From the NCBI GenBank assembly GCA_030770425.1, contig JASJFT010000156.1:43600-107599 (forward strand): a stretch of DNA of 64,000 bases. Reading direction: 5' to 3'. The notes under the pieces are model-generated. The model was not told the origin of the DNA. It saw nothing but the letters and a program-made list of their open reading frames with translations, and ran no database searches. Within the stretch, counting starts at the first letter, position 1. The number at the start of each line of letters is the position of its first letter. A program made the position numbers and the translations under genes. Shown here piece by piece: positions 1 to 64,000 of the stretch. Source of the DNA: Darksidea phi. Taxonomy: Eukaryota; Ascomycota; Dothideomycetes; Pleosporales; Lentitheciaceae.

Positions 1-798
1 ACTCCTTAAGCTGATTGCGGTCAAGGGGAGAAACAAGGACTTGGTCAAAGCGGAAAAGTACTTCAGCAAGATTGAACCTGACAATTGCGAAGATGGATAG
101 GCTGACGACGGAAACGAGTGAGCCGCTTGAGGGGATGTCGCTGAGGCTTTGCCATGCTCAAGTAGTTGACAAAGCCGTACTTGTACATAGTCAAGAGCGA
201 AAGTATTTATGGGATTGGAACTTTAAAGCTTACAGTCTTCTTTCATTGGTGACTGTGAGGATGTAGAGTCGTTATAGTGTGGTGAAACGTCTTTCACCTG
301 CATTGGCTATCATTGCGCTCAATGAACAATGTAAGGCTGACGGAAAGGCAAAGGCGGGGCAATATAACAACCTGGAGATCGTGCTGATGATTATGTAATC
401 CCACCATTGTGAACCTGGCCATATTGCGGCATTTTTAGCAATTGGAACAGAAGTGGTGATGTGTACACATATTAGACAAGAAAAGCGAGTTTGACGACGC
501 GATGGTTGCTACTCATTCGATTATACAAGAAAGCATTACAGTGAATGCTCCAGACGGATATATCGTCCAAGGCTCCCCCAGCTATCAAAGTTACTATCAA
601 CGATGAAGGTCATGCGTAAGTTCTAGACAAGATCTCGCTACGAAACGTTGAGAATTCGCGATGACAGCCATGGAAGAACGTTCTTTTGAGCGCAGATGGC
701 CGTGAATGGGTGCTGAAAGAAAACAGCCACGGACCGTTGCCCCCACAGGGACAAGATTATAAGACATCCACTATTCCAATGGGTGGCAAGTTCCACCT
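1..798. other. Intergenic sequence, no gene recognised
   Basis: No reading frame here resembles a known protein; the longest plus-strand frame (15-266) starts with a non-ATG codon and shows no domain. The stretch 491-521 is identical, in reverse complement, to 30379-30409 inside a transposable element, so part of this region is probably repeat debris. It also contains the 3' flank of the minus-strand MYND gene. Confidence 0.5.
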
Positions 799-2757
799 CT
801 ACGACGCTTTTTCGAATTCCATGTAGCGCTCGAGGCCGCATGTACTCTCCTCCATCATCCTCTTGAACTCCTCTTTGGTGGTAGTATCCTTAACGCGATA
901 TGGCCAAGGCTCGATGATAGAGTGCTTGTTTTTACCCTTGACCCTCACGCCATAGTCTCGAGCTACATCGTACAATGAGGTGGAACTAAGAAACTTTTCG
1001 AAGTAGAAGTCAAAGTCTCCAAAGTGACTGAGGCTAGACATTACCAAGATGATCTGAGGGGACGTCATCGGATTGTGACCGAGCAAGGGTCCGGCAAACA
1101 ATGAGTTCTGGATGTGGTTGTCGATGTCCAAGTACTTGCTCAGTTGGCTCATTCTGTCCCTTGTGTCTGCATCTTGGATCGATCGACCTCTAATACTTGT
1201 GTAAATATGCTCTTCTTCCTTTACGGCATTTAGGAAGAGCATGAGGAGCGTAGCGTTGGGGTTTTGCGATTTTGGCTTGAGCATCGGGGAGAAAATCCGC
1301 AATGTGGATTCAGGTCCAAGATAGCCGCGGTCGCACACATTTGACACCTGAAATCACTACATTAGCATATCTATGGCGTGCTTGGATACGATGGGGCTTA
1401 CCTCGATGCGATCGAATAGGGTATCGTGAAGGCCTTGACTATCAAAATGGGTGCGGATCCCAACGGCATCGACGGCGAAGAGGTGGAAGGCTATCTTGCT
1501 ATTACGAACGCGCTTACAAAACTGTAAGAGGGTATCGCGCAGAAAGAAGAAGAAGGCTCCATAGACATCATTCTTCGCAGTGGGTGCATGCTTGATGTAT
1601 TCGTCATAAGCCCAGCCATCGAGTGGATCTGCGACATCATCTATTGGCCAGACACCCGGCACCATGTAAAGCGTACTAGGCGAGATTAGAATGACGTATG
1701 TCTATGGCGAAGAATTCAAGGACACTCACGGGTTTGGCGTCTCTCCGTAGCTCATACGAGAACAACCATAAGGTAGGAGGATGCCCTCCGCGCGGAATTT
1801 CCATGCTCCAGTGCGTCGGCCAGGTGACATTTTGTACAAGGCTCGATCCACGAAGTCCTCTCGCCCCTCCTTCATTATGGCAGACTGACGGATCTGCATA
1901 GCATTATAGGGAGTGAGGTTGTCAGGGACCTTGAAGAAGTCCTCCAACAAGTCCCATTCATTCTTCTGGAGAATGATATTGACTGCGCTGCTCCCGATCT
2001 GGAACATCTCTGCGTGGACAGCGTCTTTCGGCACCCTCTTGATTGCCTCGCATACCTTTTTAATACGCGGCAAAAGGCACTGCTGCAACGCGAGGACTAC
2101 AGCGCTCGGAAGCAGCGCAGAGTACCACAGGTGCATCATAATCGGAACAGCAGTCTTGGGCTCAAAGTAGAGGGCTGTGAGAAGCAGTATGGCATTGCGC
2201 GTGGCGATGAAGAAGTTCTTGTCGTTGATGACTACAGTGCAATTGCCACGGTAGTCTTCTGGGAGTCCCACGATGGTTTTAACGACGTTTCGAAGGTCGC
2301 CAGATGCTGCAAAAAGCAGCGCGAGGTCGCGCTCAATAACACTTGCGCCCTCATTCTTCTTGAGGTTGAGCATATCGATCGCAGGTATGTTGCCCCAGAA
2401 GTAATGCGGTAAGCCGGGGACAGCGGAGTCCATGTGATGGTTGCCTATGAATGATGGCACGCGCCTCTCCTGGACCCACCGAGGCATATAGAGAGGACTC
2501 ATATGCCGTCCCTTGCAGATAGGCTTGTGAAGCTTCCAATCCTGTTTTTGGCATGCTTTGCAACAGTACTACACGATGTCAGTTCGAAAACCGCAGACCA
2601 AATCTAAACGGCGTACCTGAACCAGCTTGCAACCCGCACATGCCAGCGTCGCACCATTCTGGCATGGCGCAACCTTTCCGTCGACCTTCTGGTCAGTGTT
2701 CGCACAGAGTGGCGGATTGAGGAAGGCGGACAGGTCGGGCTGCTTGCCGGACGCCAT
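799..2757 (-). CDS. MYND zinc-finger protein with DUF4470 domain
   Basis: Four exons, read on the minus strand: 2757-2617, 2568-1730, 1675-1402, 1347-799 (introns of 48, 54 and 54 nt, all GT-AG), giving 600 aa. A MYND finger lies near the N-terminus (about residues 14-60, including CAGCKLVQ and, across intron 1, YCCKACQKQDWKLHKPIC). It is followed by a DUF4470-like region (WGNIPAIDMLNL, LLFAASGDLRNVVKTI), a domain shared with the dynein assembly factor DNAAF3. MYND fingers usually bind proline-rich partners; the role of this fungal family is unknown. The frame stays open 5' of 2757 but only from a TTG. The ATG at 2757 has an A at -3 and a G at +4, so I chose it. The gene diverges from the J-domain gene across 587 bp. 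Confidence 0.85.
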
Positions 2758-3344
2758 CTTGTAGCGCTTTCTCGTCGCGATAATTTGATCTCGTGTGGCT
2801 GCAGTTTGAAGATGAGCTTGAGAGCGCAATAATAATGATACAGGTGGGGAAGTTTCGGTCCTACGATTTTCCGACTGTGAGAGTGAGTGCGGGTTGTGTG
2901 ACCGAACACATCAGGCCTAGATTTTGTTGATACTTTTGATTGTAAAGTGAACGCAGATTTGTGTCAAGGCACTGGATTACATTTCGCAGTAAGGGACGCT
3001 GAGCTAGGGACGTCTCCTGTAATATAGTGGGCGTACGTGGGCGTACACATGTGCACACCGGCGAGGGGAGGGCGGCGCATCCGGCCACCAATGCCTCATT
3101 GCACCCTCTCCCTTTGTCACCAACTCACAAGATGCAACGACACCTACCGGCCCACTTTATATCATGCCACCTTCTATCATGATATTTGCCACGAGGCAGT
3201 GCTAGTCATTCGTCTTGGCACCATGTGACTGCGCGCAGCTGTGAAAAGACGCGTTGCTGCCTAGCCGCCCTCCCCAGCCTTTCTTAACAACTGCTTTCCA
3301 CCCTGATCCCTTCTACTCGCTACCCTCCCGCAACCACCGCCAGC
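2758..3344. promoter_or_regulatory. Divergent intergenic region (MYND gene / J-protein gene)
   Basis: Non-coding 587 bp between two divergently transcribed genes, so it should hold both promoters. The stretch just before the J-protein ATG is C/T-rich (3260-3340), as is common for fungal core promoters. No specific factor site can be named. Confidence 0.45.
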
Positions 3345-4090
3345 ATGGCGGAGCACTCCCTCAGCCGTGACTACTATGCCGACCTTGGATTAAGCCCCTA
3401 CGCCACAGCCGAGGAAATCAAGTCCGCCTTTCACAAGCTCGCCAAATTGCACCACCCGGACAGAAAAGGCCCCGAGCACAATGGCGACGCGAGCGAATTC
3501 AGGAAGGCACGCGAGGCGTACGAGAAGTTATCAGACCAGGATGCGAAGGCAGCATATGATCGGTCGCGTGGCAGAAGCACGACGCATAGAAACGTGAGGC
3601 AGTACAAGCCACCGGGAGCAGATAATGGAGGCAAAGAAGAAAGCCCAAAGAGAAGTTCTACCTACTCGATGGAAGAGTTTCGGAGGCGCTGCAATCCGCC
3701 CGGTGGCTTCCAGAGGACGGGGGCGGGGAAGTTTGCCTCGAGCTATTATCGGAGTCAGTCGACGCCGCAGCCACCGTGGGTGCCTCTTTTGCCATGTGTG
3801 AGAAGCTCAATGCTGACTTATACAGACCATTACCCAAAGCCCACGGCGTCCGGGTCAAGATGACGGATCACCCAGCGACCAAAACGACATATTGTCCTTA
3901 TAAGGCGGAGCGATGGACTAAGCAGTCTGGCACCGAGTATTGCATCTTCTGCCTGAGCTCAAGCAACAATGTCAAGAGGTGCCCAGCATGTGAGGCGTCG
4001 GCTTGTCCTGGGTGCTTGAGCATGGTCAACCAAATACGTGAGGATCATATCAATAGGCAAAAGTCGTGGTACTGGCCTTCTGGTGGTTGA
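3345..4090 (+). CDS. J-domain (DnaJ-like) protein with C-terminal zinc-binding cysteines
   Basis: Two exons, 3345-3775 and 3826-4090, separated by a 50-nt intron (donor GTGGGT, branch GCTGAC, acceptor ACAG), giving 231 aa. The J domain occupies about residues 8-72 and has the HPD motif (KLHHPDRKG), so it should stimulate an Hsp70 ATPase. A polar, unstructured-looking linker follows. The C-terminal 70 residues carry at least seven cysteines in CxxC-type pairs (CIFC, CPAC, CPGC), suggesting a zinc-binding module. There is no signal peptide or mitochondrial presequence, so a cytosolic or nuclear co-chaperone is likely. Reading straight through 3776 instead of splicing would lose the whole cysteine cluster. 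Confidence 0.82.
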
Positions 4091-4336
4091 GACAAGATGA
4101 GTTGAGCGAACGGAGTATCTTTTCTGGAGTAGCGGCGAGAGAGGATGCCGGGGCGTTCGGTAGAGGGTATTGGTCTTGCATGTGGCCCGGAGCACATCAG
4201 CTGGGATGACGTGATAGGATCAAGGAACCATTAACACGGAGATAACAATGATCAAGTTTGATTTCGGGCGATAATCATCAGCCGTTTGCATCACCAATGC
4301 ATACGCCATATTCACCTTTAATAAACCGAATACTTT

Positions 4337-6094
4337 CTAGAGCTGTCCGCAGAGCTCATCCAGAGGGATGGCAACTTTGTCGTAGAAATCCACTGCAGTG
4401 ACCGGCTGTTCTAGATTTAGACACCAATCCACGACGTCTTTGTACTTGGTCCCTACTCTGTACGCCAGCTCATACTTCACCCTAATCATGAGCCTTCTTT
4501 TCAGTTCAAACGCTTCGGCCTCGTGAAAACGGTCCATCTTCGGCCACAGAGCCACGGTCTGCGCTTTCTCAGGCTTAGCCTTGAGAAAGTCCATCATCGG
4601 TCCCCAAACCGCGATCTCGAAAAGCACCACACCAAGGGAGTAGATGTCATAGTGAATCTGGTAACCGGACGCTGCTTCGCCTTGATAGTGCGGATGCCGG
4701 TAGAGAGCTGCTTCGAGGTCATTGAGAACTTTGCCTCGGTCGATGGTTTGAGCTTGGGTTAGTTGGCGGGAGTAGTTGAAACCTTGCACTAAGGCTTTCT
4801 GGATCGAAGGGAAGGCCGGGGCAGAAGTGGGAGATTGAACGTGCGGGAAGATGATGTTGGTGCTGTTGATGCCTTTGTGCATCCAGTTGCCACCGTAGAG
4901 GCGGGCGAACGTGTCGACTAGCCGTTTCGCCAATTTGCAGCGCGCCTCGAGAGCGGGTTTCGAGGGCAAGGACAAGAGACTTCGAAGGGAAAGAGGCTGG
5001 CTCGCTCTCAATTCACCAAACTCTAGTGGACCTAGGGGGAACCGGAAGACGATCCACCAGCAGTGATAGTCGGGGTCGTCTACGTAGCCTAGAGCTTGCA
5101 GCGTATGGAGGTGTCGTTGCGCACCTGTTCCGCCAAGGAGCGAGACGAGCTGGCGGACGCGCTCTTTCAAAACGTCTTTGAGGGATTCGGGGATGTTCGT
5201 GTCGTACTCTTTCTTTTCGAACAGATAGGCGACTCCAGGGTCGATGCGGCCTTTCTTCAGGAACCGGGTCTGAGAGCGGTCTTCTGCAGTGCCGCCGGTG
5301 ATGCTCCAATCCTCGGCTTCCGCTCCGCTCGCGCCGATTGATGGGGCTCTCTGAAGCGGTATAGCTTTCCATTGCGCAAGGGCGTGAATGTCTACTTGGG
5401 AGAAGTCTTGTTGGTTCCACCCGGAAGAACGTCCAAGCTCGGAAAGAGCGCCTGGTTGTGACAAGCCTCGGATGATGTCTAGTGCAAGACGGGTTCCTTC
5501 TTGTCGAATTTCCTTCCTTTCTCCCTCAACCACGAATGTTTGTAGGCTCTTCACATGCTTTTCTATAGTTTCCACGAACCCTTCAAACCTCTTTTTATCT
5601 CGTATCGCCCATAGCACTCGTCGAGTGACTTTCGTCTCATTCTTCTCTGTTGGGTGCGACGAGGGTCCGCTCTCGACCAGAGCCGCTGTAGTCGTCTCCC
5701 CTTTAGCCTTCATGATGGACACCAGGCTACGCCTCATTTGCGCGACAGTTTCGCTCCTCTTGTTTTTGTCCGATCCCTCTGGTCCCTTGACGACGAGCCC
5801 ATACTTTGTCCCCTCGCGCTCCACTTCCACAACCAGATCGCGTATGCGTGTCAATGTCCGCGCGATTAGCTCTTCGAACGGCACCAAGGTATCAGCCAGC
5901 TCACCCTGCGTGAGACCAGCCTTCGCAGCCCAAATTCCGAGATGCGCTTTCACCGTTTCGAGACGGATGACGAGATCCTCGGTATCCTTGTCAAAGCTGA
6001 TGGTGTCGTCAAGCGTCTTCCATGCTATAATCGCGGCTTGGAAGACAATGGGCACTACGCCCGCGGCTACACCGACGACATCGAGTCCGGACAT
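4337..6094 (-). CDS. HeLo domain protein with C-terminal pseudokinase
   Basis: Single exon, 585 aa. Residues 1 to about 190 match the HeLo (prion-inhibition and propagation, HET-S N-terminal) fold: a hydrophobic first helix (GVAAGVVPIVFQAAIIAW), then RLETVKAHLGIW and a late helix (RFEGFVETIEKHVKSLQ). HeLo domains are membrane-permeabilising cell-death effectors in fungi. The C-terminal half is a degenerate protein kinase: the catalytic loop reads HKGINSTN rather than HRDxxxxN and no DFG is visible, but YDIYSLGVVLFEI (subdomain IX) is intact. A HeLo four-helix bundle before a pseudokinase resembles animal MLKL. It diverges from the kinase-ankyrin gene at 6329 across 234 bp. No C-terminal amyloid motif is obvious. 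Confidence 0.85.
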   Translation of the reverse strand: MSGLDVVGVAAGVVPIVFQAAIIAWKTLDDTISFDKDTEDLVIRLETVKAHLGIWAAKAGLTQGELADTLVPFEELIARTLTRIRDLVVEVEREGTKYGLVVKGPEGSDKNKRSETVAQMRRSLVSIMKAKGETTTAALVESGPSSHPTEKNETKVTRRVLWAIRDKKRFEGFVETIEKHVKSLQTFVVEGERKEIRQEGTRLALDIIRGLSQPGALSELGRSSGWNQQDFSQVDIHALAQWKAIPLQRAPSIGASGAEAEDWSITGGTAEDRSQTRFLKKGRIDPGVAYLFEKKEYDTNIPESLKDVLKERVRQLVSLLGGTGAQRHLHTLQALGYVDDPDYHCWWIVFRFPLGPLEFGELRASQPLSLRSLLSLPSKPALEARCKLAKRLVDTFARLYGGNWMHKGINSTNIIFPHVQSPTSAPAFPSIQKALVQGFNYSRQLTQAQTIDRGKVLNDLEAALYRHPHYQGEAASGYQIHYDIYSLGVVLFEIAVWGPMMDFLKAKPEKAQTVALWPKMDRFHEAEAFELKRRLMIRVKYELAYRVGTKYKDVVDWCLNLEQPVTAVDFYDKVAIPLDELCGQL

Positions 6095-6328
6095 GATTAG
6101 GGAGAATTCGTTCCATGGTACGAAGAACGCGGGTGGTGCAAGGACCTATGGAGGGGCACGACAGGGCGAGGCGAGACGAGACCGGCATTATGGCTTCGTA
6201 CTAGTCGAATTAGGTTGGGTTTATCGAAGTAGCCTTGGCAGCTGAGGCATGCATCCCGTCAACCTCCAGCGCAGCCTGATCAACACAGTGCCTTCCATGT
6301 CCGACACAACCCGGGCAATCACTTAGAC
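6095..6328. promoter_or_regulatory. Shared divergent promoter region (HeLo-pseudokinase / kinase-ankyrin)
   Basis: Only 234 bp separate the two divergent start codons (6094 minus, 6329 plus), so the promoters must overlap or abut and the genes are plausibly co-expressed. No TATA box or named factor site is evident by eye. Confidence 0.5.
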
Positions 6329-9300
6329 ATGGACGAATTCGAATGGGTCAGGTCCTTCGCGACATCGAGTTACGGAACAATCAGCGATGTGCTAGTTCCG
6401 CCACAAAGCGATTGTGATACAGCGCCTTCACCCCCAAATTCGCCCCCATCGCGCGGCTCGTTTGCATCTTTCGTCTGCCATGTAAGTAACCCCGCGATAC
6501 AAGCCGCATTTCTTATACCAGATTTGTTTGTTGAGCTGGAAATTACCTTCCATTTGGCAAATAAAGTAGCTTCTCTGGCTGCAACAATATGCCCTGACAC
6601 CCCTGCTGGACGAGCTTTACTCAGTTTGTACCCCAACTAGGTGGTCAGTCTGGAGAAGAGACTGCGGTCTTTCTCGCCCATCGTCTTGGACGGCTCCTCG
6701 GTTGTGAAAGAAACTGGCAAGATTTTGGGCGAAGGGACTACGTTTATGGTGAGACATGCTCAATGGATGAAAGATCCCAACGAACCGCCTCTCGACGTCG
6801 CCTTGAAAGAGATCATTGCAGACGTCCGATCGTTGGATGGACCTTCGTCCAACGCTATCCACCGACGTCAGAGCGACTGGAAAGATATTCTCTTCGAACT
6901 ACGCGCTCTCCTTCACGAGCCAATCCGCTATCATCCCAACTTGGTCCGGCTTCTAGGAATACAATGGGGGCTTTCGCCCATGTCTGAGTCCGCATACCCT
7001 ATGCTTATCATGGAGTATGGGTCGCTTGGTACCTTCAACGCTCTCCAAGCATCCTCCGAATCGCTATCCTTTCCCATCAAGCAAAAGCTCTGCTACGATG
7101 TCGGAAAAGCACTGTCCGCGCTGCACGCATGTGGTATTGTTCATGGAGATGTGAAACACGAAAATGTGCTTATCTTTCCGTCTAAAAAGCCCTTCAACAG
7201 TCTTCCATACACTGCAAAGCTAGCAGACTTCGGCGGCACCGTTATGGACATGGTATACACAGAGTCCCGCGTAATGGAAACATGGACATGGCCATTTCAA
7301 GCCCCCGAAGTCACGGATCGCCAGCGTCTGACTAGGAGCGGGATGATGCTTACTGATACGTACTCGTTTGGCCTTCTTCTTTGGAGAGCGTTTATGGATG
7401 GCGAGGGCTTTTTAACTCTCCCCGGAGCTGCGCAGATTGCTTCTGATCAAGACAAACGCTATTTGAGTGACCAGAAGGCTTCGAATGACTTCACCAGCAC
7501 CGCAATTACCGACATAACCAAGTATGCGAGCAAACGAGGCATCTCACAGGCCTGTATCGATCTGTTCACATATGCGATACTTCATACTGTGCAGTTAAAG
7601 CCGGAGAATCGAAACTTAGTCAAAGCACAAGCGGCGCTGAGAGGTATAAAGTAGGTTGTAGATGTCCTCTACACAGTGTTCCGCTGATTCCTACAGGCCA
7701 GGCCATATCTTTAGATATTTGAGTTTCATTCAGGAAAAGAACGATGAACGGGTGGCAACTGAAGCCCGACTTGCTCCAGTAAGTCACCGAGGCTGCTTGG
7801 CCCTAGGTTAACCATCACCAGGGTCAACATGGGATCACGCGAGACAACCTGTCATTCATGCTTGGACGCTGGGGTGATGATGTAGACCTGCAAGATAACA
7901 TGTACTTGAAACTGCCTTTTGTACGCGTTACCACGCTGACCATTCTTAGGCCGGGCAACCGTCCCCAATTAGACGAGCCAAACCCAGAAGACTTCTCGTT
8001 CGAGCCTCAGGATCTGAAAAAGATTCTGACTTGGAATCAGCAGCATCAAATGCTCGAGGAAATGAAAGACGCTGCCAGTAACACTGCGAGTCCCGCCGGT
8101 GGTGTTTTGGAGATGAAGAAGACTGTGGCTGCGTTCTACGTATTTCAGTGCTATCTCCTCGAGTTTGGCACCACATTCGATGCAAACGAGGCTATACAGT
8201 GGTTACAGATGGCTTCTGGGGACGATAATAGTCATGAAGATGCGGACTACTTCGCTCAAGCTTGGCTTTGGCGGGTCGCACGTGCACTGGGTACTAACTT
8301 TAATATTGATACAGACCGGTTACATGGATTGCTTCGCCTTTCTGCAATGCGAGGTCATCGTACGTGCCTCCAGGATATAGTTGATCTCGCAGAGAGTAGC
8401 AGCAATACTGCGTTGAAAGAACGGTGGCTTAACGCTCACCGGCAATCTCGACACATCCTATTATCACAGATGGGCGCAGTAGGAATGGGCTACTTCTTTT
8501 CTTCCTTCATGACACCGCCTTGGCACGAAGTGAATCTCAACGATCTCGCTCAACTAGATGGAGCCATCCGGACAATACTTGGCAGGGACTTTGAATCATG
8601 TTTGAAGTCCTCTTCCTCTAGTCAACTGGGAACCCCCTCGCAAGCAAGCCGAGACCGAGAGAAAACTGCATTCGATCACATTTACGTTAACCGACGAGGC
8701 CATGGGCCTTTACACTATGCTGCCGCATGCGGTACGATCGGTGCTCTCCGACATATGATCACCACGTACAAATGCGATATAGACCTTGAAAACCGGCACG
8801 TTGATGAAACACCTCTCCTATGCGCTGCCGAAGGCGGTAAGCTTACATGCGCACTTTTTCTGCTTGACAACGGAGCTGATCCCAACGGTTACCGGTTCGG
8901 CCAAGAAGGGCCGCTTCATTGGCTATGCAGCTTTTTGCCCGATGAGATGGAAACAATAGCCTCTAGACTTGTTGCTGCTGGAGCTGATATGGAGTTGCGC
9001 TCTGGTGGGATGCGCCATGATGTCCGCGGCATCCGAGCGGACTGGGAGCATGTATTTGAGATCCGAACAACACCGCTTGGTCGAGCCGTTTTGATGAACA
9101 ATCTGGATGCAGTCAAAGTGCTCCTGAAATTGGGCGCTGATCCACTCACAAAGAGCGCGAACAAACACCCTGGGGAGTGGGAAGGGTTGGAGAACATGTC
9201 CAAGATGATCGATGTCTCGTCGCCGTTCGAGCTTGCCGCTGTATTGGCTTTGCCCGAAATTCTCGCCGCGTTTATCACGCATATTGACGGGCCCGGTGGT

Positions 9301-10852
9301 ATACCTAGGCTCAAGCTTATTGACGAGATGTCCATGCTCAATCTCGCGCATGGGAAAAAAGTTACCGCGTACGTGACGTGCCCCTAAGCTCAGTACTGAC
9401 ATCACTTTGGATAAGCTTTGCTGACTTGGTTCCCCCGCGTTTAGGTTCGATCCACTCTCTTTGCAGAGCCGCCTTGTCCGTAGCGGAGTGAATCACAAGC
9501 GCAACTTGCAGAGCACTCTCGCGTTGCTCTACGCCCGGGGCCTCAACTTCCATGGCGCCGCTGGCGATGAGTTACAAAAACAACGAAGCACGGTGATGTG
9601 CAAAGAAGTGGAGTTGGGTAATCTGGATGTGGTAGAGTGCCTTCTCGCACTCGGCTACGGTGCCGATGGGACGCAACATTTCCGACCACTGGAAAAAGCT
9701 GTCGAGGTCAACCACGTGGCTATGTTCCATCTGTTAAGGCGTTACAACGCAGATGCAACAGTCACTCGAATGACGCCTACCGGTGCCATATCGCTACTCC
9801 ACGTTTGCGCATCTCGACCGCGACAATCGAGGCCTGGACGCGCTATTGCAGACGCACTTATAGCAGCTGGAGTGCCGTTAGAAAGCACCGATGTACGGAG
9901 CAGATCGCCGCTTGCGACGGCGGCTCTGAACCACAACTTCGATGTTGCTACAGCGCTCATTGAGAACGGAGCAAATGTCAACGCAACCTATCCGCTCCAG
10001 GTATATGGCCCCACGGGGACCGAGACCAAAACTGTCAGCGTTCTTGTAGAAATTCTCTCTCAACATACGATGCGCGCCCTCGAATCACTAAAGTTTCTCT
10101 TCAACCAATACAAGAGTGGGTCGGCCCCGCGACCAGCTTTCCACATCGACCCGATAAACAAATTCTCCATCCTCCACCTTCTAGCCGGGAGCCCCCAGTA
10201 TACGCATATTGCACAGATCACGCCAAAGATCTTGAACTTGTGTCTGGAGACGTACTCGGAACATGAGCTTATCAATTACAAACATCCAATTGTAGGGACG
10301 CCGTTGTACTATGCTGCTGCGAACGGACATAAGGCAATGGTGGAGCGGCTTCTTGAACATGGCGCGGATGCGACATACAACGCTGGGCCAGATGTTAACG
10401 ATTCAGTACAGAACCTACTACGGCCTAGAGAAACTTGGACGCCGCTCTGGGCGGCAATCTTGCGGCTAGACGATGAACTGAAGAGGGGCACTTTATTTCC
10501 ACCCGCTGGACTTCCTGGAGCCTGGCTCAACTCCAACATGATCCAGAACTTGGAAAAGATCGTTGAATTGCTGTTGGAGCACGATAATGACCCCACCGCT
10601 CGGCAGGCCATCGGGCGCCTTGAACAACGTAAATTGTCGCTGGTTGCTGAAGCGCGGGCTTGGAAGGACGATTTGGTGAACAAAAAGAGAGAAATGAAGG
10701 CAAGCCAGGATGAGCAGCCGTTTGATCTGGGCCTGCTGTCGGGTGGGAGCAACGAGAAAGACGAGGAACGGATACGGGAGATTTGCGCGGGCCCGGAGGA
10801 GGAGTGGAGGACGCACGAGCTTGAACAATACTTGCACGCTCTAAAGCTGTAA
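6329..10852 (+). CDS. Protein kinase-ankyrin repeat fusion protein
   Basis: Five exons (6329-6481, 6641-7643, 7702-7778, 7822-9368, 9445-10852) give 1395 aa; introns are 159, 58, 43 and 76 nt. A short low-complexity N-terminus precedes a kinase domain (about residues 60-380) with a glycine-rich loop (LGEGTTFMV), VALKE lysine, HGDVKHENVL catalytic loop and DFGGT, so it looks catalytically competent. Residues 400-690 form a helical linker of no named family. Ankyrin repeats run over about 700-900 and 980-1240 (for example GPLHYAAACG, ETPLLCAAEGG, GTPLYYAAANGHKAMVERLL), ending in a charged coiled tail. The first intron is the least certain because its only in-frame stop is the TAG at its acceptor. 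The order kinase-then-ankyrin resembles animal RIPK4/ANKK1, probably by convergence. Confidence 0.82.
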
Positions 10853-11218
10853 CTCGGAAGCCTAGGCATAAAACGGGGAGCTCTGACGGCCTGCGCCACA
10901 AAAGAGTGGCGCAGCTTCCATATTCGGTTAGCACAAATGACTCATAATGTATCACAGGAAAACAAGGCGCACACCTCGATGAAGAGTCATCAGCGCACCG
11001 GCATAGGTAACAATGTGAAGCAGAGTGCTGCGGAGTTCTTTTAAGATGTTCATGCATGATCTATAAAGATCGGTGAGAGTCCTACATCGGCTTTGGCAAA
11101 ATACATTCTTGACCAACGCCTTCGCGCAACTTCAGGACGCCTCTGTTCCCTTCATATCCCTTTTATTACCCATTTCCGGCTCCATAGTAGTATATATATG
11201 CGCAGCGATTTCAAATCC
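10853..11218. other. Intergenic region upstream of RNA-processing fusion gene
   Basis: No gene seen. A TATATATATG stretch at 11191-11200 sits just before the chosen ATG. It may act as a core promoter element, or its ATG at 11198 may be an alternative start in the same frame. Confidence 0.4.
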
Positions 11219-14200
11219 ATGGCGACCAGCACTCCAACACCGCCTTCGACATCCCTGTCAACAACCTCTTACGACACGGCGCTCTGCGTTATCCCACCAC
11301 AAGATCAATGTCTTGACATTGATAAGCTTCGATCGCTATACGATAAGGCGTACGAGAAATGGCCCCCTCACGTCAATATAGTCTATCCGTTTGTCGCGCC
11401 AGAAAGCCTTCCGCGGGCAAAATCCCAGATCGAATCACTTCTCAGCAACTTCGGCCACCTCAAAGCGCTTAGAGTAACCTTGGATCAACCGGGCCACTTT
11501 GAGCATCGAAACAACAGCACTATCTACCTTCGCGAAAGTTTGGACCCCTCTCAGAGCGCTCTAGAAATACTCCGGTCCGCTGTGCTTCGTGCAGTAGGAC
11601 AAGAACCCACTCCGTGTAACTTTCACCTCACAGTGGGGCAATCGGAGGAGGAGAGTGAATCTACTCGTGGCTTTCTTCTGAACAAAGCACGGCTACTTCC
11701 TGCATTGACTTTTGAGATCGGCGCACTCGCCATTCTCGTTCGCGAGCGAAGTGCTGGCGCGGTCGGCAGGATGAAGCTTTGGGGCACCATTGATCTTCCA
11801 TGCCCTCAAACCTCAAGTGGCATCCGGATGCCAGAGTTCTGGCTACAAAATGAAGATTCCGAGCTCATGCAATCTGTTCTAGGAGACGAGGAGACGAAAG
11901 ACGGCGCATTGCGTCCTTCATTTTCACGTCGGGTACAGCCAGGAACAACCTACCACTTCAACCCAAATACCAAATTGTGGTCTCCAGCACCTTTCTCTAC
12001 GCATGAAGAGCCGAGTCTAACTTCCTTAAGCATCTCCAGCTACAACGTGTTAATCGACTCCGAATACCCTCCAGCGCGAGATCGGGACCCATTACTAATT
12101 GGCACAATCCTCTCCGACGATGCACTTGCGGATGTTCTTGTTCTGCAAGAGGTTTCGGACGATTTTCTCTCGTCCTTGCTTGCTGAAGACGAGATACGGC
12201 GACGGTATCCGTACACTTCGCATGGACCACCTTTTCAGTCTGACATTGGCCCTCTCCCAAGCCTGCGGAACGTCATCATTCTCAGCAAATGGAATTTTAG
12301 ATGGGAGTTTGTACCCTTTCATCGGCGTCATAAAGGAGCGGTTGTAGCTACCTTTTCCTCGGTCGATGAAGAGGCGCTACCGTTCGTTGTGGCCGGCGTT
12401 CATTTGACGTGCGGATTGACCGACGGCTCTGTTGCGGCGAAGAAAGTGCAGTTAGACAACCTCATGGACCACCTCAAGCGACAATATCCCTCAAATCCTT
12501 GGATCGTTGCTGGCGACTTCAATATTACTACTTCAAAATACACCATCGAAGAAGCAGTGAAGAACAAATCAATCTCGCAGCAAACAGTTAGGACTCTAGA
12601 GGCTATCGAGACAGATATGTCTGAAGCCGCTCTACTTGACACCTGGGCTGTGGCCCGTGTAGAGGGTGCTGGCGATTTTGAGACCATGGATCCGAACGAC
12701 TTATTCGAAGGTGAAGAGGGCGCAACCTTCAACCCACGCGAGAACGCACTCGCAGCTGCGACTTCAGGGACCTCGAACAATAGACCTCAGCGGTACGACC
12801 GAGTCATGGTTCGCTCTCAAGGCCGTTTTGACGTCACTAGTTTCCGTCATTTCGGATTACCAGCGACCGTTGAGGGCGTCACTTCAGTACCTAGTGATCA
12901 CTTTGGCATTCACACCTCGTTCAATGTCCGCCGTGGCTGGCCTCAACAGTCTGCAGAGAGCCCAGATCTTTTCAAACGTTTTCCGGTAGAGCACCGCTGT
13001 GCTCCACTATCTCTATCGAGTTCCCGCAATCTACTGGAGACGTTGGCGAGGCGGTCAGTCTTCCCGACGTCGGAGGAAGAGCAGAGCTACAAAGATGCCT
13101 TAACTCTGATTAAAGATGTTCTAGTTGGCTCGTCGAGTGACGAAGACTCAACTGTGTCCGATGTTCCAATGGTTATTGTTCCAGTCGGCTCATACGCTCT
13201 TGGTGTCTGGACCACCACGTCTGATATTGACTGCCTTTGCATCGGCTCCATTAGCTCCAAAACTTTCTTTAGATTGGCAATTCAGCGCCTCCGCAGGGCT
13301 CAGTCCCAAGGAGTGCGGCTCCTTCGTATGGTGCGCGCCAATACTGGCACCATGCTTGAGCTATCCATCAACGGAGTTAACATGGACCTGCAATACTGCC
13401 CAGCGGCGAGTGTTGTCCAAAGGTAAGTCGTATGGTTCGACGGCAAGATTTTGCTAACATACTCCTAGATGGAATGAGTTCCATAGCCTACATCCTTCAG
13501 ACCCCGTTTTCAATCTTGCAATGCTTTCACTTCGCAAACTGAAACCCATTCGCGACCTTAACTACATTCAACGAACTATCCCCTCTATGGCATCTTTTCG
13601 CTTGGCGTACCACTTCATCAAACTTTGGGCTGTCGAGCGCGGTATTTACTCAGCGAAGTTCGGATACCTTAGCGGTATCCACATAACACTGATGTTGTCC
13701 TGGGTATGCAAACGGTTGGCTCACGACGCTGGATTGGTAAGTGCCGGTGACCTCGTCATCTCCTTCTTCCATCACTACGCAAACTTCGACTGGAAGCACG
13801 ACATGGTGTTCGACGCTTTCTTCCACAAGAAGATGCCACGGTATCAGCGAAGCGCGCGGGAGCCGATGGCGATTCTTGGCTTCCATGCACCGAACTCGAA
13901 TATTGCACACACGGCTACTACACCCGGGCTGCAGGTGCTAATAAACGAGCTCAAGCGTGCTGATGAGCGCTTGTCCGCATCGGAAATGACATGGGATAGC
14001 TTTTTCAACCACCATGCGGACGCCGGAACAAATTATTTCCTTACCGCATATGAAAGCTACGTCAAGATCGACATCCAGTATTGGGGTCGAGCAGTGTCTA
14101 AGGGCAGGGGCCTCGTTGGATGGGTGGAATCGCGCTGTATTAATCTTGTTGTCGATATTCACAGAGCTCTGCCATATCTTTCCGTTCGGATTTGGCCAGC

Positions 14201-14924
14201 CCGGTTCGCCAGCAGCGATGCGAACGACACCGAAACGTATTATCATGGTTGCTACCTCATCGGTCTATCGCGCAATAGAGATAGTGATCTATCTGCGACC
14301 AAGGAGGATCGGGCGCATGCTAAGAATGCGATCGAGAAGACATTTGAGCGATTCCTCAGCCAAGTGCAGGCAGATGAGAAGTACTTCGATCAGAGTTCGT
14401 CCTGGATCGGCGTTTCACTTGCCAAACCGTCGGAGGTGAAGAGTTTGAAACTAGACGACCGAGAATGGGGCGACAACATTATGGACATCGAGCCAGATTC
14501 CGATGACGAAGACGAGCCCATCGACTCCGACGAATCAACCGACGCCCAAGCATCGCGCAAACGTTCCATTGTCCGCCCTGCATCCCCATTATCCAGCCAA
14601 ACACCCGTCTCAACAAGCAAACTTCGCCCCGCCTCAGACGTACTCAATCGTCTCCGCTGGGATCCGAGCCTTGATCCTAGCGATTACATTGTTGGATACG
14701 AAGATCGTTTTTTGGGCACAAAAGAGACGAGCTTGGAAAGGTGGAAGACAGAGCAGACGGACGAGGAGTTTATTCCTCAGCATCGTATTTTGTATTTCAA
14801 AAAGAGGGGCGATGGGTCGGGGCAAATCGTTTGGGAGAGGAAAACGAGGGTAGATAAGATATTTGGGAGTGGAGTAGGCAGCGGGGATGGGGGTAGCGGT
14901 GGCGCGGCCGTGAACGACGCGTAG
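11219..14924 (+). CDS. Four-domain RNA end-processing fusion: 2H phosphoesterase, EEP nuclease, poly(A) polymerase-like, MJ1316/DUF504
   Basis: Exons 11219-13422 and 13469-14924 (46-nt intron with GCTAAC branch) give 1219 aa. Domains in order: a 2H phosphoesterase/2'-5' RNA-ligase-like fold (about residues 45-200; HVNIVYPF and HLTVGQ); an endonuclease-exonuclease-phosphatase fold (about 265-575; SSYNVLID, VLQEVS, GDFN, SDHFG); a poly(A)-polymerase-type nucleotidyltransferase with helical domain (about 620-1050; GSYALG followed by DID); an acidic linker; and an MJ1316/DUF504 domain (about 1125-1205; DVLNRLRWDP, HRILYFKKRGDG). The MJ1316 domain is proposed to recognise cyclic-phosphate RNA ends, so a role in repair or editing of cleaved RNA fits all four. 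ATG 11219 (CCATGG context) was chosen over 11198. Confidence 0.85.
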
Positions 14925-15381
14925 AAGTGTTTATTGTTTGGTGATAATTTCTCATAGGACAGGATAATATTTTCCGCACATCATGAGTGCGGCTTATCTT
15001 TCGTCTCCCAGAGAAAAATTTCGTATTATCTACGTGATGCGAGATAATTGGATCATGTTGACAGAAAATTTGAGTCTCTGTGCGATTAGGAATACTATTA
15101 AGCCGAAAACTTCACTCAGTAAAGAAAGAAGCGCGTGACCAGCGTTTAGCTACTTGGTACGATAGACCGGGTACAACTTCGGCTCTTTCTCTATAAAAGC
15201 TCATGTGGGCTTGTTTATTGAAGCAATGGTATCAAGTGAGGAGTTCCACAACTGACGCTAGCGGAATCAGTCAACATCAAAATGTCGGGATTACACCCTG
15301 TTTGAGCGAGTATCGCCAACCCTAACCGGTACGTTTTGAAGTAATCATCCCATTACATTTTTTCAGCGTACTAACAGGCAG
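14925..15381. other. Intergenic, no gene seen
   Basis: AT-leaning sequence with no credible coding frame. A short ATG frame near 15280 stops after seven codons. Confidence 0.4.
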
Positions 15382-15811
15382 TAGGCTAACGAAGGAACCG
15401 GTGAACATCTATATCGACAGGGGAGACGAAGCGGGAACTTTCTACCTTGCTAGAGAGGTCGCACTCAAGTCCTCTTGGCTTACGCATGCCATCAAGGGAA
15501 TTGGTTATAATTCAGTCCGCTTGGTTGAATATGAAGAGCAAACCATTCGGGACTATGTCCACTTGCTGTGCCACGGCACTATTCCCTCCCAGCCATCCGA
15601 CCCCGAGGATGAATTCGTCCGAGCAGCCAATCCCTGGATTCTAGGGAATGGTTTTAAGAAAGCATGCAATAGAAATCTGGCGGCCCAGGCCATGGTGGAA
15701 CGGATCAAAGAGAAGCAGTGCTGTCCTCCGCATCACAGCGTTCGATTGTTATGGCAATACTCGACACCCAGTTCCCTCATATGCGGTGTGGCTATTTCCG
15801 ATCCAGATTGA
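15382..15811 (+). pseudogene. BTB/POZ-like protein fragment
   Basis: The open frame ending at 15811 has the rhythm of a fungal BTB/POZ protein: a beta-strand start (VNIYIDRGD), a helix of the 'alkssWLthAIkg' type, a strand-helix step (VRLVEYEEQTIRDYVHLL) and a late helix (ANPWILGNGFKKACNRNL). There is no ATG in frame until very late, and I could not join it by splicing to the upstream ATG near 15281, whose frame stops at once. It may be a 5'-broken pseudogene or have a first exon I cannot see. BTB domains mediate dimerisation and cullin-3 binding. Confidence 0.35.
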
Positions 15812-17212
15812 TTAGATAACCAATACTTCGCCGTTTCCCCAAAATCATTCATTGGGGCTGTTGTGGTGGGGCTGGCCAAAGCCCGGGTTTCATCATCTAC
15901 GATCATGCTCGATTATACGAAATACTTGGAGCCGGAAGACGATACGGAAGCCAATATGGAAGACGAAATTTGAGTCAGGTGACAGCTGAACGCTACAGCT
16001 TAAGAGTACCAACTGCCACCAAATCGCCCATATTTGAGAGAGTACCTTCTTCCAGCATTTAAGCATCAGGAGGTTGTCGGTCCTGCGTTTAATTGAATGT
16101 TTCCTCGCGCGCCAGATACGTGCATCCATCACATTCTGTGAAGCTGAGAGAGGAGTGGCTCAGGCGCAAGTTCGATATGCTAAGCAAGGATACTTACACG
16201 CATGATTAGCAATGGGTTCTTGTCGGCAGCAAGATATCATCGCAGCCTGACATTAAAGTGCAAGCATCGTGAGAAGGGTTGCTATTACGGGAAATAAGTC
16301 AATTTTCAAATTGCCCGTCGAGCTAAAAAGACCGAGTAGCGCATTAGAGACGTAGTTTAATCGGAAGCACTTCCACTCTACAAACCAATTTGCAAAGCAG
16401 CACCGTACCTCTAGAGCTGAAGCTTGTTCTGCAGGAAGAAAATTACAGTCCCTATAGAGTGGCTCTATGCATAATAAACGACGCGTTAGACTAGCTCACT
16501 TTCTCTATGTGCGACTGATATGTGCTTCACCGGAAGAGAGCATGCGGGTATCATTGGCCGTCATTTTTAGGATTGGTTTTTTAGGGCATAGCTACTTGCC
16601 GACCTAGTAGTAAAAATTGGTCCGTTGCGGTATAGCTATATCTCCGTAGGAGTATTACGTCAGATTCATCCTTGCCTGCGTGCGTGCTGCGGTACTTGCC
16701 CGCAAGACAGCTTGCCCATCATCGCATCAAGCTCCTAAGATCTGAACCCAAAGGACGGGTACAGTGGCACTGGCCGCAGGTCTTTGTGGTACGCTAATGA
16801 CATACCACAGTGGCAGCTGCAGTGCGGGGCACAACGTACGCGAAGACCAATATAGCCCGCTAAGGCGGAACCATGCATACGCCACATTACGGTGGAGGCC
16901 TGATCTTGTATTTCAAAGCATTAGATATTCTTTTAAAACGATTCCTGGCTAGGATCACGCATTAGAGATGCTTTTAAATTGATCCCTGGCTAGCATTAGA
17001 GATGCTTTTAAATCGTTTGCAAATGTGCACGGTTCTCTAAACTGCCTGTCGGTCCGTAGTGCACAAGGCGAAAGCCAAAATTATTGGAGCTTTTAAACCC
17101 GCTCGCCGCTCCATAGATATCGCAACAACAGCAGTCAATTCTACGAGCTTTGCCATTCATCCATAAATTTACTTCGCACTACTACTTCCGCTGCTTCGAA
17201 TTCATCCTCAAC
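15812..17212. other. Gene-poor, AT-rich spacer
   Basis: No supported coding region over 1.4 kb. It contains a short imperfect tandem duplication at 16940-17013. The last 150 bp, before the SDR start, are C/T-rich and probably promoter. Confidence 0.4.
16940..17013. repeat. Imperfect tandem duplication (41 and 33 bp)
   Basis: Unit 1 is 16940-16980 and unit 2 is 16981-17013. Both carry CCTGGCTAG then CATTAGAGATGCTTTTAAA; unit 2 lacks an internal stretch of about 8 bp. Confidence 0.75.
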
Positions 17213-18221
17213 ATGGACAACAACGCTTTCACCACCCCCTTTCAATTCACTAGGTCACTCAAACGCGAGGTGTATCCTTCCATCGATCCCAAAAACCCAG
17301 TGCTCAGCGCTAAGGGTAAGACCATTCTGATCACTGGCGCCACAGGTGGCCTGGGAGGTGTAAGACGTCCCGTTTATCTTCGTCCCGTTAAATGCTGACT
17401 CCGAACGAATAGGAAGTGGCTCGTGCCTGGGCCATGGCTGGCGCCAAGGGCATTGTGCTTGTTGGACGTAACAAGGAGCTGTTGGCGGAGCCAGCCAGCG
17501 CCGTCGCGTCCATTAGCCCTTCGACCAAGGTGCTCAGCTTGGCCGCCGACTTGATCAACGAGACTGAAGTCGAGAACCTTTTCAAGAAGGCAGTTGATGC
17601 ATTCGGGACCATCGACGTTGTGCTCCACGCCGCGGGTAGCATGGTCGGCGGACCTGTTGGCGACCTCGATCCCAGTGCTTGGTTCAAAGACTACGAGGTT
17701 AATGTGAAAGGGTCGTACATCCTCGTACACTACTACCTCAAGGCTGTCCAATCTGGCACTCTTATCATCCTTGGAACCCTCGGTTCATCCTTCACAGTGC
17801 CAGGAATGAGCTCCTACTCTGGCAGCAAGATGGCTTTGCTCAAGTTGGCTGAATATCTTGACGCAGAGAAGCCAAACCTTCGCGTCTTCACTGTGCATCC
17901 GGGCATTGTCGCTGTGACTGAGACAAACCGTGGTATGGTCGTTGACCAGCTCACTCCGTTTGCGCACGACAAAGGCATTCAGACCGGGGGATTGTCCCTG
18001 TACCTTGCTCAACCCAAAGCCGACTATCTTAAAGGCTCTTTCGTCAGTGTCAACTGTAAGTCTCTGATTACAAGTTAAAAATTATCGGCGAATGCTAATC
18101 TTTTTCAGGGGACGTTGATGAGATGGAGGCACACAAGCAAGAGATCACTGAGCAGAAGCTACTCAAGCTCGGTTTCCTGGGTGCAAAGCTCGGTCCAGAC
18201 GGTCATCCGTGGTCCGCATGA
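17213..18221 (+). CDS. Short-chain dehydrogenase/reductase
   Basis: Three exons, 17213-17359, 17413-18055 and 18109-18221 (introns 53 nt each), giving 300 aa. Classical SDR features: a TGxxxGxG nucleotide site (ITGATGGLGG) interrupted by intron 1 immediately after it; a HAAGS strand; an upstream serine (GTLGSS); and the catalytic pair YSGSK. The C-terminus (LGAKLGPDGHPWSA) resembles other fungal SDRs of unassigned substrate. NAD(P)-dependent oxidation or reduction is certain in outline; the substrate is not deducible. The gene stands alone beside a repeat island, with no biosynthetic partner except a broken O-methyltransferase 29 kb away. Confidence 0.88.
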
Positions 18222-18857
18222 CTGGACAAGTCCCATTCTGAGACGGCTACATTTTCGAATGAGAAACATGGGAAGAATACCTGGTAGAAGAGTTTACTTT
18301 GCTTGAAATGAAACCATCATTCGCGATGAGATAGCGTTTCTCACCAATCTGAAATAGCGCCACATGACTAGTATAGCTTGAGAAGACTTTTAACATGCGA
18401 GTGTTTCGGCACCAGAGCTCAGTTTTAATGAAGTGCCTGAGTACATTCAGCTACTGCACATTCGAGAGAAATTCGAATGTGCGTGTACTTGACCGCGTTT
18501 TCTATCTTCAGTGATGATGGGTGGAAAGACACAACGAGAACCGAAGTCTATGAACTTGAGCAATAGTATACGTCAGGATTTGAATCATATGAACATTGCC
18601 GTATGCATGGTCCGCGGAACTCAGCTCTCCAGAGGATATTCTAAGCTTAGAACCAACTCCTTGGCTCATGTGGCTCCTAAGGAGTTCCGAGACATGAAAA
18701 AAGCGATGGCACGTAGATTCTGGAAGTCATTGGCTGTAATCATGAACGCAATGTCCTCTTATTGGCTTCGACTAAAATAGCAGCTCACGCTCTCTCGATC
18801 TTCTCTTGACGTCGCTTTGGTGGGATCTCTATCTTTTCCCTGGTTTACTTTCTTGGT
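18222..18857. other. Spacer with no recognised gene
   Basis: An open frame at 18511-18780 shows no similarity that I recognise and lacks a convincing context. The sequence runs into the inverted-repeat element at 18858. Confidence 0.4.
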
Positions 18858-19492
18858 CACTATGGTACCGTGCCCTCATCCTTGATTAGGGCAGCCTTGT
18901 TAAGAATCGGGGTATAGTATCAGGCACAGTATCAGGCATAGTATTAGGCTCAGTATTAAGCTTAGTATGAGGCTCAGTAACTAGCTAATATCAAGCTCAG
19001 TAGCTGGCTGATGCAGAGCTCAGCGGCTGGCCTATATCGAGCTTAGGAGAGTACCTTACTTAGTCGTATAAGATATATAGTTCTTATTATATTACAGCGA
19101 AGGGGGAGCGAGAGGTTAAGTATATAGTATTAAGGTTGTTGAGTATATGACGTAGAAAATTTCACGTACTAGCATGTGAACACCCGCGAACACCCGCGAA
19201 CACCCGCGCGCCCTTAATACTACCTAACGACCCAGCTACTGAGCTCTGCCTCGGCCAGCTACCGAGCTCGATATAGGCCAGCCGCTGAGCTCTGCATCAG
19301 CCAGCTACTGAGCTTGATATTAGCTAGTTACTGAGCCTCATACTAAGCTTAATACTGAGCCTAATACTGTGCCTGATACTGTGCCTGATACTATACCCCG
19401 ATTCTTAACAAGGCTGTCCTAATCAAGGATAGGGGTTTTCCCCATCAAGGATCGGGCGCACTCATCAAGGATGAGGGCATGGTACCATAGTG
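18858..19492. mobile_element. Non-autonomous transposon with long inverted repeats (copy 1)
   Basis: The outer ends CACTATGGTACC (18858) and GGTACCATAGTG (19492) are exact inverses. Arms of about 188 bp (left, to about 19046) and 230 bp (right, from about 19263) pair almost throughout. The left arm lacks a block of about 40 bp holding the CATCAAGGAT-type subterminal motifs found in the right arm. Arms contain degenerate 12-bp steps of AGTATCAGGCAC type. No ORF is present. TA or a palindrome around it may be the target site. A related element is at 30230-30914. The right end abuts the truncated rhodopsin-fold gene. Confidence 0.8.
19178..19207. repeat. 10-bp tandem repeat, three copies
   Basis: Three head-to-tail copies of GAACACCCGC lie in the centre of the inverted-repeat element. 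The related element at 30230-30914 has the equivalent motif with C to T changes. Confidence 0.8.
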
Positions 19493-20019
19493 TAGGGATG
19501 GACATACAAGGTGCAATACTGCTTGGGCCAGGCCCAATGGAGCTCACATTCAAAGTAACGAACCACCCTGGTATTCTCCCTCAAACGCAAGCAGAAATAC
19601 TAACGACTACACAGCTATTCTACCTTTCCAAATACACCTGGGTGACCACCACCATCACATTGACCAAGACCTCGATGCTGCACTTCTACCACAGCATCTT
19701 CCAAAACGACCAGTTGGAAGACTCCACCTTCCGCTACTACCGCTGGTCAGCACTGGCCATCTACGCCGCCTCGGTGCTCTTCTGGCTCATCCACATCATC
19801 ATGGGTTTCGCTGAGTGCAGGTCGCTCGCAAAGGAGTGGGACAAGACGCTCCCAGAGACCTGCCTCGACGTGACCAAGCAGGAAATCGCCGACACCACCA
19901 TCAACACCATATTCGACTTCAGCATCATGACCCCCCCGCTGCCCATCCTGTGGTCGCTGAGGCTGCTGCTCCAGAAGAAAATCCGCATCACGGGCATCCT
20001 GGCCTTTGCCTTGATGTAA
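19493..20019 (+). pseudogene. Truncated fungal rhodopsin-domain integral membrane protein
   Basis: The open frame (19471-20019) starts inside the transposon end, so the protein's own first part is gone. What remains matches the middle of the fungal rhodopsin-domain family: YLSKYTWVTTTITLTKTSML (membrane helix and KxSxL motif), a helix at YAASVLFWLIHIIMGF, a cysteine loop (AKEWDKTLPETCLD), NTIFDFSIMTPPLPILWSL, and LLLQKKIRITGILAFAL. A donor GTAAGT follows directly at 20018, but no matching downstream exon is seen. Both ends are therefore missing and this is most likely a gene relic cut by the transposon. Confidence 0.65.
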
Positions 20020-21082
20020 GTGAAACTTGTTTTTCCCTACGTGCTTGCTCTCGCCCCATCTTTTCTCCGCGACGTCAGTCATAATCGGAATTCCACAACT
20101 TGTACGGCCAACTACCTTTCTTCTCCTTCTTGCATCTGTCGCTAACGATAGGAATTATCTCCTTTGCCTTTCCTTTGGGCATTCATCCTTTGCTTGGATT
20201 TCTTTGATCATGTCTGGGGAACTTGTAACGCGAGAAGAAGCCGTGTCCACACTTCTGGTCTACATGTTCTCTGGTGTCATCAGTTCGACCGAAAGGGAAA
20301 GGCGTGCCCTATGCGCTGATGAAAACAACATCCACTAGTTTCTCTTGGTCGGCAGCTTTGGAGGATATTGATGGGCCTGCTACGTCTGTTACTCGATATC
20401 TGTCCGAAATTGACAGACGATCAAAAGAAATATCGCCTCCTGAACCTAACCCTCTCTCGGAAACAGAGCTTGCAGAGGCGTTTTAGCAGCAACAGGCTAA
20501 CATTTAGCCTCATCGACGAGATTTACGGACGGTGCACTGAGCATCTCATACAAAGTCCCCTCAATTCAGTCCTTACTAACGAACCTGACGATATATTTCT
20601 GATGAAGGAACGTCTAGCCATAATGCAAGCAAACTTGAGGAAGTTGAGGCAGAAGAAGTTATCATTTGACGTAGACACAGCTATTGAAGAGGTGGATTTA
20701 CTCAAGCAGAGCCTCGTGAAGCCAGACTACAGCAAGACATGCGGTTGGGACGAAAGTTAGAAATTCACCGACACCTGTATGACCATGACACAGCTCAGGG
20801 CCCCGAAAACTGGGTTGAGATGATGATTAAGACCCAGCTCGACGCGGGGAAATTCTTAGGCGGCTTGAAGAGATAGAGGACTCGCATTATGGCCGCACAC
20901 CGCTGTCAGGAGGAAAAGGACATTGAAAGCCACGTCCACAGCCTTACACCTTTGCTGTAGGCCCCAATAATCGGGTGCGAAGCCCTGGCGATGTTGCTAC
21001 TAGAGAACGGGCTCGAAATCATGATGTCAAACAAGTACAAGCGGACGCTAGTCAATGCAGCATCAAGAAACGGGGATTACAT
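20020..21082 (+). pseudogene. Decayed coding region, frames interrupted
   Basis: Several plus-strand frames follow one another with frame changes and stops: about 20274-20486, 20368-20760, then a third frame with EIHRHLYDHDTAQGPENW near 20765, and a possible ankyrin-like scrap (AMLLLENGLEIMM) near 20990. The protein-like composition suggests a frameshifted gene, but I do not recognise the family. It converges on the 3' end of the ankyrin-HET gene. Confidence 0.35.
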
Positions 21083-24000
21083 TCAAGAAAGATGTATTGT
21101 GCGGCGCTCAAGTGTGTGGCCCGCAAGTGTGCAACACAACTTTAGGACGCCAATGCGCTCCCAGCGCCGCTCCGCCTGGTCCGTCGGCTGCACCTCCTCC
21201 ACGACGAGCACAGTAGACTCCATCCTCTGGTCTTGGCGGGGGGCAAGACGCAGCATGATGCCCAGCCACCGCTGGGAAAGGAGTCGCTTCCGGAATCCAG
21301 GAGTTGTGCCGGGCTCGTTTTCCGGGAGATACGCATCTTCCCGCGTGGGGAAAAAGCCGCCCTCCCATATGCTGTTGCCAAGCGTCACGGTGCCGATAAA
21401 GGCGAAGGGGTTCGTGCAGTCGTGTGTCGTGATTTTCTCGCGGATCTGGATCGACACCACAGGTGCCGTGATGGCGAGGACGTAATGCTGCAGCAGATAC
21501 TTTTCGTCTGTTCCGGCCACCAAAGCGTCGTAAAAGTTAGTCCAAGAAACCGTAGCCGCCGCCGTGCCACTTTGGGCCTGTGCTGGGATGACGACGGATA
21601 TGCTGACGTCGGCTGGGACGATCCAGATGCGTTCGAGACGCCTGAAATCGTACGAACGGCGATCCCTTCTCTGTTGGACAATGCCAGTCCAGCCGGTCCA
21701 TGACCAGCTAGGGAATCCCGGGCGTCGGCACGCCGGCAGTTTCAGCCGCCAGAAAAGGCCGTGGACCAGGCCGGCAAGGGTGCCCACTCTGCGGTTCGCG
21801 GCCTGCTGCACGTCCTTCCACGAGTCCCAGGCCTCGTGATCCTTAACTATTATGATGGCCGCAATGGAATCTGTGCCGAGGGGGCGGCTGTCCCAGCGGG
21901 ACGGGTCACTTTCATGATCGTCTTTGCCGTCTTTGCCGGCACCGGCAGCGACACGCTTGACACCAAGATCGCCGTAGCCATCGCTGTCGCCATCATTGCC
22001 ATCCGCCTTCTCCCCCACAGGAATGACAGGCACGCCGCAGAGGTGATGGAGGCCGCCTTCTTTGCGCTGGGCGTAGGCACGGAAGATGCCCAGCATGGCG
22101 TTGAGTGCGTCCGCCGAGCACGTCAGGCGGCGGGCCGTGTATTCTTGCAGTATGTAGAACAGGCGCCAGCCAGACCTAAACATCTGCGGCTCCAGGTGCG
22201 TCGAGGAGTCGTAGTTGGTGTGGAGTGGTTGATGGACGGCCTCACGGCGGGTGTAGTCCATGCCGCATTCAAACGACATCTCGCAGTCGGAGAAGAAGAG
22301 TCGCCGGCGGGCCATCAGACCCTCCTGATAGGTCCAGCCGCGCGTCCACCATGTCGACGACGACCGGACATGGTGGGCCGGATGCGGCGGGATCACAGTG
22401 AGCGCGTGGCCGTGGACGCGGACGCAAGGCCACCCCGTCCGGGGCCGTCCTGGGACACCGGGCAAACCGGCTGTGGCGTCCTTTCCGGCCGCCGCCACGA
22501 GTGTCACCTCGGCGTTGGTGTAGACCAGATCCATGGCTCGCAGTTGTGCTCGCTTCACGGCAGCATCTCCCTGCTGGACGACGCAGTACTGGTCCACCCA
22601 GAGGTGGTCGTAGCCCAGCGCGAGCGTCGTGTCGATGGCGTCTTGGATCACAGCCGGCAGAGCGTCCAGTACTAATTGCTGCGTCCCGACATTCCGGTCT
22701 CCCTGGTTGCCCTGTCCCCACACATAACTCAAGGCTACGTACGGGGGAACTGATGGTGGTGATTCCTCACTCCCCTGCCCCAGCGTCACAATCTTCCCCG
22801 TGGCACACTCGACAAGGCGGAAATGGGGGATCGTGTGGAGTTGGTGCCGTGTGCATGGCTCCGAGGTGTGATGCTTCCGGCAGTGGGCGATCCAGTCCTT
22901 GGCCAGCTCTAAGTCGACAAAGGGGCGGGCGGCCTGCGGCGAAATAGTCAAGGCCTGGCTGCCGTAGGGACAGTTGGACCCCAGGCGGCCGATAGTGGTG
23001 GCCTCGAAAATGTGCGGGCGATAGTCCTGCCAAATGGAGATATGCTGGTCAAATCCGCTGTCTGCATAATGTTCGCTGTCCTCTTGGTGCAACACGGCCA
23101 GGACCTTAGTATCGATCCAGTTCTCGCTCCAGTTGGAGTCAGGCGTGCCGAACCACGTGGTCCCAAACGCCTTGAGCACGCACGACCGGCTGTCCTCGGC
23201 CGTCCGGCCGTCTCGGTGACCCGGACGGGCGGCGGCGATCAATCGACACATGCCGCAAGGGCGGAACTCCCAGCTCGCGTCCACGCGGCCGAGATCGACA
23301 CTGCTCCCTGCTTGGGAGAAGAGGCTGTCGAGGTCCAGAGCCGCGCATCGGGGGCACAGGTCTGCGTCGCCGTCATCTACATTCCCGTACGCGTCTTGTT
23401 CGCCGAGAGGCAGCAGGCTGTCCTTGCCGTCCCGATAGTCATCCCAGTCCCAAAATCTGTGGTGGTTTATGTTGTAGACGTCGCGCGACTTTCGTGGGAC
23501 ATTGGTCTCTTCCGTGGCGTCCTTGCCAACCAAAACACCAAACGCCGTGTTGCTGTCGCCCGTGGCGCCCCGTGAACGGAGCAGCGCCATGCTCATTGTG
23601 TCGCCATATGCTTTGGCGACGGTCATGGCCGTGCAACCGTTCCGGTCCGTCTGGTGGACGTCGAGATCGTCCCGCGCGATGAGCAGCTGCACCATGCTGC
23701 CGCTGCAGCCATGTCGGAGAACCGCGTGCATCAGGGGCGTCATGCCATCGGCATCTCGTGCATTGGGGTCGACTTCCTTCCTGCTCAAAAGATGCCGCAC
23801 CGCGTCGAGTCGCATGTTGATAATGTCCGACCCACCCACCGTGGATGCGATCGCCCATGATAGAGGCCTGCGTCCGGTCGCATCTTTCGTGTCAGCTCTG
23901 ACTCCGTCCATAGCGAGAAGCATGTTTACGACGTCCGCGTTTCCATACTCCGCTGCCACCGACAATGGCGTCCGCCCCTTGGCGTCTTCCATGTCCGGAT

Positions 24001-25492
24001 AGCCCCGGTTCGTCGCACCGAGCAAAAGCTTCATAAGATGCGCCGCTTTCTTATAACCCGTACGGGGATGTGACTTTGTTCGAGCCGCCTCATGGTACGG
24101 GGTTACGCCTGCCGCATTCTGATGACCTGGATTGGCGCCCGGGACGGCCAGAAGCCTTTCCACCATGTCTGTAAGGGACATTCTAACTGCAGCTGCCAGT
24201 GCGGTCTGTCCACGCGCGTCTACCCGGTTGGGATCTATTTTAGGATGCGCGAGAAGCAAATTTATTGTCTTTTCTCGGAAGTAATCGAAGGTCAGAATGA
24301 GCGGTACGTGTTTCCCCTGGCCGTTCGGGTCTGTATCGGGATGTTCTAAGATAACCTCGACCACATCAACTTGTCCTTCGGAGGTGGCGTGGCACAGTGG
24401 CGTCATCCCGTTGTTATCCACCGAATTTGGGTCGACTCGACCTGTACTGAGCAGCTGCCTGGCTGTGACCGCGCCCCAAGCACCCCTCGCGGCATGGGAG
24501 AGCGGCGTTCTCCCCTCGTTGTCCGGGCAGTCGGGGTCGATTTGGTCGTCCCGCAACAGCTCTTCGACATAGGCCGTTTGTCTCCATCCAGCTGCCTCTG
24601 ACAGAAGCGTCTGCCCCTCATCATTCACATAATGCATGTTGAATCTGCCGTCGGCCACCAGCACCCGCACAAGTTCAGAGGTTTGGTGGCAGTTGATGCA
24701 GGTCAGTATATCATCCATGCACGGTTGGATTCTCTTGTGGGCGAGTAACAAGCGTGCAGCAGCTGCCTGGTCGCTTTGTATTGCCCTCATCAGCGGCCGG
24801 CCTCTGTACTTGTCCGGATCGTTGGGGTCAACGCCGTGGTCCGTGAGCAGCGCCTCCACGAGCCGCGTGCTCCCCGACTGGACGGCAGCGACGAGCAGGT
24901 CGCTACCTTGTTGGCCGGTTCCAAACTTGTCCAGCAATATCAAGGCTGCGTCTTCGTTTTTGTATTGTATAGCCAGTTTCAAAGCATTACCATGCTCATG
25001 CGGGACAAAAGGATCGACGCCATCCACCTGCGACAACATCACAGCCACGTCATGAAGTCTCTTGGTCAAATCTGCATTGTGATGTAGACCATCCAAAGCA
25101 ATGGAGAGAGCAGTCGACCCTGCGGAGATTCGATACGTTACTTTTATCGCGTTCCAGTTGAACATACGGTCACAGTCAATCAGCTGGCGCACGACAATCA
25201 TGTGGCCCTTGTTGGTGGCTTCCCAGAGAGGCGTCGACCCAGAAAGGTCCTCGAGGTTGGGATTCGCGCCGCTACCCAGAAGCTGGGTAACAACTTTGCT
25301 GTGGCCCCCTTCTGCTGCGAGCAACAAGGGTGTACGTCCTTTGTGGTCGCGGATGTTGATATCTACGACCTTGTCCGCCAGGAGTGTGTCCACCACGTTT
25401 TCGTCGCCAGCCTCTGCAGCTCGCGAGAGTGGTGTCTGGCCGTCATTGTCCTGGCCGTTGATGTCGTAGTCGCGTTCAAGTACAGGATTCAT
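21083..25492 (-). CDS. Ankyrin repeat-HET domain protein
   Basis: Single uninterrupted frame of 1469 aa from the ATG at 25492; the frame stays open 33 codons further but only to a GTG. Residues 15-650 are a long ankyrin array (for example DGQTPLSRAAEAGDENVV, GRTPLLLAAEGGHSKVV), about 17 repeats by eye. A cysteine-bearing linker follows (CPRCAALDLDSL, CGMCRLIAAA). A HET domain lies at about 915-1070 with the canonical blocks YVALSYVWG, LGYDHLWVDQYCVVQQ and NAEVTLVAAAGKDATAGLPG. HET proteins trigger heterokaryon incompatibility or cell death; ankyrins are the likely recognition part. It is much more GC-rich than its flanks, is intronless, and lies between transposon relics, so horizontal or transposition-linked origin is possible. 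Confidence 0.88.
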   Translation of the reverse strand: MNPVLERDYDINGQDNDGQTPLSRAAEAGDENVVDTLLADKVVDINIRDHKGRTPLLLAAEGGHSKVVTQLLGSGANPNLEDLSGSTPLWEATNKGHMIVVRQLIDCDRMFNWNAIKVTYRISAGSTALSIALDGLHHNADLTKRLHDVAVMLSQVDGVDPFVPHEHGNALKLAIQYKNEDAALILLDKFGTGQQGSDLLVAAVQSGSTRLVEALLTDHGVDPNDPDKYRGRPLMRAIQSDQAAAARLLLAHKRIQPCMDDILTCINCHQTSELVRVLVADGRFNMHYVNDEGQTLLSEAAGWRQTAYVEELLRDDQIDPDCPDNEGRTPLSHAARGAWGAVTARQLLSTGRVDPNSVDNNGMTPLCHATSEGQVDVVEVILEHPDTDPNGQGKHVPLILTFDYFREKTINLLLAHPKIDPNRVDARGQTALAAAVRMSLTDMVERLLAVPGANPGHQNAAGVTPYHEAARTKSHPRTGYKKAAHLMKLLLGATNRGYPDMEDAKGRTPLSVAAEYGNADVVNMLLAMDGVRADTKDATGRRPLSWAIASTVGGSDIINMRLDAVRHLLSRKEVDPNARDADGMTPLMHAVLRHGCSGSMVQLLIARDDLDVHQTDRNGCTAMTVAKAYGDTMSMALLRSRGATGDSNTAFGVLVGKDATEETNVPRKSRDVYNINHHRFWDWDDYRDGKDSLLPLGEQDAYGNVDDGDADLCPRCAALDLDSLFSQAGSSVDLGRVDASWEFRPCGMCRLIAAARPGHRDGRTAEDSRSCVLKAFGTTWFGTPDSNWSENWIDTKVLAVLHQEDSEHYADSGFDQHISIWQDYRPHIFEATTIGRLGSNCPYGSQALTISPQAARPFVDLELAKDWIAHCRKHHTSEPCTRHQLHTIPHFRLVECATGKIVTLGQGSEESPPSVPPYVALSYVWGQGNQGDRNVGTQQLVLDALPAVIQDAIDTTLALGYDHLWVDQYCVVQQGDAAVKRAQLRAMDLVYTNAEVTLVAAAGKDATAGLPGVPGRPRTGWPCVRVHGHALTVIPPHPAHHVRSSSTWWTRGWTYQEGLMARRRLFFSDCEMSFECGMDYTRREAVHQPLHTNYDSSTHLEPQMFRSGWRLFYILQEYTARRLTCSADALNAMLGIFRAYAQRKEGGLHHLCGVPVIPVGEKADGNDGDSDGYGDLGVKRVAAGAGKDGKDDHESDPSRWDSRPLGTDSIAAIIIVKDHEAWDSWKDVQQAANRRVGTLAGLVHGLFWRLKLPACRRPGFPSWSWTGWTGIVQQRRDRRSYDFRRLERIWIVPADVSISVVIPAQAQSGTAAATVSWTNFYDALVAGTDEKYLLQHYVLAITAPVVSIQIREKITTHDCTNPFAFIGTVTLGNSIWEGGFFPTREDAYLPENEPGTTPGFRKRLLSQRWLGIMLRLAPRQDQRMESTVLVVEEVQPTDQAERRWERIGVLKLCCTLAGHTLERRTIHLS

Positions 25493-26231
25493 GTTTATCA
25501 CAGGAGGCGGAACAATCGAATTTGCAAGGTGGGCCGTATGGCCTGGGCGATTGGCTCTTGTGACATTAATGTACAAGCTGTTTGGTGTCACGTCTACTTC
25601 TGCCGGAGGACTCCCGGATCATCATCGGCCCGGCTACGGTCACGTGCCGGACCCTATAGTCCTACATCATACCATTACATCTCCTTAAGGATTCGTCTTA
25701 TCTCTATCTAAATATAACCCTTTTACTACCTTAGTATTCCTATATCTATTAACCTTATTATACCTTAAAATTTAAATCCTTTTTACTTTATTTTAAGAAC
25801 TAGTAGTAAGGTTATTAATGCTAAAAGCTAATACTATAGATCGAGGGTATATAGAGCGGCGGACTAGTTTTAAAATGGCTTTTAAGACGGTCCCGCGGAC
25901 ACTCCTGGGCCGCGAGATGGAGGTGACGTCGCAGGTTGAAGTACTAGCTACGTGGATAGGCAGAGCAATTGATAAGACTATAAAGAGTAGAGGATAGAGG
26001 ATAGAGGATAGAATATAACGCTTCGTTTATAAGATATTAGATAGGTAGTAGATTACGTTTCTAGCTACTCTTAAGTCTGGTAGACTACTGTCGCTACTCC
26101 TTAATATTATAGTACGCGCTACGCCTTCTCTAAGGTACTAGCTATTTCCTATAGTATACGGCTCGCCCTCTTTTATAAGGCTTAGGCCGTTACCCTAGCA
26201 GTTATATCGTAATATCTTAGGTAATTATAGG
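25493..26231. other. TA-rich spacer between HET gene and transposon
   Basis: 25690-26230 is rich in TA steps and low in CG, with no coding frame. This is typical of RIP-altered repeat DNA. It contains a 7-bp tandem repeat at 25991-26011. Confidence 0.5.
25991..26011. repeat. 7-bp tandem repeat, three copies
   Basis: Three adjacent copies of AGGATAG in TA-rich DNA. Confidence 0.75.
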
Positions 26232-28085
26232 TAACGTGTTTACGTAGCGAGTGGCCATTCTAAGCGAGTGGCCACCCTCATCAACTTTTCGCGACGCGTT
26301 ACCTATCAACTCTCATGGCTCAACCAACTACTATTCGATTGCCCTGCAACGAAGCAGATATCTCCCTAGCCATCTCAGCTATCGATCAGAATCAGATCCA
26401 GAGCGTTCAACGCGCTGCAGCAACGTTTAACGTCCCCCGATCAACGCTGCGCGACCGACGCGCTGGAATCGCTGCGCGACGCGATTGCCCGCCCAAATCA
26501 AGGAAGCTTTCTGAGCTAGAGGAGGAGGTGGTTATTAGCTATATACTCGACCTGGATTCGCGAGGATATGCCCCCACACTAGAGGCTGTGCGAGATATGG
26601 CGAATAGACTGCTCACTGCGCGCGGCGCTGAGCAGGTAGGCAGAGACTGGCCTAGAAACTTCGTCCAGCGAACTGATAGCGTCAAAACACGATTTAATCG
26701 ACCCTACGATCGACAGCGAGCTCTCTGCGAGGATCCTGATATTATTCGAACCTGGTTTGACCGAGTAGCGCGTACTAAGGCTACCTGGGGTATTACTAAT
26801 CAGGATATCTACAACTTCGACGAAGCTGGCTTCCTGATGGGCAAGATATCAGCGCGACTAGTCGTTACTGGCTTAGAGAGACGCGGGCAGGCTAAAGCTA
26901 TCCAGCCAGGCAATCGCGAGTGGGTTACTATAATACAAGGAATCAACGCTACTGGATGGGCTATTCCGCCCTTCGTTATCTTCGCTGGTAAGCACCACCT
27001 CTCTACCTGGTACGAGAGCGATATGCCAGGCGATTGGGCTATCGCTGTTAGTGATAACGGCTGGACGAATAATAATCTAGGAGTTGCCTGGCTAAAGCAC
27101 TTTATCAGGTATACGACAGATCGTAGAGTAGGCGCGCGCCAGCTACTAATTCTTAATGGCCATGGTAGTTATATCTCGAACGAATTCCAGGACCTCTGTA
27201 AGGAGAATAATATCTACGCTCTCTATATACCAGCTCATTCGTTACACCTCCTACAGCCGCTTGATATAGGCTGTTTCTCGCCGTTGAAGCGCGCGTATGG
27301 GGATCAGATCAATAGCCTGATTCGTAATCATATCTACTATATCACGAAGCTAGAATTCCTACCCGCCTTCCGCGCAGCCTATAATAAGGCTATTATAGAG
27401 AAGAATATCTACGCGAGCTTTCGAGGCGCTAGCCTAGTTCTACACGATCTAGAGGTAGTGATCTCGAGGCTCGATATCAAGCTGAGGACGCCGTCGCTAG
27501 TAGCCCTACCAGAGGCTGTATGGGAGGCCAGAACACCAAGCAACGCGCACGAAGTAGAGGCTCAATCAACGTTAATTCGTGAGCGCGTACGTAGGCACAA
27601 GAGTTCGTCGCCTACTTCTATCATTATAGCTATCGATCAGCTAAGGAAAGGCGCTGAGGTGATGGCTCATGAAGCTGTGTTCATACGCGAACGAATCGCG
27701 AGCCTAGAGAAGGCAATCGAGGCCGCCACAACGCGCAGAAAGCGTAAAAAGAAGAGGATCCAGAAGCAGGGCGTCCTAACCAAGGTAGAGGGGGAGGCTA
27801 TTATTATTCAAAAGGCTGCTGAGCAGCAGCAAGAGAACGAAAGACGTCAAGTTGCTGGGCAATCAGGTGTGAGCCGACAGGCTTCAGCGCGCTGCACGCG
27901 CTGCAGAGAACCTGGGCATAACTCACGAACGTGTAAGAAGGCTACTGTAGATACTACTTGATTCAGAATAGCTATTATATTGATAGATTTCTGATGCGTT
28001 GTTGAACTACGTGGCTTTTTAGGTGTAGAAAGTTGGTGGGGTTCGCAGCTTACTTATATTCGCAGCATGCTTATAAAACACGTTA
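26232..28085 (+). mobile_element. Fot1/pogo-type (Tc1-mariner) DNA transposon
   Basis: A transposase gene is framed by terminal inverted repeats: left 26234-26288 and right 28029-28083, both 55 bp, matching at about 36 of 55 positions by hand alignment, with outermost ends ACGTGTTT and AAACACGT. Each is flanked by TA (26232-26233 and 28084-28085), the expected target duplication. The left arm contains the motif GAGTGGCCA twice, hinting at subterminal transposase-binding repeats. The divergence of the arms suggests an old copy. Confidence 0.78.
26315..27961 (+). CDS. DDE transposase (Fot1/pogo family), catalytic residue altered
   Basis: Uninterrupted 548 aa. An N-terminal helix-turn-helix (VQRAAATFNVPRSTLRDR) is followed by a CENP-B-like DNA-binding part and a DDE core: first acidic residue in YNFDEAGF, third in LLQPLDIGCFSPLK. 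The second position reads LLILNGHGSY where the family has LDGHGSH, so the catalytic Asp is Asn and the next His is Tyr. Both changes are C:G to T:A transitions, as RIP would give. The C-terminus ends in a CCHC-like knuckle (CTRCREPGHNSRTC). Despite the full-length frame the enzyme is probably dead. Confidence 0.9.
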   Translation: MAQPTTIRLPCNEADISLAISAIDQNQIQSVQRAAATFNVPRSTLRDRRAGIAARRDCPPKSRKLSELEEEVVISYILDLDSRGYAPTLEAVRDMANRLLTARGAEQVGRDWPRNFVQRTDSVKTRFNRPYDRQRALCEDPDIIRTWFDRVARTKATWGITNQDIYNFDEAGFLMGKISARLVVTGLERRGQAKAIQPGNREWVTIIQGINATGWAIPPFVIFAGKHHLSTWYESDMPGDWAIAVSDNGWTNNNLGVAWLKHFIRYTTDRRVGARQLLILNGHGSYISNEFQDLCKENNIYALYIPAHSLHLLQPLDIGCFSPLKRAYGDQINSLIRNHIYYITKLEFLPAFRAAYNKAIIEKNIYASFRGASLVLHDLEVVISRLDIKLRTPSLVALPEAVWEARTPSNAHEVEAQSTLIRERVRRHKSSSPTSIIIAIDQLRKGAEVMAHEAVFIRERIASLEKAIEAATTRRKRKKKRIQKQGVLTKVEGEAIIIQKAAEQQQENERRQVAGQSGVSRQASARCTRCREPGHNSRTCKKATVDTT

Positions 28086-30229
28086 GCTATGGTCCATGGG
28101 ACTTGACGGTTTGGAAGGCTGAGTTGTCGCGGGCTTTAATAGGACGCTTGAAGTTCGACGGCGAGCGCAAATGGGCTTACATTCGGGAGGGCAAATGCGC
28201 ATCTACGCGACGAGGCTAGCGCGAAACGCGAATACAAGCTTGAAGAAATCGATACTGGCCAATCTCTTCCTGCCGGCCTGGTAGCTGCTGAAGTTCTCGA
28301 CGATGTTGGAAGCCTCAAGACCGGCGGCGAGCGACGTAATTCGATGGAGACATGTTAGAAGGTCGCCCCTCACGTCTAGGCCAGTAGACAACTGCGCAAC
28401 GCCTCGCCTGATTTGCAGGTTTAAGTTGCCCCACCCACAATAAATGGCTTCTTCGACGAGGCTCAGGCTGGCCTGAGTCATCCAAATATAAGCGAATTTG
28501 GGACGTGCACCCGAACAGTACGGGTGACGATTAGCGATGAAAGGGACAAAATCAAAATTCTAACCGAGAACACCAAAACCCACACAAGTATATAGGACTA
28601 CCCCCTCTCTCCGTCTCTATATTTGATTTGGATTTGCATAGTGGGAGTCTCTTCAGAAGGTCCGCACGAAACACAGTAGGAGTTTGTACACAGTAGAGGT
28701 GCTATACCCACACCTTATATACGATAATAGAGCTGTAGAGCTATATATAGTACTGTCGATCGTGAGATACCGACGAGGTAATGTTTCGAATATTAAGGCG
28801 CTAGACGAGAAATGATATATGATACCGAACTATAGAGCCTGGTTGGGAAACCAACAGCGGTAGCGAGGAGTTAGCGTACTAATACTACTACCTACCACCT
28901 ACAGTATAAAAATTACCCGCGATAATACCAGTATCCTACTCACTATATCCATCTCTTATCCTTAGCTAGCTTCCTTACCTCTTCCTTAAACTTACCATTA
29001 ATACCTACTAACTATATATCTTCGCCAACGATCGTTCGCCTAGTCCTTTAGTAGGACCTTCAGTAGGAGGAACTAGAGTAGAACAGGCTATTCGAGTATA
29101 GCGCTCTAAACCTTTTAAATATCGCGGCGGAGCATCCCCGGTGCTACAAGCGGGAGGTACTATTAGCAGGGCTCCTCGATTATAACAACTATTAGTATAA
29201 AACTAACTATACGTTAGATATATTCGAGGGAACGAGCGGCGATAGGATTCTCGTATAGCTATTAGTAGTTGCCTATATTATATTCCTGTCCGAGGCCCTA
29301 TATAACGAGGATAGGCGTTTCGTCTAGAGGTAGCTATACCGTCTACGTAGGCTGGAGGAAAAGCTTATATAGGGAAGACGATTAAGGAAGGAGAAATCGG
29401 CCTTCTTAAGAGGCTATCGAGGGAGTGAATACCTAACGTAGAAGATAGAGCTAGTATCCATAGTAGATACGATACGAACGATGGCGTAGGGGATCGAATA
29501 CGGAGGAACCGGTAGGGATAGGTAGGACGGAGGACGACGGGGATACCTAGCTAGGGAGGGTAGAGGGTTCGGCGTTGTCGGCGCGTTTAACTGTCTACAT
29601 GTATTATTAGTAAATTAGGAGCTGTCATTGTCGTGTAGTTGCTGCCTGTGCTGGTACGTGAGATGTCGAAACATTGAAACACAATGAGGTGATTAGAATC
29701 ACGAAAAACACAGCCAGCCCAGGAGCCAACGTGACGTCACGCCGGGTAGTGGCCCAAGCTCCTGGGGGAGGGGGAAGCTAATAATAATAATACTAAAAGA
29801 TACTCTCAGGCTACAGAAGCAATTGGCGCGATCGGTAAGGCTAACGGGGTTGGAACCACTACGAGCTGCGCCGGAATGATACGTCCAAGAAGGTCGTGAA
29901 GATGTGGAAGATTACGCATACTAATGAAGAAATGAAGCCAGTTAATAGAGGCAATAATATGCCAAATACGACGAGTATTTATATATGGAGGAAATCGGAG
30001 ACCGGACGAATACGATGTCTTTAGAAGATTGCAACCCACAACATTCTATAGGCCGGCTACCCGTTTGGAGTGCAGCGGGGGATCAAGGGTCTAGCATTCT
30101 TTACATTCTGTGAGTATAACTACCGGCTTCCATAGAAACTCTGGATGGTGTTTCTTGTAATGCAGTCGGCGCGCATCCGATCTTCTAAACGTCTTGTCAC
30201 AGTTTTCAGCTCCGCAAACAAGGGGCGTT
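28086..30229. repeat. Decayed repeat DNA, no intact gene
   Basis: Mostly TA-rich DNA without long frames. A minus-strand frame at 28203-28481 and another at 29806-30039 look protein-like but match nothing I recognise. 28621-28785 is a diverged copy of 63432-63605 (inverted). I interpret the region as RIP-altered transposon remnants. Confidence 0.5.
28621..28785 (+). repeat. Dispersed repeat copy A
   Basis: It aligns in reverse complement with 63432-63605; shared stretches include GAGGTGCTATACCCACACC. Where they differ, this copy mostly has T or A in place of C or G, the expected RIP bias. It could be part of an LTR, but no element boundary is visible. Confidence 0.7.
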
Positions 30230-30914
30230 CACTATGGAACAATTGTCTCATCCTTGATAGGGTTATATCATCGTTTTTTCCCCCTCATCCTTGATGAGGG
30301 CAGAATTGAAAAAATTTAATATTGTCTTAATATTTAATAGGCTTTTTTATATTTATTAATTTTAAAAACCCAAAATGTATCGAATGAGTAGCAACCATCG
30401 CGTCGTCAAGCCCGCGGAATAACCCAAAAAGGAAACCCAAAAAAGAAACCCAAAAGGTATAAAAACATAAAAATATAAAATTTACTCTATTTAAACCATA
30501 CTATATATAATACTCGCTCTCCCCATTACTCTTTCCCTTCAGCTCAGTAGCTGGGTCGTTGGGTAGTCCTATGGGCGCGCGGGTATTCGCGGGTATTCAC
30601 ATACTAGTATATAAAATCTTCTACGTCATATACTTAATAACCTTAATACTGTATACTTACCCTCTCGCTCCTTCTCCGTAGTAATATAATAAGAATTATA
30701 TAGCTTATACGACTAAGTAAGGTACCCTTCTAAGCTCGATATAGGCCAGCTACTGAGCTCGATATCAGCTAGTTACTGAGCCTCATACTAAAGCCTGATA
30801 CTGAATCTGATACTATACCCCGATTCTTAATAAGACTGTCCTAATCAAGGATAGGGGTTTGCCCCATCAAGGATCGGGTGCACTCGTCAAGGATGAGGGC
30901 ATGGTACCACAATG
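30230..30914. mobile_element. Related long-inverted-repeat transposon (copy 2, rearranged)
   Basis: The left end (CACTATGGAACA, 30230) and right end (GGTACCACAATG, to 30914) match the termini of the element at 18858-19492. In reverse complement, 30914 back to about 30541 follows that element from its left end to its centre, including the CATCAAGGAT motifs. The remaining 310 bp are different, AT-rich, and contain the 31-bp motif shared with 491-521. Many differences are C to T or G to A. Confidence 0.68.
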
Positions 30915-32008
30915 AGATCCATGCGAAGGGCTTAGAAAGACTCTAGCGTTTGGGTAAAAACGAGCATCAAAGGAATTCAGAGCAGCTTCGTGAATGCACA
31001 GCCCGGCACGGAGTGTACGCAAGGCTGAAACAGGCTAGAGCTCGCTATTAGAGCATCCTAGGATCCAAGCCCGCATCCAGGCAGCTCAATACGTGTAGAA
31101 CACAGCCACGAATGCGGTCTTCTAACAACCGCAATTTGCTGTCTTCATTGACGCAGGCTCTTTCGCTATCAACGGTTTTGACCAGGCTCAAAGCCTGTAG
31201 CTGGAAATGAGGCTAGTCGGAACCAGAATTGCGGCTGAACAACTGGATAAGCAGGCAAATTAATTTTACGAAGCTATATCTCGAAGTGTATGCACTCTCG
31301 GGATATGTTGCTTGCATGAATATGGTAGCTGGAAGGGTTCGCCGAGGGTGTAGCTCTTGTCTGTGGTGTGAGCGGATCAGGTAGCGACCGCGCTAGAGGA
31401 GCGGAAGATCGAATAAGCGCACGCGGCACGGGAGAGGCTGTGATATAAAATCCTATACCCTATAAAAGAGACTCACACCAAGAAAATCCAAACCAATAGA
31501 ATCCTATATACGAGATAGTCTATGATTAAAAACTTGTAGCTAGAAGCCCACTATGCATGCGAGTAATTTCGCTCGCGCAACATCATATGTGCGTACGAAT
31601 GATTAGGCAACTCACTGTCGCCAAGTAGTCTATCTACATTTTGTCATTTCTGGAGGATGTAGAAAGACGGGGGTACTTTTGGTTGTAGATCGCGTGCTGT
31701 GCCGGCCTCCCTCGGACAAGATTAACGGGTAAGAGAAGGGTAGGGTGACAAGAGGGATGATTAAGAGATGATATGGATCGTATTTGCCCCAATATGGCAC
31801 ATAGCCAGTGTGGAGAACGGGAGGAAGTGTACGTAAAGGCGGGTTATTCTCTGGGAAGAGTTGTCTTAGAATTGCTATATAGATTTAATTGGCCCGTGTG
31901 TAGCCAGTAATGCAAAAAACCGCTTGTGGTAAAGTTTAAGTATGCGAAGATAAAAAATAAAATAATAATGCGTAAAGGAGACGAGCCACCAAAGGGGTAA
32001 TGCATAAA
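30915..32008. other. Spacer without recognised genes
   Basis: No coding frame above background; short frames only. It includes the 3' flank of the minus-strand zinc-finger gene. Confidence 0.4.
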
Positions 32009-33646
32009 TTATGACCCACACGGTGAATGCGACGTAGTCGTGCCATGCCTCTTCCGGCTATGGTTGAGAAGCGCATCCGATCTTTGATACACCTTCCCAC
32101 ACTGCGGACATTCGTATTCCCTCTTTTGTACACTTGAACATTTTTGCGATCGTTTGTGCCTTAGCAAATTACCGACCGCATAAACACCACTCAGAGTCAC
32201 ACCGCAATTATCACATTCGACCGTGAACTCTGAGGGTGAAGTTTCACCTGCTGTAGGATCAAAGGGCGCTGCGCCTTCGACGTACATATAGGGGTTTTCG
32301 TAACTACCAGAATTGTAGTTGACGTCAAGATCCTACTAGCGTTATCACTTAGAGTAATCCTGGAACGAGGTGCTTGGTGCCTTACGTTGTTTCTTGCACA
32401 GTTCCAATTCCACAATTCGTCAGGGCCTACGACCGTGTCAAGTGCCGATGGACCGTAGGCAGTAGGCGATGGAACCAAAGAATGGACACTAGCAGCAGAC
32501 GACGACGGGGTTGAGACCAGCGAGTACTGGGATTGTTGGGGTTGCATCCTCTGTGAAAGCTCCGCCTCCACCTGAGCAGCTGCATTGTCCTGCTCGTGGC
32601 GCGGCATTCTACTCTTCCTCTCCTGGACCAAAAGATCTTTCAGAACGCGAATTTGTAAGTGAGGATCATCAGACATTCCGCCTTGCGATGGCCCAACCAA
32701 CGTCAACTCCGACGGGGAGGATGGTCGTGGAGAAGTGAGGGAATCATAAGGAGAGCGAGCACGTTGCGGCAGAAGTGCCGAAGAAGTGCTAGTCTCAGAT
32801 CCGTTGTCTAGTAGAAGGTGCGGTGGGGTAAGCGTATTGGAGGCCGACAACGTATCGCCCTGACCGTAGACAGTTCGACTGGTTGCATAGGTCGCAGGTG
32901 ATGAGTTCCGATGTTGGATCGAGTTGCCGCTGCTGTCTACAGTTGTGAAACATTAGCAGGTGCTTATGACTGGAATTCGCCTCGCGGACGTACAAGCACT
33001 GGGAATTTCAACGATCGACGGGGCGAGGGTTCGAAAAAGCGCCCCCCATAGCGCTTGGACAGCCTGGGGTCCTTTCCTTCTGAATGGGTCATTGGTACAC
33101 CTCCTGAAGCTATCTCCATGGTCTATCTTTTCCTGCGGAGAAAGTACCACTTGCTTGCAGATTGTACAAGCCTCTACAAACAAGCTATGGGGCCCATTGC
33201 GGTCGACAAGGTGGTCGTAGACTTCGTTCATATGACGGCCCGCGATATTGTTGCATATCGGGACCTTATCTGTAAGAATATCGGCCAGGAACAATGGGCA
33301 AGCCAACCTAGGGGGTCCGGCTGCTTGAGACTCAAACAAGTCAGCTGGCTTGCAGTGGGCAGTCCCAGTGAGGTGTGAGTATTGTCGCACACTGCCGGGG
33401 ACGAGCTGATTCGTCGGATTGGTAGGTATGTCCTACAACATGGCATTAATAAGTGCACCTCGTGGGTAAATGTGTAGCGCTTACGGTACCTGGTGTCAGT
33501 TCTTCTGTCTGCATGCTGCCAAATCGGTATTCATAGCGATAACCGGGATCGAATCCTACGTGCGGAAGCGGTTCGAATGGACCAGTGCTATCCAAAGTCT
33601 CGAGGTCAAAGAGTGTGTATCCGGAGGAGCGGTCCTGCTGTTCCAT
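32009..33646 (-). CDS. C2H2 zinc-finger protein
   Basis: Four exons on the minus strand, 33646-33485, 33432-32994, 32936-32386 and 32332-32009, give 491 aa; the introns (52, 57 and 53 nt) are GT-AG, and intron 2 has a GCTAAT branch. The C-terminus holds two zinc fingers: an atypical CDNCG...HKRSQKC finger (CCHC-like) and a canonical C2H2 (YECPQCGKVYQRSDALLNH...RKRH). Residues 200-380 are rich in Ser/Pro/Gln, as in transcriptional regulators, and a further cysteine cluster (CTICK...RRC) lies near residue 150. A nuclear DNA-binding role is likely; targets are unknown. The ATG at 33646 has good context (CAACATGG). Confidence 0.8.
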
Positions 33647-34637
33647 GTTGCGATGAAGGACGTAGCGCTCTTTCGTCCCTCATGACGAAAGACCATCCTT
33701 CGCCCTGGATTGAAGAGACGCAAGATCTCTTTATAAACCCATCTGAGTTTCGCTATTAGACCAAAGTAGTGCGCGAGAAAGTCAATAACGAAAATGATTG
33801 GTGGGGTCTAGTTCGTTTAGCACTCTGTGGCTTCGTGCTTCCGTGCCTCCGTGCTCCCGTGCATATGTGCATATGTGCATTGCGCTCGCTCCAATGAGAG
33901 AAGCGGCAGTCTGAGGGACGTTTTGAGCCGCAGTGACGTGGCCAGTAAGGCTGAACCGGGAGACCGGTCAGCATTAGATCGTGTCTAGAGAATAAGAGGG
34001 CTAAACTGTTCATAGCGCGTGGGAAACCAGCCTGAAAATACAGAAAGCTCTAGCTGAACCAGACTGTCAAATATGGCTATCTCGGGGGAACATGCACGTG
34101 CCAATTTTATCAAAGGACCACATGACATGCACCATAAGTGCTATCCAAATACAAAATAATAAGTAGCAATCGCATCAGCAAAACCGAAGCGTAGGAATTT
34201 TGCTAAATATTGTGGTTGCAAAAGAGGCCATCCAGGTTCAACGTGACTAAGCATAGTTGGTGATGCGCCCGGCAAGGCTGAAGCTTGAAACGGTCGGAGA
34301 AGCGGGGCGGGAGTATCCACAACACGTGATTGCCCCATATGTCCTCTTGTGTTTCCCGATGCCTACCCACTCCCCTGTGTCTAGCAGTGGCTGGAACGGA
34401 ACGTTGAAGAGCAATTCCAGTGCCGAACCTATGGAACTGAGCCGGTCGAATAATCGAATAGATAGACATGGCAGATGGAAAAGGTGAACCAAGCATGCCT
34501 GGCTGGAGAAAGCGCACGGCCTGAGTCGTAAGAGTAAGGAGCAGTCTGCGAATGAATTGCAGCATATATGGGTATCAAAATTGCGCTCGAACGCTGAAAT
34601 ACTCTAGAGGCTTCATCATGTCTACAAAGGACGTACT
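33647..34637. other. Intergenic region
   Basis: No supported gene. 33835-33885 contains a short low-complexity run of repeated CGTGC and ATGTGC motifs. Confidence 0.45.
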
Positions 34638-36341
34638 TCACGCCCATACCCCCAAGGTCCAACTTGCCCTTTCTCCCGCACCCCTCCCCACGCCAGGACC
34701 CATACTTTGTCGCTGCTGCAGAACAGATACTTCTTTCTCTCTACTGGCACCCTGGAGACCATACTGAAGATACTTCTCTTTTTCGATCTCCACGATCCCC
34801 TTTATCCGCTGTTGCGCTATAAGACTCGCTCCAGCCCACGCCCCCAGAGTCTCTACACCTCGGATCATGCCACCAGTTTCACAAGCAGGCGGTGGGCCGT
34901 TTTTCAGCGAGAGGTGAGCCAGTTTCGCATCGATGGCGTCGACCTCTTGGGGCTGAAGACCGGCTGAAAGAGGGGTACCTGGATCCAGCAGTTCAGGCAT
35001 CTGGTCATCGCCTTCCTGTCGCCTGAGCTCAAGGGCTTCTCGCTGTTGACGGAGAATTTGCTCTTTCCGTGCGCTGGCGGAGCCGTAATTGCGGACGGGA
35101 TCCCAGCCTCTTTGTTGGACGAGCGCTTCGAGTTCGGCGAGGAGGCGCGTTTTGAGGCCAGGGAGGGCGGAGACACCACCAGTGATGACAATGCGGGACA
35201 TGCAGAGGCGGCGGATGTCAATGGGTAGAGATAGGAGGGCGCGGTAGATTAGATGATGCAGGGAAAGGTCGTGATCGTCAAATTCGCTCAGTGCGGTATC
35301 GGGAGCGAAGAGGGCAGTTTCAGCGGGTTTGGCCAGCTGGGCAAAAGGGATCGTGAGATCGGTTGGCGGCGTATGACGGGGAAATGGAATGGTGACGGCA
35401 GGCTCGGGCGACTCGACGGCGTCCTCGAATTCCTCAAGGACGGGCGATGTGCGGGCGGGAAAGTAAACGGTCCTGCGATTCGACCTAGGCTTTGACTTGC
35501 ACCATCCGACACGCGAGAGAACCTCATCGGCTTCCTCAAAAGACACGTCGGCCTTGGCAGCATCAGGCCCTGCTTCGTCGTCCAGCGCAGCGTTCAACAC
35601 CTTCGCCATCTCTTCGCTGAGAAGTTTGCCTGCTCTTATGCTTCTCCGCTCATGCACCTCACGGTACTCGCATACAGCGGTGACCTGCGTCTCGGCCCAT
35701 CCAATATCTACCACAAGTGCTGCCCGCAGCCCGGCCGCGATGGTGGACAGTACCGGCGATGACATGAGAGTGATGCTCGGCGCTTGGAAGCTTGAGAACA
35801 GTACATCCAGAAGCGTCGACATTAGCGCATGCGGCATCTTGGGCGGGAGCGCGAGCAATATGCGCTTCGGCTTCGTGTCCAGCAGAAAGTATTTGTTGTA
35901 AGCCTCCCTCATTGCCCTCTCGAACTTGTCCTCGACCAGGCCCAAATCAACTTGGGCCAAGTCCAGCCGATACAGTTCGTTCTCCTGCCCCCATTCCTGG
36001 CTCCTCTTCCGCTTCCGTCTTGCGCTGGCATGCGCTGGATCCCACTGCCTGTAGTCGCCCACCCGCCTCTGCGCACCTGGGCCGAAAGACAGCGTGCATC
36101 GCGGCGTGCTCTCGCCTGGAAACCCTCCGCGCACGAATCGCGATCCAATCTCTAGTACGACGTAGTCGTCTTCGTTGCGAAAACTGCCACCGGGCGAGCC
36201 GAAAAGGGAGGATACCGAGCGGCCGAGGGGTGTCCGCGGCGACTCGGGCGTGGATGCGAGGTCAGCGAGGCGGGGCGTGGTGCCTCTCACGGAGCGATTC
36301 AGGGAGGCCGGAACTTTGCGCTCGCCGCTGGCAGATGACAT
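34638..36341 (-). CDS. ARP10: Actin-related protein 10 (dynactin pointed-end subunit)
   Basis: Single exon, 567 aa from the ATG at 36341; the frame is open a further 72 codons but the ATG at 36341 has good context (AACCATG) and starts a typical Ser-rich leader. An actin fold is seen: phosphate-1-like YVVLEIGSRFVRGGFPGE, VDLGLVEDKFERAMREAYNKY, phosphate-2-like AALVVDIGWAETQVTAV, and ITGGVSALPGLKTRLLAEL. Length, insertions and the FxRGGFPGES motif fit fungal Arp10/Arp11 rather than actin. Arp10 caps the Arp1 filament of dynactin, needed for dynein-driven movement of nuclei and vesicles. Head-to-head with NOP58. Confidence 0.82.
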   Translation of the reverse strand: MSSASGERKVPASLNRSVRGTTPRLADLASTPESPRTPLGRSVSSLFGSPGGSFRNEDDYVVLEIGSRFVRGGFPGESTPRCTLSFGPGAQRRVGDYRQWDPAHASARRKRKRSQEWGQENELYRLDLAQVDLGLVEDKFERAMREAYNKYFLLDTKPKRILLALPPKMPHALMSTLLDVLFSSFQAPSITLMSSPVLSTIAAGLRAALVVDIGWAETQVTAVCEYREVHERRSIRAGKLLSEEMAKVLNAALDDEAGPDAAKADVSFEEADEVLSRVGWCKSKPRSNRRTVYFPARTSPVLEEFEDAVESPEPAVTIPFPRHTPPTDLTIPFAQLAKPAETALFAPDTALSEFDDHDLSLHHLIYRALLSLPIDIRRLCMSRIVITGGVSALPGLKTRLLAELEALVQQRGWDPVRNYGSASARKEQILRQQREALELRRQEGDDQMPELLDPGTPLSAGLQPQEVDAIDAKLAHLSLKNGPPPACETGGMIRGVETLGAWAGASLIAQQRIKGIVEIEKEKYLQYGLQGASREKEVSVLQQRQSMGPGVGRGAGERASWTLGVWA

Positions 36342-36590
36342 GGTTAAATCATTGCGAATACAATATTCGACAACGGGATGTTCGAGCTGGTGTTCCGCAG
36401 TTGTGGCTGAGCTCGGGCCAACTTCTCCCGGCCTTGGCAAATCGAACTTTTTGCAGCACCTTCCGAATTTTGTTCCCAGCACAATTGCACCCACACCCGC
36501 AACTGCCACCACCTGCCGGAGTACCCACCGTCGTTGTAGCAGCAGGAGCTCCCACACCCCCTACAGCTTCGAGTAGGGACGAATCGCAAA
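36342..36590. promoter_or_regulatory. Bidirectional promoter ARP10/NOP58
   Basis: Only 249 bp lie between the two divergent ATGs. The region has short CCACC/CACCC-rich tracts near 36480-36560 but no clear TATA box. Confidence 0.5.
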
Positions 36591-38411
36591 ATGGGGCTGT
36601 TCATCTTGACTGAGACTAGGTACGCGATCTTCGCAACAGACCTCGAGGAAGCGACAATACTAACATTGACGCAGCGCTGGCTATGCGCTCTTCAAAGCAC
36701 ATAACAAGAAGCTGCTCAAGGACGGCGACGAGGACTTGAGTTCCGTAGAGGGCGCCGTCAATGCGCTCAAGCTCAAAAAGTTCACAAAATTCGAGAATGC
36801 CGTCACCGCCCTGAACGAAGCCGCTGCCCTGAGTGAGAGCAAAGTGTCGCCTACCCTCGCCAAGCTCCTCAATGAGCTCAAAGACGAGACGAAAGCCTCG
36901 CTCGCCGTAGCCGACCCCAAGCTCGGAACTGCCGTTGCTCAAATTCCCGGCCTTTCGCTGAAGGTGGTGACCGATTCGTCCACCCAAGACGTCTACCGCG
37001 CCATCCGTGAACATCTACCGTCGCTCATCCCCGATCTGATACCCACCGAGATCGACTCCACCCGCCTGGGCCTCTCGCACTCGCTCTCACGGCACAAGTT
37101 AAAATTTTCTCCTGATAAGGTCGATACCATGATTATTCAGTCCATTGGCTCGTTGGATGTTTTGGACAAGCAGCTGAACACGTATGCTATGCGCGTGAAG
37201 GAGTGGTATGGGTGGCATTTCCCCGAGCTGGCCAAGATCTTGAACGACAATCTCGCCTACTCCAAGGTTGTGCTCACGATGGGCTTCAGGTCAAATGCGC
37301 GCACGGCGGATCTTTCCGTAAGTGATTGTGATTTTGCTGCACGTGCTGAGCTTACTATTCCTAGGCCATCTTGCCCGAGGAAATTGAGTTGGCTGTCAAG
37401 GCAGCGGCCGACATCTCCATGGGTACTGAGATCAGCGACGAGGATTTGGAGACCATCAGCGCTCTGGCTTCGGAGGTAGCGGACCTTACAGAACACCGCC
37501 AAAGCCTCGGCAACTACCTCAGCACCCGTATGCAGGCCCTTGCGCCCAACCTGACAGCCCTCGTCGGAGAGCTAGTTGGTGCGCGCCTTATCGCCCACGC
37601 TGGGTCTCTTATGAACCTGGCAAAGTCTCCTGGATCAACCATCCAGATCCTCGGAGCCGAGAAGGCGCTGTTCCGTGCTCTTAAGACGAAGCACGACACT
37701 CCCAAGTACGGTCTCATCTACCACGCGTCGCTCATCGGCCAGGCAACGGGCAAGAACAAGGGCAAGATTGCTCGGATGCTCGCCGCCAAATCCGCCCTCG
37801 GTCTGCGTGTCGACGCTCTCAGCACGTGGGGCGTTGCCTCGGAAGACACGTCGCGCGAGCCTACCGAAGAGGAGAAGTCCCAGATTGGTCGTGACGCGAG
37901 GGTTGGCATTGAAAGACGGTTGAGGGCGCTGGAAGGTAAGCCACTGAAGAGCTTGCCCAACGCGAACGCGACGCCCCTGGCCGCAGCGAAATGGGAAGTC
38001 AAGGAGGCGCGAAAGTACAACCCTGACGCCGACGGCCTGACTGGCGACGAGCCTGCTGCCAAGAAAGCCAAGACTCAGGTCAACGGCACCACGCCCAAGA
38101 AGCTTGTACAAGAAGTAGGCAGCGACGATGAAGACGAGGATATAACAATGGGGGATGCAGCCGCTGGGGCCGAGGCATCAGACTCGGATGAAGAGCCTGC
38201 GAAGGAGGTCAAGTCCGACAGCAAGGCAGTAAAGAAGGCAGAAAAGGAGGCTAAGAAAGCACGCAAGGCGGAACGTGCAGCGAAGCGGGAAGCGAAGGCT
38301 GCGAAGAAGGCGGCCAAGGAAGCGAAGAAAGCCGAGAAGGAGAGCAAAAAGAGGAAGGCCGATGATGAGGGAGACAAGGGCGAGAAAAAGAAGAAGAAGA
38401 GCAAGGCGTAG
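36591..38411 (+). CDS. NOP58: Nucleolar protein NOP58 (box C/D snoRNP core)
   Basis: Three exons, 36591-36619, 36675-37317 and 37365-38411 (introns 55 and 47 nt), give 572 aa. The N-terminus [18 protein letters not shown] is diagnostic and crosses intron 1. A coiled-coil/NOSIC region is followed by the Nop domain ([39 protein letters not shown]). The tail has an acidic patch and then long KKA/KKE-rich nucleolar repeats (residues about 490-572), as in other NOP58 proteins. The protein assembles with fibrillarin, NOP56 and SNU13 to guide 2'-O-methylation of rRNA. Slightly longer than yeast Nop58 because of the tail. Confidence 0.95.
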
Positions 38412-38755
38412 CCGAGCATGCGAGTTGGCTAGTCGTTACTTGTCTTAAAACGGGCGAAGGCGTTACAGAGGATGATTTGTCTTGCTATCTATGGCGAGGC
38501 CGGCGCATTGGTGGGATTGCGGCATTGTGTATATTTCTCTGCTTCGATGTGGATGTGACATGAGTGGGCCGGCGGGATACCCGCTACGTACGATTTCATC
38601 TAAAATGTTCTAAACCTTTCGTCTGCCACTTGTGATGCCTAGTCGTATTATACTATGCGACATCACGGCCAGCCCAAGCGTCACAACAATCTTCAGCAAC
38701 TCAAGTATGCGTGACTTTGCCGCTCTGCGACCATGGTTCACTACCATACTCACGC
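38412..38755. terminator. Convergent 3' flanks of NOP58 and RPC9
   Basis: No gene in 344 bp between two convergent stop codons. Both polyadenylation regions must lie here; no consensus signal stands out. Confidence 0.4.
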
Positions 38756-39563
38756 TCAAGCCTTCTTCTTCGTCTTCCGACCCTTCTTCGCACCCAATAG
38801 CTTGGTGTCTAGCTTCTCCATCTCCATGTCCTCTACTCCCTCGGGGATGTCAGCCTCCTCCTCATCGAACACTCTGGTGATAATGGCCAGAATGTCCTCA
38901 AGCTCATGCTCTTTGAATCTAATAGTCGCCTGGTCAGAGTCAGTATAGGGATTGATCTCGCAAGCTCGCAACATGGTCCAGCGAGGATAGGATCCGGGTA
39001 AGAGAGTGAGAGTAGGAGTGTTGGGGGAGACTTACCTCTTCGATGACAAGCTGGAGCGTGATCTGGCTCTTTGGGCGTACGTTGTAGATCTGGAGGTACT
39101 CTGCTTTGTTGAGGCGGTATTTAGGCGCCAAGGCGCGGAGGAGCGAGTTGGGGCCTTTGTACAGGGTCATGGGTCGGGTGGGGTGTTTGGTGTGTAGGTT
39201 TGCGGTCGAATAGTCTGGGCTCGTGAGGTAGTGGATGCCCTGTTGTAGCGAAGTTTAGCAGGTACATGTATACATCAATAAACTTGGGCATGATCACGTG
39301 TTCGCGGGTTGGCAGATGAGGGAGTTGGGGCATGAGGGGTAATCGTACATCTCTTAAGACTTCTTCCAGGTCCTTTGGCATTTGGCGCATGCGGCCGTGT
39401 GCGTCGGGGCCATATTTGTCGGCTTGTTCGGCCTGCAGGTGGAGGAGGACTTCGTGGTTTGAGAGGAGTGCGGATTGGGGATGTTTGATCTGAGGTGGTG
39501 TTAGAGCGATGAGAGATGTATAAGGTGCAAGGGTATAGAGGAAGAGGGGTGACGTACATGCAT
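38756..39563 (-). CDS. RPC17: RNA polymerase III subunit RPC9 (Rpc17/CGRP-like)
   Basis: Four exons on the minus strand, 39563-39558 (only ATG CAT), 39489-39349, 39239-39036 and 38929-38756, give 174 aa. The introns (68, 109 and 106 nt) have GTACGT, GTACGA and GTAAGT donors. The protein runs KHPQSALLSNHEVLLHL, then LLRALAPKYRLNKAEYLQI and VIEE joined to ATIRFKEHELEDILAII. This matches the Rpb4-like HRDC fold of Rpc17/CGRP, and ends in a short acidic and KKKA tail. With RPC25 it forms the Pol III stalk used in tRNA and 5S initiation. The two-codon first exon is unusual but is supported by the exact family N-terminus directly after the acceptor. Confidence 0.82.
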
Positions 39564-39593
39564 GGTTGTGGGGCGGTGGTTTAGGGAGGAGCG

Positions 39594-40071
39594 TTAAGTG
39601 CTCTGATCAACTGGGAGGAGCGCGTTCTTGGGCGCGAGTATGGCGCTAGTGTTTGACTGCCGACTACGTGATTGGTGAGATCATGCTGCCAAAGCTTTCG
39701 TTGCGGTGATACAAAGGAGGAGCGATGGTGTAGAATAGGTCTAGGGCGCAAGAAGCTCAGAGCGAGAAAGAGATGGAAATCAACAAGTGCGCAAACATGA
39801 AGCGGACACCGAGAAGATGAGAAAAATAGATGTCTAAACAACGAAGAAGGGAGACAGCCTTCAAGCGACGGTGTACTTACTGGTGCTTGAACACAACCGT
39901 AGGGTTTGCTCGCACTTTGATACGGATTTGAGTCTTCATTGGTGGGTGTGGCGCGTTGGAGAAAAAAGCTTGTAGTGGGGAAGGTGCAGCCGCTAGTGGC
40001 TTGGCGAAGCTGGGGTAAACTTGCCCCGCTGCAACATGGTCTTTAACGTAGCGGGAGTAATTGTTGTGCAT
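39594..40071 (-). CDS. Small protein of unknown function
   Basis: Probable two-exon gene: 40071-39881 and 39663-39594 (217-nt intron with GTAAGT donor and pyrimidine-rich interior), 86 aa. It begins MHNNYSRYVKDHVAAGQVYP and later has a basic strand-like stretch (MKTQIRIKVRANPTVVFKH). I do not recognise the family. A second acceptor 7 nt downstream would give a different tail of similar length. It starts about 30 bp upstream of the RPC9 ATG in the same direction, so its 3' end overlaps the RPC9 promoter. Confidence 0.4.
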
Positions 40072-41063
40072 GGTAAAAGTTCCTAGCACGATACACTATC
40101 TAGAGCGGTGAGGGTCTTGTCTAGAATGCTGCCGATGACTCGAACCCTCGGGCCTGGTGAAGGAGCAATCACGAGAGCCTCTCATATCGTCGCTATCAGA
40201 CGGCTCGGGGGCCTGTCACACAGCGGTGATATCTGGTCACACGAGGGCGGCGTGTGCCTGCCGCGTCCCGTTCCCGGAGATGGGTCGAGATAGGGCGCAA
40301 CATGTGTTCACGACTCAGCATGGGGAGGATATGGCGGCGTGTTTCGGACAGCCGATGGGGAAATGAAACAGCGTAGTCGGAGGATGCAGAAGCAAGAAAG
40401 TGGCATCAAGAGGTCGGGAAGCCGGTGTCGGCCCGGTCGAGGCCGTTCGTTTAGGGCAAAAGCATGTCCCCGATGGTACTGAAATGTCTGTCTCAGGAAA
40501 GCCCATGGACGATCGGCGATGGCAGCCGCCAAAGTCAGGCCACTTGGACGGGCGTTGGGGTGAGGATGTGTGCAAAGAGGCCTCGTCGACGGTCTAGACC
40601 GCGACCGGCCCGCGGGCGCAAACCCAGACGCCTTCGGCTGCAGCCCGCTGATTGGCGGTGCGTGCCGGCGACGTCTGTGCGCCCCCATTCACTGCCGAAC
40701 GACGAGCAGCGGATGGGAGCAAGGTAGCAAGGTAGCAAGGTAGCAAACTAGCAAACACTCGCACCGGGTTGCAGCCTTCGTGGGCCCCCAGTGCTCGGCC
40801 TTCTCGCTGCTGCCCCCGCCATCGCCGCCATCGCTGCCATCGCTGCCGTCGCTGTCACACGTTCATTCCCGCCCCACCGTTTGCCCGCTCTTGGCTTGCA
40901 CCTCCACCCCCCTCCCCCTCTCCCCCCCTCCCCCCCGCCGTCTGCTGAGCGGAGCCCATCGCCTGCCTCTTATCTGTGCAATAACAACAGCGTGGCCGGG
41001 CTCGTCTGCCTCGTATCCCCCGGGGCTGCGGGCACGCTCGCGGCCACATCTCACGCCGCTGCC
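40072..41063. promoter_or_regulatory. GC-rich intergenic/5' region of unknown-protein gene
   Basis: No independent gene. It includes an 8-bp GGTAGCAA tandem run at 40718-40755 and a CGCCATCGC/CTGCCATCG microsatellite at about 40810-40855, then C-rich tracts. The downstream gene's frame is open from 40791, but without an ATG until 41064. Confidence 0.45.
40718..40755. repeat. Short tandem repeat (GGTAGCAA type)
   Basis: Four to five imperfect copies of an 8-9-bp AGCAAGGT unit upstream of the gene at 41064. Confidence 0.7.
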
Positions 41064-42893
41064 ATGGACACCACCTTCTCTCCCATGCGCGTGGCCAACC
41101 CGCACAGTGACGCCCTCGTCTCTGCCAGTGCGCCGGCGGACCCAGACGGCCATGTAAGCGCAGCGTGTCCCACAGCACCGGTTCCACGCAGCCCGTCTCT
41201 TTTCGAGCCTGAGCTGCCACAGCCGTTTCCACTCCCTCCAGCGTCGCCCGAAGAACTCCCCAGTCCGCTTCAAGAGAGGCGGCCGGATCTGGGCCTCAGC
41301 TTTGCGGGAAATGACCTGCCGTCGACTGCTGTTTCGCTTCCTACCCCACCAATTGTGAAAACCTCACTCACCCACAACCACAACCTGCGCCTACCTTCGT
41401 TTGACCTGCTGGGCATCGCTGCTCCGCACCCCGACCGCATCCACCAGGCCGCCATCCCCTCCTTTTCTCCTCTGGGCGCCGGTCCACTCTCAAAACCCGA
41501 GGATCCCCTCCATGCACTCAGCCCGCCCTTGGCTCGGCTCCCACCCGACGGCACTGCCGATCCCTTCGCTGCGAGCCCCAAGGCCGCGAGGGCCAGAGTG
41601 GAGCACTTTGTCCCCGTATTCACCCCTCCGACGGAGCCAGGGACGCTCAATTGGGGCTCCTTTGTGAATGTGAGGGCCGCCGGGCTGGGATCGCCCCCGA
41701 CCTCTGAGCCTGGGGTCTCGCCAAACCTCGCAACCACCGCAGACGCCTCGTCCGCGGGGCCCACCGCCAACATTGTCGTGCCCATCGTTTCCGACGATAG
41801 CACCGCCTTCGGCATGGAAATCTGGTTGCAGAGAGTAAAGGATATTCTCGGTAGGTGCACATGTGCCTCTATCTGGGCTGCGCCACGCTAACTCGTCGTA
41901 GCCGCCGAATCCGGGTGCCAGGACCTCGACTTCGTCAAGCTCTTGTCTCATGCGCTTCCTTGCCCCTCCCTGACGGGCCACGTCTTTGGTCGCATCATCT
42001 CTGCCCTCCATGACAGCACCACGGCCAACACCGCCTGGATCAACGTGTTCCACGCCGTCCCCGGCCGCTTCACCCTCTCCGACCTACCCAAATCTCCACC
42101 TTCTACTCCAGGCCCAGCCGTCGGCGGCGACGAGTACTTCACCAGCAAGGTGTTCGACAGCGCGGTAGCTATCCCCGACTATCAGCTCGATTCGAAGCTG
42201 TTGCCTCCTTCTCCCCGGCCCGTCGTGCCCCCGGGCAGCGTCCACATTTCCATCGTTGAGCGTTACATACCCCCAACTAACACGAATGAATACGCAGAGA
42301 TGTTCTTGCTCAAGGGGCGCTCGTTGCTCCATGACCGGCTTGTCGAACTATCCAACAACGGCCTGCTCGTCTTCATCTACCCGACCAAGACCGGCGCCCG
42401 TACATTCATGCACGACTACCTCGGGCCCATCATCGACCCGCTTCTCCGCTCCCTCACCGTCGTGCACGAGCTTCCGTCGGAGCTATGCTCGAGCCTGGGA
42501 CGCATGAGTTCCGTGGCTTACCTGGACGAGTACGAATCCCTCAGGGCGCAGCTCGAGCGATTCTGCAAGGCGCTAAGCGAAAGCGCGTCTGCCTACAAGT
42601 CACCCACCTACACCGTGATCCATGCTTCAAAGGAGGAGGCGCCGCTAGAGAGGTCTGCGTGGGCGAACGACTGGTGGATAAAGCAAGAGAAGCCCAGGAT
42701 CCGGGAGACGGTTTCCAAGTACTTTCGGCAGATGAAAAGGCTGCCCGAGTCGGAGATGACGGGGACGCATTTAATCCAGGAGGTACTAGATGGCGTCGCG
42801 AATAGGAAGCAGGACGACGACAACCAAGGCAGCAACAATTCTAGCCCCAAGGGCGTCGAGGTGGGCGTCTTCATCGTAAAGAAGACGATGTGA
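41064..42893 (+). CDS. Conserved fungal protein of unknown function
   Basis: Exons 41064-41850 and 41902-42893 (51-nt intron, GTAGGT donor, GCTAAC branch) give 592 aa. The N-terminal 250 residues are Pro/Ser/Ala-rich and probably disordered. The C-terminal half is folded-looking, with SVHISIVERYIPP, LLHDRLVELSNNGLLVFIYP, LGPIIDPLLRSLTVVHELP and YESLRAQLERFCKAL. The strand-loop 'GLLVFIYPTKTGA' recalls the late strands of a Rossmann or methyltransferase-like fold, but no SAM motif is visible, so I assign no function. I chose ATG 41064 (GCCATGG) because the upstream open frame is simple-sequence GC-rich DNA. Confidence 0.75.
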
Positions 42894-44576
42894 ACAATCG
42901 AAGCGAACGGCGTGCGTGGTTGGTCGTCATGGGCGAAGGTGCGAGGCGGCGGCCACGGATCACGGTACACGGCAGGAACGATACGAGCGACACGCCCTCA
43001 TGGTAGCGGAGCGTTTAATGAAAGCGATGCATAGCTCATACCCTTTCCCGCATAGCATATGGCGTTTTTGGGGAGGCAAGCAAATAGCGCGGCCGGAAAC
43101 AGGGATTCGAATATATACAACCCTAATCTAATGCTTCTGTTCGGGACACGCCGGCGCTTTATGCTTTATGCGTGCGGGGCATCATCTGAATATTCGAGAA
43201 AGATATGACGGAATGGCCTGCGGGCGCTAAGCTGGTTTTGTTGGGTGCGTGCTGATCCCTTCCTCTTCCGATGTTGCGCCTCTGCTTTGCAGGCTTTTGT
43301 GCGCCTTCAGCTGCGATTGCGAGGGTGTAGAGGGCACTGTAATATACATTTACCACGTAGAATTATATTTAGTTGCACATCCTACCTTGCGGGAGCGATA
43401 CGATTCTAGGACTTGGGGGTGCTTGGATTGACAGAGAATTCTGGGTATATCACAAGTCCGACGACTTGTTGAGAAGGCTGAGAATGATAAGAGAAGGTAT
43501 GCTATCGACGCTTGAAGAAATGCAATTGGTCGAGCAATGGGTCAAGCAAAGTGTAACCCATCTACAACTCTGCTTCTCCATCGCTTCCTCAATTACGTTA
43601 CGCTCTTCAGCAGCATTCAGTAGTGCCCCAACGCTTTCGCCGCCGACATCATCCCCTTCAGGTCCAGGCTCGTCATCAACCCAATCACGCCCTTGAACAC
43701 GGTAAGCGCGGTGGGACACGTGCGCAATACATAGGTATTACGATGGAAAAGATAAAGACGATCTTTGTGCAAGAGGCGTTCTCTGTACTTTGCTCTTTCC
43801 GTGGCTATAGCCTTTCGTAATTCTACTGAAGATGTACATCTAAAGCTTTTCCCCTTGGGCGCTACATTAGACCAATGCAACGGTCTAAATCGAGGGCAAA
43901 GTTGGGAGAATTGGCGGAAGAGTACGAGGGACGCCGCCTTCGTTGAGCTCTTTTTCGGCAACGGCAAAGATGTTGTTCTTGGCGGTTGTATGGATGCGCT
44001 GGATACTAATGAGTAGAACGGTGGTGGATGGGGGAAGACTTATGACTGCTTTTGCATCTTACCAGATGCCTAATTTATCTATACGCAGGGCCCATAGCGA
44101 GGCATGAGCGATGCAGCCTTGGAAGGTTAGCGCCATATCTTTGACCAATAGGAAGCGAAGGTATCTCACTGCGCATAGGACCTTCTTCATTTATCAATGA
44201 TAGAACTCAACGCATGGTCGCAGAGGATATGGACAGCTTTGACTACCGAGTATGGAGCGCTCTTCTTTGTGGTAGAAAAGCTAAGCAGACCAAGTACGCT
44301 TCTCTGCGTTGCGCTCGTCCTGCATGAAAGGCTCGGGACAAAAGGGTCAACTCTGGTTCCTGTATAGATAGAACGAGCTTACGTAGGTTCCTGTATAGAT
44401 AGGACGAGCTTACGTAGCTGACTGGAACTACCAATTTGGTCTAGCCTGAGATCACCATCGACTCGTCCAATTCGGCAGGTAATATATAACCTCGTATTTA
44501 CATTCTCTTCACCTCACCAACGGACAACCCCATCGCATTATCAACCACGAATGTGCCACGGTGGGAACCCAGAATC
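42894..44576. other. Intergenic region, no supported gene
   Basis: Frames at 43373-43696 (+) and 43617-43967 (-) lack ATG starts in context and recognisable domains. A 31-bp tandem duplication lies at 44355-44416. Confidence 0.45.
44355..44416. repeat. 31-bp tandem duplication
   Basis: 44355-44385 and 44386-44416 are head-to-tail copies beginning GGTTCCTGTATAGATAG, with one mismatch. They lie about 160 bp upstream of the hydrolase ATG, in what should be its promoter. Confidence 0.85.
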
Positions 44577-45737
44577 ATGGCGCCAAGTCTCATCGTCTAC
44601 TTCGCGCTCCACGCTCTCCTTCCTGCGGCGACTGCTCAGAATGATATTGTCCTCCCACAAGGCGCGGGGCCTTTTCACACCTCCCTCGTCAACGAAGAAT
44701 GGACAGATGCATCGCGTGTTGATCCTTTCAACTCTTCTCATCTCCGTCGGATTATGATATCACGGTTCGATCCCGTTCCGCCATCGCGCTGCCATCTTAA
44801 GAGAGTCCCGTATATGCCGCCTATCACCGCCGCTGTGGAAGACGAAATTTTGGCCGCGTACGACTATCCAAAAGGGCTTTGGGCAAGGTTCGTTCATGAA
44901 GTCTGCGATGAAAAGGACGCTGCTGTCGAAAATGGGGGAAAGGGAATATGGCCTTTGGCGCTGTTCAGTCCGGGATTAAACACGACACGGCTTTTCTCAA
45001 GCTATCTTGCGCAGGAGATATCGAGCCATGGGTTCACAGTCATCTCAATGGACCACCCTTACGACACTGACGTGGTCGAATTTCCACAGGGCGACGTCAT
45101 CTTAGGCGGCCGAGTGCAGAAACCAGTTAATGGCTCAACAGCGTCAGTAGAACACGCGCTGGAAGTCCGAGCTCAAGACGCCTCGTTTGTACTGGATCGG
45201 CTCGGCGTAGGCAAAGATGGAGACGAGAAAGTGGTAATATTTGGTCACAGCTTTGGTGGCGCCGCGAGCGCTGTTGCGCTACTGAAGGATAAACGGTTTC
45301 GCGCGGGCGTCAACATCGATGGCACCATGTTCGGCCCCGTTCTCAACACCTCTCTTGGCACGCGCACTCGGCCCCAGGCGTTCATGCTCTGGGGAAGCGA
45401 TGGACATTCCTCTTCCACCGATCCCGCGTGGACGCAGTTCTGGACCTCGCTCAACAACAGCGTGTATGTGGACTACAAGAAAGAATTCACCGTCACGAAT
45501 AGCACGCATGGCTCATGTTGGGATCTCAATATCCTCGTCGATATAGCGGGGATACGCGATGGGTTGACTGATACGGCGAGGTTGATGGTTGGGCCGGTGC
45601 TTGGGACGAGGGTGTGGGAGATTATGGGGAGGTATGTGCCGGCTTTCTTTTGGTTCGTGCTGGGTAAGGAGGGGGAAGATGAGGTGTTGAAGGGGCGGAG
45701 TGAGGAGTTTCCTGAGGTGGTGTTGCTTGGAGGGTAG
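44577..45737 (+). CDS. Secreted PAF-acetylhydrolase-like alpha/beta hydrolase
   Basis: Single exon, 386 aa. A signal peptide (MAPSLIVYFALHALLPAATA) precedes an alpha/beta-hydrolase core: FSPGLNTTRLF oxyanion region, ISMDHPYDTD, nucleophile elbow GHSFGGAASA, NIDGTMFGP with the likely acid, and NSTHGSCWDL with the likely catalytic His. This pattern fits the platelet-activating-factor acetylhydrolase isoform II group, which cleaves short sn-2 acyl chains, though fungal members may act on other esters. Several N-glycosylation sequons (NTT, NGS, NNS, NST) fit secretion. ATG 44577 is preferred over the out-of-frame ATG at 44551. Confidence 0.82.
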   Translation: MAPSLIVYFALHALLPAATAQNDIVLPQGAGPFHTSLVNEEWTDASRVDPFNSSHLRRIMISRFDPVPPSRCHLKRVPYMPPITAAVEDEILAAYDYPKGLWARFVHEVCDEKDAAVENGGKGIWPLALFSPGLNTTRLFSSYLAQEISSHGFTVISMDHPYDTDVVEFPQGDVILGGRVQKPVNGSTASVEHALEVRAQDASFVLDRLGVGKDGDEKVVIFGHSFGGAASAVALLKDKRFRAGVNIDGTMFGPVLNTSLGTRTRPQAFMLWGSDGHSSSTDPAWTQFWTSLNNSVYVDYKKEFTVTNSTHGSCWDLNILVDIAGIRDGLTDTARLMVGPVLGTRVWEIMGRYVPAFFWFVLGKEGEDEVLKGRSEEFPEVVLLGG

Positions 45738-47067
45738 ATCTAAAGCGAACTGGAGAGGGGGTTCTAGAACTGGGGATACACGGGGATTTACTCGAGGACT
45801 ACCTAGGAGAAACTTCAGCACTGACCATCTGCTCATGCCAAGTGCCTTTCCGTGCGTACGTCGCCTCGCTGTATTATCATGACACTAACTCACACTCCTG
45901 AAGATGAGGAGCTGTATTACGACGCAGAGAATGACATTGGTCAGCTATAGTAGTCTGGATGTCACATGGGATAGCGCGAGGATGAACAAGTTTTAGTGCG
46001 CAGAGGAACGCGCGAGCGCGGGGATGTGGTGGGCGCGAAGGGGTTACGTCATCACGCTCGAACCTTAGGCTACGCAAGCCCAAATCACCACCGCGACCAG
46101 CCTAGCAACGACCTCAAGCCTAGTTCTAGCGACAAGTACAACGGAGAAAATGGCCTGAGGATGTGGCACACGGCAGAGTTTGTCCGGGCTTGTCGCGCTT
46201 GCCGCCGTGCTGTATCGTAGCTATTACTAGACAACGTATAGATTGTATCGAGGGTTTGGCATGGTTAGGCTGGACTTGTATCCAGTAGGTAAAATTCGAT
46301 AAAAGTGAGGCTTAAACATGCCCTGCTATGGTACTCATACCTTGCCAGCACGTTCCTGCTGGCTCTTTGGAACATGCAATTCTACTAATGCTTCATACAA
46401 ATCGTGGACACGTTTACCTTTGTTTGCCCTGTAAAGCCCCATTTGCGTTTCCACTGGGTGTTCTCCTTTGAGTGGAGCAATACCGGTGGCTGCATGCTTC
46501 AGAAATCTGTGTACACTATACTAGCAGAAACCGGTATAGCAGTTTCTATATATTATCTACCAATTCAAACAGCCTTTAGCTAGTATTGCTTATTAGAGGC
46601 TATGAGGATGCGTAATATATAAAAGAACAACTTAGCTTTTAAGGGAGTTTTTAATATAGGAGACTAGACTAGTGTACACAGATTTGTGCTCCAGTACTGT
46701 ACACGCCGGCGATCCTCGATTGAACTCAACCTCAAATGTCTTATTTGTCATGCCGGAAGTCTGGGGCGATAGCGGGCAAGAGTCCGCTGCACATGCGTCC
46801 GTGAAATCTTACCGTCCCGCATGGCACTCGGTACCCAAACACCAAGAGATGCGCCCTGGAAAGGGCCCTCACACATTCGCGCTTATAAGGGTGATGTCGT
46901 TAATCAAGGTCCGTTTTTCCCCTCTTCGGGTGTGTTGGTGAATACTATTTAAATCGTCCTGGGGACGCTGCCTATAAAGGAATTTCTGGTTGTTTCTTGT
47001 CGCTCGCTTTGTCATTTACTTCGCTTAAGCTTTCCTCACTTGCATTCTGCACTATAATTTGTTCGGT
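45738..47067. other. AT-rich intergenic region
   Basis: No gene recognised in 1.3 kb. 46480-46680 is TA-rich. 46940-47060 has a CTATAAAGG element and C/T-rich tract that look like the old promoter of the broken methyltransferase. Confidence 0.4.
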
Positions 47068-47641
47068 ATGGGGGATCCAGAGCAATTCTTTATGACCGAC
47101 CCATCTAGCCGGCTTGGCCCAGAGTTCAATGCACCTTACCGACAAGACGCTACTACACGCCCAGTGCGTCTAAACACGCAGGTATTCCACCCTCCAGATG
47201 CCGATCTTGGAGGTTTCGCGCCTGTCGCCAGAGTCACTTTCATGGTTCATGATTTCTTCTAGACTCAGCTCGTGAGAGGCGCTGACGTGTACCTCCTTCG
47301 ATGGATCTTACACGACTGGTCCGACAAATATGCTATCCGAATACTGAAAGCACTGAGTCCGGCGCTCGCGAAAGGCTCGAAGGTCGTTCTGCACGAGTAC
47401 ATATTGCCTGTGCCCGGCGAGACTCCGACAGCTCAGGACAGGATATTAAGGTGAGCAATCCTGCCAAAAGCACTGATTCGTTTCATTGGATTCCGTATAT
47501 CGAGAACTGAGCAGAATCTTCGATACAAGCATGAGGGCCCCCACGAATGGTAAAGAGAGGGAGGCTCGCGACTGGGAGCTAGTCGCCATGTTCCATACAA
47601 GAGTATATCTTGCGGCCATATTTGATGCGCTCTTCGGATAA
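47068..47641 (+). pseudogene. Broken fungal O-methyltransferase
   Basis: The frame from ATG 47068 meets a TAG at 47260-47262, then continues in the same frame with an unmistakable plant/fungal O-methyltransferase C-terminus: [20 protein letters not shown] (with the HDW catalytic His) and [15 protein letters not shown] spliced last exon follows: donor GTGAGC 47451, acceptor 47514, then MRAPTNGKEREARDWE ending at TAA 47639-47641. The N-terminal two-thirds of the family, including the SAM-binding GGG motif, is absent. The stop plus truncation make function very unlikely. Confidence 0.75.
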
Positions 47642-48096
47642 TTGATGCTGTGCCTTTGCGACTGGCGTCATCGATTCTTAATAGCCACTGGTATGTCTTT
47701 ATAGCTACAGTCGCTAGATTTCTGGTTTAATATGAAGCTGCTCAACTGCCTGAAGTGGTAACTGGGTGAGCATGTCGAGGCGTGTCAAATGTGAAGCTGC
47801 TCGATGTCTAGAAAATTGCCTCATAGCATTACCCATAGGCTTCGCATCGCTGATCTTTGGGCGTCCAATGAGAACAGTGACCGGCTGATTGTGTTAGCTT
47901 CATGAATCAAGGTTATTTGTTCGTGAATCCGTACCAGACCTCAACGCAACCTTGACTTGTGTATACGGCCCCTCCCCTCCGTATATGTAGCTGCAGCCTA
48001 ATATCCACAGCCTCCCAAATCAAATGAGCCGCGTAGTTTGACCCCGCATGATGCATACTGATTGCGTTCATAGCCCGATAAGTTTGCTCGACTAAA
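47642..48096. other. Intergenic region
   Basis: A minus-strand frame at 47913-48212 overlaps the 3' end of the next gene and is probably a shadow. Nothing else is seen. Confidence 0.4.
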
Positions 48097-51000
48097 CTAT
48101 TCGCTATCGTTTTCGTCACCGGATAGGTCGGGTGTAACGAAAAGGTCACCTTCTTCAGCTTCCTCGCCATCTTCGGGTAGTACGGTATGAAGAATTCTAT
48201 TACGTGGGACACGAAGCTTACTCTCTTCGTCTTTCATTTTCTGTTGTCGGTCCCAAACTTCAACTAAACCGCGGTATGCCGCGGGAGCAGAGGCTGGGTC
48301 ATTAAGGCTGGATATGAGTGTTTCCAGCTCGTAGCAACCCCAATAGCTGCCGCCAGCCTCTGTGAGGTGACCTTCTTCTAGCGCGCCTAGTTTCGTTGTG
48401 CAAATGACAAGCTTGAGTTGTGTGTCTCGGATCCTCTGCAAGTATTCTTTCAGGAGTGGCGCATTACAGGTGAAGCCATCGATGCCCACTGAAAGGAGGA
48501 TTGGTTCGCGCCCGACAGCTTGCAACAAGCTTTTGGTGATTGGTTGTGTGAACAAAATGCCTCTTCTTTCTCTAATCCTTATTGCTCCGCTACGAACCCC
48601 CGATCCCAATTTGAGATGGTCGTTCAGGTGGTGCTCCAGCAATTCTAACTCAGATGGGTATATAAGAGCGCAGCTTATATCCTCACTGAGAGGCCAGATG
48701 TGATCTCTATGAGATTTATCGTAATGTCTTCTCCGTTCTTGCAAGCTCTTGAAGGCAGTCTTTCTCTTGCAATGCTGCAGGTGTTCATCCGCTGTCCCCC
48801 AGGCACAATACAACTCATCGTTACCCTCTTGTTTTTGGAGCGTATTTTTTATGCTAAAGGGGAGTTCGCACCAAGTGGCGTTGGCGACGCGGTGGTTGAT
48901 TGGGACTCTGCAGCGGTACCAACCTTGAGGTACCTCGTCTTTTTGGTGAGAGATTAGCACATGTCGGGGAAGATCAACTACCCCCTTGCCACAGTATGCG
49001 CACTTGCTCTGTCCCTTCCTGGGGAGTTTGACATGTTGTACAAAGTCAGACCATTCATTGTGTGTCCACAGACGTTGGCATCCGGGATCCTTGCAATTAC
49101 AGGTGAAGCAAAGAAAAAGGTTCTTGTCATCGAGCCATTCCGCGGCAAAGCATGCCCCACAATGGGCCGCTAAATTTTTTTTCACGGAGCGATGTGGCGA
49201 GGGTCCGGTAGCGAATTTACAGCCAGGCTTTGGACAGGATCCGGTCCACATGGCTCCGCTTTGAACCATAATCTTTTCCCAGTCTTTATCTTGAAGGGCA
49301 TGCGATATTACGTGGGCCTGCCATGGTTCTGACCGAACTCTGCAATCCGTAGGTCTGAACTGGTACGTGTAATCACATTTGGGGCAATGAGCCTCGAGCA
49401 GAGGACCCTGGGTCCCGTCTACCATCTTAGCTTTTGCCCTCGGAGAAGCTGGCATCCATTTCGCAGAAGCTGGCATCCATTTCGGAAAAGCTGGCATCCA
49501 TTTCGTTGTGATTTGAAAAGACGCATGCACGATTACATCGCTTTCGACCCGATTGTCGTGGGTGGCGTATCGTTTGTACCCGCGGAATGCTTGATTGGCG
49601 AGCATTTTGATTTTTTGGAGCACGTCTTCGATCGAAAGCCGGGAGTTCATCCAGTGCGGGGTCGAAGACCATCGAAGGATGATAATGATCGACTGGATAC
49701 GTCCATCATCATCTCCGAGAACAAAGCGCCATGGTCCACATCTTAACTCCGCGTCACCACCACGGTCGGCAGCTTTAATCATGGCATCCAACACGCCATC
49801 CGCGCCCGATGGTCCGGCTCCGGACGGCTTGTTGAGAGTCGTCGACGGCCCGTCGTTCTCTTCCTCCCCATCTTCATCCGCAGCTGACCCTGGCTCAGAT
49901 TCAGACTCCGGATACCGGAAAAGCAGCTCCTCAATGGTTGGCTGGTTGTTGAACAGGTCCCCAAGCCCGGAGATATCTTCATTCCAGCCGAAGCAGTGGT
50001 TGTACAGGGCCGCAACGCACTGCGCGCGCACCCACTGACCAAACGCGTGGCGCAGCCAGTCTGTATCGAGCTCAGGTGTGGTGATCCGCCGTTCGTGGGT
50101 AAGCTGCGTGAGGAAGAAGATGACCCATGGCCCGCAGTCGATGTTCCTGTCGCCCTGCTGAGGACAGTCCGCCCGCACCGTTTCGGTAGCCGACCAGTCG
50201 AAAGCCGCCAGCGGGGAGCCTGGACGAAGACTGGCGAGCTCAAAGAGGGCTGGCAAGCTTTCAACAGCAGCCTTGAAGGCGCCGGATTTGCCGCCCCTTG
50301 CCCGAGCATTGCTTTCCGCCTCGCCTTTCTTCCACGGATTGTACACGCGGATTTGCGGCGGGTGCTGGAGAAGCACCTCGACTCCGACCCAGTGGTTGCG
50401 GCTCGGATTGAAGGGGAACCGAATGCACTCCACGTCGTTTTGCATATCCTGCATCGGCCATCCGTAGGCAGGAATACTTCCATTTCTAGCCTCACGGGTC
50501 TCTTGTCGAATGCGGTCCTTTAGCTTCTCAAACGTTGTCCCGCTGTCGTTGAACCAGACGGAAGCGTCAGCGAAGAAATACATCCCGGGGACGTTCCCAA
50601 TCTCGGAGCTAAGCAGCGATTTGAAGACCGTGTCCCCAATGTATGCCGCAGACTCGTGGCCTTTTACCCAGTAGAGAGGCAAGAGGTCGGTATAATAGAG
50701 CGTTGATTCGCCAATGCTCAGGTAGACATGCTCTAGCCTTTTCCCTTGATCAATAGCCATGTCCTTTAGCCTGCCCATGAGTTTCAGGATGTGGCGCGCG
50801 GTGGGGCTGGTAGCCTCGTCTTTATGAAGGGCCTGCAGAATGGCTTTCGTCTCTTCATCTGAAACCCCTTCGACTTCGGCAAGAAAGCCTAAAAGGTCTT
50901 TCGGTTGCCCCTGCGTGCCCCTTCCAACTGGCTTTTCGTTGGACTTGAGTCCCGAACTAGCCGATTGGAGGAAGGCAGTATGGTAGTAGGCCTGCTGCTC

Positions 51001-52314
51001 CTTGGTGGCCTGGCCAAGGCGGATAAGATTCACCGCCTCCTCTAGCGCAGGATCATCTTCTGCCCGTTGACGCATCCTCGCGGTAATCTCGTCGTCCTCA
51101 ACTGGCGGGTAGTCGCTCCCAATCTGCTGGTGATCGCTTCCCGGCGGCGGGGCGAGACTTCCAGCCTCGGAAAGGTTATCGCAGAAGCCAAACATGGCAT
51201 CTTCGTCCACTTCCGAGTCTGCCAACCCTTCTTCCAGCGGTACTTCGCCGAACTCCGACCCGATTTCAAATGCCAGTTCGCTATCAGGCAAGTTTGACGG
51301 TTTACCGTCGGACGAAATCAGCTGCATAGCGAACTGTGGTACCTCACTCTCGTCGGCGCGCTCTTGCTCCAGCTCCTTGCCTATCTCTGGGGGCGAGCCA
51401 GCGCTGATCTCCAGCTCCATCTCGTCTTCTGCCAGACCTTGCACTATAGCCGACGCCACTGACACGGGACTCTCCAGAACCATGCCGGTTGTTGCGGCTA
51501 CAACTTTGCCCTCGCCCCGACTCGGCTCGGGTGTGGGCAACGGCTGGGGTTGAGGCTCTGGCTGCTTTTGAATTGGCAGCGGAGGAGGCGCCATTGGTCG
51601 ACGCGAAGGAGACATCTTCGACCGTCTGTCCGACTCACCGCTTTCCTGCGGCGAACGGGAACGCCTCCATTTCTGGGGTTCATCTCGGTAGTGCCCGCGG
51701 CTCGATGAGATGGAGGGTGGTGGCGTCCGTCGCCGCCAACGTTCCTCGGCCCGTGGCCGCCAACTGTCGGTATACGTGGACGACCTCTCCTCCCGCCGCG
51801 GTCGCTCAACTGAGCGAGATCGTTGCCGCCTTCGGCTGGGCGACGGAGACCGATGCCTACTGGTGTACACAGACGATCTTTCATCACGCCGCGGCGAGGG
51901 AGTCCGTCGCTGTCTTGAACTCCGCAGGGGTGATCTCGACGGCCTTCGACTACTGTACGACGGCGCCCTGTCGTCCCATCTCGCTCGTTCAGGCGAGCGA
52001 CTTCGACGTCTAGACTCGGTCACTCGCCTCTCATCTCGTCGACGGCTGGGCGAGGGCGATTGGCGTCGTCTTTCATCGCGCCTGTTATCACGCGATGGAG
52101 CCCGGCGCCGGTCTCTAGACTCACCGCGCCGTGCTCTCTCCTCTCGCCGAGGCGAAGGAGGTCTGTAATAGTCGCTGGTCGGCTTTCCACGCTCGACGTC
52201 TTGCTTATACCTCCTCTCCTTGTCATCAATCGGCGCTCTAGTGCCCGCCTTCAGCTCCTGACGTTCCCTTTTGCCCGGCTTTCGCCCGGGTCGGTAACTG
52301 CCTCTAGAAGACAT
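48097..52314 (-). CDS. RS-rich C48 (Ulp1/SENP-like) peptidase with C-terminal zinc fingers
   Basis: Single 4.2-kb exon, 1405 aa. Residues 30-240 are an Arg/Ser-rich domain (RRDERRRQSPSPSRRRD type) like splicing regulators. An acidic middle follows. A C48 cysteine-peptidase core lies at about 540-780: RNHWVGVEVLL (His), IRVYNPW where an Asp is usual (here Asn), then CPQQGDRNIDCGPW with oxyanion Gln and nucleophile Cys. After this come three 7-aa KWMPA repeats (about 940-960) and a zinc-finger tail (CPKCDYTYQF, CAYCGKGVVDLPRHVLISH and others). It probably cleaves SUMO or a ubiquitin-like modifier in the nucleus. The RS plus C48 plus zinc-finger order is not one I know from housekeeping SENPs. 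Confidence 0.8.
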   Translation of the reverse strand: MSSRGSYRPGRKPGKRERQELKAGTRAPIDDKERRYKQDVERGKPTSDYYRPPSPRREERARRGESRDRRRAPSRDNRRDERRRQSPSPSRRRDERRVTESRRRSRSPERARWDDRAPSYSSRRPSRSPLRSSRQRRTPSPRRDERSSVYTSRHRSPSPSRRRQRSRSVERPRREERSSTYTDSWRPRAEERWRRRTPPPSISSSRGHYRDEPQKWRRSRSPQESGESDRRSKMSPSRRPMAPPPLPIQKQPEPQPQPLPTPEPSRGEGKVVAATTGMVLESPVSVASAIVQGLAEDEMELEISAGSPPEIGKELEQERADESEVPQFAMQLISSDGKPSNLPDSELAFEIGSEFGEVPLEEGLADSEVDEDAMFGFCDNLSEAGSLAPPPGSDHQQIGSDYPPVEDDEITARMRQRAEDDPALEEAVNLIRLGQATKEQQAYYHTAFLQSASSGLKSNEKPVGRGTQGQPKDLLGFLAEVEGVSDEETKAILQALHKDEATSPTARHILKLMGRLKDMAIDQGKRLEHVYLSIGESTLYYTDLLPLYWVKGHESAAYIGDTVFKSLLSSEIGNVPGMYFFADASVWFNDSGTTFEKLKDRIRQETREARNGSIPAYGWPMQDMQNDVECIRFPFNPSRNHWVGVEVLLQHPPQIRVYNPWKKGEAESNARARGGKSGAFKAAVESLPALFELASLRPGSPLAAFDWSATETVRADCPQQGDRNIDCGPWVIFFLTQLTHERRITTPELDTDWLRHAFGQWVRAQCVAALYNHCFGWNEDISGLGDLFNNQPTIEELLFRYPESESEPGSAADEDGEEENDGPSTTLNKPSGAGPSGADGVLDAMIKAADRGGDAELRCGPWRFVLGDDDGRIQSIIIILRWSSTPHWMNSRLSIEDVLQKIKMLANQAFRGYKRYATHDNRVESDVIVHASFQITTKWMPAFPKWMPASAKWMPASPRAKAKMVDGTQGPLLEAHCPKCDYTYQFRPTDCRVRSEPWQAHVISHALQDKDWEKIMVQSGAMWTGSCPKPGCKFATGPSPHRSVKKNLAAHCGACFAAEWLDDKNLFLCFTCNCKDPGCQRLWTHNEWSDFVQHVKLPRKGQSKCAYCGKGVVDLPRHVLISHQKDEVPQGWYRCRVPINHRVANATWCELPFSIKNTLQKQEGNDELYCAWGTADEHLQHCKRKTAFKSLQERRRHYDKSHRDHIWPLSEDISCALIYPSELELLEHHLNDHLKLGSGVRSGAIRIRERRGILFTQPITKSLLQAVGREPILLSVGIDGFTCNAPLLKEYLQRIRDTQLKLVICTTKLGALEEGHLTEAGGSYWGCYELETLISSLNDPASAPAAYRGLVEVWDRQQKMKDEESKLRVPRNRILHTVLPEDGEEAEEGDLFVTPDLSGDENDSE
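49443..49505. repeat. 21-bp coding tandem repeat, three copies
   Basis: Three adjacent 21-bp units containing AAGCTGGCATCCATTTCG encode the KWMPA heptads of the C48 peptidase on the minus strand. Units differ by one or two bases. Confidence 0.88.
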
Positions 52315-53821
52315 AATTAAAAAGAAGAAAAAGAAGAGACCGTACTAGACAGTACTCTTCAGACGCCCACTGCACTTCCGAAGAAAACAGCGACACCACC
52401 ACGAGGGATTTTACAACCACAGGAATCCTGCAATAGACTTCACACTCAAACTTGTTCAGCAGCCGAAGCGCGATCAGGCGAGTTGCAAAGTGAAGAAGAA
52501 ATCTTGCGTGCAGCCGCCCTTCTATAGTTGTCTCCTAGCGGCCTACGTAATCGCATGGTGGTGTCGCTCTTTCCTCCGCAGACGCGACGCGACTGGACGC
52601 GCGACCTCAGCACAACGAGGCGAAGAACACATCTTCTACGTGGATAACATGCATTCTACGTAGATAATCTGTTTCCCCCAGCCTCAGGCCTGTGATGAAT
52701 GACTGGATCAAGAGAGGTGGACGCCGATGGGAATTGGAGTGAGAGTAAACAATGACTCTCGAGGACATGCCATGACATGTTCCCTCATAAACCCGCACGA
52801 AATTACACCTGTCACTTGGGGACTCGCACGAAATATGTAGCTCTTTCTTATGATCATTCGGTGGAGCACCACATCCTGTCGGATCAAGTTTCGCTGTGTG
52901 CGGTCTCATTCGGATAGCTTCAAAACCGAAGCCTACCTACTCGAAAAGACCTTCTCTAGGACAGTGTCAACCGTATCCTTACTATACTCAACCCTTTTAG
53001 CAGTAGACGCCTCTTCAACCAGCACCTCTTCAACTTATAATCTTTAAGAGTAAAGTCCAAGCCCACGTAAGTACAAATAGATAAACTAAACGTTACGGCG
53101 TTTAAATAGAGTATATACGAAATATTCTCTACCTAGAAATACCTTTAGAGCTAATAATTCGTCTCTGGCTACTCTTTATCTATAAGTAACTATTATAGAA
53201 TCTATGGTTGGAACTTGGTTAATAGTTCTGTACTTTAGTATCTAATTAGAATAATTGACTACAGCAATCCATCTAGTACTGTAATCAGTACCTCAGCTAC
53301 ATCGAGTAAGCTTTGCTATCGACGAATTCTTTTGATCATTTCGGTAGAGCGCCACATCCTGTCGGAATTGCGCGACACGATTCTTGTTCACTGCACTGCC
53401 TTCACCCACAGAATACACGTGACCGCTACCCTCCTTCACTTACTCGTACCTTCCGGGATCGGCTGGCCCAATCATAATATATAGCAGTCGTGGCCGCCTG
53501 GTACGACCACAAAGCGGCCTCTGCCCCCCTCAACCGCACCAACTGCATTACAAATCGCCACCGATATTCGAACATCACTATCGTTACGATCCAGACGGTC
53601 AGATATTTTCTAGAGGTATGCTCCCCTTGATTTCAATAGCCAATCACCGTACGATGCTAACAAGCTTTCTCAGATACAGAGAGCAGACGTTCGTGTACAC
53701 AACAGGCAGGGAACTCGACCAGATTTATCAGGACGCTGTCAAGCCCGTACACGAACCGCCCGTCCAGATTACCCTCCACGCTTTGTACAACAGCGATACA
53801 GACGAGAGACACCAAGAGGCC
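52315..53821. promoter_or_regulatory. Intergenic region with repeat-flanked AT-rich insert and 5' leader of RING gene
   Basis: No separate gene. 52851-52883 and 53333-53366 are direct repeats (TGATCATT then CCACATCCTGTCGGA) around about 450 bp of TA-rich DNA, suggesting an insertion. 53616-53680 looks like an intron in the 5' leader of the RING gene (donor GTATGC, branch GCTAAC, acceptor CTCAG). Confidence 0.55.
53616..53680 (+). other. Probable 5'-leader intron of RING gene
   Basis: CTAGAG|GTATGC, GCTAAC near 53656, and TTTCTCAG before ATACAGAG form a textbook fungal intron. It removes the ATG at 53618, which otherwise opens the longest frame. Confidence 0.6.
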
Positions 53822-55633
53822 ATGAGCGGAAACAGCCCTAATGGGCACGAGAATGAAGATGCACCGTGGGCCCATCCACAATCAATGCCGCCGGCGCATC
53901 AAGCTCGTATCGAGCGAGGGCCCGCAAGCAGTACAATGACGCAACAATTGGGGAGAAACGAACAAGCACAGGCGCTTCAAATAGGCAACGCTTTCAACAG
54001 CGCACAAGAGCAAGGATATGGGTATGCTAATCCGCACGGCCCTCAATCCTTCTTACCTCCACCGAACGCGCATGGGTCAGCCTTTCGACAACTGGGAGCA
54101 GAGCAACATACACCTCTCAGCCCAGCAGCCGCACACGCCCAAGCGCAAGCTCCTCGTCCAAACTCTAGAGGCATTAGCACGATGCAACAGGATCCTTCGC
54201 ATCAGGCCCTGTGGAACCGGCGGCTTGCCGTTCAGTCGCAGATTCCATCTGTAAGGCCACCACCGTCCTCCCAATTGTCTACGTCATTGTATCCATCTCC
54301 ACCGTCCGGTCCTCGCTCTTTGCACCCCACGGCATATGGCAGACTTCCACCCCTAACCAGCGGGCCTTCTGCACTTAACCCCCAAGCCCAATTGCCATCT
54401 ACTCAATATCCATCTTCTAACTATACTAGCCCCTTCCGCTCTGATGTAGGACCTGCAGAATCTGGTGGGCCTGCAGCTGCTGTCCCAGCTCGGGTCGACG
54501 TCAACACCGGCATCCCGGAGCATCTAGGGCATTCGGGGTCCGAGCAGCCGCTTCTGACGACCAATATCAGTGGGTTACGTCCTGCGACCAGTCATTCGCA
54601 ACGCTTATCGAATACCGTTGTCAGCCAACGGTATATAGATTCTCGTCGCGACGCTCTTAGCTCTCGTATTCGTCGCCCTGCACCCGCCCCCGGGAACAAT
54701 CGTGATGTCGTTGCTCCTAGCAACCCTCAAGATTCGCTTTATTCCACCCTCCCGACTGAGTTTTCAACAAGGCAGTGGGCTCTCATGGAGATGTCCCGAC
54801 TGGAAGCTCTCCTGGCCAGTTCCCCCGGGGCAGCCTTGGCTTCGGTGCCGCCGCCAGCACAGCTCCAGAATTACGCTGTTGTACCAACCGCTGAGCTCCC
54901 CCCGGGTTCCGAATGCGACATATGCTATGAGTCATACTCCGACAACGGTGATCATGTTGCTATCCAGCTGGAAGCTGTTGGTTGTAGTCATGTGTTCGGT
55001 CTTAACTGCCTGCGACGGTGGGTTAACAGTCGCATGAATAACGCCCACATGTGTCCGAAGTGTCGACGTAGCCTGGATCCCTGCTTGGGCGCACCCCAGC
55101 CTCGACTTCCCGCTAGGGGTCGACGAGCGCCGACACCGTCTCTGAGCAGCACATCGCCAAGCGGTGCACCGGGCCAGGCCTATCGTGGTTCGATTGACCA
55201 TTTGAATCGGCTGCGTAGCCAGATAAGAGCCACCATTACGGATCGTGCGTCGAACGGTGTAGCGGCCGCCGTTGAGGATCCGTCTACCTCCCTTTCTGTT
55301 CCCCGAGCTTCTACTAGTCAACTTGGTTTTGCTCCACGGCTCAATTCGACCGCATATTCTATGTCAGAAGGTACCAACGCAACTACGGTATCCTCATTTT
55401 CTGGCAATCACGTCGCTCCCTCGAATGTCAATCGATACCGATTTGCACAAGGTTCTGTCCGGCCAACCCCGAACAGTAGCGGTAATGTCGGCAGGAGTCT
55501 TCAGTTCGCACGACTGAGCACAATGACCCACGAGCAACGCGAGCGAATTTTCCAGCGAGTCCCAGGGCTACGCGAGAGAATACAAGAAGAACGAAGACGG
55601 CTCGGTCACGAATCGGAAGAGTGGAACTCGTAA
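53822..55633 (+). CDS. RING-finger protein (probable E3 ubiquitin ligase)
   Basis: 603 aa from ATG 53822 (GGCCATGAG). The frame is open back to an ATG at 53618, but that ATG lies in a probable intron. Residues up to about 350 are Pro/Gln/Ser-rich and disordered. A RING-type domain at about 360-420 reads CDICYES, then CSHVFGLNCLRRW and CPKC. The fifth ligand position is Gly rather than Cys (CxHxFGxxC), a variant common in fungal RINGs. The C-terminus is Ser/Arg-rich and ends with a charged helix (RIQEERRRLGHESEEW). Substrate unknown; E3 activity is inferred from the fold only. Confidence 0.78.
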   Translation: MSGNSPNGHENEDAPWAHPQSMPPAHQARIERGPASSTMTQQLGRNEQAQALQIGNAFNSAQEQGYGYANPHGPQSFLPPPNAHGSAFRQLGAEQHTPLSPAAAHAQAQAPRPNSRGISTMQQDPSHQALWNRRLAVQSQIPSVRPPPSSQLSTSLYPSPPSGPRSLHPTAYGRLPPLTSGPSALNPQAQLPSTQYPSSNYTSPFRSDVGPAESGGPAAAVPARVDVNTGIPEHLGHSGSEQPLLTTNISGLRPATSHSQRLSNTVVSQRYIDSRRDALSSRIRRPAPAPGNNRDVVAPSNPQDSLYSTLPTEFSTRQWALMEMSRLEALLASSPGAALASVPPPAQLQNYAVVPTAELPPGSECDICYESYSDNGDHVAIQLEAVGCSHVFGLNCLRRWVNSRMNNAHMCPKCRRSLDPCLGAPQPRLPARGRRAPTPSLSSTSPSGAPGQAYRGSIDHLNRLRSQIRATITDRASNGVAAAVEDPSTSLSVPRASTSQLGFAPRLNSTAYSMSEGTNATTVSSFSGNHVAPSNVNRYRFAQGSVRPTPNSSGNVGRSLQFARLSTMTHEQRERIFQRVPGLRERIQEERRRLGHESEEWNS

Positions 55634-56778
55634 GTCATGGGACCGCGAGGATCGTCGGTATGGATAGTGCGGCTTGCTCGAGGTTGATATGACATGTGCC
55701 GGTTGGGCTTTTGTCCACGAGTCTTCGCTCGGCAGATTTCGTGTGTCAACTAGGATTTAGTGTTGGCTTTGTAGGAGTACATCATGGAAGGTGCCTGGAT
55801 ATGAAGTGGCATAGCGTACAGCCAGGCTTTTACATTGGTAAGAGTGGGTCTTGTCGTGAGTTTCACCTGGGGATAATGTGCGGTGATTGAGCTCGGTGAG
55901 AATACTTGGTAGAACACCATGTTCTATTTCTCACTGCACCTCAACATCTGAGATCGGCGCCGCTTCAAAAGCTGTGTGCATGAAGCTTTGTCTTAAGACT
56001 ACAACAGGTTCATATTTGTCCGAGGCTAATACGCAACATGGGGCTGATTCCCTTCAATTCTCAATTCAAACTTGAAACCTGATTTTGATAGTACGCCGGT
56101 GATGTTCTACCCGGCCTACCCACACTCAATTAATTTTCCGTAGAACTCCCATCTGTCCGTCGATATATGCGAGAGCCTTATAAATCTTCGTCGTTTAGGT
56201 TTGAAACGAAGAATCAGTCTTCTTGAGCCTTCATTGGGCCCTGGCTAGCCATTTGTAGTTATCCTGCGCCTCCTGAAGGTTCCAGGGGTTTCGCTCAACG
56301 TTTCTTATGTTAGCCCCCTCTTATGAAGACATCAAAAGTTCTTCCGTCAAGAACCTAATCACAACTTTCTGCCGGACGTTCAGTCCGCCAGTGAATGGCC
56401 GGCTACCGCCGAGTCCTGCACGTGAGCACGCCAGACTTTGTTTTCGCAACGTGACCGCGCCGACTTAGCGGCTTGGCACGACTATTGTTATTTACAAGTG
56501 AGGCTCACCCTTGACTTTTCTTCTTCAGCACACATTTGACTGATATCCCTGGGGGCATATTTCCTCGCAGAGAATCTACGACTTGTGTTGTTCCGTAGGT
56601 CTTGTAATCCCCGCGTAAGGATTACTATCAAGTCCTCAACTCGGCCGCGCGCATTCACTTGCTGTGCAGCTTGAGAGGGGCAGCGTCTCTGCTTTCTTCG
56701 AATCGCAGTGGACGTTTGGAGAGTATTGTATTGTACGGTCTCTTCTTTTTTCCAACCCTTTTTGTTTTTTTCATCACC
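55634..56778. other. Intergenic region
   Basis: Short frames only (for example 55696-55890, 56488-56862 antisense) with no domain. 56720-56775 is T-rich immediately upstream of the next ATG, as in many fungal promoters. Confidence 0.45.
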
Positions 56779-59209
56779 ATGTCCGGTGAGCACTTTGCCG
56801 CAACTACTGAGGTTATGGAGGTCGAACACGCCCCTACAAAGCCCAAGGTCAGCGTCCCGCATAGGCCTCGATTAGATGAGGATAGTATAGACGTGGATTG
56901 CAGCCCCGCCACGCGAGGGAAACCCGCCCCCCCCCCCCATCGCCGATTCTAGGGTTCCCGACGACGTGCAGATGGGTTCCGAAGCCCCGGTCATATCCGA
57001 GGACACAGAAATGGAGGCTACAGGTACTCCGCCCGTCCAATCCGCGGATACAGAAATGAAGGAGTCGGAGACGGATACCACACCTGCAGAGCCGAAGAGG
57101 AGCAAGACAATTGTCTTGACGAAGAAGCTCTCCGCTGAGCAAAAAGAACTCATCATGAGCATGAATGCGGCGGAATATCCCCAGCATATTTCCACTCGAA
57201 GTGCAGAGTCCCCGGTGATCGAACATATACCCGCGGATGATATCTTCGCACTGAAAGGTACTGACTTGCTGGGTTGGGGGTCGAACAAATGGTCGAAGCG
57301 AGCAAAGCGGATGACGGTGCTCGGGTTCCCTGCAAAGAAGACTCTTGTCGGGAAACACGTCGATGTTACCCTAGATCAAGCTCAGGCATTTGAACTGGAG
57401 CAGACCCAGCGCCAGGGCAAAAAAGGCAAGGCCAAGGCCAATGCGCCGCAGGTCACTAAGCCCACCGCTCCTCTCAAGAAGGGGCATCTGGTAGATGCGG
57501 TTAAGGTTACATGGCATCTAGACTCTCAATTCCCTCATATCGAGGTGACCGTTCGAGCCGAGGAAAAGACCAACCGGCTTATTTCGACTCGGATATTCGC
57601 AGAACATCTCACCCTGCGGTATGATCGTGACAACAAGATTGGCCACACCAGTACCGATGGGTTTGATCCGGCGATATATCGCCAGGCGGCCTTTGGTGCC
57701 GAACAGCCGGAAGTATCGATACTGGAACGTATCAACGCCTTGAACTCGCACACTGTTCAAGAGCTTGCTTTGAACTTGCACAAGCATCCGGGCAGGCCTT
57801 TGCGCACTTGGGAAGGCATTTCCGACGTCCAGCTTGCCGCCATTCGAAGCAAGCCTAACCTGAACAGTGTGCGCGACCAGCTCATCGTGCACCTAGACCA
57901 GGCTTCGGACGTGTCGCTAATGGATTATGCGACCCGCCTATTCTCGATCTGCAAGTACATCGGCAACTTTTGGTGGTACCGCGGATGTTATCTGATGGCC
58001 GGCCTGGAATGGAATGCTATTGACCGCGTGGATCTACCCAAGGTCGATTTCAAGCCGCCCCGTTGGATGGTCCAGAAATGGCGCTTCACGGTCTTCAATG
58101 AAGGGAAAGAAGATGAGTCCTACGCGGACCCAGAGCCATGGGCTTGGCTAAGCTTTCGACTACCCACTGGCTACCCCAACGCAAACGAGTCGGCGTTTCT
58201 GTTGAAACTTGCGGTCGAGGAGGAGCGCAAATACCAGTTGCGGGAACTCAAAGGTCTCGTACAGAGTGACGGTGAACACTGGTTCCAAGCTAGGTTCCGG
58301 TCACTGGGCAAGGAAAACAAGCGCTTCGCGGTTTCGGTCTATCTGGGCATGAAAGAAGAGCAGATGCGCGCCAACAAGGTCAAAATGCCCGGTCCAGGAA
58401 CCCGCATCACTCTTGGCGTAAATCGTGCCGCCGAGGGCCAGGACCTTGATATCGTCATGCTTTCGGGCTCTATCGTCGACGACCCTACGCAGCCGAATGC
58501 GTCTTTCGTGTGCGTCTGCGTGCAACAGGGTTTCAAGGGCCTTGGAGAGATCGGTGGTGGGAGATACCAAGTATTCGTCTCCTATATCGTCGACGACGTT
58601 CCTCACCAGCGCCAATTGAAAGCGATTCAGAACCTTCAAATGTGCACCACGATAGACAAGGGGCCCGATCTGAAACGCTTTATCCTTGGATGCGAGCCAA
58701 TCGCCAAACAGCCCAACTCTCTATCGGCGAACACCTCCGACGAGGACAAGCGCAAAGCCCTCGCAGTCCTCGACGACACTGACCCGGCGCCCGACCAAGA
58801 ACAAAAAGCGGCGCTTATCGACACGATAGAGTCCGAGACCGGGAAGACTATTCTTCAAGGGCCGCCAGGAACAGGCAAGACGCGGACGGAGAACCCGCGT
58901 TCCCCTGGCCACTGCCGCGCCATACGGTTTCTGATCTGGCCTGCCCTCAGTATTTCCATCATCTATGCCGTTGCCAAGAGCAAAGGGAGTGGCAGGCTGC
59001 TGAGCGAGGATCCGATGCTATGGTTTATACTAATACTTACACCGATAGGGCCGCCAGCGACGAAGTTGGTTACAATGGTTCAAGTAAGCGATGCAGGGGT
59101 GGAAGACGAGAGGAGGATAGCGAAGATCTTGACGATTAGCTATATGGTGTCTCCGATACTGGCTTTCACTGTTGTGGGCGCATTGAAGGCGAGTGAGGCT
59201 GCTATATAG
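56779..59209 (+). CDS. Chimeric gene: helicase-like N-terminal part fused to C-terminus of auxin-efflux-carrier-type transporter
   Basis: From ATG 56779 the first frame ends at a TAG after a 12-C run (56927-56938); the main frame (from about 56891 or 56939) runs to 59209, about 780 aa if joined. Joining needs either one base fewer in the C run or a 43-nt intron 56848-56890 with a weak GTCAGC donor. The long middle resembles the N-terminal part of fungal UPF1-like superfamily-1 helicases and ends in Walker A (ILQGPPGTGKTRT, near 58855-58890). Then the helicase stops. The last 105 residues (RFLIWPALSISIIYAVA, DPMLWFILILTPIGPPATK, IAKILTISYMVSPILAF, GALKASEAA) match the end of fungal auxin efflux carrier-family membrane proteins. 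A real deletion-fusion or an assembly join are both possible. Confidence 0.7.
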
Positions 59210-59221
59210 ATCTAGTTCTAC

Positions 59222-59854
59222 CTACATCACGGCGCAAGCCATGCCATCGCTCTTGGCGCCCTTCTCCGTTGTCGTCTTCGCACACGTCCGCGCCACATCC
59301 TCCAGTACCTCCTTGCACAGCTCGCCCGTTACGGCACTGCACTCTGCATAGCGATCGCACAGGCCCTCGGTCGCGAGCCCCAAGCCCTCCTGCGGCATCA
59401 CGCTCTCGCCCCTGCCCTTGCCATCCACGCCCTTCTCTGCCTCTGTCCACTCCCTACGCAGATCCCGCTTTAGGCCCAGCACCATGACGGGCAGCGCTTC
59501 GTCGTAGTTGAAGTGGCTATTCACCACGGGTAGCCACTTGGTGCGGATACTCTCGAGGGTCGCGCGCTTCGAGATGTCGTAGCAGAGGATGATGAAGGAG
59601 GGTTTGAGCAACGTATACGACGAGGGCGAGGCCGTATCATAGAAGGAGAGCGTGTAGGGACGCGCGTAGAGGGAGATACTAAAGGTGAAAGGCTGATCGT
59701 TGTCGCGCAGTGTGGGAAGCGCGTATGGTGGGACGTTGTTGGTGTGCGGCTGGATGCCGAGTGACAAGCGGCTCAGGAAGGTCGACTTGCCTACATCTGT
59801 ATCGCCGAGCAGGAGGATGGAGATCTCGGGCGGTGGAAGCGTCGGCTCGTACAT
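59222..59854 (-). CDS. Rho-like small GTPase with CaaX box
   Basis: 210 aa from ATG 59854; the frame is open further 5' only to a GTG. P-loop GDTDVGKST at residues about 17-25, switch-II region reads FYDTASP where DxxG is expected, G4 is LGLKRDLR (Rho-like LKxD in place of NKxD), G5 is ECSAVTG. The C-terminus is CAVM, a CaaX box fitting farnesylation and membrane attachment. The missing DxxG glycine suggests altered hydrolysis. The 3' end lies 12 bp from the stop of the convergent chimeric gene, so the two transcripts overlap. An upstream non-coding or tiny exon cannot be excluded. Confidence 0.8.
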   Translation of the reverse strand: MYEPTLPPPEISILLLGDTDVGKSTFLSRLSLGIQPHTNNVPPYALPTLRDNDQPFTFSISLYARPYTLSFYDTASPSSYTLLKPSFIILCYDISKRATLESIRTKWLPVVNSHFNYDEALPVMVLGLKRDLRREWTEAEKGVDGKGRGESVMPQEGLGLATEGLCDRYAECSAVTGELCKEVLEDVARTCAKTTTEKGAKSDGMACAVM

Positions 59855-60273
59855 CGTGTCGCTGCGCTGTAGCCCGCGAGGGCACTTTTTGCTGGTGGCG
59901 GACACGGAGATAACCGGCGATTAGTATCGAACGCTAACCTACTTTCTGTCTTGTCACGTGCTTGACAACAGTTGACGATACATATGGAGGGTATTACTTC
60001 AAACTACTTCAAAGTATTAACTCAACGACAACTGCCCCTTCGAAGTCGCTGCTCCACTTCAAGCCTTTCTTTGTGTTTAGCGCTTAATGGTTTATGTCAC
60101 ATCAAGCAGCGAAGCCAAACGAGAGTTACAACCAAAACCGTATGAACTTCTATTGAAGATCTTTAGGTGCAACAGAGTCTGCTCCAAAGTCTGATTCTCG
60201 GGGCTCTCTCTGGCATTGTACAAAGTGGTGTGGGTGTGAGAGCCTCGAATCGCGACGACGCTGTGCAGCTCGA
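59855..60273. promoter_or_regulatory. Intergenic region upstream of GTPase
   Basis: No gene in about 420 bp; it lies between the GTPase start and the 3' end of the next minus-strand gene, so it should hold the GTPase promoter. Confidence 0.4.
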
Positions 60274-61149
60274 TTACACGTACTCCCCCCCTGCCTGCCT
60301 ATACATCCTTGACTTCAGGACCACCGTTGACTTGCTCACCGGCCCGGAGTTAGGTGTCAGGGGTCGTGTTCCTTTGTCGTCCCCTCTCTCCCTGCGCTTG
60401 TCCATATCCTGCATCTCTACACCTCCTTCAACGTCGTTCACACTCTCCCACTCGGCTGCCTCCTCTTCCGTCTCTCGATCTTTCGACATCGCTGCCTCCC
60501 TCACGCGCCTCAACTCCCTCTGTCGATCCCTTTCTTTATTCTTCCATGTAAGCTTCAACTTCACCACCGGATATACCGCCCTCTCCAGCGCTTGATACCA
60601 GTTTCTATGCTCCCTATGACCTTGCACAGTCCCTTTCTTGATCCTCGCTGCCTTCTCTAGTACCGCGACCCGGTCAAATAGCGGAACAACTCCTCCCTCT
60701 CCGTCGGCATGATCGTGCTGGGTCGCCACCTTGACCATCCACGCCTCAATGGCCTCCTGCACATTCGTCTCAAAACAAAACCACTCGATCTTCCCCTTCC
60801 TTGCATCTCCTCCTTGCCAACCGGTAACCGATCCGGGTACACGAAATCCCAACGCACACCCCCTGTTCTGAAAAGAGTTCGGTAGATAAGCGACCTCGTA
60901 GCAACCGGACGGTATTTCGTCTCCCTCGTTTACAGGCATTGAAGCGATTGGATCGTCAGAGACAAGCCGTGCAACAAAGCCATGTGTCTGCCGCGAGAGT
61001 TGGGTCTCGAAACGGCGAACAGAGAGGAGGGTGTGCCGGAAGTGGTAGATCGACAGCGAATAGACGTAGGACCGATATTGGAGTTGACGGAGTTTGTTGG
61101 GGGTTGCCCATCTGCTTGTTCGCGGACGGCCTTGGGAATAGGATGACAT
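60274..61149 (-). CDS. Fungal protein of unknown function
   Basis: Single frame, 291 aa, ATG 61149. A basic N-terminus (RPRTSRWATPNKLRQLQYRS), a central folded-looking part (YEVAYLPNSFQNRGCALGF, IEWFCFETNVQEAIEAW), then a long charged helix (KNKERDRQRELRRVREAAM) and acidic tail. There is no signal peptide or membrane segment. I recognise no domain. Codon use and the lack of stops support a real gene. Confidence 0.6.
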   Translation of the reverse strand: MSSYSQGRPRTSRWATPNKLRQLQYRSYVYSLSIYHFRHTLLSVRRFETQLSRQTHGFVARLVSDDPIASMPVNEGDEIPSGCYEVAYLPNSFQNRGCALGFRVPGSVTGWQGGDARKGKIEWFCFETNVQEAIEAWMVKVATQHDHADGEGGVVPLFDRVAVLEKAARIKKGTVQGHREHRNWYQALERAVYPVVKLKLTWKNKERDRQRELRRVREAAMSKDRETEEEAAEWESVNDVEGGVEMQDMDKRRERGDDKGTRPLTPNSGPVSKSTVVLKSRMYRQAGGEYV

Positions 61150-62481
61150 CTGAGACGAAGGAAAAGTTTCTGGATCGGTGAGTCAGTTCGCCTTTGATTG
61201 TTGAGAAAATCTGCGCTTCGGTATTTATGTTTCAGTTAAGCACACCTTGTTAATGTGAGGAATCAGGGCAGGAATAAAAGTCTGATGTGCAGGAGAGGCG
61301 ATGTCGAAGATAAGTACCTACATTATTTGTTCACAATGAATGCCCGTCTGGGGAGAGGCGCTTGCTTATAATATGTGATCGAGAAATCCTTACTCTAGTG
61401 ACAGAAGGAGTGGTCAATCTGGTACAATGAAGACGCGACCAAATGCCTGCGGGCTCGATGCGGATTGGTTTTTTCTAATGAATAGACCGGAGAAATAGAC
61501 TAGGACGGTTAATCCTTGACTACACGGTCAAGACCCGCAGCTTGTGGTGTCTCTCTGTAACTTTGAGAAGGTCGTGTTCGTACTTGGAATGACCCGACTG
61601 ATCGCAAGATGGACGTTACTGTGCTAAAGGGAGAGAACATATTACCTTTGTCTTCTTTCAATGCTCTATTGTTATCCCGGTTTTTAGTCGCGAGATGAGC
61701 CCTCCGATAGCAATGAGGTGCAGCGAGGACGCGTCGAGTGGGAGCGCGAGTTGAGTCGCAACTCAACAAGTGGTGTGCAGCAAGAGACTTACCGGTGCCC
61801 AGTTTTATCTTGCAGCTTACGCAAAATTCTGTGGTGAAGCCGAAGCAAAACAAAGCTTGTGCGTCGTCATAGAGACCTTTTCTTGAGGTGAATGATGAGT
61901 CAATACCTTCAACTCATTCCAGCTGTAAGTGACCCATGGAGATCCGGTCTCTTTCGGCTTGTGTGTCGACCTGGACCTTAAGTGGGCAAAATGGGAAGAA
62001 ATTTCCAGGGGACTGTTCTCGCAATCGGTGTACCACAGTCCCCGAAGCTCACTTTCACGTCCGAATTTTCCAAACACGCCTAGCGCAGTAGACCATAACA
62101 ACTCTGGTATTGACTTTTACCGTGGCTGGTACGTTCGCCACGTTGCGTTGGCGGCGGAAAGTTCTTGTTTTCTTTGTGTTTTCGCGGCATAGAGTGTGAG
62201 TAAGTGCGCGTTGGCAGGGCAAATGGTCTATCGCTGTCAGTATTGAAATATACCAAGATGGCGCTATGTGGGAGTAAAGATCCTAACAGGCGAAACTTGG
62301 CGCTTACAAGTAGTTTCGACGTTCTACTTACCGTTCTGATTCATCCCCAGCATTATAATACTTTACGCCGAAGCAGTTCCGACAACGCCCAAACCGGCCG
62401 CAATATCCGCCGCCTTCTTGTCCTTGTTCTCAGGGTAATTATTACTTGCTGGACCCAATATTTCCGCTCCTTTTAGATCCC
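61150..62481. other. Gene-poor region
   Basis: Several overlapping frames of 60-115 aa on both strands, none with a domain or consistent splice sites. I see nothing definite. Confidence 0.4.
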
Positions 62482-63402
62482 TCAGCGGAAACCTTTTACG
62501 AAAGCGCGCTTGGTTCTTGAGGTGCTCAGCCGACCTGCGCGACGGAGAATCTCCCCATCCGTCACCCCTCCAAAGTATATCACCAGCAGTACCGCATTTA
62601 CCTCTCGTTTGGATTCTCCGCTTGAGCTCTTTGGCGCCAGAAGAATCGCATAAGCGTGCTTGTGTCGTGAGGCCTCCAATAGATTGCGCATGATGGACCG
62701 CCGTCAGTGCCGAGTGTTCGCTGCGTGAAATCGTACAGCACGCCCATGCGGAGACCCTCCGGGAAACATATGATGCGGAATCTCCAAGCCCAGCCCTTGG
62801 GAGCTCGCCAGCGACCGAGTGTTGGCTCATCCAGCAGCCCAGTCTTTGAGCGGATGGCTGTGATACTAACATGCGGCGCCAGCTAGCTTTGGGCCGCATG
62901 AAAACTCCTTTTCGAGATACGCTTTTGGCCATAGGGAGAGAGGTGCGAAATTAGCTGGTGGGTCGGTGAAGCAGGGCGGTAAACTTTCAGCAAGCAACGG
63001 ATTGCGTATCCTCTCACCATGTTCACCGTGCTGAAGCTTGGGCTGTTTTGGTTGGAAGAAAAGATCGCGTTGAAGTCTCGGCAAATCGGTGATGGTGGCA
63101 TTCCACCGGCGACAAATCCGTTGTGTGGTCGTAAGCGGGGTCCTCATGTCTAGGCATAAGAGAATATTTTCGAGCAGTTCCGGAGCGTTGAGAACGGTGT
63201 GGCAGGCAGCGGAGTCGAGACCGCGCTTCCTTCTACGTGTTTGCAGGATTGTGAGTGATCTCGTGAAACAGGTAGAGCATAGCGTAAAAGTGGGGTTGTA
63301 GAATCCACGAGAGTGCGCAGGAAATTTTATACCGTGGGCGGTAGTGTCTAACCCATCGCTACCGCTGTTGGTCTCCCAACGCTCTACGGTTCGGCAGCAC
63401 AT
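62482..63402 (-). pseudogene. Frameshifted F-box protein gene
   Basis: From ATG 63402 the frame encodes a fungal F-box N-terminus: VLNAPELLENILLCLDMRT, RICRRWNATI, LQRDLFFQPKQP. It stops at 62866, but the neighbouring frame continues the family with ASWRRMLVSQPSAQRL starting about 62885, a one-base shift. Further on, another frame carries EGLRMGVLYDFTQ (about 62765-62727) and yet another EVNAVLLVIYFGGVTDGEIL (about 62600). At least two frame changes without splice sites make this a pseudogene. F-box proteins otherwise give SCF ubiquitin ligases their substrate choice. Confidence 0.65.
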
Positions 63403-64000
63403 GTCATTGCTCGTCCCCTACGATGCTCAAGGGCCGATGTTCGAAACACCACCTTGTCGGTATTACTATATGCAGCTCTATAGTTCTATTATGGTGTACA
63501 AGGTGTGGGTATAGCACCTCTACCGTACACGAACTCCTACCGTGTTTCGTGCCGACCTTACAAAAGACACTCCCACTGTCCAAATCCAAAACAAATCCAC
63601 CGGGGCGCAGCAGGAATCGCATGAGAAGTGCGGATATGTGAGCATCATGCGCGCACTTTAACTCACGCGACCGGCGTATGCATGTGGATACCACAGCTAA
63701 TAATAAACCGGCTACATACTCACGAAAGGAACTATCCACTTATATTGTTCTTCTTTTGCACGATATTAGATAATAGTCTATAATGAACAGAATTAGTGTA
63801 TATGCAATTTTCTGTTAACCTAACTTGTAGGAAAGGGCTTTTTCTTACGATAACGTGTTTTGCAAGCATACCGTCAATACAAGTAAGCCGTCAAGCCCAA
63901 AATATACCAAAAACCCCAAATTTTAATCTTAAATATCTCAACAACTACCTTATAATAATATCTAAAAATTTAAATAAAAGATTTTATATATATAATATAG
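63403..64000. repeat. Repeat remnants at right edge
   Basis: 63432-63605 is an inverted copy of 28621-28785. From about 63740 to the end the DNA is AT-rich with short A and T runs and no frame, and probably continues into a RIP-altered repeat beyond the window. Confidence 0.6.
63432..63605 (-). repeat. Dispersed repeat copy B
   Basis: In reverse complement it aligns with 28621-28785 (shared GAGGTGCTATACCCACACC, GGCACGAAACAC-like). This copy keeps more C and G than copy A, so it looks less mutated. A minus-strand frame (63404-63739) crosses it, but this may be chance. Confidence 0.7.

Follow-up and report, generated by a model that had tools for sequence, protein, structure and literature searches.

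In the Darksidea phi genome, a gene encoding a HeLo domain followed by a pseudokinase (gene A) lies divergently to a gene encoding a kinase with ankyrin repeats (gene B), their start codons 234 bp apart within the 64,000-nucleotide stretch that was analysed (the window). In other ascomycetes, too, this executor-type gene recurrently stands beside the enzyme-repeat sensor-type gene, as in two-gene death clusters. We lean slightly towards the view that A and B form a two-gene fungal death module resembling a contracted necroptosis pathway. The features of the locus are as follows.

4337..6094, minus strand: gene A, HeLo-pseudokinase, candidate executor (ORF of 585 aa, one exon; Pfam; 68 homologues listed, 67 aligned)
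5504..6073, minus strand: HeLo domain PF14479, gene A residues 8-197 (E 4.4e-19)
6023..6079, minus strand: N-terminal hydrophobic helix of gene A, residues 6-24, candidate membrane helix (mean Kyte-Doolittle 2.35 over 19 residues)
4340..5347, minus strand: pseudokinase domain of gene A, about residues 250-585, DUF7580-like
4847..4885, minus strand: degenerate catalytic loop of gene A, WMHKGINSTNIIF, residues 404-416, HRD Asp replaced by Gly (homologue alignment)
4733..4783, minus strand: GFN in place of DFG in gene A, then an activation-loop-like stretch with S442, T446 and T450, residues 438-454
6095..6328, no strand: divergent upstream region common to genes A and B, 234 bp
6329..10852, plus strand: gene B, kinase, helical (weakly Sel1-like) region and ankyrin repeats, candidate receptor kinase (1,399 aa, five exons; splice model backed by orthologues)
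6329..6481, plus strand: gene B exon 1 (splice model, orthologues)
6641..7650, plus strand: gene B exon 2, with the kinase domain from about 6728, including VALK, HGD and DFG (PF00069, E 1e-18)
7697..7778, plus strand: gene B exon 3 (splice model)
7822..9368, plus strand: gene B exon 4, with the intermediate region (about 7864-8721) and the first ankyrin repeats (Ank_2, E 9e-18)
9445..10852, plus strand: gene B exon 5, with more ankyrin repeats and the C-terminal tail (Ank_2, E 4.7e-17)

A HET-domain gene is also found about 10 kb from the pair.

Domains and catalytic motifs of the two proteins

Pfam, the structure model and the fold search together place a helical bundle before a pseudokinase in gene A, which is the MLKL-type order. 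PF14479 scored 69.6 bits against the gene A protein (curated cut-off 23.2), the match running from profile position 5, and it matched 61 of the 62 members of the A alignment. When the A profile was compared with the PDB, the best match was the HeLo structure of HET-s (2wvo, E 4.8e-11, profile positions 5-190). The predicted HeLo fold is drawn from sequence, because the kinase fold filled the structure-search lists; residues 1-10 of the gene A model are of low confidence. The preliminary description had made the cell-death reading depend on a membrane-helix pattern in the alignment to PF14479, and a candidate for this pattern is present in gene A, residues 6-24 having a hydropathy of 2.35. Among close homologues of A, six N-terminally incomplete sequences having been left out beforehand, the N-terminal helix had a hydropathy of at least 1.6 in 43 of 62, while the control, residues 41-200, had a median of 0.81 and a maximum of 1.87. 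None of the 37 sequences in a wider A-like clade (clade 2) reached 1.6 at the N terminus. A is named here as a candidate for permeabilising membranes.

The kinase-like part of A has lost both catalytic aspartates in all 66 readable homologues (67 were aligned, one of them gapped): the catalytic-loop Asp is Gly, Ser or Asn in 66/66 and DFG is GF-x in 66/66. Together with the PF14479 match (E 4.4e-19), this bears out the earlier claim of a HeLo domain and a pseudokinase in MLKL order. Serine or threonine is found at each of positions 442, 446 and 450 in 66/66 homologues, at what we take to be the loop position where MLKL is activated; the model has low pLDDT at 446-457. Lys295 is present in 67/67 and, from its place in model strand 289-296, is probably the beta-3 Lys. 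The best kinase-like match of the A profile in the PDB was MLKL (E 3e-4, over only 61 residues), with the GFE of MLKL aligned on GFN. In structure searches RAF, KSR and receptor-type kinases topped the fold lists and RIPK1 was also among the nearest folds; MLKL was absent from the 50 matches shown per list, which does not exclude it.

Gene B looks, from its motifs and nearest folds, like an active kinase of the TKL kind. Among 26 orthologues, HGD is kept in 25, the VAIK Lys in 24 and DFG in 24, the sequences without a motif having gaps there, apart from one DFD. The nearest kinase was LRRK2, with RIPK1 lower in the list and CTR1 also among the 34 chains listed; all three are, we presume, TKL kinases. 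The active-looking kinase-ankyrin neighbour described at the outset therefore stands, with intact VALK, HGD and DFG, Ank_2 matches and a distance of 234 bp. The Sel1 match of the helical region is weak (E 0.11, in orthologue P0069). Conservation of the ankyrin part, the putative sensor, is 0.55-0.88 per 50 residues among orthologues, about level with the kinase, the sequences compared including near-identical ones from Alternaria, and the sensor part of B is unlike a typical fast-changing allorecognition sensor. No NACHT or NB-ARC match was obtained with Pfam in the pieces of B or in orthologues P0069 and P0091, and B has no P-loop pattern. A simple pattern for the RHIM core, as distinct from a profile, found none in A and B other than one chance-like match inside the B kinase.

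Linkage and shared inheritance

We took A and B to share a contig where their contigs were of equal size. By this measure, 29 of 105 A-like sequences lie on the contig of one of the 120 B-like sequences listed, six further A contigs being within 50 bases of the size of a B contig, yet unequal. The species name agrees in 25 of these 29 pairs; one or more of the other four, which are unnamed (contigs of 6,997, 35,797, 41,556 and 129,441), may agree by coincidence. Locus tags of A and B are consecutive in seven cases (Exophiala, Alternaria burnsii, Massarina, Paraphaeosphaeria minitans, Chaetothyriales CBS 132003, Trichoglossum and Staphylotrichum), and the species looked up belong to four ascomycete classes, Dothideomycetes, Eurotiomycetes, Sordariomycetes and Geoglossomycetes. 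In two same-contig pairs (DV738 and DV735) the tags are 12 and 15 apart, so that these genes are perhaps not adjacent. Orientation and distance were read in Darksidea phi alone, the other species being represented by contigs and locus tags.

A lasting link between the genes, as the preliminary description had supposed, was found wherever it could be judged with one exception: where a B-like sequence from the same assembly was listed, 25 of 26 named A sequences share its contig. The exception is Melanomma, where A and a 36%-identical B-like protein are on separate contigs. The 27 other named A sequences had no B sequence from the same assembly among those listed. In all, 28 of 53 named A sequences had no matching B sequence among those listed, and eight of the named genomes without a match had no B orthologue among them. 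Conversely, members of what we take to be the Onygenales, Blastomyces and its relatives, have B-like kinases with no A-like partner among the A sequences listed.

Tip distances in the A and B trees are strongly correlated, both for 17 pairs (r = 0.92, Mantel 0/10,000) and for 30 pairs (r = 0.98, Mantel 0/5,000). The 30-pair trees have three strongly supported conflicts, one of which involves the pair on the contig of 6,997. Both trees join Decorospora to Bimuria, and a Pleosporaceae clade of Decorospora and Alternaria was rejected under a mixture model for A (p 0.0004) and for B (p 6e-6), in a test chosen after the first tree had been seen. Because the trees agree and both reject the expected family clade of Decorospora, we conclude that A and B are inherited together. 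Old paired paralogues could give the same tree picture as transfer. We do not claim transfer into Chaetothyriales: the A data reject Pleosporales as one clade (p 0.0005, 0.0007), whereas the B data do not (p 0.07, 0.30).

Three other contigs of the Darksidea phi genome have a B-like kinase, and on each there is an A-like pseudokinase, with ORF edges 0.2, 3.3 and 4.3 kb apart; under independent placement, such pairing on 3/3 contigs has a chance of about 2e-7. In gene order and orientation these loci differ from the A-B pair, although the two types of protein are the same. The kinase is joined to ankyrin repeats on C121 and to TPR repeats, without ankyrin, on C132. Of the two kinase genes on C31, the first is a kinase with ankyrin repeats and the second gave no Pfam repeat in the two pieces scanned; a motif scan found one of the two to be without DFG. 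The HeLo profile of the A homologues had no match in the partner genes of these other loci, one C148 gene matching PF14479 at E 0.096. We therefore regard them as kin by their pseudokinase and kinase parts only and do not call them the same module. A HeLo-pseudokinase gene on C448 had no kinase in view nearby.

A proposed trigger and its alternatives

That A and B work as a functional unit is very likely, and the B kinase probably acts on the A pseudokinase; a lethal outcome is slightly less assured, if still favoured. In the mechanism that we propose, B would be both receptor and trigger, its ankyrin stack sensing a cue and its kinase becoming active. B would then phosphorylate A on the loop after GFN (S442, T446 and/or T450), freeing the HeLo bundle from its pseudokinase; once released, the N-terminal helix would enter the plasma membrane, with death of the cell or of the hyphal compartment as the outcome. 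In its full form this would be a compact fungal necroptosis, with a RIPK-like ankyrin receptor kinase switching on an MLKL-like pseudokinase executor through phosphorylation of the post-GF-x loop. The two genes, divergent here, would make up a unit that two deep paired clades have kept and that is passed on, by descent or by transfer, as a whole. We offer this fuller version tentatively, at somewhat under even chances.

Alternatively, the pair may signal without killing: A would be a scaffold or allosteric pseudokinase whose HeLo domain oligomerises or sits at the membrane, and B the kinase that works with it in a pathway of stress response or development. It is common for a pseudokinase to be the allosteric partner of a kinase; RAF, KSR and RIPK1 are among the nearest folds, A and B are both conserved, ankyrin part included, and clade 2 A-like proteins have weak N-terminal hydropathy. 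We nevertheless think this reading unlikely, since a patchy co-inherited distribution is unusual for a core pathway, since the HeLo and HELL domains that have been characterised, in HET-S and in a HELL protein of Chaetomium, target membranes and act in cell death (PMC12881547), and since executor-sensor gene clusters are typical of fungal death modules (PMC10197012). The logic of the pair could also be reversed, with B restraining A, either by binding it or by phosphorylating it at an inhibitory site, in the manner of killer-and-immunity or guard pairs (an allorecognition locus included). A would then be released when B is lost or when alleles mix after hyphae fuse. Tight divergent linkage of a putative killer and its regulator fits this too, as do their co-inheritance and the HET-domain gene about 10 kb away. 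Against this, there are named genomes with A and no B orthologue among those listed, a state that could scarcely persist were B an antidote that A requires, weak as such absences are, and the loop Ser/Thr after GF-x are located where we take MLKL to be activated; we consider the reversed logic improbable. That A and B are unrelated genes, neighbours by chance or through neutral microsynteny, might be argued because many genes in compact fungal genomes form divergent pairs and because orientation and distance can be read in one genome only. This deserves very little credence, as linkage recurs in species of four classes, A and B share the same departure from the species tree, and three more loci in the same genome combine these two types of protein, differently ordered and oriented.

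If the death-module reading is correct, fungi have a phosphorylation-triggered death pair, and the step from kinase to pseudokinase that triggers necroptosis would seem either to predate animals or to have evolved on two occasions. With the recurrent pair, the kinase half of necroptosis would have a fungal counterpart that could be tested with two genes, and the pair would provide a naturally matched system in which to study how a pseudokinase restrains a membrane-killing domain.

Comparison with known death systems

The mammalian RIPK3-MLKL system joins a membrane-active helical bundle to a C-terminal pseudokinase and has a separate live kinase as partner, the plan that is predicted for A-B; MLKL and A also have in common GF-x in place of DFG, a conserved Lys in the putative beta-3 Lys strand and Ser/Thr after GF-x. 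What sets A-B apart from RIPK3-MLKL is that its genes lie side by side and are inherited together, that its kinase has ankyrin repeats and that a simple pattern finds no RHIM core. A and B are likened to MLKL and RIPK3 by predicted features, not as orthologues. RIPK4 and ANKK1 have a kinase followed by ankyrin repeats, as in B; these are animal proteins and, to our knowledge, are not encoded with an MLKL-like partner.

The architecture of A is already known from fungal HELL-kinase/pseudokinase proteins (PMC12881547), the available part of that paper naming no partner gene or kinase-ankyrin pairing. Plant MLKL-like proteins and wheat Pm13 likewise combine an MLKL-type helical domain with a kinase-like domain, with no linked kinase-ankyrin gene in the available descriptions. 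A HeLo-pseudokinase gene adjoining a kinase-ankyrin gene was not found in the literature covered, which comprised titles and abstract openings of at most 20 papers per search, with subscription papers mostly outside. The amyloid-signalled clusters HET-S/NWD2 and HELLP/PNT1 also place a HeLo-type executor beside its sensor (accessible portions of PMC10197012 and PMC5485727), but B gave no NACHT or NB-ARC match, and the C-terminal part of A is a pseudokinase instead of an amyloid motif. Fungal HeLo executors are triggered by amyloid templating from NLRs in the literature as available to us, whereas the trigger proposed for A-B would be phosphorylation. In fungal gasdermin-protease clusters of the HET-Q1/HET-Q2 type (PMC10197012), the gene for a pore-former adjoins one for an enzyme that carries ANK, TPR or WD40 repeats; A-B would have the same plan, with HeLo in place of gasdermin and a kinase in place of the protease.

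The two genes and their catalytic sites

The assembly behind the window comprises 51.35 Mb in 477 contigs, and the genes in the window are of filamentous ascomycete type. The HeLo-pseudokinase gene (A) and the kinase-ankyrin gene (B) lie as follows:

6094 to 4337, minus strand: gene A, single exon, 585 codons
6329..6481, 6641..7650, 7697..7778, 7822..9368, 9445..10852, plus strand: gene B, five modelled exons, 1,399 aa, no internal stop

Orthologues of B continue in frame across the junction of its exons 1 and 2. Pfam placed a HeLo domain in A (PF14479, residues 8-197, E 4.4e-19) and assigned its C-terminal kinase-like domain to DUF7580 (residues 363-564, E 2.9e-6). In B, Pfam recognised a kinase domain (PF00069, E 1e-18) and ankyrin repeats in two blocks; the helical stretch between kinase and ankyrin blocks gave a weak Sel1 score in one orthologue (E 0.11).

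In an alignment of 67 of 68 A homologues, the catalytic loop could be read in 66. Every one of these has Gly, Ser or Asn instead of the HRD aspartate and Gly instead of the DFG aspartate (GF-x); Lys295 of A, in the strand where the beta-3 lysine belongs, is kept in 67/67. In the wider clade of A-like proteins, 27 of 37 rows matched this pattern at both sites and 10 lacked a full match, GFD being the commonest GF-x variant and GFE occurring in three. Among 26 close B orthologues, HGD is present in 25 and the VAIK lysine and DFG in 24 each, the exceptions being gaps save for one DFD. DFG likewise occurs in 93 of 94 wider B-like rows (DFN in one), and HGD in all 82 within the twelve commonest catalytic-loop variants. 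A and B are opposite in their catalytic motifs, degenerate in one and intact in the other. With PF14479 and the lost aspartates in A and intact motifs in B, the divergent pair of a HeLo-pseudokinase and an active-looking kinase-ankyrin gene, separated by 234 bp from A to the start of B, stands as the preliminary description had it.

The N-terminal helix of A (hydropathy 2.35 over 19 residues) appears hydrophobic enough for membrane insertion. Hydropathy reached at least 1.6 in 43/62 close A rows and in 0/37 wider-clade rows, and membrane attack may therefore be a trait of only some A-like proteins. The presumed sensor part of B shows about the same conservation between species as its kinase, a pattern more in keeping with a conserved cue than with an arms race. 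Other genes lie near the pair:

11198-14924, plus strand: two ORFs directly after gene B, possibly one gene
21083-25492, minus strand: ORF of 1,469 aa, ~10 kb from the pair, combining a HET (heterokaryon incompatibility) domain with ankyrin repeats
26315-27961: Tc5-like DDE transposase ORF adjoining the HET-domain ORF

The ORFs at 11198-14924 carry 2'-5' RNA ligase-like, endonuclease/exonuclease/phosphatase, poly(A) polymerase and MJ1316 RNA-end-recognition domains, and look like an RNA-repair-like composite beside the presumed death module.

Linkage and co-inheritance

The preliminary description had looked to conserved adjacency and co-variation of the two families as a check, and recurrent linkage and correlated trees were found. 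Three protein searches supplied the two sets compared, 105 A-like rows and the best 120 of 166 B-like rows; linkage was called where an A row's contig equalled a B row's in size. On this basis 29/105 A rows were linked: 25 of 53 with a species name, A and B names being identical in all 25, and 4 of 52 without. Seven pairs have consecutive locus tags:

Consecutive locus tags of A-B pairs
LTR84_001033/001034
GT037_004884/004885
P280DRAFT_469011/469012
PMIN04_007983/007984
DV737_g4795/g4794
M1813_007502/007501
NEMBOFW57_010976/010977

Two further same-contig pairs have tags 12 and 15 apart (DV738_g3605/g3617, DV735_g3113/g3128), and in Decorospora A and B share a 14,829-base contig. Those species whose taxonomy was looked up belong to Dothideomycetes, Eurotiomycetes, Sordariomycetes and Geoglossomycetes.

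For 28 A rows with a species name there was no contig match among the best 120 of 166 B-like rows; in one, Melanomma, A and a 36%-identical B-like protein lie on different contigs of the same assembly. Seven more A-bearing genomes (Phialophora macrospora, Zopfia, Epicoccum, Lasiosphaeria ovina, Lophiotrema, Delitschia, Didymella) had no B orthologue among the matches listed, and for others (e.g. Paraphaeosphaeria sporulosa, Pyricularia grisea, Ophiocordyceps australis) the B-like row came only from another assembly or congener. These absences are weak, since the best 120 of 166 B rows were used and unmatched rows without a species name often represent short contigs. Among the A-like rows found there was no partner for the B-like kinases of Blastomyces and other Onygenales. 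A large wider kinase-ankyrin family (B-like rows P0095-P0188) also has members in Basidiomycota, Mycena and Marasmius among them; 13 of its rows share an equal-size contig with an A-like row (one match counted per A row), and for the remainder no partner was found among the 105 A-like rows.

Trees of A and B from 17 species pairs, one of them (P. sporulosa) drawn from two different assemblies, were correlated at r = 0.92 (Mantel 0/10,000) and had 10/14 splits in common, the differing splits having support of at most 0.81 where a value was given. With 30 pairs, r was 0.98 (Mantel 0/5,000) and 18/27 splits were common; the three strongly supported conflicts all concern the placement of Lasiosphaeria hispida and of an A-B pair without a species name on a 6,997-base contig. 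Because shared species history alone would also correlate the trees, it is Decorospora (Pleosporaceae) that carries the weight: it groups with Bimuria (Didymosphaeriaceae) in both trees, and constraining it to Alternaria, of its own family, was rejected under two models for A (p 0.00027 and 0.00043) and B (p 3.7e-5 and 5.9e-6), the clade having been chosen after sight of the first tree. Two histories would give this, joint movement of the pair or joint sorting of copies from an old duplication of it; under either, the A-B pair is a unit.

Related loci in the same genome

The kinase part of B (first 689 residues), searched against the D. phi assembly, has homologues on three further contigs: C121, C31 (two genes) and C132. 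All three also carry A homologues, the nearest B-like and A-like ORF edges being separated by 3.3, 0.2 and 4.3 kb, respectively. Were the 14 other A-like loci placed at random in 51.35 Mb, one such coincidence would have a probability of ~0.005 and three ~2e-7; duplication of an old pair would equally explain the co-occurrence. Behind these kinases lie ankyrin repeats (C121, and one of the two C31 genes) or TPR (C132), and repeat types are likewise swapped in fungal gasdermin proteases, according to PMC10197012. Individual loci are:

C148:1436-6997: kinase ORF, then a pseudokinase gene in tandem, a second pseudokinase gene converging
C132:5813-8161, minus strand: active-looking kinase, then DUF7580 pseudokinase, in one reading frame
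C132:12493-16182, plus strand: B-like kinase gene with TPR instead of ankyrin, divergent, 4.3 kb from C132:5813-8161
C468:171322-171992, minus strand: two HeLo matches, three in-frame stops in total

The C132:5813-8161 frame reads as a natural fusion of the two catalytic partners, and the C468 matches as either a decayed HeLo gene or an intron-containing one. The A-like partners on C31, C121, C132 and C148 have no recognisable HeLo, and no kinase was seen by eye among ORFs ~5 and 6 kb either side of a HeLo-pseudokinase on C448.

Proposed mechanism and known systems

Observed for A and B are their domains and catalytic state, their linkage and their co-inheritance. From these we infer a course of events in which B, as a receptor kinase, would sense a cue and its live kinase act as the trigger; A would be the executor, its killer domain restrained by its own pseudokinase, and phosphorylation would be followed by membrane attack by A and death. 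No description of a HeLo-pseudokinase paired with a kinase-ankyrin protein was found in the literature searched, the 2016 HELLP paper lying outside that search. The roles of receptor kinase for B and executor for A are assigned by likeness to known systems. The architecture has the same logic as MLKL and its kinase, in which a dead kinase restrains the killer domain and the trigger is a live kinase, and it resembles in the same way the two-gene death clusters known from fungi: ∼80% of fungal gasdermin genes adjoin a protease gene, often with fused ANK, TPR or WD40 repeats, as stated in the same source (PMC10197012).
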